DNA from: Elusimicrobia bacterium CG1_02_37_114
GTDB lineage: Bacteria; Elusimicrobiota; Endomicrobiia; CG1-02-37-114
Length of the DNA: 33,256 nt
Direction: 5' to 3'
Assembly: GCA_001871125.1 (NCBI GenBank)
Contig: MNXB01000021.1
Span: 1 to 33,256, forward strand
Each line of letters opens with the position of its first letter. Within the stretch, counting starts at the first letter, position 1. Shown one piece after another: positions 1-33,256 of the stretch. The position numbers and the translations under genes were made by a program. The notes beneath the pieces are model-generated. The model was not told where the DNA came from and made no database searches. It was given only the letters and a program-made list of their open reading frames with translations.

Positions 1-60
1 CTTTTTTGGCTAATATAGAAAGTAGTTGAAAATAAAATGCAATATTAGTAATATGGGGGC

Positions 61-204
61 ATGGGAACATATCCAAATAAGAATATATTTAAGCAGATAT
101 TTAAAGACCATTGGGTTGAATTTCAGGAATTCCGGGAACGGATTTATGAGTTATATATGTTTAGGGTTAACCGGTATAATCCCGGGTCACGCGTGAATAT
201 CTAG
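61..204 (+). pseudogene. possible N-terminal fragment of an IS91-like transposase
   Basis: A 47-codon frame starts at an ATG preceded by a G-rich stretch (GGGGGC) and begins MGTYPNKNIFKQIF, followed by a Trp/Glu/Phe-rich stretch. From memory this resembles the extreme N-terminus of IS91-type or zinc-binding-domain transposases, which open in a similar way. The frame stops before any zinc-binding or catalytic segment, so if the resemblance is real this is a remnant. It converges on the 3' end of the toxin gene, overlapping it by 4 bp. The match is short and could be chance. Confidence 0.3.
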
Positions 205-620
205 GGGGTAAATTCTAATTTACTAAGAAGTTTGACAAAAGGCAGGTGTTTGGTTTTTTCATAAAGTTTTGCGTCAGCAGTAAAAAATTGCAATTCAAGT
301 TCCTTAGCTAAAGCAATATAAAATGCATCATAAAATGTAATGTTGTTTTGATAAGCAATTTCAGTTGCTACATTGCAGATATCAGGTAAAGGTGCGATGA
401 TGTCCAAACTTAATTCATATAATTCTTCAATAGAACGGTTAACATCATCTATAGAAAACTCTGACGCATACTTTAGAGCATTACCAATTTCATATATGGC
501 AATATCAGGAATAACAACCGTAAAGTCACCACTGATGTGGCCATCTTTAATTACTTTTGCTTTATCAGAGTCGTCCTCATCTAAAAACCATTTGAGTATT
601 ACAGATGCATCAATCAGCAT
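201..620 (-). CDS. PIN-domain toxin, VapC-like ribonuclease
   Basis: 139 residues, the usual VapC length. The N-terminus MLIDASVILKWF carries the first PIN aspartate (D4). Further acidic positions follow in the EIGNAL segment (Glu about residue 44) and in the C-terminal segments TFYDAFY and FFTADAKLY (Asp about 99 and 116), giving the usual acidic pocket for Mg-dependent RNA cleavage. The start codon overlaps the stop of the upstream 64-residue gene by one base (TAATG), a typical antitoxin-toxin coupling. VapC family toxins cut tRNA or rRNA; the target here cannot be told. The pair sits downstream of recQ at the end of the restriction island, where it may stabilise the island. Confidence 0.85.
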   Translation of the reverse strand: MLIDASVILKWFLDEDDSDKAKVIKDGHISGDFTVVIPDIAIYEIGNALKYASEFSIDDVNRSIEELYELSLDIIAPLPDICNVATEIAYQNNITFYDAFYIALAKELELQFFTADAKLYEKTKHLPFVKLLSKLEFTP

Positions 621-814
621 TATATTTCACCACGAAATTTTCGGATTATATCTACGCTATTTAACCCTGAAACTTTTCGCTGTAATTTGTCAATGTTGTG
701 AGAAGCTTCAAGTATCTTTTTCTGATTACGAATTCTTGCTCCGATTAAATACTGAACTCTTTTTCGCATCAATCCCAAATGTTCTAAATCAGTTCCGCCT
801 ACTTGTGTTTTCAT
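620..814 (-). CDS. putative antitoxin of the VapC-like toxin
   Basis: 64 residues, rich in Arg, Lys and Asn, directly upstream of and translationally coupled to the PIN toxin. A strong ribosome binding site (GAGGTGAT) lies 7 bases before the ATG, which fixes the start. No AbrB or ribbon-helix-helix signature is obvious by eye, so the antitoxin assignment rests on size, order and overlap. The gap to the upstream recQ stop is only 46 bp, so the pair could be read with recQ or from its own promoter; I do not see a convincing one. Confidence 0.65.
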   Translation of the reverse strand: MKTQVGGTDLEHLGLMRKRVQYLIGARIRNQKKILEASHNIDKLQRKVSGLNSVDIIRKFRGEI

Positions 815-860
815 TTTTTCATCACCTCAATATATATTAAATCAAAAAAGGGGCTGAAAG

Positions 861-2315
861 TCAAAAAAGTGGGGTGCTGGTATTACAATAACCGATAATT
901 TTTTCTATAAATAACTTACCATATTTCGCTAACTTTACTTCTCCAACACCATTAATTTTTCTAAAGCCATCAATGTTCTGCGGATATTGCGCTGCCATTT
1001 CCTTCAGTACTACATCCGAAAATACAATATATGGCGGTACTTTTTTCTCATCAGCAATTTCTTTACGCAGTTTCCTTAGGACTTCAAATAATCCCTGGTT
1101 AAATTTCGTAGAATCAAAAGAAATCCTTGTAGGGCTGCACACATCACACATATTGCAATTGTGAGCACTATATTTTTCACCAAAATAATTCAATAAGATT
1201 TTTCGCCTACAGGACTTATTTTTACAAAAATTAATCATAGCCCACATTTTTTCGTAGGCAATTTTCCGGTATTGTTCGTCTTCTATTTGTTTAATAAAGT
1301 ATTCATGTTTGATTTTATCGGCATAACTGAAAAACAAAATACAATCACTTTTAAGCCCGTCCCTGCCAGCCCTCCCCGTTTCCTGATAATAACCCTCAAT
1401 GCTTTTAGGCATATCGCAGTGAATTACATAACGGACATTCGGTTTATCAATACCCATCCCAAAAGCAATCGTAGCTACAATAATTTCCACGTCATCTTTA
1501 ATGAATTTTTCCTGATTTTTACTCCGAATATCAGACGCTAATCCTGCATGATATGGTAAAGCACTTATACCATCTTTTTGTAGTTTATCAGCCAGGTCAT
1601 CCACCGATTTTCTACTCTGGCAATAAATTATTCCGGAATCCCCGGGATGATTTTTTATATATTGCCATAAATGCCGGTGCATTTCTTTTTTGCCGGTCCT
1701 AATTTGATAAAACAAGTTTTTTCTATCCATGCTTGCCTTATGAATTTTTAAATTTGTCATATTTAAATGTTCAATGATATCAGATTGAACCTGCGGGACA
1801 GCCGTTGAGGTGAGCGCAATTAAAGGAACGGCTGGGAAATTTATTTTTAACAGGTTTAGTTTACGGTATTCAGGACGAAAGTCGTGACCCCATTCCGAAA
1901 TACAATGTGCCTCATCTATAGCAACTAAACTTATTTTTAACTGCTGTAAAAAATCAAAAAAATCCGGCATCATAATCCTTTCCGGTGCTACATACAAAAG
2001 TTTAATATGTTTTTTAATTAATTGCGATTTTATCTCGGTTATTCTTTTATAATCCAAGGTGCTATTTATAAAAGCAGCAGGGATACCGATGGACTGTAAA
2101 TCATCAACCTGGTCCTTCATAAGAGATATGAGAGGGGAAATAACAACAGTTATGCCATCTTTTACTACAGCAGGTAGTTGATAACATAATGATTTACCTC
2201 CTCCGGTTGGCATTAAAACTAAAACATCGTGATGATTAAGAACATCTTTAATAATTCCTTCCTGCAAAGGATGAAAATCATTATAACCAAAATATTTCCG
2301 TAGTATTTCTTTCAT
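861..2315 (-). CDS. recQ: RecQ-family ATP-dependent DNA helicase, short form
   Basis: 484 residues. The N-terminus has the RecQ motif 0 (GYNDFHPLQEG), Walker A PTGGGKS (36-42), DEAH box (134-137), and motif V/VI segments ATIAFGMGIDKPNVR and QETGRAGRDG (311-320). A zinc-binding cluster follows with Cys364, 369, 387, 390 and 393, and an HRDC-like domain occupies about 402-475. Only some ten residues separate the zinc cluster from HRDC, so the roughly 100-residue RQC winged helix of full RecQ (E. coli RecQ is about 609 residues) is missing. The start ATG overlaps the stop of the metallopeptidase gene upstream (ATGA), implying coupling to the hsdR operon. It is a 3'-5' helicase; whether it serves housekeeping repair or the restriction locus is inference. 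Confidence 0.93.
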   Translation of the reverse strand: MKEILRKYFGYNDFHPLQEGIIKDVLNHHDVLVLMPTGGGKSLCYQLPAVVKDGITVVISPLISLMKDQVDDLQSIGIPAAFINSTLDYKRITEIKSQLIKKHIKLLYVAPERIMMPDFFDFLQQLKISLVAIDEAHCISEWGHDFRPEYRKLNLLKINFPAVPLIALTSTAVPQVQSDIIEHLNMTNLKIHKASMDRKNLFYQIRTGKKEMHRHLWQYIKNHPGDSGIIYCQSRKSVDDLADKLQKDGISALPYHAGLASDIRSKNQEKFIKDDVEIIVATIAFGMGIDKPNVRYVIHCDMPKSIEGYYQETGRAGRDGLKSDCILFFSYADKIKHEYFIKQIEDEQYRKIAYEKMWAMINFCKNKSCRRKILLNYFGEKYSAHNCNMCDVCSPTRISFDSTKFNQGLFEVLRKLRKEIADEKKVPPYIVFSDVVLKEMAAQYPQNIDGFRKINGVGEVKLAKYGKLFIEKIIGYCNTSTPLF

Positions 2316-2629
2316 ACAGCTTCAATCCTTTCCCGTCCCGGCAGATATATATTAAGCATTGTCTTAAAAAGCTTTCCGTGATTTGGAATAATCAAATGCA
2401 GCAGTTCATGCACAAGCACATATTCCTGAAAACTTCTTGCTTCTCCTACAAGGTCAGCGTTGAAACTCACCCAGCCTTTTGTTGAACAGGAAGCCCATTT
2501 ATTTCTCATCTTCTGTATTCTTATCTGTTTCGGCTTAACTTTGATTTTATCAGCCCAGTATCTTATTTCTTCTTTCAGTTGTTTTTCAGTCTTGAAGGAT
2601 TTTCTTTTATCAGGTTTTATTCTTTTCAT
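2312..2629 (-). CDS. YgjP/DUF45-type zinc metallopeptidase
   Basis: 105 residues. The zinc motif HELLH is at 74-78 with a further conserved His (HGKLF, His84), and the family's upstream RNKWASCS segment at 42-49 is intact. This is a compact version of the M48-like DUF45 family; full proteins are about 160-240 residues, so the N-terminal half is reduced here. It overlaps hsdR upstream by ATGA (2626-2629) and recQ downstream by ATGA (2312-2315). Small DUF45 peptidases are often encoded beside type I restriction genes, but their role there is unknown; a part in turnover of the restriction subunit is inference only. Confidence 0.85.
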   Translation of the reverse strand: MKRIKPDKRKSFKTEKQLKEEIRYWADKIKVKPKQIRIQKMRNKWASCSTKGWVSFNADLVGEARSFQEYVLVHELLHLIIPNHGKLFKTMLNIYLPGRERIEAV

Positions 2630-5610
2630 TTTCTGTTTATCTTCAAAAGTTTCTCTACCAACGCTATCATCCCGTCCTTGCCGGTAACAGGTAATAAAAG
2701 TTTATAAAGTTCCGCTTTAAGCTGTCTTAACTCTTCAGCATTATGGTTAAAATTCGGGAATCTAAGGAAAACCGAATTAATTGCCTCTGCATTAATCTCC
2801 GGTTCTTTTATTTTCTCCTGCTTTAATGTCCAGAATAGCGTAAATGTATTTATATCAAACTTCATTTCATTCTGTTTTTTCCTTGCTTCATTTATTTCTA
2901 CGGCAAGACTTTCCAATTCTCTTAATGCATCCCGGGTATTAACCTGCCTGTCATCATAAGATTCCCTTATTGCTTCAGCCCTGTCTCCGATTGATTTCAA
3001 ATATGGTGAACCGGCACCGTCTTCCAGCACTGTTTTATTTATACTGTTAATCAGGTTTATTACTTTTGTATTATCAGACGAATATTTATCTTTTATGGTC
3101 TTTAATGTGTTCTCGTCTATCTTAACAATATCTGTCATCCCGGTTAAACCATAAGATGCCGTTTGCTCTCTTACAAGCATTTCAGTCTTTTTTGCCACAT
3201 CCCCGTATAAAAAAGTCTTTCCCCTATAGGCATTTCTTATAATTTGGTACAGGGTTGCAAGATTCCTTACATCATTAATAAAATCTCTTAATTCAGGTGA
3301 GGGGGAGAGAATTTCATATAAAGATTCTACTTCTTTGTAAAACTTATAAAATTTCTCCCTGTCACTCTTATCTGAAAAAGCGTCAACGGCTCTTTCCACT
3401 GCCTTATCATCAATCGGGGGTTTGCATAAATCAAGATACTGCTTTGCTTCATTCGTAATCAATCCCTTAAATCTCAATAAAACCAGTTCTATATTTTCAA
3501 TTACTCCATTAACTACATCAGAATCAAAAGCCAGTGCTTTCTCGAGTTTTTCAAATATGCCTACAAAATCAACAACCAGCCCGCAATGTTTCTTTATATC
3601 TTTTTCCTGTTCATAAGGCCTGTTTACCCTCGCAATTGCCTGGAGTAAAACATGGTCACGCATGGGTTTATCCAGATACATACAATAAAGTATGGGAGCA
3701 TCATAACCGGTAAGGAGTTTATCCGTAACAATAAATATTTTTGGCAACGTTTCGGGCTTAAGAAATATTTTTTTATATTTTTTTTCTTCCGCTTCGGCTA
3801 CTTGGTGCTTATAAACCAGCGGGTATTTTTCACTGTCGTGCTGGGCAGGAGAATAAATAGTTTCAGAATATTCCGGAGGCAAAAGATTATCCATAGATTC
3901 CTTATACAGGGCGCAGGCTTCACGGTCAACGCCGACCAGAAATGCCTTGTAACCAAGAGGCTCAACATTCTCCTTAAAATGCTTTGCCACAAATTGTGTA
4001 ACCTCTTTAACTCTTTTATCTGATTTTAGAAAAGTTTTGAGTTTGACTGCCTTATCAAGAATTTCATTTAAGTCATCAATATCACTGATACCCCCTGATT
4101 CAACCAGTTCAAAGAATTCTTCTTCAAGCATTTCTTTCGGTACTCTTATTTCATTTGGTGCAAGTGCATATTTTAAAGGGACTGTTGTCCCGTCATCAAT
4201 TGATTCAGGGATTGGATATTTGTCAAGATAACCCTGTTCGTCCTCTTTACCAAATATCTTAAAAGTCCCCTTACCATAAGCCGTTTTATCAATAGGCGTA
4301 CCGGTAAACCCGATAAGCGTTGCATTAGGCAAAGCTCCGGTTAGATAATTTCCCAAATCTCCGCCGACCGACCTATGTGCCTCATCTATAAAAACATAGA
4401 TACTATCTCTTGTATTAATGTCTTTTGGAATACCTTCAAACTTATGAATCATTGAAACTATTAACCCGCGAAAATCGGATTTCAATAATTCCTGTAATCG
4501 TGCCTTGCTTGTTGCATATTCAGGTTTAATATCAATATTCCTGAGTTCACCCAATATTCTTTCAACCCAGCCGGAAAGCTGACCTTCAAGCTCATTTCTG
4601 TCAATCATAAGAATAACTGTAGGTTTCCCCGATAGGTCTCCGACAAAAAACTCTTTCCTGTCAAGAATCTGTTTTGCTGCTGTTATCATAGTAAAGGTTT
4701 TACCGGCACCCTGAGTATGCCATATAAGTCCGGTTTTCTTTACCTTATCTGCGCATCTTACAATTATTTTTTCAACTGCTCTTGACTGGTGCTGTCTTAA
4801 TATTGTCTTACGTAATTCATCGTCCTTTACATAAAATAAAATCCATTCCCTGAGCATCTTAAGAAACCGTTCAAGATTAAAAAACTGTTTTACCTTTTTT
4901 TCAAAATTGTCTTTGTCACCTGTAAATCCCCCTTGCTTTCCCCCTTTGCCAAAGGGGGACTCAGGGGGATTTTCGTTCTTCCAGTTAAAAAGCCCTTTCC
5001 GTTCAAGGTTCCAGGTAACACCGTAATAAAAATCCAAAAGGTGAGTAATATCAAAAACCTGCGGCATTATAAGCATTTCAGGGGTTTCATAATGATATTC
5101 TCTTATCTGGATAAGTCCTTCTTCAATGCCTTTTTCTTTCTTTGCACTTTTTGTTTCGATAATAGCTGACGGAATACCGTTGATTAAAAACATTACATCT
5201 GCTCTGTTAGTTTCTTTCCCGTTTGTATACTGCCATTCATCCGTTACTTGAAAGAGATTATGTGACAAATCAGAAAAATCTATAAGCACGACATTTCTTT
5301 GTCGTTTTTCATTCGGGTCATAAATACTTTTTTCGCCGCGCAGCCAGGCAAGGATTTCCGCATTACCTTCAATGGTATTACTAACCGATTCTATCCTCTG
5401 GATTACTTCATTTACGTTTTCAGTAGTGATTAAACCAGGATTTAGTTGAATAAGTTTTTCAGCAAGAATGCGGTAAAACAAAAGCCCGCTTTCTCCCTGA
5501 CGATACGAAACCGCATCTGATTGAGAAACATAATTCCAGCCGGATTCAATGGCGTATTTTACCAGCGGCTCCTGCACAGTTTTTCCTTCCTGTCCTAAAT
5601 TAGATGACAT
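2626..5610 (-). CDS. hsdR: type I restriction enzyme, R subunit
   Basis: 994 residues, normal for HsdR. The N-terminal PD-(D/E)xK nuclease shows Asp138 and ETK at 152-154 after a hydrophobic strand. The SF2 translocase follows with Walker A HTQGAGKT (298-305) and DEAH (409-412). HsdR joins HsdM and HsdS, translocates DNA using ATP and cuts at a distance when it meets an unmethylated target. The start has a good site (AAGGA) 6 bases upstream. Residues about 213-231, between nuclease and translocase, are encoded by a palindromic dispersed repeat inserted in frame (see separate entry). hsdR is about 4.4 kb from hsdS, with accessory genes and relics between. Confidence 0.96.
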   Translation of the reverse strand: MSSNLGQEGKTVQEPLVKYAIESGWNYVSQSDAVSYRQGESGLLFYRILAEKLIQLNPGLITTENVNEVIQRIESVSNTIEGNAEILAWLRGEKSIYDPNEKRQRNVVLIDFSDLSHNLFQVTDEWQYTNGKETNRADVMFLINGIPSAIIETKSAKKEKGIEEGLIQIREYHYETPEMLIMPQVFDITHLLDFYYGVTWNLERKGLFNWKNENPPESPFGKGGKQGGFTGDKDNFEKKVKQFFNLERFLKMLREWILFYVKDDELRKTILRQHQSRAVEKIIVRCADKVKKTGLIWHTQGAGKTFTMITAAKQILDRKEFFVGDLSGKPTVILMIDRNELEGQLSGWVERILGELRNIDIKPEYATSKARLQELLKSDFRGLIVSMIHKFEGIPKDINTRDSIYVFIDEAHRSVGGDLGNYLTGALPNATLIGFTGTPIDKTAYGKGTFKIFGKEDEQGYLDKYPIPESIDDGTTVPLKYALAPNEIRVPKEMLEEEFFELVESGGISDIDDLNEILDKAVKLKTFLKSDKRVKEVTQFVAKHFKENVEPLGYKAFLVGVDREACALYKESMDNLLPPEYSETIYSPAQHDSEKYPLVYKHQVAEAEEKKYKKIFLKPETLPKIFIVTDKLLTGYDAPILYCMYLDKPMRDHVLLQAIARVNRPYEQEKDIKKHCGLVVDFVGIFEKLEKALAFDSDVVNGVIENIELVLLRFKGLITNEAKQYLDLCKPPIDDKAVERAVDAFSDKSDREKFYKFYKEVESLYEILSPSPELRDFINDVRNLATLYQIIRNAYRGKTFLYGDVAKKTEMLVREQTASYGLTGMTDIVKIDENTLKTIKDKYSSDNTKVINLINSINKTVLEDGAGSPYLKSIGDRAEAIRESYDDRQVNTRDALRELESLAVEINEARKKQNEMKFDINTFTLFWTLKQEKIKEPEINAEAINSVFLRFPNFNHNAEELRQLKAELYKLLLPVTGKDGMIALVEKLLKINRK
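4924..4973. repeat. palindromic C/G-rich dispersed repeat inserted in frame in hsdR
   Basis: The segment has nested complementary arms: AAATCCCCCT against AGGGGGATTT outside, and CCCCCTTT against AAAGGGGG inside, around GCC. Its translation in hsdR is Pro/Gly/Lys-rich and unlike the flanks. A related sequence lies at 15659-15703 between two genes. Such paired runs of C and G are a common dispersed repeat in environmental genomes; here it keeps the hsdR frame open. Confidence 0.75.
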
Positions 5611-5611
5611 A

Positions 5612-5689
5612 TCACATCCTTATTTCTACCGCACACACGTCCAATTTCAGTCCGTGACAAAATGTCACGACCTCGCTTCCCCCGAACTT
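5612..5689 (-). pseudogene. relic of a BRO/phage-antirepressor-like gene (C-terminal part of Bro-N-like domain)
   Basis: Between the end of the DUF1016 gene and hsdR the minus strand reads KFGGSEVVTFCHGLKLD before running into a stop next to the hsdR start. From memory, GSEVV-x2-CHGLK belongs to a BRO-type antirepressor family, just before its DGK...TD segment. Nothing else of the gene remains here. The codons for VVTFCHG form the inverted repeat CGTGACA-aaa-TGTCACG on the plus strand (5653-5669). A second, decayed copy with the same segment is at 7311-7508. Confidence 0.5.
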
Positions 5690-5692
5690 TTG

Positions 5693-6802
5693 CTATTTTA
5701 GTTGTGATTCCAAAAATTTACTGATTTCTTCTTTCTTCGGCAATTCCAATTGATATTTCTTAACAAAAAGTCTGTTATCCATTCCCGCCAATGCATATTC
5801 TACCATAGCATGGTTTTTATGTGTACACAGCAGGATGCCAACCGGCAGATTATCGCCCCGAGCCCTGACGTTCTTTCTATACCAGCTAACATATGTATTA
5901 AGCTGCCCAATATATTCGTGTTTAAAATCGTCAACTTTAAGCTCTATAAGAACATGGCATTTTAAGATACGGTGATAAAACACAATGTCCACAAAACAGT
6001 ATTCTCCGCCAATATTAATTCTCTGTTGACGTGCTTCAAAACAAAAACCGTGCCCCAGTTCCAAAATAAAATCCTGCAATCGGTCCAAAAGAGCATCCTC
6101 AATCTGAGATTCGTTGACAACTTCTTTTGGCTTTAGTCCAAGAAATTCAAAAACATACGGGTCCCGAATGACAAATTCCGGTTTATATATCTCTGCCTTT
6201 TTTGATACTAATGCTGCAAGTTTTCCCTTATTCTTTGAGAAACCTGATCGTTCATAATACAACGTTGCGATTTGTCGTTTAAGCTCTCGTACCGACCAGT
6301 TGCCACGAATGCATTCATGTTCATAAAATACACGTTTGAGTGGCTCATCAATCTCTATAAGCATTTCAAAATGGCTGTACGATAAATAGGTTAGGAGTCT
6401 CTCCGGGGCGGTCATCAATTTTGCTGACACTGTCTGCAATTTCTTTAATGGCTTACCAATAATCAGAAGCAGGTCTCTGGATTTTGCGGACACTGTCCGC
6501 AAAATCTGCGGATAAGCCCGATAAAAAGCCCTGTAATTATATAATTGTCTAAAACGACATCCGCTGATTTTATGCTGTGCAAGTCTTTCAGCCAATTCAT
6601 TGAAAAGGCGCTCTCCATAGCCAGCCCTATCGGCTCCGTGGAGTTCAAATTCTGTGACATACATTCCAATAAGCCAATTACGCAAAGTCAGACTTATGTT
6701 TACCGCTTTTGTCGCCTGAACCGACAACTTCTCGTTGACAAAACAAATAGACTGCACCAAGTGGTCAAAAGTTAACTGTTTCGTTTTTACTGAACGGTTC
6801 AT
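5693..6802 (-). CDS. DUF1016/YhcG-family PDDEXK nuclease-like protein
   Basis: 369 residues, the normal length. The N-terminal DUF1016_N region (about 1-190) has the family segments GYGERLFNELAERL, YLSYSHFEMLIEI and YYERSGFSKNK. The C-terminal PDDEXK domain shows the strand CFVDIVFYHRILKCHVLIEL followed by KVDDFKHEYIGQLNTYV, the conserved Asp-Glu-x-Lys layout. A G-rich site (AAGGGGGTGG) precedes the ATG. Members are widespread beside type I restriction genes and are suspected DNA nucleases or recombination factors; the function here is not shown. The linker just before YLSYSHF contains two copies of the phrase TVSAK, each encoded by a DNA palindrome (6417-6441 and 6481-6505). Confidence 0.88.
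   Translation of the reverse strand: MNRSVKTKQLTFDHLVQSICFVNEKLSVQATKAVNISLTLRNWLIGMYVTEFELHGADRAGYGERLFNELAERLAQHKISGCRFRQLYNYRAFYRAYPQILRTVSAKSRDLLLIIGKPLKKLQTVSAKLMTAPERLLTYLSYSHFEMLIEIDEPLKRVFYEHECIRGNWSVRELKRQIATLYYERSGFSKNKGKLAALVSKKAEIYKPEFVIRDPYVFEFLGLKPKEVVNESQIEDALLDRLQDFILELGHGFCFEARQQRINIGGEYCFVDIVFYHRILKCHVLIELKVDDFKHEYIGQLNTYVSWYRKNVRARGDNLPVGILLCTHKNHAMVEYALAGMDNRLFVKKYQLELPKKEEISKFLESQLK
6417..6441. repeat. imperfect in-gene palindrome encoding QTVSAK
   Basis: ATTTTGCTGACA-c-TGTCTGCAATTT. It is a mutated version of the perfect palindrome 64 bp away, with substitutions that break two of the pairs, in the same reading frame of the DUF1016 gene. Confidence 0.75.
6481..6505. repeat. 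perfect 25-bp in-gene palindrome encoding RTVSAK
   Basis: ATTTTGCGGACA and TGTCCGCAAAAT form perfect 12-bp arms around one central base, entirely inside the DUF1016 coding region. It encodes ILRTVSAKS in the variable linker. A palindrome this long by chance in coding sequence is very unlikely. Confidence 0.9.
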
Positions 6803-7125
6803 ATTTCGTATCCCACCCCCTTGAGGTTTTTCTTTTGTTTATTCTGATGTCAAACTTTTTGACTATTAAGTGAAAATAGGGAATCTGTCCCTATTAATAC
6901 CAGGCAGAAAAGCACCTTGTATTAATGGGGGTGCTTTTGCTATCATCGGACGACAACCCGTCATCTGTGAATTTATTTTGAATCCACGTGTTTTTTATGC
7001 CAATTCTCTGACTTCTTGCAAGAATCAGAACCGTCCCGATACTTTGTCCCGATACTTTTTGTACAATTCCGGGGACATAACACTTATTTATTCCAGAGAA
7101 ATTAATTAAGTACCGTGTTCCCCGA
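6803..7125. other. gene-free spacer with hairpin and repeats
   Basis: No convincing gene. It holds a hairpin with arms AAAAGCACC (6908-6916) and GGTGCTTTT (6930-6938), possibly a weak bidirectional terminator. One copy of the 26-bp dispersed repeat lies at 7020-7045, followed by a second GTCCCGATACTTT. A partly mirrored pair (7074-7082 CGGGGACAT and 7112-7120 GTGTTCCCC) sits around an AT-rich core, resembling a remnant of a REP/MITE-type element. Confidence 0.5.
7020..7045 (-). repeat. 26-bp dispersed repeat, copy 1
   Basis: AAGAATCAGAACCGTCCCGA on the plus strand, continuing TACTTT. Four copies occur in this part of the island, always outside intact genes and all in the same orientation. 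Confidence 0.85.
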
Positions 7126-7296
7126 TTACTCTATTTTTCTCTTTGCACCTGACCTTATATCAACCATTTTGAGCATATCCTCGAAATGGTCTGCAACAGA
7201 TTGTTTGCTATTGATACCGGAATCATTTCTTTGTTTTATTTCTTCAAATACTGACATATGGCCACCACTGCCATTCTGATTAATAATCTCATTCAT
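7126..7296 (-). pseudogene. dinD-like remnant with internal deletion and lost C-terminus
   Basis: A ribosome binding site (GGAGG) 7 bases before the ATG at 7296 opens a 56-codon frame. Residues MSVFEEIKQRNDSGI match the start of DinD-type proteins. They are joined directly to SVADHFEDMLKMVD and SGAKRKIE, which in full DinD proteins lie some 35-40 residues later. The intervening 'W/E-AR-LQ-LGY' segment is therefore missing, and the frame stops where the conserved 'RYACYLIAQNGDPRK' core should begin. DinD is a damage-inducible nuclease inhibitor of RecA filaments and is a frequent type I restriction neighbour. Identification is from memory of the family. Confidence 0.6.
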
Positions 7297-7310
7297 GAGA
7301 TACCCTCCAT

Positions 7311-7508
7311 TTAAACTTCGTGGTTCCTTATTAATTTCAGTCCGTGACAAAATATCACGACCTTGCGTCCCCCTGTCTTAACCGGAAGGGGGGTGGCAAT
7401 TTGCCCTCACCCTTTATGTAATTGCTCATCTCTTTTACGCATATCTTTTAAATATCCACTTGGATCTGTAGAATCCGTTAATGCCAATTTCACACCTTGT
7501 TGTAAGAA
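7311..7508 (-). pseudogene. relic of BRO/antirepressor-like gene with an in-frame stop
   Basis: One minus-strand frame of 66 codons reads GVKLALTDSTDPSGYLKDM then RKRDEQLHKG, stop, then GQIATPLPVKTGGRKVVIFC and HGLKL. The stop TGA (7407-7409) falls where the family has Trp (KGWGQI), so a single G to A change explains it. The frame is cut off upstream by a stop inside a copy of the 26-bp repeat, and it has lost the DGK...TD...IIQSIPSPKAEPFKQWL core. ALTDS-type BRO proteins are phage antirepressor relatives often found in type I restriction loci. Family matching is from memory. Confidence 0.6.
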
Positions 7509-7529
7509 TCAGAACCGTCCCGATGCTTT
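7504..7529 (-). repeat. 26-bp dispersed repeat, copy 2
   Basis: Identical to copy 1 except G for A near the end (CGATGCTTT). It abuts the broken upstream end of the antirepressor-like relic. Confidence 0.85.
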
Positions 7530-7638
7530 TTTTCTCAAAATTGATATAGTCAAATAACAGTCAAATAAGATTTCTCTCGTTTTTATCACATATTTCATTA
7601 ATTGGTATCTATCCAGTCAAATAACAGTCAAATAAGAA

Positions 7639-9102
7639 TTAAGCCCAAAAAGGTGCATATTTGGCATGTTTGCGGGATTCGCTGTCTGGTTCAACAGGTT
7701 TAATGACCTTTTCTTCAGTAGCATCTTTAATAAACCGGGATACCATAGCGCTATTTTCCTTTTGTATTCCAAAACGTTCCCTTAATGAAGAATTGGTCAG
7801 GTATTGTTTTTGCACATATTTCAAACAAGCATGTAGATAGGTGGCTCTAACGCGTTCTTTTTTGTCCATTCTTGACAGAGGGCGTTGTGCGAAGAGAGTA
7901 ACTCTTGTGCTACTATCAACAACCTCAAATAGAGGTGCCGGTAATTGATAAAATTCTGTTTGAAAAACGACCTTATCTATTCCGCTACCTCGTTCTTCAC
8001 AAACACCAATCCTTCTCATAAATGAAGCAAGAGATTCGTTACGGGATTTGGGCGGACTATCAAGAAACCGCTCAGGATTGACGAGTGGTTCGCCCGGGTT
8101 TGTTATCTCCATTCGGTCAGAAAAAATCTCTACCATGGGACCTGTTCCATGTATAAATAGGTCTTGATGTATAAGTGCGTTAGCAACGAGTTCACGGACT
8201 GCAATTTCCGGATACATTGGAACACTTTTCCGAAATACTTTTTTTATTTCTTCATTGCTCGGAATTAAAGTATTTACATATTCAATAAGTTCCTTGAATC
8301 CATTAGCGTATCCTTTGCTTCCAACTTGTTCTTTTATTGTTTGAAGCCTTGTCGTATTTTTATATACAATTACTCGTACAGATTTACGTTTTAAATTTTT
8401 AAATTCATCCAGTTTTTTAGCAAAAAGGATTGCTCCTAAATTCGTTATACTATATGACCCGGACTCATTTTTATTTATCATATTATCTTCAGAAAGACGG
8501 TCAATAATACCTTTTTTATTATCTGGTAAAGGTTGAGCAATAAGTTCAAAATAAGACGGATAATCCAGTAATCGAAGTATTTCATCAGCATCCACTTTCT
8601 CTACAGCATACATATCCTCAAAAGGAGTTGTGTCAAATATACGCCAAAGCCGGCGTTCTTTTTCAGGAAATTCTTTCAAGAGTTTCTTGTATGACCCGAT
8701 ACGAATATACTCTTTACCTTGAAATTGAACCGGATGACGGAATGCTCGCTCAATTTCAAGAATAACAACCATGCCTTTTTCGGTCTGTAATTCATAAAAG
8801 CAGAAATTGATTTTCGGGGCAAGTTGGTGGAGTAGCCAGTTTTCTAGTTGTTCGTTGCCTATTTTCCGATTCTGTGGTTGAAAGTCTGTGCCTACAATGT
8901 CATGGTCCTCTGTCTTAATACCCCATATAAGATATCCAAATACTTTTCCTGAAAGCGCTGCAGAGTTAGAAAGTGCAGAAATATATTCTCCAATTTCTTT
9001 TGGATCAGCATTATTGTGCTTAAACTCAAGCCATTCAGTCTCTTTTGGCAGAGAACTTAATTCTTTGAGTAAATTCAATAGATATTTATGGGTATACGTC
9101 AT
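7639..9102 (-). CDS. AlbA_2/Schlafen-like ATP-binding putative regulator
   Basis: 487 residues. The N-terminal AlbA_2 (Schlafen-like) domain shows TEWLEFKHNNADP, ISALSNSAAL and GYLIWGIK (about 18-65). The C-terminal half has the GHKL/HATPase_c_4 segments ELVANALIHQD, MEITNPGEP and EERGSGIDKV, followed by a short helical winged-helix-like tail. A GGGGA site precedes the ATG. Proteins of this build are usually annotated as transcriptional regulators or RNA/DNA-binding ATPases and are common in type I restriction loci. The second copy in this window (11254-12723) is only a distant paralog. It stands alone between relics, so partner genes cannot be named. Confidence 0.85.
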   Translation of the reverse strand: MTYTHKYLLNLLKELSSLPKETEWLEFKHNNADPKEIGEYISALSNSAALSGKVFGYLIWGIKTEDHDIVGTDFQPQNRKIGNEQLENWLLHQLAPKINFCFYELQTEKGMVVILEIERAFRHPVQFQGKEYIRIGSYKKLLKEFPEKERRLWRIFDTTPFEDMYAVEKVDADEILRLLDYPSYFELIAQPLPDNKKGIIDRLSEDNMINKNESGSYSITNLGAILFAKKLDEFKNLKRKSVRVIVYKNTTRLQTIKEQVGSKGYANGFKELIEYVNTLIPSNEEIKKVFRKSVPMYPEIAVRELVANALIHQDLFIHGTGPMVEIFSDRMEITNPGEPLVNPERFLDSPPKSRNESLASFMRRIGVCEERGSGIDKVVFQTEFYQLPAPLFEVVDSSTRVTLFAQRPLSRMDKKERVRATYLHACLKYVQKQYLTNSSLRERFGIQKENSAMVSRFIKDATEEKVIKPVEPDSESRKHAKYAPFWA

Positions 9103-9185
9103 ATCGTTTCCCCTGGATCAGATTTATGACTGCAGATTCAAACCTTGAGAAATTTAAAAAAACCCAAAATATATTGACTTATTGT

Positions 9186-9211
9186 AAGAATCAGAATCGT
9201 CCTAATACTTT
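9186..9211 (-). repeat. 26-bp dispersed repeat, copy 3
   Basis: AAGAATCAGAATCGTCCTAA on the plus strand, continuing TACTTT; three substitutions relative to copy 1. Confidence 0.75.
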
Positions 9212-9213
9212 TT

Positions 9214-9238
9214 AGTTGTCCGATTTTTTCGGACAACT
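9214..9238. repeat. perfect hairpin, 10-bp arms
   Basis: AGTTGTCCGA, five T, TCGGACAACT. On the minus strand the same bases encode ELSEKIGQL. It is not an obvious terminator because no T-run follows on either strand. Confidence 0.85.
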
Positions 9239-9252
9239 CATCTATGGAATTT

Positions 9253-9271
9253 GTGCAACCAGTGGTTGCAC
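9253..9271. repeat. perfect hairpin, 8-bp arms
   Basis: GTGCAACC-agt-GGTTGCAC followed by four T on the plus strand. It is the second of two hairpins within 60 bp; it could act as a weak plus-strand terminator but probably belongs to the relic coding sequence. Confidence 0.7.
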
Positions 9272-9315
9272 TTTTGGTTTATCCCTGTAGTTAAGATAAA
9301 ATTTTTTCATATATT

Positions 9316-9735
9316 TTAGGTTTCTTTCAGAATATCCGCTGTACCACCGGATCTTAATAATTCAAATATGTCAAAATTTTCGTTATTTACAACAGTTCTT
9401 ATAACCCATATTGATAATTTAGCAGCTATTTCACTTTTTAGTGTCCTTTGGGCAATGGTAATAATTCCTTTTAAATTGAAAGCATAAATTTTTCGTCTAA
9501 CACCGCTTAACAACATATTATTATGTTTTTTAATTTTATGATACTCAATGTCATTGATAAGGAACACATCAAATTCTGAAAATCGTTCTTTGTTTATTGA
9601 AGCAGTAAACAATAAATATTTTTTCGTAATACTAAAAAACTCTGCTAAGTCTTTATCAATAACACAATATTCACCTCTTAACCAATATACTCTTATCCGC
9701 TTTCCTTCAAATGAAATGTATTTATATTTTTCCAT
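9316..9735 (-). CDS. ORF6N-domain DNA-binding protein, short
   Basis: 139 residues. The N-terminal two thirds fits the ORF6N (KilA-N-related) pattern: a beta-rich start with GEYCVIDKDLAEFFSI, then KERFSEFDVFLIND, then YAFNLKGIITIAQRTLKSE followed by an Ala/Lys helix. ORF6N proteins are usually about 170-300 residues and often carry a C-terminal helical domain, absent here. The core is diverged: the usual NxxRFP motif is replaced by NKERFSE. These proteins come from phages and recur in type I restriction loci. It stands alone, with no close downstream partner. Confidence 0.7.
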   Translation of the reverse strand: MEKYKYISFEGKRIRVYWLRGEYCVIDKDLAEFFSITKKYLLFTASINKERFSEFDVFLINDIEYHKIKKHNNMLLSGVRRKIYAFNLKGIITIAQRTLKSEIAAKLSIWVIRTVVNNENFDIFELLRSGGTADILKET

Positions 9736-9861
9736 AAATCAGTGTTTTACTTAGCTTAACGACTAAACATCTGAGACGTAGCTTCCCCCCACGCATTAAT
9801 AGAATTTTGTTCTCTATTATTTCTTGAGGGATTATTGCCTTCATCGTTTATATTCCTTTCT

Positions 9862-9898
9862 TTTGGTCATTCTGATCCCGCCGTGGCGGGAGAAGAAT
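9862..9898. repeat. GTCATT...AATCTC palindromic repeat, copy 1
   Basis: Begins GGTCATTCTGA, has the hairpin TCCCGCC-gt-GGCGGGA in its middle and ends AGAATCTC. It matches the layout of the dispersed 'cattctgag...gaatctc' palindromic elements of many bacterial genomes. Confidence 0.65.
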
Positions 9899-9930
9899 CT
9901 CACCCCCACCAATTCCCCATTGCTGGTTTA

Positions 9931-9979
9931 TATGTCATTGCGAGCCCGTCAATCTTTGCATGACAAGGCGTGACAATCT
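9931..9979. repeat. GTCATT...AATCTC palindromic repeat, copy 2
   Basis: Begins GTCATTGCGAG and ends TGACAATCTCA, with a diverged middle. Same family as the copy 33 bp to the left. Confidence 0.6.
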
Positions 9980-9984
9980 CATTC

Positions 9985-10010
9985 AAAAAGAATCAGAACC
10001 GTCCCCATAC
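9985..10010 (-). repeat. 26-bp dispersed repeat, copy 4
   Basis: AAGAATCAGAACCGTCCCCA on the plus strand, continuing TACTTT; one substitution from copy 1. It lies 50 bp downstream of the hsdS stop. Confidence 0.85.
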
Positions 10011-10059
10011 TTTCAAAAGGCTTAAAAAATTCACCGTGAATGTGAAAATAAAAATATTA

Positions 10060-11250
10060 TTAATACCTTAATTTAATCTCTCCTGTCATTAATTTATTAA
10101 GCATAGAATTAAAAAGTTCTTGGAACGATTCTTTTTTTATTTCATGTAAATTTATTTTTTGATCTATAAATTGAAGAATACTCGCTATTTTATTTTGTTC
10201 TTCAATTTTAGGTACTGGAATTAATATTTTTTCGATTTGTGAAGTACTAATATTGGGTTGCTGAGAACCCGAAGCACCTAAACCAATTGAATATACAAAA
10301 TATGGATTAAAAAGAATTTGTAAAAGATATTCAATATTAACTCCCAAAGACGTTATAAATCTAGCAACGCGTTGGTTAAGCAAGCAAGGGCAATCTTCTT
10401 TGCAAAGACGAGTTATTTTTATACCTCCTGACACTATAGGACGTGTTAATGCAATTACTAAATCTCCTGGTTTTAAAAGATATTCAGAAAATTCATTTTC
10501 AAATGAAATTGGCAAAAATGCAATATCATCCCAAGAAGTTCTTCCAAATGAAACATTTGATATTCTAAAAATCCGAATCCCTTCCTTTTTATAATCACTG
10601 CTCTTAAATGCATATCCACCTTGTACCTTAGCAACATTCCCTATATTGTTAACTTCCCAACTTTCAGGAATTTCACCGATTTCGGTTTGTTTGGTTTTCT
10701 CGTTGTAGACACCATGAGTAAAAAGATGTTGCATTGTCGATTTTTTTAGTTCTTGTGTAGTTTTGATAATTTCGTCCTGCACTTCTATTGCTTTTTGGAT
10801 TTCATACAATACCGCTGATATTTTTTTCTGTTCCGGGAGAGGGGGAAACATACATTTAATTTGATACACATTTTCACGATTTAATCCGGGAATAGTACTG
10901 TGATAATTCATTAGCGAAAGACCAAGAGAGGATAATAAGTACGATATAAATCGTAAATCATTTTCATCACGAAGAGTAATATAATAAGTAGTATCAATCG
11001 GCCAAAAATCTTCGTTTGTATAATGTACTTCACCACAAGAACCTTTTCTTCCAATAATGATTCCAGGACCTTTAACTAATGCTTTATTATGATAATCCAC
11101 AATACCATTAGAACCAAAAACAGGGTATTTGCCCTCAATACGATCTCTTTTAGGTAAAGATTTACCATAGTTAAGTTCTATTTCTTGCCCAAGATTCGTT
11201 TCTTTCCACACTTCAGGCAAACCGTTTATTTGATTTTCTTTTCTTTCCAT
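10060..11250 (-). CDS. hsdS: type I restriction-modification specificity subunit
   Basis: 396 residues with two target-recognition domains, each followed by a helical spacer. The first TRD (about 15-130) ends at the conserved PPLPEQKKISAVL helix start. The central spacer AIEVQDEIIKTTQELKKSTM leads to the join segment GEIPESWEVNNIG. The second TRD (about 205-345) ends with PKIEEQNKIASILQFIDQKI. HsdS sets the bipartite DNA target read by the methylase and nuclease complexes. It follows the AlbA_2 gene with a 3-bp gap, so hsdM, the AlbA_2 gene and hsdS form one transcript. Its sequence specificity cannot be predicted. Confidence 0.95.
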   Translation of the reverse strand: MERKENQINGLPEVWKETNLGQEIELNYGKSLPKRDRIEGKYPVFGSNGIVDYHNKALVKGPGIIIGRKGSCGEVHYTNEDFWPIDTTYYITLRDENDLRFISYLLSSLGLSLMNYHSTIPGLNRENVYQIKCMFPPLPEQKKISAVLYEIQKAIEVQDEIIKTTQELKKSTMQHLFTHGVYNEKTKQTEIGEIPESWEVNNIGNVAKVQGGYAFKSSDYKKEGIRIFRISNVSFGRTSWDDIAFLPISFENEFSEYLLKPGDLVIALTRPIVSGGIKITRLCKEDCPCLLNQRVARFITSLGVNIEYLLQILFNPYFVYSIGLGASGSQQPNISTSQIEKILIPVPKIEEQNKIASILQFIDQKINLHEIKKESFQELFNSMLNKLMTGEIKLRY

Positions 11251-11253
11251 TAT

Positions 11254-12723
11254 TTATCCTTCCATGCTTCGCTTAATTTTTTTGTTTGTAACATACTTCT
11301 GAAATCTACTCTTGGGTTTATCCGGTATTGTTCGTTTTAAGTATTTTTTTTCTAACAAAGGTGTTAATATTTCTTTTAAAAAATATACTCTGTGTTTCAA
11401 ATTTATAAACTGCATCATTTCTTTTGATGTATGCGGTTGTTCGCAAAACTTTAATATTTTGGCTAACCTATCTCTTTTTTCCACTTGTGCGGTGACTTGT
11501 GCGGTGACTTGTGCGGTGACTTTTTGCCCGACTTGATTTTCGGGGTAAGGGAATATTATTGTAAATTTATCATTTTTCTCATCACTTTCCCAATGAGCTT
11601 CCGGCAAACCGTATTTTTTCAACTCTAAAATCTGCGTCTGAAAACCGGTGCCTTTTGATTCAGACCAACCCATATCGTAAAACACAGGAGCTATCAGGCT
11701 ATTACGGAGTTCGGAACCGGGAGTCGCAAAGTTATTCGGGTCTTTAAGCGAATACCCGGGATTATAAAATTCAATCCTGTCATTATAAATTCTGATTTGC
11801 GAAGGTGAGGGATGGAAATAATTCTGATGCATCAAAAGATTACTGAGAGCTTCTCTTAATGCATTCCTGAACGGGTCATCGTCTATACGGGTGAGATTTT
11901 TCCCTAACTTAAATGGCATCAGGAAAAACCTGTCAAAAATATCAAGGACGTGCATCCTGATATTAAACAGATTGCCGCGTAAATCGGTTGACAGAAACGG
12001 GTCTTTGTCCTTGCCCCATTCGGTTCCTCTTATTCTTATTACATCAACCCTGAAATGCGGGATATATCTTTTTATTTCTCCAACCTTACCGAAAAGTAAA
12101 ATACCTGCTAAAGTCAGCTGTTTACCTTCTTTTGAAAGCAATTTGTATGCTTTTAGTAAATCTTCGGTTCTTGAAGGAAGTTGCGTTTCATGTTTTTTTC
12201 GGGAGTCGTACGCACTCCTGAAAAGCGAAACAGTCTTTTTATCAATGTCTTTTAGTGAGGTACCTTTAAATACATGTGCATCCGGCGCACCTTCTCTTTC
12301 ATGATAGAATCTATGGACATCCCTGTCCGTTAACCTACAATTTACAGAGCCGATTCTTTTATAACCGCCTTTTATAGGTCCTGCATCTTTTATGTAAATT
12401 GGTTTTTCATTTCTTAATGCTTCTTCTACAATTATTTTTATGAAATATCTCTTTCCTATTTTTTCTATGAAGGTATTTGTAACGGGACAGAAATTAAACT
12501 TCTGGCTGATAGTTGAAACTAAATCATCAACAAGTTTTTGTGGATTTTCCACGCCCTGCCTGATTATGCTGGTTCCATCTTGTTTTATTCCTAAAATAAT
12601 AACCCCGCCTTTTGTATTGGCAAATGCTGAAATGGTCTGGTAAATACTTAGAGGTAGTTGATTCTTTGCCTCTTTGTATTCAATATTTTTTGATTCAAAG
12701 TTCTTTAGTTTTAGTCTATCCAT
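11254..12723 (-). CDS. AlbA_2/Schlafen-like ATP-binding protein inside the hsd operon
   Basis: 489 residues. AlbA_2 domain at the N-terminus (ESKNIEYKEAKNQLP, FANTKGGVIILGIKQDG), a GHKL-like C-terminal half (ALREALSNLLMHQNYF, RIEFYNPGYSLKDP, SESKGTGF), then a linker and a terminal winged-helix-like region with CEQPHTSKEMMQFI. The linker holds three tandem copies of VTAQ, encoded by a 12-bp direct repeat at 11483-11518. It sits 15 bp after hsdM and 3 bp before hsdS. This three-gene order is common, and the middle gene may regulate the system; its real function is unproven. Confidence 0.88.
   Translation of the reverse strand: MDRLKLKNFESKNIEYKEAKNQLPLSIYQTISAFANTKGGVIILGIKQDGTSIIRQGVENPQKLVDDLVSTISQKFNFCPVTNTFIEKIGKRYFIKIIVEEALRNEKPIYIKDAGPIKGGYKRIGSVNCRLTDRDVHRFYHEREGAPDAHVFKGTSLKDIDKKTVSLFRSAYDSRKKHETQLPSRTEDLLKAYKLLSKEGKQLTLAGILLFGKVGEIKRYIPHFRVDVIRIRGTEWGKDKDPFLSTDLRGNLFNIRMHVLDIFDRFFLMPFKLGKNLTRIDDDPFRNALREALSNLLMHQNYFHPSPSQIRIYNDRIEFYNPGYSLKDPNNFATPGSELRNSLIAPVFYDMGWSESKGTGFQTQILELKKYGLPEAHWESDEKNDKFTIIFPYPENQVGQKVTAQVTAQVTAQVEKRDRLAKILKFCEQPHTSKEMMQFINLKHRVYFLKEILTPLLEKKYLKRTIPDKPKSRFQKYVTNKKIKRSMEG
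11483..11518. repeat. three exact 12-bp tandem repeats coding the VTAQ linker
   Basis: ACTTGTGCGGTG repeated three times without a change, with a partial fourth unit following. The unit length is a multiple of three, so copy-number change would alter linker length without breaking the frame. Confidence 0.95.
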
Positions 12724-12738
12724 TTTTGAATAACCTAA

Positions 12739-14547
12739 CTATAATTTTATCTGACTGAATATTTTCTTTAATTCCTCATCCGATTCCTTTGATTTTTCAT
12801 CAAGTGTTTTAAGTTCTTCAAGAATTTCCGGGATAGGCCGATAACTTTCTTTTTGGGAAGTGTCAATATATCTTGACGGTGACAGATTGTAATCACTTTC
12901 CGTCGCTTCTTCCTTTGTTATCACTTTGACAAATTTTTCTATATTTTCGCCTTTGATAAATGCCTGTGCTATTTTCTTTATACTTTCGTCGGGCAGATAA
13001 TTCTTTGGCCTGCCTTTTTTGAATTCCTGGCTGGCATTTATAAGAATGATTTTACCTTTGCGTTTTGGTGGCTTGTTTTTATTTAGAAATACGATAATAC
13101 CCGCTGCGGGAGTATTATAAAAAAGATTGTCAGGTAAAAGTATTACGCCTTCAATAATATCCTGTTCAATAAACCATTTTCTGATTATTTTTTCTTTGTC
13201 TTCATTTTGACTCCCGATTCCCCGGGTAACTGCACCGGTATCAAGCACAACCGCAGCCCTGCCATTTGATTTTAATGAAGCTGCTGTATGCTGTAGCCAG
13301 GCCCAGTCTGCTTTCCCTGTGGTAACACCACCCTGTGATTCAAACCTGTCAAAAGGCTCATTTTCGTAAGTAGTTGTGTCAAAGGGCTGATTCCACATAG
13401 GATTTGCAATAACAATGTCAAATTTTTTCAGACCGGAATCCGTTTCTTTGAATTTTGGGTTTGTCATTGAATTTCCGCGAACTATCTCGCCTTCCATATC
13501 GTGAATAACCATATTCATTCTTGCAATAGCATAACTTGAGCCTGTGAGTTCCTGACCATAAAGTTTTAACGGCCGATTGACCTTAATTTCACGCTCTTTT
13601 AAAGCCAGTTCGCATTTTATTAATAGTCCGGCTGAGCCGCAGGCATAATCATAAACCTCTTCACCCTGGTTTGGACGGATAATATAAGCCATTAGCCAGC
13701 CCACTTCTGTGGGTGTGAAGAATTCACCAGCACTCTGTCCCTGTCCTTCAGCAAATTTTCTAAGAAGATATTCATAGGCACGACCTAAAAAGTCGGGCTC
13801 AACATTATATAGTCCTAATCTATACCGAGAATCAGATAATGCTTCTATTATACCGGATAAAGCAGAATCGCTGATTTCTCTTTCGCCGTTGCGTGTTTCG
13901 TTATAATCAACAATATCAATTACTCCGCTGAGTTTCGGATTTTCTTTAACGATAAGCCGCATTGTCATAGTGAGTTGCTCACCGAGTGTTTTAGGCTTTT
14001 TATCCTTTTGCCAGTTAAACTGAACCCTTCGGCATACAACTCCCCAGCGTGTTTCAGGCGGTAAATAAAACCTGACAATTGAGTGGTCGGCTTCTATAAT
14101 GGACAAAGCTGTTTCCTCGTCATTATATTTTTCAACAAGACGGGTAACTTCATCATCAAAAACATCTGAAAGCCGTTTTATAAAAACCAATGGGAGGATG
14201 TAATCCTTGAACTTCGGAGCATCCTTTTCTCCTCTTATGGAACAGGCGGCATTCCAGAGCATTTGCTCCATTGATTTTGTGCTTAGAACGTCATCTTTTG
14301 AAATTCTCTTTCTTCTTTTAATTGTGCCTGCAGTTGTACTTTCGTCCATTTGCTCAAAATCAAGTTCGGATTCTTCAATTAAGTTAAGTATCGCTTTTTT
14401 TGCTTTTCCTCGCGGCTCTATTTTTCCGTTTTCCCAGCGATTAAGTGTTGTAAACGAAACCCCGAGTTTTGCGGCAAGTCCCTCTTGCGTTAATCCTAAC
14501 TTTTTGCGCAACTGGGTTATTATCTCAGGCATATTCTTGACATCCAT
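12739..14547 (-). CDS. hsdM: type I DNA methyltransferase subunit with fused N-terminal XRE domain
   Basis: 602 residues from the ATG at 14547, chosen because GGAGG lies 5 bases upstream; the open frame continues to 14616 but would then overlap the promoter. Residues about 6-60 form an XRE-type helix-turn-helix (ITQLRKKLGLTQEGLAAKLG, VSFTTLNRWENG). The N6-adenine methylase follows with the helical HsdM N-domain, GEFFTP (274-279), the SAM motif YACGSAG (about 301-307) and the catalytic motif NPMW (382-385, a variant of NPPY/F). It methylates adenine in the HsdS-defined site. Standard HsdM has no XRE domain; the fusion plus the palindromes over its own promoter points to autoregulation. Confidence 0.93.
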   Translation of the reverse strand: MDVKNMPEIITQLRKKLGLTQEGLAAKLGVSFTTLNRWENGKIEPRGKAKKAILNLIEESELDFEQMDESTTAGTIKRRKRISKDDVLSTKSMEQMLWNAACSIRGEKDAPKFKDYILPLVFIKRLSDVFDDEVTRLVEKYNDEETALSIIEADHSIVRFYLPPETRWGVVCRRVQFNWQKDKKPKTLGEQLTMTMRLIVKENPKLSGVIDIVDYNETRNGEREISDSALSGIIEALSDSRYRLGLYNVEPDFLGRAYEYLLRKFAEGQGQSAGEFFTPTEVGWLMAYIIRPNQGEEVYDYACGSAGLLIKCELALKEREIKVNRPLKLYGQELTGSSYAIARMNMVIHDMEGEIVRGNSMTNPKFKETDSGLKKFDIVIANPMWNQPFDTTTYENEPFDRFESQGGVTTGKADWAWLQHTAASLKSNGRAAVVLDTGAVTRGIGSQNEDKEKIIRKWFIEQDIIEGVILLPDNLFYNTPAAGIIVFLNKNKPPKRKGKIILINASQEFKKGRPKNYLPDESIKKIAQAFIKGENIEKFVKVITKEEATESDYNLSPSRYIDTSQKESYRPIPEILEELKTLDEKSKESDEELKKIFSQIKL

Positions 14548-14566
14548 ATCAACCTCCAAACTCATA

Positions 14567-14580
14567 AATGCTATAGCATT
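14567..14580. promoter_or_regulatory. perfect palindrome AATGCTATAGCATT, probable operator of hsdM
   Basis: A 14-bp perfect palindrome at the predicted transcription start of hsdM. A matching half-site (TATAGCATTT, 14590-14599) overlaps the -10 box, so the longer arms AAATGCTATA and TATAGCATTT also form an inverted repeat with a 14-bp gap. Binding here would block the promoter. Confidence 0.75.
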
Positions 14581-14587
14581 ATAGCGG

Positions 14588-14616
14588 AGTATAGCATTTT
14601 TTAATGGTTTTGTCAA
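14588..14616 (-). promoter_or_regulatory. sigma-70 type promoter of the hsdM operon
   Basis: Minus strand TTGACA (14611-14616), 17-bp spacer, TATACT (14588-14593). Predicted start about 14581, giving a leader of some 33 bases to the hsdM ATG. Confidence 0.85.
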
Positions 14617-14655
14617 CCTATTTCTGGGTTTTTTTGGATGAGAAACGATATTTCA

Positions 14656-15642
14656 CTACTCTAAAAGCAGTTCTTTCAGGAGGTCTTTGTCTTTATATAA
14701 CCTTATGACATATCTGTCGGGTTTTACGGCGAATTTCATTGTAATTGATACGCGGTGAGTGTTTCCCAAAAGACCAAACGGGACATAAGCATAGTCTATA
14801 TTGTAACTCTCCTTGATAATACCAAACCCGAATGAAAACATACCGTTTTCAGTTAAACCTGTTTTACTGAATGAATTGTTCTTAAACCCTGCACGGAGAC
14901 TTCCTAAGTCAGACATATTATATTCTATTCCGAACCTCACATCTGTGGGTTCACTTGAAGAAAATCCGCTGTCCATAGCAAGAATAAGATTATCTATTAT
15001 TCTGTAACCTAATCCTGCCCATAACTTAGCAGGTAAAGGCTCGTTGACTTTTATGAATTTTACAGAGGGACCTATGTTTTCAATCTTTATTCCAAAAGTT
15101 AAATTCTCAACAGGCGTTTCATTTAAACTACCTATATCAAGTGCTATTGTATTTTCCTGATATTGTGCAATTTGTTCGGATATGTATTTTAGTTTAAAGC
15201 CGATACTGTGTCCCTGTAAGAATTCAGTCCCGTAAGCTACTCCTAAAGACAAATCCCGTGATGAGAAATCAGAGGTTCTTCTTCCGTTGACATCACGGCC
15301 CGTCATTTCACCCATATGCAGGTAGTTGAATTCAAAACCAAACCCGCTGGAATCCGTGATTCTGTTGACAAACATGGCGTTCTCATAACGGACATCATCT
15401 AACCATTCAGTGTGTGCTAATGAAACCTGTTTGCGTGATATCAGGCTTAGTCCTGCGGGATTTGTGTTCATTGTATTTATGTCATCGGACAGTCCGCAGT
15501 ATGCACCTGAAAGTGCTAACGGTCTTGCCCCCTGGCTGATGTTTAAGAAATCAAATACAGTCGTGCCGGAAGAAAATAAGGGCAGAGAGGTTGCAATGAC
15601 CAGCAGGAAAATAAAAATCGTAGTTTTAATAATATCTTTCAT
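14656..15642 (-). CDS. PorV/PorQ-family outer-membrane beta-barrel protein
   Basis: 328 residues with a signal peptide (hydrophobic stretch about 8-24). The mature start FDFLNISQGARPLALSGAYC and then INTMNTNPAGLSL is the PorV/PorQ (UPF0164-like) signature. The rest alternates in barrel fashion with aromatic strand ends. In type IX secretion PorV acts as a shuttle that carries substrates from the translocon. It lies 71 bp downstream of the giant secreted protein, whose C-terminus resembles a type IX or FlgD-type domain, so the two probably work together. No other secretion gene is in the window, so the complete pathway is inference. Confidence 0.82.
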   Translation of the reverse strand: MKDIIKTTIFIFLLVIATSLPLFSSGTTVFDFLNISQGARPLALSGAYCGLSDDINTMNTNPAGLSLISRKQVSLAHTEWLDDVRYENAMFVNRITDSSGFGFEFNYLHMGEMTGRDVNGRRTSDFSSRDLSLGVAYGTEFLQGHSIGFKLKYISEQIAQYQENTIALDIGSLNETPVENLTFGIKIENIGPSVKFIKVNEPLPAKLWAGLGYRIIDNLILAMDSGFSSSEPTDVRFGIEYNMSDLGSLRAGFKNNSFSKTGLTENGMFSFGFGIIKESYNIDYAYVPFGLLGNTHRVSITMKFAVKPDRYVIRLYKDKDLLKELLLE

Positions 15643-15658
15643 GAGATACTTCTTAATT

Positions 15659-15703
15659 AAATCCCCCTCTCTCCCACTTTGATAAAGGGGGAATAAAAAG
15701 AGG
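15659..15703. repeat. C/G-rich palindromic dispersed repeat between genes
   Basis: AAATCCCCCTCT followed by CCCACTTTGATAAAGGGGGA and AGAGGGATT. Same general build as the repeat inside hsdR (4924-4973) but more diverged. Confidence 0.55.
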
Positions 15704-15713
15704 GATTCATTAC

Positions 15714-18700
15714 CTATCTTACTATAGCCAGTTTTCCTTTAGTATTAGAACCATTGCCTACTATCAGATAAAAATACACACCGCTTGAGACCTTTTGTCC
15801 GTCATCGTTATCAGCATGCCAGTCACAAAAACTTTCGGTTGATTCCATGCTTTTTACAAGTTTTCCCGATAATGTAAATATATTTATTTTTGTTTTTTCA
15901 GTCAGGTTGTCAAATCTTATATATTCATGTCCATCTGAAGGGACAAACGGGTTTGGATATACAATGACATTATCCAGATTGTTCCTGGGCACATTTGCAA
16001 ATAAACCGAAAAGCGTGAAATGGTTGACTTTTGCTGTAATAACTTTACTGCCGGACGATTTTGTATTCCGGGTTTTTATATTATTCTTATCGCCTGGAGA
16101 TGGATTTTCTACTTCTTTCCATTTATCTTTGGTTTCATCGTAATAATAAATCTTTAATTTATCCACCGGTATGTTTTTATCGTCAACAATACCGTCATCA
16201 TTTTCATCCTTATACGGCAGCATAATTGTTATGTCTTCGCTGAATTTTTTTGCACCACTGGTAAACTCAAATTCACGATAAACCCCTGCGGGTTCAAGTG
16301 AAGTTTCAATGTGGGGAAGTTTATCAGACAAATAAGATAGTCCTACGGACAAATAAGATAGTCCTGCGGACGCTTCGGGTTCTTTTATTTCTGAAATTAT
16401 TAGCCGGTCATTTTTAGCAGCACCTGTTGGTATAATTGCGCCTGTGCCATCGGCAACCAGGACTTCTTGCTCGTCATTTTTAACGGATTCATCTATTTTT
16501 TCTTCTTTGCGGTGTGGTTTGTTCGGGTCAACCTCAGGGTTGCCGTCTTCTACTATGTCAGCATTGACATCATCTATATATACGGTAATAAATTCCGGTT
16601 CAGGGTCAGATAAATTATTATTATCATAGGCAACCGCACGCAGGCAATATTGCCCGTTAGCTAACCCCGAAACATTCCAGTAAACTGCATAGGGTGGTTT
16701 TGAATCACGGCCGGTTATATTAATCCACTCATTAGAAAATGCGTGACGGTACTGAAATACTACACCTGTAACAGGAGATATTTCTACTGGTTCAGCAATA
16801 ACCGTTACAGCATTGCCGGATATTTTCTTTCCGTCTCTTGGAACTTTTATTATAACTCTGGCCTGGGGAATGGGTTTTTCTCCAGAGGAGGTTGGCACAT
16901 CACTTGCTTCTATTGTCCCAGTGACGAAATCAGTATTTTTTTCTTCGTTTCCTTCACGGTCAATAACACGGACAGCAAATTTATATGTCCCCGGTTTGAG
17001 TTGTCCTGAAGTCCATGTATTTGTTAATTGTCCGACCAAACCCGGTGAATTGGCATAATCAATTACACCTGTCCCGTTATCCCAGTATATTCTGTGTTTA
17101 ATTTCATACTGTTGTATATAATAGTTTCCATTGGCATAATATGTATTGTAGAATCCCTCGCTCAATGATGCTGATGGAATCCAGTTAAGTTTTACGCAGT
17201 TTTTGTTTACAACATTTGCGGACAGATTTCGGACGGGTGCGGGTAAAATTTTGTAGGGACTGAAAATGGCGTATATACCGCTTTCACTAACCCTTGCAGT
17301 ACAAACATTTTCTTCTGTGTTGACAGTAGTTTTGAATCCGCCAATCCATGTTTTTGACAGTTCACTATACATAAGTATAATAAGTGATGTTTCGGGTATA
17401 TCTGTTCCATCTACGATTCCATCCTGATTAATATCCCTGTATGGTAATCTTAATTCAAACTCTGTATCTTTTTTTATTATTATCTCTGTAGGATAGGTAA
17501 CAACTCTTAAATCTCTTGATGGTTCCGGTATTACTTTTACCGGGTACATTTCAGAATAGTTCGCTGAATCCCCGTTGGTTTTCCAGACCATAGTGGGCAG
17601 TTTTGGTGATGACGGTGATGGCTCAACTGGAATTTGTGATGAAACCTGTTTGGTGTCTGTGTCTATAACCGTATTTGATATAGTTGGAGTTGATATTCCC
17701 TGTTCTGTTTCAGTTACTGCCGGTTCACCTATTGTAATAACAGTATAACTGCTTGGAGGGAGTACCGGCGGGATATGGCCTGGATTTTCACGCGTTGGTA
17801 GTTCTATTAATTGCTCCTTTTCAGGTCTGGCTTGAAACACCGGTTTAATAAATATGTTTATTGTTTCATTCTTTTGAGGAGATTTTGATGTAATACTGTT
17901 TCTTTCCTGTGGTCGTAAAATCTCTGAGTAACCAAACCAATCAGAACAGACAACATCATAACCAATATAATACAGACGATAGTAAGTGACCCCGGGAGTC
18001 AAATTATTTAAGGTCAGAACAATATTGTCATTTTGCTGGTTAACCGACCACTCGTCTTTGGTTTCAGCATTTTCAATATTAACGCTATATCTTATCTCTT
18101 TTGAAACAAATTCATTATCAGATTTATCAACTGCACGGACATAGAATGTGTATCTGTATGGGTAACCGTGCTCTGCAAATGGTGTAGCGTATAACCACTT
18201 ATCCGTACCTTCTGCTGTAACAAATGTCTTTTCAAAAACCCACTGTTTGCCGTTCCAGTATTTTCCATTGTCCAGGTCCTGTATGCAGAGCCCGACTGAC
18301 TTTATATCGCTTGATTTATCGCAGGCAGTACCGTAAATTAAAGGTAGTGAAGAAGAGTATCTGACAGTATCTTTTGGAGAAATGACTTCAAGACTTGGAA
18401 GGTCTTTGTCATCACTAAAGGGTAGATATGTAATATTAATATCAATTGTTTCTACATCTATTTTATCTTCATTTCCGTATTTATCCTGACTGCATACTGC
18501 AAAATGATATTGCCCGTTATCTAAGGGATTGGATACCCATACTGTTGCGGGATGGAGTAAACTCGCTAATGGTTTGGAATAATCAATAATACCTGTCCCA
18601 TTATCCCAGTAAATATTATATCCAAAAATATCCTCTGAGTTTGAAGATGTCCAGGTCAGTAGGACTGTATTGATTGAAATAACAAATGCGGATATATTCT

Positions 18701-21170
18701 CAGGCGGTGCAGGCGGGGTTAAATCTTGAGGAACCCCTGCATACTGTTCATTATTTGTAGTTTCATTGCCGACGGCATCTACTGAATGGATAACATAGTA
18801 ATATGAGGTGTTATTGATTAAACCCTTATCCAGAAAATTAGACCCAAGGACATTGTCATAAACTAAATTACCTAAAATCCCTTGATTTGTAGACCTATAA
18901 ATATGTATATGAGAAAAATCTTTATCTGTAGGATTGGTCCAGGAAACCAGAAGTTCACCGGTTTTGCCTGTGGCATTTACTGAAATATCTGTCGGCTGTG
19001 CAGGAGGAGTGCAATTGATAATTATGTTTATGGAGATATTAACGTTTTTCTCTTCATTATTGGATTTGTCCTCTGTCCGGATTGCAAATTTATATGTCCC
19101 GTCAGGTATAATGTCTGAGGACCAGTTATTGACAGGATGTGAGATAACAGCCATAATCTTAGAGTAATTAATCCCCCCCGTCCCGCTGTCCCAATAGACA
19201 TTGTATTTATATACATCCGATGATATGGATGTTTCCCACCCGAGAGTGACTTTAGCATCTTTTGATACATTGTATCTGAAATTTTGAACGGGTTTCGGCG
19301 GTGTTGTATCATAAGGTATCCCCCTGTACTGCCCGTTGTTATCTGGCATTGCCCTTGCCAGATGTTCAGGCTGGACAGCGTCAAAAGGTCTCATTCTATC
19401 GTCACCTGTCCCGTTATGATTGATATCGGTCCAGTATGTAGAACCGTCTGTCGCTACAAAAAACCCTTCTCCCTGTCCATAGAGAGTTGCTTTAGGTAAA
19501 TACACATCTATTATTCCCGCATCAGTTGTGACAGTGAGCGATTGTTCCGACATTGTTCCGGACCAGGAAATAATAAGAGCGCCACTGCCCGGACCGTTGC
19601 GGTCCTCGTAAGTTCCGTCTTTTAATATACCGCCATAACTTTTTGCTCCGCCGTATTCATAATTGTCTTCCTCTTTCCAGAAAGCATTTATGCCTGAATC
19701 ACATATTTTATCCGTAGAGAGGTTTGTTCTCATATCAGTCACTTCACTGCAGAAGAAAGGAGTTAAACTGGGTTTCATAGATAGCGGTGCGGATTCATTA
19801 CCTTCCAAATCCAGTGAAGTAAGAGAATAGTAATAAGACGTAGCATTATTCAGTCCCCTGTCGTATGTTGTGATTCCAAGGACATTGTCATAAACCAGAC
19901 CACCGCGAACTCCGGCGCAGGTGGAACGGTAAATGCGGACGTGGGAGAAATCATTCTCGGGTGGATTAATCCATGAGATAAATAATTCTTCTCCCCTACC
20001 TGTATTGGTTATTGAAATATCTCCTGGCGGTTCAGGCGGAGTGGTATCGGGCGGGGGTAAAATTATAGTTTCAAATTTGAACTGGTAGAGGTGCTGGTCC
20101 CAGGCGGTGCCGTATATTTCTAACTTATTGTCATTGTCACCGTCACCTATGGCTATACCCAGTATGTCGTATTTCTCCAGGGAACCAATTGCAGTTTTTG
20201 TCCAGGAACTTCCTGAAAAAGAGAACTGGTAGAGCGGGTCGTCATAACATGCGGCGTATATTTCTACTTTACCGCTATTGCCGCCGTCACCTATAGCGAT
20301 ACTGCGCATACCACTTCTACCGGAATCAATTTTTGTTTTTGTCCACATACTGTTTATAAATCTGAATTGATAAAGACTTCCCGAATCATCTCCTGCATAG
20401 ACTTCAGAATTAGCATCGTTGTCACCATCCCCCACAACTACCTCATTGATGCTCCCTTCGCCATAACCGACTTCAGTTTTTGTCCATGAATTGCCATTCC
20501 ACTCAAATTTATAGACATAATTATCACTGTTAGAACCATACACTTCCATTTTACCATCGTTATCACCGTCACTCACACATACAGAGCGCATTGAACCGCT
20601 GTAGCCGAAAATAAATCTGCCTCCCGAACCGACATTGGTTTTTGTCCATGAATTGCCATCCCATTTGAATTGATATATATGGTCGTCAAGATTTGCACCA
20701 TATAGCTCAAGTTTCCCATCATTGTCGCCGTCACCAATACTTACTTCACTCATGCCCCATCCACCACAACCGACATCGGTTTTTATCCAGGAACTGCCAT
20801 TCCACTTAAATTGATAGATATGCCCATCGTGACTTGCACCATAGACTTCCTGTTTCCCGTCATTGTCGCCATCGCCCACTGTTACGCTCCACATAACGTT
20901 TCCCATGGAAGTATTTATCCATGCGGTTTCGCTTCGTCTGAACTGATAAAGACCACTGCGGTTTGAAGAATAAATTTCAAAGACTCCGTCATTGTCACCG
21001 TCGCCCACACATAAACCTTCCATCCAGTACTCACCCGTTGCTATCTCAGTTATGTTAAACTCTGCCCATGCTGTAAAAATAAAAAAGATTGGCAACAAGA
21101 GCATAATGGATAGTCTGATTACCAATCTTAAATAGACAAGATAATTTCTTTTCGGCAGCTCGGCTATCAT
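15714..21170 (-). CDS. giant secreted propeller/fibronectin-III protein with FlgD/type IX-like C-terminus
   Basis: 1818 residues. The start is supported by AAAGGAG 5 bases upstream. A long signal peptide (about 1-37, ending AWA) is followed by seven repeats of about 48 residues (38-370) of the pattern GDGDND-x5-YG-x5-YQF-x4-WTKT, an FG-GAP/VCBS-like layout fitting a seven-bladed propeller. Five fibronectin-III-like domains lie near 370-455, 620-720, 720-815, 815-900 and 1312-1415. Two related segments contain LPYRDINQDGIVDG and LPYKDENDDGIVDD. The end (about 1737-1818) has YPNPF, KINIFTLSGKLVK and SSGVYFYLI, the FlgD-Ig/type IX sorting pattern. A surface adhesin or sugar-binding role is inference. 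A c-di-GMP riboswitch precedes it. Confidence 0.85.
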   Translation of the reverse strand: MIAELPKRNYLVYLRLVIRLSIMLLLPIFFIFTAWAEFNITEIATGEYWMEGLCVGDGDNDGVFEIYSSNRSGLYQFRRSETAWINTSMGNVMWSVTVGDGDNDGKQEVYGASHDGHIYQFKWNGSSWIKTDVGCGGWGMSEVSIGDGDNDGKLELYGANLDDHIYQFKWDGNSWTKTNVGSGGRFIFGYSGSMRSVCVSDGDNDGKMEVYGSNSDNYVYKFEWNGNSWTKTEVGYGEGSINEVVVGDGDNDANSEVYAGDDSGSLYQFRFINSMWTKTKIDSGRSGMRSIAIGDGGNSGKVEIYAACYDDPLYQFSFSGSSWTKTAIGSLEKYDILGIAIGDGDNDNKLEIYGTAWDQHLYQFKFETIILPPPDTTPPEPPGDISITNTGRGEELFISWINPPENDFSHVRIYRSTCAGVRGGLVYDNVLGITTYDRGLNNATSYYYSLTSLDLEGNESAPLSMKPSLTPFFCSEVTDMRTNLSTDKICDSGINAFWKEEDNYEYGGAKSYGGILKDGTYEDRNGPGSGALIISWSGTMSEQSLTVTTDAGIIDVYLPKATLYGQGEGFFVATDGSTYWTDINHNGTGDDRMRPFDAVQPEHLARAMPDNNGQYRGIPYDTTPPKPVQNFRYNVSKDAKVTLGWETSISSDVYKYNVYWDSGTGGINYSKIMAVISHPVNNWSSDIIPDGTYKFAIRTEDKSNNEEKNVNISINIIINCTPPAQPTDISVNATGKTGELLVSWTNPTDKDFSHIHIYRSTNQGILGNLVYDNVLGSNFLDKGLINNTSYYYVIHSVDAVGNETTNNEQYAGVPQDLTPPAPPENISAFVISINTVLLTWTSSNSEDIFGYNIYWDNGTGIIDYSKPLASLLHPATVWVSNPLDNGQYHFAVCSQDKYGNEDKIDVETIDINITYLPFSDDKDLPSLEVISPKDTVRYSSSLPLIYGTACDKSSDIKSVGLCIQDLDNGKYWNGKQWVFEKTFVTAEGTDKWLYATPFAEHGYPYRYTFYVRAVDKSDNEFVSKEIRYSVNIENAETKDEWSVNQQNDNIVLTLNNLTPGVTYYRLYYIGYDVVCSDWFGYSEILRPQERNSITSKSPQKNETINIFIKPVFQARPEKEQLIELPTRENPGHIPPVLPPSSYTVITIGEPAVTETEQGISTPTISNTVIDTDTKQVSSQIPVEPSPSSPKLPTMVWKTNGDSANYSEMYPVKVIPEPSRDLRVVTYPTEIIIKKDTEFELRLPYRDINQDGIVDGTDIPETSLIILMYSELSKTWIGGFKTTVNTEENVCTARVSESGIYAIFSPYKILPAPVRNLSANVVNKNCVKLNWIPSASLSEGFYNTYYANGNYYIQQYEIKHRIYWDNGTGVIDYANSPGLVGQLTNTWTSGQLKPGTYKFAVRVIDREGNEEKNTDFVTGTIEASDVPTSSGEKPIPQARVIIKVPRDGKKISGNAVTVIAEPVEISPVTGVVFQYRHAFSNEWINITGRDSKPPYAVYWNVSGLANGQYCLRAVAYDNNNLSDPEPEFITVYIDDVNADIVEDGNPEVDPNKPHRKEEKIDESVKNDEQEVLVADGTGAIIPTGAAKNDRLIISEIKEPEASAGLSYLSVGLSYLSDKLPHIETSLEPAGVYREFEFTSGAKKFSEDITIMLPYKDENDDGIVDDKNIPVDKLKIYYYDETKDKWKEVENPSPGDKNNIKTRNTKSSGSKVITAKVNHFTLFGLFANVPRNNLDNVIVYPNPFVPSDGHEYIRFDNLTEKTKINIFTLSGKLVKSMESTESFCDWHADNDDGQKVSSGVYFYLIVGNGSNTKGKLAIVR

Positions 21171-21191
21171 TGGACTCCTTTAATTTTCGTC

Positions 21192-21286
21192 CGGACTGTC
21201 CCGATTTACTACATCGGGATAAAGTCGGGCGTCCTTTAGATCCGTTGCTTTGCGTCCCCTGATTTCTCAGGGTTTGCCTTTATCGC
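21192..21286 (-). promoter_or_regulatory. cyclic-di-GMP-I (GEMM) riboswitch
   Basis: On the minus strand the core reads AAAGGCAAACC, a five-pair stem CCTGA/TCAGG-like with an A-rich loop, then GGGGACGCAAAGC and ACGGATCTAA. These are the conserved GEMM-I elements (GGCAAACC, GGGACGCAAAGC, CGG-TCTAA) in the right order and spacing. The second helix contains an extra hairpin (TCCCGAT/ATCGGGA, 21199-21219) and closes with GTCCGG. It ends about 25 bases before the start of the giant gene, so control is probably at translation; GGAC-GTCC pairing around AAAGGAG could hide the ribosome site. No clear terminator was seen. The sign of the response is unknown. Confidence 0.8.
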
Positions 21287-21317
21287 ACTTTATTTCAATT
21301 AACAGTAGTAGCGTCCC

Positions 21318-21361
21318 CGATAAATCGGGGAATCCTGGAGTTGCCCGATTCATCGGGCTTT
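21318..21361. repeat. GC-rich double-hairpin dispersed repeat
   Basis: Plus strand GCGTCCCCGATAAATCGGGG followed after a short spacer by GTTGCCCGATTCATCGGGC. Sequences near 24768-24812 and 26058-26103 share the GCG-CC...TGCC(C)GG framework in diverged form. Confidence 0.6.
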
Positions 21362-21528
21362 CTGGACTATGTGACTTTTATCACACACACCATATATTTA
21401 CATTAAATTTCCCTAAAAGTCAAGCAAACTTTATGTAAACTTTTTTAGTATTGATAAATCAATTGGTTTATAGCATAACTTTCTAAATGGATTAATAGAT
21501 TTGATTGTGTTAATGTAATGTTTACGGC

Positions 21529-21831
21529 TTATTCAGGAGTTACTTTTGATGAGAGCAGTATTGTAAATTTTACTTTCTGTCCATCGCGTAGAGTTATCCA
21601 AGATTTACCTTTGTTAAAGGGAAAGTCCAGTAATATAGTAGATTCGTCAGCATCTGCACTGTTAAATTCATAGAGTTTGTGTGATCTTTCTTTGTGTAAT
21701 ATCTTGAAACTGTAGTAACAATTCGGAAATATTTTTGCAATTGCGTTCCATCTAAAAAGACGCACTTTCCCACTTTCCCAGCCCTTGACAACAGACGAAA
21801 GAGTATTATATAATAAGTGTATCAAGTTCAC
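21529..21831 (-). pseudogene. decayed partial copy of the TPR lipoprotein gene at 27385-28254
   Basis: The minus strand encodes HKLYEFNSADADESTILLDF then PFNKGKSWITLRDGQKVKFT, ending LLSSKVTPE. This matches the C-terminal part of the intact lipoprotein (LHEFNSAD, ESTILLDFPFYKGK, TLRDGQKTRFTI, LLSSKVIPE) at very high identity. A frameshift separates the preceding VTTVSRYYTKKD segment, which is in another frame, and about 40 bp upstream of that is deleted. The stretch between FTI and LLSSKV (roughly 60 residues) is also lost. It therefore cannot make a working protein. It marks the left border of the plus-strand island. Confidence 0.85.
21785..21814 (+). promoter_or_regulatory. sigma-70 type promoter of the plus-strand island
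   Basis: TTGACA (21785-21790), 18-bp spacer, TATAAT (21809-21814), predicted start about 21821. It lies within the outer end of the decayed gene copy and reads into the DUF2321 gene. Confidence 0.8.
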
Positions 21832-21866
21832 CTTGCTATTATTAGGTGAACAGGGAGAGTAATATT

Positions 21867-22355
21867 ATGTCTGATTTTGATACTGCTCAAATTTGTTTGA
21901 ATGGACATATCATATGTTCTGGAATAAAAGTCCATCCTGAAAAAAAACAAAAATATTGTCAGCTTTGCGGATCCGAAACAATTACTAAATGTAATCATTG
22001 TAGTACGGATATCCGTGGTAACTATACTCCTGGACAATATAATCCTACTCCTATGGATAAAATTCCACCACCATACTGTTATAGTTGCGGAAAACCATTT
22101 CCCTGGACAGAATCAAAAATAAATTCTATTAAAGAACTAACTGATGAAATAGAAAGTTTAACTAATGAAGATAAAGAAAGTCTAAAAAATAGTATAGCTG
22201 ATATTATTAGCAACACTCCACGAACCGAATTAGGGGCAAACAGAATCAAAAAATATCTATCTAAAGCAGGGAAAGAAGTTAGTCAAGGATTTAGAGATAT
22301 ACTAGTAGATATAGCAAGTGAAACAGCAAAAAAAATACTTTTCCCAACACAATAA
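21867..22355 (+). CDS. DUF2321-family zinc-ribbon protein
   Basis: 162 residues from the ATG with AGGGAGAG 7 bases upstream; an in-frame GTG at 21846 is less likely. The N-terminus MSDFDTAQICLNGHIICSG, then KYCQLCGSETITKCNHCSTD and PYCYSCGKPFPWTESK, gives three CxxC-type knuckles and the conserved family opening. The C-terminal half is helical with TPRTELGANRIKKYLSKAGK and FRDILVDIASETAKKI. From memory this is the full-length DUF2321 pattern. Function unknown; members occur sporadically, often in mobile or defence-like surroundings. It is the first gene of the island and is followed by the first copy of the conserved spacer repeat. Confidence 0.82.
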   Translation: MSDFDTAQICLNGHIICSGIKVHPEKKQKYCQLCGSETITKCNHCSTDIRGNYTPGQYNPTPMDKIPPPYCYSCGKPFPWTESKINSIKELTDEIESLTNEDKESLKNSIADIISNTPRTELGANRIKKYLSKAGKEVSQGFRDILVDIASETAKKILFPTQ

Positions 22356-22421
22356 ATGTACTCCTGTAAATTTCACTAAATTATACTACGGGACTATCGC
22401 AATATAAGAGAGGTAAAAATG
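22351..22421 (+). repeat. conserved inter-gene spacer repeat, copy 1 (short form)
   Basis: Left arm AATAAATGTACTCCTGTAAA then TTTCACTA, right arm ACGGGACTATCGCAATATAA then GAGAGGTAAAAA. It starts over the stop of the DUF2321 gene and supplies the ribosome binding site of the next gene. TACTCCTGT can pair with ACGGGACTA. Confidence 0.9.
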
Positions 22422-22628
22422 CAACTAAAAACAAAAAAGATTATAGCAAGACAAATCTTGATTTTTATTTCTTCTATTATTATTTGGTCAATAATCCTTG
22501 CTAATATGAAATTATATCCACGAAGACAGCATAACAGTCCTGAAGAATTTTTGTTTATGGTAGTTTTATTCTTTTGTATTATAAATTTAATAATATGGGC
22601 AATAAATACACTAAAACAAAAGGAATAA
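22419..22628 (+). CDS. small two-helix membrane protein, unknown function
   Basis: 69 residues. Two hydrophobic helices (about 11-29 and 44-64) are joined by a polar loop containing PRRQHNSPEEF; the protein has a basic N-terminus and a Lys-rich end. It resembles no family I can name. The start follows AGAGAGG provided by the spacer repeat, and the stop runs into the second copy of that repeat, so the gene is a unit bounded on both sides by the same sequence. Confidence 0.65.
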   Translation: MQLKTKKIIARQILIFISSIIIWSIILANMKLYPRRQHNSPEEFLFMVVLFFCIINLIIWAINTLKQKE

Positions 22629-22727
22629 ATAAATGTACTCCCGTAAATTTCACTACGTAAAATTATACCGACAGTAGGTTCTTTATGAACAACGGGACTA
22701 TCGCAATATAAGAGAGGTAAAAAAATG
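22628..22727 (+). repeat. conserved inter-gene spacer repeat, copy 2 (long form)
   Basis: The left arm differs from copy 1 at one base (CCC for CCT) and the right arm is identical over more than 30 bp. The middle has 27-29 extra bases including a small hairpin GTTC-tttat-GAAC. TACTCCCGT pairs with ACGGGACTA apart from one C-C mismatch. Confidence 0.9.
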
Positions 22728-23050
22728 GACAGAAGGAAAAAAAGCAGATTTATGTTCTTGCTATGTTCTGCTCAATATTATTTGTATATCTTGTAGGTAC
22801 TCTTTTATTATTGGCTGGTATGAATGATGAAGACGTTAAGATTGTTGCAGGTGGACTTGGAAGAATAGCTGTAATAGGTATAACAATATGGTTTTCAAGA
22901 GTCATGGGGTATAGTATACTTAGTGCAGTATTGTGGGGATTAAGCACTTTGATTCCTTATATGTTTTGGATATCTACGTGGGTCTTATTAAAAAAATATT
23001 GTAAATTAGAAAATGTAAAACTAACATTCTTCTTAGGAGACAAACAATAA
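22725..23050 (+). pseudogene. small membrane protein gene with -1 frameshift at an A7 run
   Basis: The spacer repeat supplies AGAGAGG before an ATG at 22725, which reads MDRRKKSRFMFLLC and stops after 23 codons. The rest of the gene is open in the -1 frame from an internal ATG at 22763 (95 residues, MFCSILFVYLVGTLLLLAGM onward, three hydrophobic helices). One more A in the A7 run at 22737-22743 would join them as MDRRKKKQIYVLAMFCSIL. This may be a real frameshift, phase variation, ribosomal slippage or a sequencing error. Translation from 22763 lacks a good ribosome site. Function unknown. Confidence 0.6.
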
Positions 23051-23051
23051 A

Positions 23052-23576
23052 ATGTACCAGTATAAAAGGGAACCTTTAACAAACGACGAAGCAAACAAAT
23101 TAGCAAACTCCTGTAAATCCGGAATAGAAAAACTTGTTATACATACCTTGCTTGATACCGGCTTGCGCGTATCCGAACTGGCAGCCCTAAAAAAAGAAAA
23201 TATCTTGTGGCAAGATAAACGCCTGGTAATCTTTGGTAAAGGCGGGCCGTATGGCAAAAAGACAAAACGCCGGATTGTCCCACTAACAGAACGTGCTTTT
23301 ACACTAATAAGTCATTATTTCAGTCTAGAAGATAAACTCAACTACACAAAACGCGGATTACAAAAACTCGTAAAACGTGTAGCACAACGTTCAGGAATAA
23401 CAAAACCAGTTTCACCCCACGTCCTAAGACACACATTCGCAGTAAACTGTATAAAAAAAGGTATATCAACCAGGTCATTACAACATATCCTTGGCCACGA
23501 CCATTTAACAACAACAGAAATATATTTAAACTTAAGCCCGGAAGACGTCTGCCGGGAGTTTACAAGTAAATGGTAA
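23052..23576 (+). CDS. short tyrosine recombinase (catalytic domain only)
   Basis: 174 residues, about half of a XerC/D-type enzyme: the N-terminal SAM-like core-binding domain is essentially missing. All active-site positions are present: Arg in DTGLRVSE, Lys in VIFGKGG, His and Arg in SPHVLRHT, His in ILGHDH and Tyr in TEIYLNLS. AGGAG lies about 15 bases before the ATG. There is no IntI-specific extra helix, so it is not a classical integron integrase. Its last 35 coding and flanking bases are exactly repeated 272 bp downstream, around the 63-residue gene. A role in inserting cassettes at its own 3' end is inference. Confidence 0.85.
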   Translation: MYQYKREPLTNDEANKLANSCKSGIEKLVIHTLLDTGLRVSELAALKKENILWQDKRLVIFGKGGPYGKKTKRRIVPLTERAFTLISHYFSLEDKLNYTKRGLQKLVKRVAQRSGITKPVSPHVLRHTFAVNCIKKGISTRSLQHILGHDHLTTTEIYLNLSPEDVCREFTSKW

Positions 23577-23578
23577 AA
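23544..23578 (+). repeat. 35-bp direct repeat, left copy (recombinase 3' end)
   Basis: GACGTCTGCCGGGAGTTTAC then AAGTAAATGGTAAAA, covering the last codons (DVCREFTSKW) and stop of the recombinase gene. It contains the small inverted repeat TTTAC-aa-GTAAA (23559-23570), the kind of core a tyrosine recombinase could bind. Confidence 0.95.
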
Positions 23579-23606
23579 AATTAAAAAAGAAAGAGGTAAC
23601 AAAATA

Positions 23607-23798
23607 ATGGTAGAAAAAGAACGTCCAAGTTGTAAAAACTTCTTAGATCCCGAAAAATGTAATGAGTGGATAAGAGAAGCATTTATCTTACAAGACCGTA
23701 AACCTGATGGAACCATGCATGAAATAACTGCAAAAGAACGTCATAAAAGAGAAGGAATTTGCAGTAAATGTAGTAATTTTGTACCAAGAGAAGAATAA
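23607..23798 (+). CDS. 63-residue Cys-containing protein of unknown function
   Basis: Charged small protein with Cys at about 9 and 18 (PSCKNFLDPEKC) and a CSKC pair at 52-55, which could bind one metal ion. AAAGAGG precedes the ATG. I do not recognise the family. The gene fills the 272-bp unit between the two copies of the recombinase 3' end and so looks like a single-gene cassette. Confidence 0.6.
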   Translation: MVEKERPSCKNFLDPEKCNEWIREAFILQDRKPDGTMHEITAKERHKREGICSKCSNFVPREE

Positions 23799-23815
23799 AA
23801 ACATTAGTCCCTGAG

Positions 23816-23850
23816 GACGTCTGCCGGGAGTTTACAAGTAAATGGTAAAA
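23816..23850 (+). repeat. 35-bp direct repeat, right copy
   Basis: Exact copy of the recombinase 3' end. The preceding bases still translate as TLVPEDVCREFTSKW and stop, similar but not identical to the recombinase (NLSPEDVCREFTSKW), as if they came from a related recombinase gene. The next gene's ribosome site (GGAGGAG) follows at once. Confidence 0.95.
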
Positions 23851-23861
23851 GGAGGAGAATT

Positions 23862-24733
23862 ATGCAATTTAAAACAAAACTTTCGGTTTTAATTTTTATA
23901 CTGCTTTTTACTTGTCCCGCATTTTCAAAAAATATTGCAGTAATCCCTTTTCAAAATATAAGCGGCGATAAAGAAAAAAACTGGATAGGCGCAGGATTTG
24001 CAGAAACATTAACTACCAAAATAGGGAAAGTAAAAGAGGTTAATGTACTTGAAAGAGAGAGTCTATCAAAAATATTAGGCGAAATCAAATTCCAGTATTC
24101 AGGTGCTATTGACGAAAAAACTGCAGTTGAATCAGGTAAACTGTATGGTGCCGACGTGCTGGTTTTCGGCTCTTTTCAGGTTATGGAAGATAAATTAAAA
24201 GTTACTGCAAGATTTGTGAATGTTCAAACCAGAAAAATAATTGACACAGCAGAAACGGACGGAAATATTTCAGATATTTTTAAACTTCAAGATGAAATTG
24301 CATTTAGTTTATTAGATAGTTTGAAAATAGTTTTGGGTGAAAAAGATAGGGAAGAGATAAAAGTCAATCCAACCGAAAATCTAACCGCATACCAATGGTT
24401 CAGTAAAGGATATGAGGTATACGATTTAAAACTTTATGATAAAGCAATTGAAGATAAATAAAAGCAATACAAATAAATCCAAAATATGCAGAAGCATACC
24501 ACGGTCGTGGGGCTGCTTATGGTGCGAAAGGATTATATGATGAGGCATTTGAAGATTTCACAAAAGCAATAAAGATAAACTCAAGATATGCAGAAGCATA
24601 CTACGGTCGAGGGATTGCTTATAGTGCGAAAGGATTACCTGAATTATGCATTTCTGATTGGAAAAGAGCCACAGATTTAGGAGATGAAGATGCAAGACGA
24701 TACTTAAAACAATTTTTTAATATCGATTATTAA
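23862..24733 (+). pseudogene. CsgG/TolB-N-like exported protein with TPR repeats, frameshifted
   Basis: A signal peptide (about 1-22) leads to a CsgG-like domain (IAVIPFQNISGD, WIGAGFAETLTTK, VLERESLSKILGE, YGADVLVFGSFQ) and the start of a TPR (YQWFSKGYEVYDLKLYDKAI). The frame stops at 24461 after EDK. Immediately afterwards another frame continues KAIQINPKYAEAYHGRG and KAIKINSRYAEAYYGRG, two near-identical TPR units 102 bp apart, ending at 24733. A small deletion where EDFxKAI is expected explains the break. GGAGGAG fixes the start. The truncated 199-residue product could still fold. Such proteins are periplasmic or outer-membrane associated, function unknown. Confidence 0.75.
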
Positions 24734-24767
24734 AAGAATAAAACCGCTGAAACATTCGTCATAGGGC

Positions 24768-24812
24768 AACTGCGTGCGCCCCATGGATCCGGATTGGCCG
24801 GATTTAGCATTT
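24768..24812. repeat. GC-rich dispersed repeat, diverged
   Basis: GGCAACTGCGTGCGCCCC, then ATCCGGATTGGCCGGATTTA. The framework recurs at 26058-26103 (GGCAAATGTGTGCGTCC, then GTGCCCGGATTTAGCC). Confidence 0.55.
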
Positions 24813-24848
24813 CCGTTGAAATCCACCCCCAAAAATAAATTTTAGGAC

Positions 24849-24877
24849 TTGACAAGTTTTATATATTATGATATATA
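24849..24877 (+). promoter_or_regulatory. sigma-70 type promoter of the leader RNA/NYN gene
   Basis: TTGACA (24849-24854), 17-bp spacer, TATATA (24872-24877). Predicted start about 24884. The sequence around it resembles the promoter of the AbrB/RelE pair. Confidence 0.75.
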
Positions 24878-24883
24878 TAAGTA

Positions 24884-24965
24884 GAGCCAAATGTAAATAG
24901 TGCCCTCAGCAGTAAGTATTCTCATAATCATTGTGAGAATACTGATCCTGAGGGCTTTTTGTTTT
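24884..24965 (+). ncRNA. short leader RNA ending in a strong terminator (attenuator or small RNA)
   Basis: About 18 bases after the predicted start a long hairpin begins: outer arms GCCCTCAG (24902-24909) and CTGAGGGC (24948-24955), inner arms AGTATTCTCA (24915-24924) and TGAGAATACT (24934-24943), followed by TTTTTGTTTT. This is a textbook intrinsic terminator placed between a promoter and the NYN gene, so most transcripts would end as an RNA of about 80 bases. Either it limits expression of the downstream RNase or it is a small RNA in its own right. No antitoxin-like repeats were seen. Confidence 0.7.
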
Positions 24966-24987
24966 ATTAAAGACTAATGGAGGGTAT

Positions 24988-25686
24988 ATGCAACAACAAA
25001 GGGAAAAAGATTTTGAGGCTTTAGGAAATATAAAAACCGCAGTACTAATTGACGGATCTTTTTTTCTAAACCGTTATAGGAGTATATTCCCAAATGGAAA
25101 GAATCATAAACCCGAGGAAGTAGCTAAGAATCTATATACTCTTGCTCATTCACATGTTGCCGGGCAATATTTATATAGAATATTCTATTATGACTGTTTA
25201 CCTCTTGATAAAAAAGTATATAATCCGATATCAAAAAAATTAACAGATTATTCAAAAACAGACATGTATAAATTCAGAATAGAATTTATTGAAAACTTGA
25301 AAAGACAACGGAAAGTAGCCTTAAGATTAGGCTGTCTTAAAGATAAGCCTGGCTTTAATTGGTTTGTTAATAAAGATAAGCTAAAAGAGTTAATAGAGAG
25401 AAGTATTAAAATTGAGGATTTAAAAGAAAACGATATGTGCCGGGACCTTAGACAAAAAGGAGTTGACATTAAAATTGGTTTAGACATTGCCTCATTAGCA
25501 TATAAAAGACTCGTTAATAAAATAATATTGATTTCTGGTGACAGTGATTTTGTACCGGCCGCTAAAGTAGCGAGAAGAGAGGGAATTGACTTTGTGTTGG
25601 ATCCTTTATGGAATCATATAGATAGCTCTTTATTTGAACACATAGACGGTTTAAAATCTATTTGGCCAAAACCCAAACATAAATAA
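24988..25686 (+). CDS. NYN-domain (LabA/DUF88-type) ribonuclease-like protein
   Basis: 232 residues. PIN-like NYN fold with the acidic positions in TAVLIDGSFFLNRY, then LRQKGVDIKIGLDIASLAYK and LISGDSDFVPAAKVARREG. The family-specific stretches YRIFYYDCLPLDKKV, RKVALRLGCL and SSLFEHIDGL are all present, so it is a complete member of a well-conserved family. GGAGGG lies 5 bases before the ATG. NYN proteins are metal-dependent RNases or RNA-binding regulators. It is the only gene between its promoter-terminator leader and the next small ORF. Substrate unknown; a defence or toxin role is speculation. Confidence 0.87.
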   Translation: MQQQREKDFEALGNIKTAVLIDGSFFLNRYRSIFPNGKNHKPEEVAKNLYTLAHSHVAGQYLYRIFYYDCLPLDKKVYNPISKKLTDYSKTDMYKFRIEFIENLKRQRKVALRLGCLKDKPGFNWFVNKDKLKELIERSIKIEDLKENDMCRDLRQKGVDIKIGLDIASLAYKRLVNKIILISGDSDFVPAAKVARREGIDFVLDPLWNHIDSSLFEHIDGLKSIWPKPKHK

Positions 25687-25733
25687 AGACCGTTTATCAT
25701 CATATAATCCCATAGTTATATAACTCAATAATT

Positions 25734-26060
25734 ATGAAACACCTTTTATTAATTTTTCTTTTGCTATTCCCCCCCCTAATCCTAAACGCCGAAAAAGAAC
25801 TATCTGATATACCCGTATACCCGGGGTCAGTACTCAAATCAGAAAATCCTGATGTAGATAGCCAAGATTCTTTAACGGGTAATATCTCGTATTATTATGA
25901 AGTTAAAGCAGACGTTAATAAAGTTTATAAATGGTTCAAAACCTGTGAAATCAAAAACAAATTCACGCATACAACAATTTCTTCCGACGAGACACCCATT
26001 CCCCCTATGAATACAATACTTGGTATTGTATTCATGTGCTTTTTAATCGTATCTGTGTAG
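25734..26060 (+). CDS. small exported protein, C-terminus probably lost
   Basis: 108 codons. Signal peptide MKHLLLIFLLLFPPLILNAE, then a mature start with SDIPVYPGSVLKSE, a pattern I recall from small exported proteins that continue well beyond this length. After about residue 90 the sequence turns into a perfect 13-bp hairpin with a T-run (26007-26035), and the translated end is simply this terminator, so the natural C-terminus appears to be missing. No clear ribosome site precedes the ATG. Function unknown. Confidence 0.45.
   Translation: MKHLLLIFLLLFPPLILNAEKELSDIPVYPGSVLKSENPDVDSQDSLTGNISYYYEVKADVNKVYKWFKTCEIKNKFTHTTISSDETPIPPMNTILGIVFMCFLIVSV
26007..26045 (+). terminator. intrinsic terminator with perfect 13-bp stem
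   Basis: ATGAATACAATAC-ttg-GTATTGTATTCAT followed by GTGCTTTTT. It ends transcription of the exported-protein/NYN unit and lies inside the last codons of the 108-codon frame. Confidence 0.75.
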
Positions 26061-26103
26061 GGCAAATGTGTGCGTCCGGGGAATCGGGGGTGCCCGGATT
26101 TAG
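26058..26103. repeat. GC-rich dispersed repeat, diverged
   Basis: GGCAAATGTGTGCGTCCGGG then GGGGGTGCCCGGATTTAGCC; related to 24768-24812. Confidence 0.55.
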
Positions 26104-26114
26104 CCAAGATGTAC

Positions 26115-26143
26115 TTGACAAATTATTTTTTGTTTTGTTTAAT
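26115..26143 (+). promoter_or_regulatory. possible promoter of the coiled-coil gene
   Basis: TTGACA (26115-26120), 17-bp spacer, TTTAAT (26138-26143), about 40 bp before the start codon. Confidence 0.6.
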
Positions 26144-26184
26144 GTAGATATTCTTGGTAATAATTCACTGAGAGGAATAAAACT

Positions 26185-26550
26185 ATGCCTAAAAAATCTA
26201 AAACAAACAATCAATCTGTAACAAGCAAAGAATTTAATGAAACCAAAAAAGAATTTATTGAAAGATTTGAACAGGTTGACAAAAGATTTGATGAAGTTAA
26301 AGATGTAATATCTAGTATGGCAACGAAAATTATTGATAACATAGAAGATTTAAAAACAATGAAAGAAACAGTGGCAACAAAAGATGACATTCAACGAATA
26401 ATATCCAGTATTGACAGTTTGGGAAGTCAAACTAAAGACCATGAACGTACGGCAGAGATTAATACACATCGTATAAAAGAACTTGAACCCAAAGTAGAAG
26501 ACCACGAAAAACGTATCGGTAAATTAGAATCTCATCTACCACCAGTTTAA
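26185..26550 (+). CDS. coiled-coil protein of unknown function
   Basis: 121 residues, almost entirely predicted helix with heptad spacing: FIERFEQVDKRFDEVKDVIS in the N-terminal half and RIKELEPKVEDHEKRIGKLE near the C-terminus. No signal peptide or membrane segment. AGAGG lies about 9 bases before the ATG. Such short proteins are widespread in candidate-phylum genomes, often near toxin-antitoxin genes, but nothing here shows what it does. It has its own likely promoter and lies between the exported protein and the toxin-antitoxin pair. Confidence 0.65.
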   Translation: MPKKSKTNNQSVTSKEFNETKKEFIERFEQVDKRFDEVKDVISSMATKIIDNIEDLKTMKETVATKDDIQRIISSIDSLGSQTKDHERTAEINTHRIKELEPKVEDHEKRIGKLESHLPPV

Positions 26551-26673
26551 GTCCAGGACTACGCCTTATTCTTACTAGCATAAAAAACCACATACCCATA
26601 TAGACCCTAATTTACTTCACACCGCTACAGAAGTGCAACCCCCGACTCATATAATCCCTAAACCCATCACTGC

Positions 26674-26702
26674 TTGACAAATCTCATAAAATATGATATA
26701 AG
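26674..26702 (+). promoter_or_regulatory. promoter of the AbrB/RelE toxin-antitoxin pair
   Basis: TTGACA (26674-26679), 17-bp spacer, TATAAG (26697-26702), some 40 bp before the antitoxin start. Confidence 0.75.
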
Positions 26703-26706
26703 TATA

Positions 26707-26721
26707 TTAGTAGATTACTAA
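26707..26721. promoter_or_regulatory. palindromic operator TTAGTA-gat-TACTAA
   Basis: A perfect inverted repeat (6-bp arms) at the predicted transcription start, where AbrB-type antitoxins or their toxin complexes usually bind to repress their own operon. Confidence 0.6.
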
Positions 26722-26745
26722 AATCTAAACCAGGGAGACCAGGGT

Positions 26746-27027
26746 ATGGAATTAATAAAAATAACTACAAATGGACAAATTACAGTTCCATCTGAATTCA
26801 GAAAACAGTGTCATTGCAAAACAGGAGATTATCTACAGGTAGAAATATCCGGAAATAGCCTAACATTAAAACCGGCACAAGTCATTGACCCTTCCCAGTC
26901 ATGGTTTTGGACAAAGGAGTGGCAGGAAAAGGAAAAAGAAGCTGACAAAGATATGGAAGAAAACAAATACAAAGAATATAAAGATATGAAGTCAGCTGTA
27001 AAATCATTGAAGAAATTAGTTAAATGA
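26746..27027 (+). CDS. AbrB/SpoVT-type antitoxin
   Basis: 93 residues. The swapped-hairpin DNA-binding domain (1-45) reads ITTNGQITVPSEFRKQ then GDYLQVEISGNSLTLKP. The charged helical tail (50-93), with WFWTKEWQEKEKEAD, is the usual toxin-binding extension of this antitoxin class. GGGAGACC lies upstream and the ATG follows CAGGGT. The stop overlaps the toxin start (ATGA, 27024-27027). It likely represses the operon through the palindrome at 26707-26721. Confidence 0.88.
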   Translation: MELIKITTNGQITVPSEFRKQCHCKTGDYLQVEISGNSLTLKPAQVIDPSQSWFWTKEWQEKEKEADKDMEENKYKEYKDMKSAVKSLKKLVK

Positions 27028-27287
27028 TAATAAGAATACTAAGTTCCTTTGAGAAAGATTTCGCTAAACTACCCAAACATATACAAAACACTACTCTAAA
27101 AAAGTTTGATTATTTAAAAAACAATAGGTTTCACCCTTCTCTAAGAACTAAAAAAGTTCAGTGTTGTCCAGGAATTTGGGAAGGAAGTATATCAATGGAA
27201 TATAGATTTACATATTACATAGATGAACAAGAACGAATACTATATATGAGAAGAATTGGAACGCATAGTATTCTAAGAAATCCTTAA
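27024..27287 (+). CDS. RelE/ParE-superfamily toxin
   Basis: 87 residues. It has the RelE-type build: SSFEKDFAKLPKHIQ at the N-terminus, HPSLRTKKVQ in the middle, then WEGSISMEYRFTYYI and a final RIGTHSIL. These are the positions of the mRNA-cutting surface in YafQ/RelE relatives. Translation is coupled to the antitoxin by a 4-bp overlap. It probably cleaves mRNA at the ribosome; target preference cannot be read. It is the last gene of the plus-strand island. Confidence 0.86.
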   Translation: MIIRILSSFEKDFAKLPKHIQNTTLKKFDYLKNNRFHPSLRTKKVQCCPGIWEGSISMEYRFTYYIDEQERILYMRRIGTHSILRNP

Positions 27288-27384
27288 AAAGATAGTAAAA
27301 CAAATCGATAATTGAGCAAACAATTCTTTTACGCTCACCATACAAACCAAATCCCCCTTTAGTGAATATAAAATTGGCACAAAT

Positions 27385-28254
27385 CTATTCAGGAATTACT
27401 TTGGATGAGAGCAGTTCTGAATGACGTCGTTCGGCAGGTTCTTTTACACTTGCAACTGTAGTGAGTATATAACCTAATTCAGGTGCATAGTATTTGTATT
27501 TATAGGCGCTTGGGAAACTTAGGTTTTCTTCTCTGATTTTCAGACAATTATCAAATTTACCAGCGTGAACTTTAACGGAAACACTGCTGTCAACTATTGT
27601 AAATCTCGTCTTTTGTCCATCGCGTAAAGTTGTCCAGGTTTTACCTTTGTAAAAGGGAAAGTCCAGTAATATAGTGGATTCCTTATCATCCGCACTGTTA
27701 AATTCGTGGAGTTTATAATCTTTCTTTGTGTAATATCTTGAGACTGTAGTAACAATTTTTTCACCCGCATAGTATTTATTGCTTATCAAATATTTCTGTC
27801 CGGAAATCTTTTTGCAGTTGCGTTCAACGCGCATGTTTTTCCCGTAGGATTGCGAATCACCCTCAACCCATAAATTCTCGTCAAAAAGCGGGAAATAGTT
27901 TGGTGAATTAAAAATACCAAGGACTGCTAATTCCTTCCATTTATCTGCAGCGGGGAACCTGTTCAGCAATTCAGAAAATAAATCCTGGCTCTGAGTGTAA
28001 TTTTTTAGTTTTTGCTGGTAGATTCTTCCTGCGCAATACAATGATTCAGGCACATGGACGTTGAGCGGATACCTGTCTGCAATTTCTTTATATATCTTTA
28101 TAGATTCTTCATATCGTCCGTCTTTTTCAAGGTTTTTTGCTCTGTTAAATTTATACTCTACGCCACACCCTGAAAAAACGGTCAATGTTAAAAGGTAAAT
28201 GATAATTAAATGAATGTCAGTTCTGTTTTTTATCGGTTTCATTATTGGTTTCAC
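27385..28254 (-). CDS. TPR lipoprotein of unknown function
   Basis: 289 residues. The lipobox TVFSGCG follows a hydrophobic stretch (Cys about residue 31). Residues about 35-110 form TPR-like helices with RAKNLEKDGRYEESIKIYKE and the BamD/YbgF-like RYPLNVHVPESLYCAGRIYQ. The C-terminal 150 residues are beta-rich (VTTVSRYYTKKD, TILLDFPFYKGK, YAPELGYILTTV) and resemble the generic DUF seen in such lipoproteins. The start is uncertain: GTG at 28254 and ATG at 28242 are four codons apart, and the frame overlaps the VanZ-like gene by 38 bp. A broken duplicate of its 3' part lies at 21529-21831. Confidence 0.75.
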   Translation of the reverse strand: MKPIMKPIKNRTDIHLIIIYLLTLTVFSGCGVEYKFNRAKNLEKDGRYEESIKIYKEIADRYPLNVHVPESLYCAGRIYQQKLKNYTQSQDLFSELLNRFPAADKWKELAVLGIFNSPNYFPLFDENLWVEGDSQSYGKNMRVERNCKKISGQKYLISNKYYAGEKIVTTVSRYYTKKDYKLHEFNSADDKESTILLDFPFYKGKTWTTLRDGQKTRFTIVDSSVSVKVHAGKFDNCLKIREENLSFPSAYKYKYYAPELGYILTTVASVKEPAERRHSELLSSKVIPE

Positions 28255-28645
28255 TTTCTAAAGTTTTTCTTTGTTTACCTATAATATAGAACATTGTCCA
28301 GAATATACCACCTGCCGAGTCTATAAGGACATCGTATGCCGAAGTTATTCTACTGGGTACAAAATATTGATGATATTCGTCTGTGACAGCATAAACTATT
28401 GTCCAGAATATTGCCCAGAAGAAAACTTTCCTTGTTGACCAGTTTGTTGAACCTTTAATCGCACGATATAACAATAGCGCCAGAATACCGAATTCAGTGA
28501 AATGCGCTATTTTACGAAAAATCAGGTCCCATATACCAAGTTGTTTTATTGATAAATCGGGTATACTTGAACAGTAGAATATTATTACACAGAGTAACAT
28601 TACGGGGACCCACAACGACAAAAAACGTTTAATGTTTTTGCTCAT
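28217..28645 (-). CDS. VanZ-like membrane protein
   Basis: 142 residues with four hydrophobic helices. The VanZ-family signature is clear: RKIAHFTEFGILALLL, then VYAVTDEYHQYFVPSR and DVLIDSAGG. VanZ of Tn1546 gives low-level teicoplanin resistance, but most bacterial members have no known role. The start overlaps the radC stop by 4 bp (ATGA), so it is translationally coupled to radC. Confidence 0.85.
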   Translation of the reverse strand: MSKNIKRFLSLWVPVMLLCVIIFYCSSIPDLSIKQLGIWDLIFRKIAHFTEFGILALLLYRAIKGSTNWSTRKVFFWAIFWTIVYAVTDEYHQYFVPSRITSAYDVLIDSAGGIFWTMFYIIGKQRKTLESETNNETDKKQN

Positions 28646-29283
28646 AATATCCCGTTGTCTTTGAAACTGAAGTAATCGTTTGAGCTTACAATTATATGGT
28701 CAAGGACTTCAATTCCGAGTATTTCACCGCTATCAATTAACTTCTTGGTCAGGTTCCTGTCGTCTTCCGAAGGATTAGTATTGCCTGAAGGGTGGTTGTG
28801 TACCAGAATAATACTTGCAGCACAGTGTTTTATTGCAGGTCCAAAAACTTCTCTGGGATGAACTATACTCGCATCAAGTATGCCTATAGAGATAAATTCC
28901 CTGCGGAGGAGTTCATTGCGGGCGTTGAGGTAGAGTGCAACAAAGTGTTCTTTCTTACGGGATATTATTTCCTGCACCTGGGCAACGACATCCAGCGGTT
29001 TTATTATCTGTAGATGAGTTGACTTATTAAAGAGCCTTTTAGATAATTCACATCCAGCGACAATAACCGCTGCCCTTGATTTGCCTATGCCTTTTATTTT
29101 GCTCAAGTTCTTATACGGCATTTCAAAAAGTTCGCTTTTAGGATATTTCTGGAGCAGGTTCTCAGCAAGCGTAAAGACATTTTTCCCTTTATAGCCTGTC
29201 CTTAAAAGGAGCGCTAAAAGTTCGCTGTTCTTTAAACCTTCCGGCCCTAATCTTGCAAGTTTCTCCCTCGGTTGTTCTTTCAT
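28642..29283 (-). CDS. radC: RadC-family JAB-domain protein
   Basis: 213 residues. N-terminal UPF0758 region with ELLALLLRTG and a helix-hairpin-helix LSKIKGIGKSRAAVIVAG, then the MPN/JAB domain with the metal site HNHPSGNTNPSEDD and the upstream conserved Glu/His positions in VHPREVFGPAIKH. The start lies 7 bp after the hppA stop. RadC was once linked to DNA repair, but that role is doubtful; the family is widespread and often mobile. Here it sits in a stable-looking housekeeping operon. Confidence 0.92.
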   Translation of the reverse strand: MKEQPREKLARLGPEGLKNSELLALLLRTGYKGKNVFTLAENLLQKYPKSELFEMPYKNLSKIKGIGKSRAAVIVAGCELSKRLFNKSTHLQIIKPLDVVAQVQEIISRKKEHFVALYLNARNELLRREFISIGILDASIVHPREVFGPAIKHCAASIILVHNHPSGNTNPSEDDRNLTKKLIDSGEILGIEVLDHIIVSSNDYFSFKDNGIL

Positions 29284-29290
29284 AATTTTG

Positions 29291-31363
29291 TTATTTCAAA
29301 AAGGGTAATAAATTTGACAGGGACAGGTGTAAGTTTTGTATGACCAGACCGAATACCAGCGAGACGACTGCCATAAGTTTCAATAGAATGTTTATTGACG
29401 GCCCGGCGGTATCCTTGCAGGGGTCACCCACTGTGTCACCAATCACGGTTGCTTTGTGGACATCAGAACCTTTACCGCCTAAGTTACCCTCTTCAACATA
29501 TTTTTTTGCATTATCCCAGGCACCGCCTGCATTGGCAAGAAACAGTGCCATCGGAACACCTACGACAAGTGAACCTACAAGAAAACCGCCCAATGTTTCA
29601 ACTCCCAGCAGGACACCTATGACAATAGGTAAAACAACTGCCGACAGGCCGGGGGCTATCATTTCTGTAAGTGCGGATTTCGTAGTTATATCAACGCATT
29701 TGGATGAATCCGGCATTACCCTGCCTTCCATCAATCCGGGTATTTCGCGCCACTGTCTTCTAACCTCTTCAACAACTTTATATGCTGCCCTGCCAACCGC
29801 CTTGATTGTTGCCGAGCAGAACATAAACGGCACGATACCGCCTATCAGGACACCCGCTACAACTTTAGGATTTAAACAATCTATTAACTTTAAGTTGACA
29901 GTCTGTGCGAATGCTACAAACAAAGCAAGTGCAGCCAGTGCTGCCGAAGCTATAGCAAAACCTTTACCTATAGCGGCTGTCGTATTACCCACTGCATCAA
30001 GCCGTTCTGCCCTGGTTCTGACTTCCTGTCCCATATGTGCCATTTCCGCTATACCTGCCGCATTATCGGCAATGGGACCGTAAGCATCAATTGCTACTGT
30101 TGTCCCCACCAACGCTAACATACCGATAGCAGACAGTGCTATACCGAATATTCCCGAACACTGGTATGCAATAATTGTTGCCAGTGCTATAGCAACCAAC
30201 GGGACAACAGTGGATTTCATTGCCTGAGCCATACCTTCTAATATACATGTTGCAGGGCCTGTTTTGGCTGATTCAGCTATTGCCTTAACAATTTTTCCTG
30301 AAGTATAATACTGTGCAACAAAACCTACAATCATACCGGCAACAAGTCCGGATAGGACAGACCAGAAAGCATTTATGTTTTTATACCAGACTGTTGACAG
30401 TATAAATGCACCCACCGCAAAAATCACCACTGCTGAAATCATGCCTTTGTTCAGTACTTTCTGCGGGTCTTCCTCGGATTTTGCGTTGGCAAACGGGACG
30501 AAGAAGATACCGACAACCGAACTTGCTATGCCTAAAGCAGAGAGTAACAATATGAACATAGCGCCTGCTATATCTATTATTGGATTGGGTGCTACGGCAA
30601 TGACCAACCCGGAGACAATAGCGCCTACGTAAGACTCATACAAATCCGCGCCCATACCCGCGACATCACCCACATTGTCTCCGACATTGTCGGCAATGAC
30701 AGCCGGGTTGCGAGGGTCATCTTCGGGGATACCCGCTTCAACTTTACCGACTAAATCCGCACCGACATCCGCACCTTTTGTATAAATACCTCCGCCCACG
30801 CGTGCAAAGAGAGCAACAGATGAGGCACCCATTGAAAATCCTACAATGAGTTGTGTCGCCGATATGACACTATTTAAAAAATCAGGTTGTTTTGAAGTCA
30901 AAATAAAAATTAAATATATTATACTCAAACCGAACAAACCCAACCCCGCGACCGAGATACCCATAACCGCACCGCCGGGGAAAGCAACGTTCAGGGCATC
31001 GTTGAAGGATTTTGCTGCCTGCTGTGCTGTTCTTGCATTTGATTTTGTAGCAACCGTCATACCTATATACCCGGCGGTTAATGAACATAAAGCACCGACA
31101 ATAAATGCTCCTGCAGTTTTCCTCGCGATAAAAATAAACATTATAATGGCTATAACAAAAACAAAATATGCTATAATTGTATATTCTCGTTTGAGAAAGG
31201 CCATTGCACCGGTATGAATTGAATTAGAAATCTTCTGCATTAGTTCGGTCCCCGGGTCCATCCTTAAAATTTTCCCTGCTAAATACCATACGAATAACAT
31301 ACTCAGAAAACTTACGAAAATTGCCGTGACTAATGAAGTAAAACCACCAAAAAGTCCAAGCAT
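29291..31363 (-). CDS. hppA: membrane-bound ion-pumping pyrophosphatase, K+-dependent type
   Basis: 690 residues, sixteen or so membrane helices. Substrate motifs are intact: GGGIYTKGADVGADLVGKVE, DDPRNPAVIADNVGDNVGD and, near the C-terminus, KATVIGDTVGDPCKDTAGPS. It hydrolyses pyrophosphate to pump H+ or Na+ across the membrane. The segment GNTTAAIGKG (about 460-469) has Ala where K+-independent enzymes have Lys, so it should need potassium. Whether it moves Na+ or H+ is not decided here. GGAG lies 10 bases before the ATG. It stands between nadA and radC on the same strand. Confidence 0.96.
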   Translation of the reverse strand: MLGLFGGFTSLVTAIFVSFLSMLFVWYLAGKILRMDPGTELMQKISNSIHTGAMAFLKREYTIIAYFVFVIAIIMFIFIARKTAGAFIVGALCSLTAGYIGMTVATKSNARTAQQAAKSFNDALNVAFPGGAVMGISVAGLGLFGLSIIYLIFILTSKQPDFLNSVISATQLIVGFSMGASSVALFARVGGGIYTKGADVGADLVGKVEAGIPEDDPRNPAVIADNVGDNVGDVAGMGADLYESYVGAIVSGLVIAVAPNPIIDIAGAMFILLLSALGIASSVVGIFFVPFANAKSEEDPQKVLNKGMISAVVIFAVGAFILSTVWYKNINAFWSVLSGLVAGMIVGFVAQYYTSGKIVKAIAESAKTGPATCILEGMAQAMKSTVVPLVAIALATIIAYQCSGIFGIALSAIGMLALVGTTVAIDAYGPIADNAAGIAEMAHMGQEVRTRAERLDAVGNTTAAIGKGFAIASAALAALALFVAFAQTVNLKLIDCLNPKVVAGVLIGGIVPFMFCSATIKAVGRAAYKVVEEVRRQWREIPGLMEGRVMPDSSKCVDITTKSALTEMIAPGLSAVVLPIVIGVLLGVETLGGFLVGSLVVGVPMALFLANAGGAWDNAKKYVEEGNLGGKGSDVHKATVIGDTVGDPCKDTAGPSINILLKLMAVVSLVFGLVIQNLHLSLSNLLPFLK

Positions 31364-31379
31364 CTTGATTTCTCCTTTC

Positions 31380-31435
31380 AGGGTGTCATGAATGTCACCC
31401 CTACATTTTTCGTCCTAATAAATTAGGACGCTACT
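31380..31435. repeat. two hairpins between hppA and nadA
   Basis: GGGTGTCAT/ATGTCACCC (one mismatch, 31380-31399) and CGTCCTAA-taaa-TTAGGACG (31413-31432) followed by CTACTA. No T-run follows on the transcribed strand, so they are unlikely to be strong terminators; they may be repeat elements or an RNA processing site. Confidence 0.45.
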
Positions 31436-32351
31436 ATACAAGTTGTGTCATGCGGTTGACTGACTTTATTGCTTTTTTTCTTATTTCGTCAGGAACTTTT
31501 ATTACATACTGCATATCTTCCAGACACCACAAAACTTTCTCTAAATTTATCAATTTCATATTTTCACAGACAGCCATTTCATTTGCCGGCAGGAATTTTT
31601 TGTCCGGGTTTTCTTTTTTTAGTCTGTGCAGCATACTCACTTCGGTCCCTACGATAAATGTCTCTGCATTAGTCTCTTTAGCATAGCGTGCCATACCTGA
31701 AGTTGAAACCACGGCGTCTGCAATCTCAACCACGTCCGGCCTGCATTCAGGATGAACCATAACCTTTGCGCCGGGATATTTTCTTTTTAATTTTTTTATA
31801 TCTTCAGCTGAGATTCTCATATGCACAACACAGTAACCATTCCAGGGGATGATTTTTTTACTTGTTTTTTTGGCAGTGTAATCTGCTAAATATTTATCAG
31901 GCACGAAGAGCACTTCATCGCCATTAAGTGAAGAAATTACTTTTACTGAATTTGCACTTGTGCAGCATACATCCACTTCAGACTTAACTGCCGCGGAGGT
32001 ATTTACATAGGCAACTATGGGCCTGCCGGGATTATCTCTTTTAAGTTTTAAGACATCTTCGGGTGTAATCATATTTGCCAAAGGACAGCCGGCATTGATG
32101 TCAGGTAACAGGATAGTTTTATCGGGAGAGAGTATGGATGCAGTTTCGGCCATGAAACGGACACCGCAGAAAACTATAACTTTTGCGTCTGTCTTACTTG
32201 CTTTAATTGAAAGCTCCAGAGAATCGCCGACAAAGTCTGCTATGTCCTGTACTTCCGGCAGTTGATAGTTGTGCGCAATTATGACCGCATTGTGTTTTTG
32301 TTTTAGTTCATTAATTTTTTTAATTATGGAGTTATTCAAATTCTTTCTCAA
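31434..32351 (-). CDS. nadA: quinolinate synthase A
   Basis: 305 residues, the short bacterial/archaeal form. Typical segments include [54 protein letters not shown] and STSGMARYA. Cys89, Cys174 and Cys262 have the spacing of the three ligands of the essential [4Fe-4S] cluster. It condenses iminoaspartate with dihydroxyacetone phosphate in NAD synthesis. No nadB or nadC is in the window. Its start overlaps the 3' end of cysE by 20 bp. Confidence 0.95.
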
Positions 32352-33039
32352 CTTCTTTTTTCTTTTCTTCTAAGGACTTATCGGTTTCCGTCTCTATTCC
32401 GCATTTTTCTTCTATCTTCTTTAAGCGGCTTTCAAGTTTATCAATCTCTTTTAATAGAAGTTTAAACCCATCAGAGATAGGGTCGGGGAGTCTGCCGTGT
32501 TCTAAGCAGTCAATTTCTGATTGCGAAAATCCAAGCCCGACTCTTCCCGGCACGCCTATAACAGAGGCGTTGTCAGGGACATCGTGGACAACAACAGAAC
32601 CTGCGCCCACCCTTGCGTTGTTGCCGATTTTTATCGGGCCTAACAGTATAGCCCCCGCACCTATCACGACATTATTACCCACTGCGGGATGTCTCTTTTC
32701 TTTTTTAAGACTTGTCCCTCCCAGAACTGTTCCCTGGTATATCAAACAGTTATCTCCAATCTCTGTCGTCTCCCCGATCACCACTCCCATACCGTGGTCA
32801 ATAAAAAGTTTCTTACCAATTTTTGCACCGGGATGGATTTCAATTCCTGTAAAATGTCTTGAGAAGTGGGATATAAGCCGTGCTGTTGTATAGAATTTAT
32901 TTTTATAAAGATAGTGTGCAATGCGGTGAAACCACAGTGCATGAAGCCCGGGGTAGCAGATAATTACCTCTAAAAAGTTTTTAGCAGCGGGGTCTTTTTC
33001 AAAAACTGTTTTTATATCTTCTATAAAAGTTTTTAACAT
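32332..33039 (-). CDS. cysE: serine O-acetyltransferase
   Basis: 235 residues from the ATG at 33039 ([20 protein letters not shown], the normal family start); an upstream ATG would add 12 residues of unlikely hydrophobic sequence overlapping a promoter. The left-handed beta-helix hexapeptide region (about 70-170) carries [52 protein letters not shown] and [21 protein letters not shown] charged coiled tail follows (about 190-235, ending [10 protein letters not shown]), longer than in E. coli and without the usual cysteine-feedback C-terminus. It makes O-acetylserine for cysteine synthesis. Its 3' end overlaps nadA by 20 bp. Confidence 0.93.
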
Positions 33040-33046
33040 AATATAT

Positions 33047-33075
33047 AGTATAGTAAAAAGATACTTTTTTTGCAA
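33047..33075 (-). promoter_or_regulatory. probable promoter of cysE; transcript may be nearly leaderless
   Basis: Minus strand TTGCAA (33070-33075), 17-bp spacer, TATACT (33047-33052). The cysE ATG lies only 7 bases after the -10 box and has no purine-rich site in front of it. Confidence 0.55.
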
Positions 33076-33086
33076 ACCCTGTCAAA

Positions 33087-33256
33087 TCATCTAAGAATGT
33101 TACTATAATTATATCTAGAAAGGTCTTGTAAAATTTCAGCATTGAATCTTTCTTCAAATGTTCTTTGAATTTTTATTTTTTTAGTCCGCATCTGATAAAT
33201 TCTATCTAATTTTATGTCTATGGTTTTACTTAATTCAAAAGGGTTCAGTGATTGAC
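33087..33256 (-). CDS. C-terminal end of an unidentified gene running off the window
   Basis: An open minus-strand frame of 56 codons ends at 33087. The tail is charged and helical (IDIKLDRIYQMRTKKIKIQR, then TFEERFNAEILQDLSRYNYS). I do not recognise the family from this fragment. It lies upstream of cysE on the same strand with about 48 bp between, but cysE appears to have its own promoter. Confidence 0.5.
   Translation of the reverse strand, partial: QSLNPFELSKTIDIKLDRIYQMRTKKIKIQRTFEERFNAEILQDLSRYNYSNILR

Follow-up and report, generated by a model that had tools for sequence, protein, structure and literature searches.

Genes and repeats at the recombinase locus

The window, that is, the whole stretch of 33,256 nt that was analyzed, contains a gene for a catalytic-domain-only, Xer-like tyrosine recombinase of 174 aa (positions 23052–23576, + strand), denoted rec throughout. 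The match to PF00589 (7e-30) spans residues 9–163 of the 174, in line with the preliminary description, in which the protein had already been called a recombinase consisting only of the catalytic domain. K, H-x-x-R, H, and Y are invariant across 39 family members, which identifies these proteins as tyrosine recombinases (R-K-H-x-x-R-H-Y).

The last codons of rec, its stop codon, and the bases behind it form the left copy of a direct repeat. The sequence GACGTCTGCCGGGAGTTTACAAGTAAATGGTAAAA is present without any difference (35/35 bp) at 23544–23578 and again at 23816–23850, a spacing of 272 bp. This is the longest exact repeat within the window, which excludes a chance origin. The extended repeat covers 23532–23578 and 23804–23850 (both on the + strand), with 43 of 47 positions matching. 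All four mismatches lie inside the first 12 bases (P ~0.003 under a random spread); two of the four differences are synonymous, and one residue is replaced. Before its stop codon, the right copy could encode LVPEDVCREFTSKW, whereas the left copy encodes the end of rec itself, LSPEDVCREFTSKW. The right copy has the appearance of a tail from a diverged rec allele. The right-hand flanks of the two copies are mutually unrelated. The repeat includes the small inverted core TTTAC-aa-GTAAA, and neither copy folded better than shuffled sequences. A search of the whole genome, allowing up to three mismatches, yielded no copies of the 35-bp repeat beyond the two. The preliminary description of this arrangement, namely a 35-bp gene-end repeat 272 bp apart that brackets a 63-residue Cys protein, with an inverted core and with codons akin to the end of rec before the right copy, was accurate.

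The bracketed ORF of 63 aa (23607–23798, + strand) is an orphan with four Cys residues (C-x8-C ... C-x2-C). Its frame is the best by codon usage (+14.6 bits, the remaining five frames being negative), and it is preceded by an RBS-like leader. Relatives of the protein were sought in 341 genomes of the phylum, plasmids, phages, and viral contigs, and none were found. The right repeat copy begins 6 bp past the stop codon of this ORF and is followed by a CsgG/FlgO-like plus TPR gene (23862–24734, + strand; PF03783, 7e-11). Both the junction between rec and the 63-aa ORF and that between the repeated tail and the CsgG gene resemble ordinary gene-gene spacers with an RBS. The CsgG/TPR gene contains a premature stop (24459–24461; stretch 24455–24461) ahead of its TPR repeats, probably the result of a frameshift.

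Upstream of rec, all on the + strand, lie a gene for a DUF2321 zinc-ribbon protein (21867–22355; PF10083, 4e-54; phrog_16447, 2e-47), which is the first cargo gene behind the promoter described below, an orphan ORF of 69 aa (22419–22628), and a hydrophobic orphan ORF of 95 aa (22763–23050), which ends 1 bp before the rec start codon. For the last of these, an ATG upstream in another frame, behind repeat A (22726–22763), suggests a frameshift near the start. The 69-aa ORF is likewise bracketed by imperfect direct repeats, denoted repeat A (22351–22419 and 22628–22723, + strand), which share an exact core of 32 bp. Copy 1 lacks about 36 internal bp; the corresponding extra bp of copy 2 contain a short element that recurs in contig C103 and in two further genomes of the phylum. 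This second repeat pair shows that short duplications tend to arise around small genes in this stretch. A relationship of repeat A with the 35-bp repeat (repeat B) or with the upstream site I was considered and discarded, as there is no significant similarity.

A widespread family of small, mostly plasmid-borne recombinases

The named models and structures nearest to rec are XerA, XerC, and XerD, with all NCBIfam matches below cut-off. The Xer profiles, which describe full-length equivalogs with cut-offs of 220–335 bits, give rec 102–132 bits and are matched only behind profile residue ~95, so that rec does not classify as Xer. It does not classify as an integron integrase either, scoring 70 bits with TIGR02249 against a cut-off of 265, with a match to the catalytic core only.

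Relatives of the same length are present in Elusimicrobiota, Aerophobetes, Armatimonadota, Legionella, and others, where the organism names are the names of draft genome bins. Further relatives reside on complete plasmids of Megaira, Piscirickettsia, and Cardinium, and on three contigs of a viral collection. Among the 341 genomes of the phylum, 13 contain the family (E <= 1e-30), that is, 12 besides the genome of the window. The loci of relatives are designated by L numbers; the plasmid-type copy of L008 shares 85% aa identity with rec.

In the Elusimicrobia and Aerophobetes loci, rec precedes parA. Next come a small or parB-like gene, iterons of 22 or 32 bp, and, where a replication gene would be expected, the gene for a conserved protein of ~410 residues. 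This neighborhood is a plasmid backbone. The parA genes beside rec relatives belong to several distinct types. The rec copy in the window is chromosomal, with neither parA nor rep nearby. Altogether, the rec family is a widespread, mostly plasmid-borne group of catalytic-domain-only, Xer-like recombinases of unusually small size. At L020, an Aerophobetes locus, the family member is followed downstream by further tyrosine recombinase genes, at ~2898 and ~4522.

With the XerC/XerD/XerA systems that resolve multimers at dif, cer, or psi, the family shares the nearest catalytic domain, an imperfect palindrome of ~25–28 bp, and the plasmid context beside parA. The differences are that the N-terminal core-binding domain is missing (174 aa in all members), that the paired sites lie directly upstream of the recombinase's own gene, and that the scores remain below the Xer equivalog cut-offs. 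Simple tyrosine recombinases consist of a core-binding and a catalytic domain (PMC8138268). A literature search on catalytic-only plasmid recombinases and on non-integron cassettes returned nothing relevant. What emerges is a half-sized Xer-like family with its own sites upstream, which plasmids carry among Elusimicrobiota, Aerophobetes-type bacteria, Legionella, and endosymbionts. If rec is active, the core-binding domain would be dispensable for Xer-type recombination.

Palindromic sites upstream of the recombinase gene

In most relatives a palindrome with the approximate consensus TTCGCCTTCCACCTATAAAAGCGAA, denoted site I, is present upstream of rec. It is located at −111 to −118 in Elusimicrobia, whereas in the Legionella/Megaira group its position is about −180 to −215; in the Aerophobetes-type loci GTCGCCTTCTGTGTAAAAGTGCGAC is found at −470 to −1030. 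A second palindrome with the same arms, site II, lies near the start codon or the promoter. A conserved palindromic site of ~25–28 bp beside the gene, as in Xer-type resolution, is therefore present. The site profile (PWM) was trained on 13 of these sequences, the scores of which are not independent; L008, L040, L041, and others lie outside the training set.

Pairwise comparison of the loci revealed a homologous block that is bounded by site I on the left and by the rec stop codon on the right; the DNA beyond either border is unrelated. Of 150 alignments, 88 stop within 6 bp of the rec stop codon, and of the 47 informative alignments extending as far as site I, 42 start within 12 bp of the left edge of the site. 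The DNA sites of the rec family likely lie upstream of the gene.

Other repeats occur at some of these loci. A palindromic repeat of 29–33 bp (GATATCCGTATATATGGATATACGGATAT) is scattered between the genes of the Elusimicrobia plasmids L010, L011, L073, and L077. Repeats of ~46 bp, which we take to be IS21-like, flank some rec modules in Legionella and Megaira (L029, L030, L031, L041); at L041 they are inverted and lie directly outside the module, at −273 to −214 and +524 to +583 relative to rec. Such terminal repeats account for the homology that resumes beside the Legionella/Megaira copies, not for the arrangement in the window.

Variable genes beside the recombinase gene

The plasmids L079 and L074 have 1.3 kb of upstream DNA in common (82%), and their blocks from site I to rec are 87% identical. 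In L074 (G193:C92), two direct copies of site I, at −840 and −117 relative to rec, enclose the genes of a BrnT toxin and a CopG/BrnA antitoxin, whereas L079 has a single site I and the toxin-antitoxin genes are absent there. L009, in which BrnT/BrnA lie to the left of its own site I, is similar to L074 over the left site and the right flank of that site. This is the pattern that recombination between two plasmids at site I would leave.

Genes are also found directly behind the rec stop codon, encoding an ATPase in L011 and an exonuclease in L013; L075 is a further case. Other genes near the module encode AbiEi/AbiEii, Phd-PIN, MNT/HepT, an AbiJ-type protein (PADLOC PDC-S32), a NucC-like nuclease, and an AAA/DUF4143 protein (PDC-S01). 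The Aerophobetes-type plasmids L016 and L018 are 97% identical in their backbones, but only 86% in rec, and the genes on either side of rec differ. Therefore, the L074/L079 pair and the other cargo differences provide a basis for the earlier idea of gene exchange around rec. The proposal that variable single genes accompany this recombinase is borne out insofar as genes or gene pairs adjoin rec in relatives, including behind the stop codon (L011, L013, L075); the accompanying proposal, that the gene end is the attachment site, is not.

The pdif modules flank toxin-antitoxin and resistance genes. The toxin-antitoxin pair of L074, which lies between two Xer-type site copies and is absent in a relative, resembles them; the differences are that rec, not XerC/D, is the recombinase, encoded by the plasmid itself next to the site, and that the site sequence is another one. 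In Acinetobacter plasmids, pdif modules undergo XerC/D-mediated plasmid rearrangement (PMC9947245, PMC11705084). A pdif-like layout, with two flanking sites and an empty relative, was observed in one clear case, L074 versus L079, and is absent at the 63-aa gene of the window. Toxin-antitoxin or candidate defence genes are swapped beside rec, and if rec is active, this would help to explain how small plasmids gain such genes one at a time.

A proposed island in a lipoprotein gene

In the window, a PWM match to site I of the rec family (ATTGCGTTCCATCTAAAAAGACGCA; 21740–21764, + strand) is located 1.3 kb upstream of rec and deviates from the consensus. It is followed by a promoter, TTGACA-18-TATAAT (21785–21814, + strand), homologous to the promoter before rec in L008, and by the palindrome GTTCACCTTGCTATTATTAGGTGAAC (21826–21851, + strand), which, by analogy with the relatives, would take the place of site II. 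Site I together with the promoter aligns to the upstream region of L008 with an E value of 1e-6. Three cargo genes, those for the DUF2321, 69-aa, and 95-aa proteins, lie between the promoter and palindrome and rec. A second candidate site I in the same genome (C103), which adjoins a tRNA gene, was rejected, since chance alone would yield roughly one match of this kind.

To the left of the site I match lies a displaced, decayed 3' fragment of a TPR-lipoprotein gene, denoted X (21530–21748, − strand). The homology of this fragment to X ends inside site I, in the letters TTGCGTTC of its left arm. The same letters are found in X at 27818–27825, the proposed right junction; the intact gene extends from 27385 to 28254 (− strand). 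In the relatives, radC and vanZ are followed by a single X gene. By our own rough estimate, a break point within site I would be a 1% event by chance. The two junctions and the gene order in relatives delimit a proposed chromosomal island of ~6.1 kb (21749–27825), with rec as well as NYN, coiled-coil, and MazE/ParE-like genes. Probably, this island entered X at site I and thereby restored the 3' end of the gene. Because the site I match deviates from the consensus and the letters common to both junctions lie in the left arm and not at the center of the palindrome, we infer the integration step; a crossover at site I in the window may have occurred.

Other islands are known that occupy the 3' end of a protein-coding gene, for example e14 in icd. 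Another one is SGI1 in trmE (PMC8409611). As in these islands, the gene, here X, is intact at one border, and a displaced 3' fragment marks the other. The island in the window differs in its small size, in having a catalytic-only recombinase, and in that its junction was deduced rather than read from an empty site.

Origin of the repeat pair

The left parts of the two repeat copies diverged, the 35 bp are identical, and the right flanks are unrelated; therefore, we read the bracket as a mosaic of two alleles. In the explanation that we favor, to which as a whole we assign a probability of about 0.58, a plasmid-type Xer-like module resides in an island at site I, and the bracket is a one-off remnant of an encounter between rec and a second allele, rec*. 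Under this explanation, rec would be a stand-alone catalytic-domain Xer-type recombinase in a module of the order site I, promoter/site II, optional cargo, rec. On plasmids, it would most likely resolve multimers; incidentally, it would also allow cointegration and let toxin-antitoxin and defence genes be captured at site I. In the window, the module would be part of the ~6.1-kb island in X at site I, presumably integrated by rec. Two alleles of the module would have existed, one with rec followed by the 63-aa gene and the other with rec* followed by the CsgG-TPR gene; the two may have recombined via their common gene end or have stood in tandem, and rec* would then have been lost except for its last 47 bp, leaving the 35-bp bracket. 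Against this explanation, a donor rec* allele was found nowhere in the searches, and rec in the window has neither parA nor rep close by.

A plain local duplication of the gene end, by slippage or illegitimate recombination, with a small ORF later inserted or born between the copies, would dispense with a second allele. Such an origin would fit the observations that the repeat was a one-off in all searches and that repeat A, another short duplication, brackets the neighboring 69-aa ORF. We nevertheless regard it as unlikely, because the four differences, two of them synonymous, are confined to the first 12 bp, so that the right copy has the look of a diverged allele (the GTCCCTGAG variant) and not of a fresh copy.

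The preliminary description had proposed that the recombinase uses its own gene end as the attachment site for single-gene cassettes. In this model, circular cassettes bearing a rec 3' end recombine with the gene end and leave direct repeats. An exact 35-bp core with a diverged left part and unrelated right flanks is reminiscent of attL/attR, the cargo directly behind the stop codon varies in relatives, and a single-gene insertion with a 47-bp tail 6 bp past the ORF stop is what a cassette, too, would be expected to look like. Against the model, none of the 43 rec relatives (44 loci) has a second 47-bp tail (best 28/47, versus 43/47 in the window), and in L011, L013, and L075 no tail copy follows the genes that were inserted past the stop codon; an apparent tail repeat in L013 turned out to be a duplicated parA leader. 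A 30-bp core was absent from the 335 other genomes of the phylum with up to three mismatches allowed, and had no exact match in the viral collection. The last 12 codons of rec ranked first of 163 windows in raw synonymous conservation, a signal that vanished after correction for codon degeneracy, when they ranked 19, 32, 80, and 143 of 162 (in all loci and in the Elusimicrobia, Aerophobetes, and Legionella groups, respectively) and were not unusually conserved. The hallmarks of a cassette system, gene-end copies at cassette boundaries and nucleotide conservation of the gene end, are thus missing in the related loci, and the conserved palindromic sites lie upstream instead. Because second tails, tails behind inserted genes, corrected conservation, and the core elsewhere are all lacking, the cassette model as stated is unsupported, and we consider it improbable. 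In addition, a one-off origin of the repeat is favored over one dedicated attachment sequence because repeat A likewise brackets a neighboring small ORF. In short, the cargo varies around rec, but the gene's own end is probably not the attachment site. Two outcomes had been named in advance as speaking against the cassette proposal: the repeat is indeed absent in relatives, as the first of these foresaw, whereas the second, invariable gene content behind the stop codon, did not materialize.

The distinction drawn earlier between this locus and integrons holds: repeats A and B are mutually unrelated, show no relationship with site I, and fold no better than shuffled sequences, and the IntI match is below cut-off. 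A tyrosine recombinase with variable gene cargo alongside is common to both systems; rec differs in matching IntI in the catalytic core only, in the lack of attC-like repeats, and in that cargo also lies upstream, between the promoter and rec. A broader role for the module is improbable; in several phyla, it would serve plasmids and islands as a portable device for the capture of single toxin-antitoxin and defence genes, with cargo at site I and behind the gene and with the 3' end as a second exchange point in this lineage.

Finally, an assembly chimera is very unlikely. It would involve two strains with a common 35-bp rec end, whose rec-63aa and rec*-CsgG paths were fused during assembly at an identical stretch of roughly k-mer length. 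Such an error would fit the draft state of the genome (130 contigs) and the length of the identical block, which is close to that of k-mers in common use, but some molecule must still have the 63-aa gene followed by a rec tail, and the reading frames and RBS are intact. Under the favored explanation, a remnant of rec and rec*, the exact repeat itself is probably a scar, and the surrounding system matters more.

Further features of the window

Neither repeat A nor repeat B matched a known RNA. The only RNA match in the window was a c-di-GMP-I-GGC riboswitch at 21150–21287 (− strand; 68 bits, gathering threshold 59), located in front of the gene for a repeat-containing protein of 1818 aa. The part of the window with the coiled-coil ORF (26056–26545) matches contigs C103 and C107 of the same genome with 78–96% DNA identity and represents an interspersed element.
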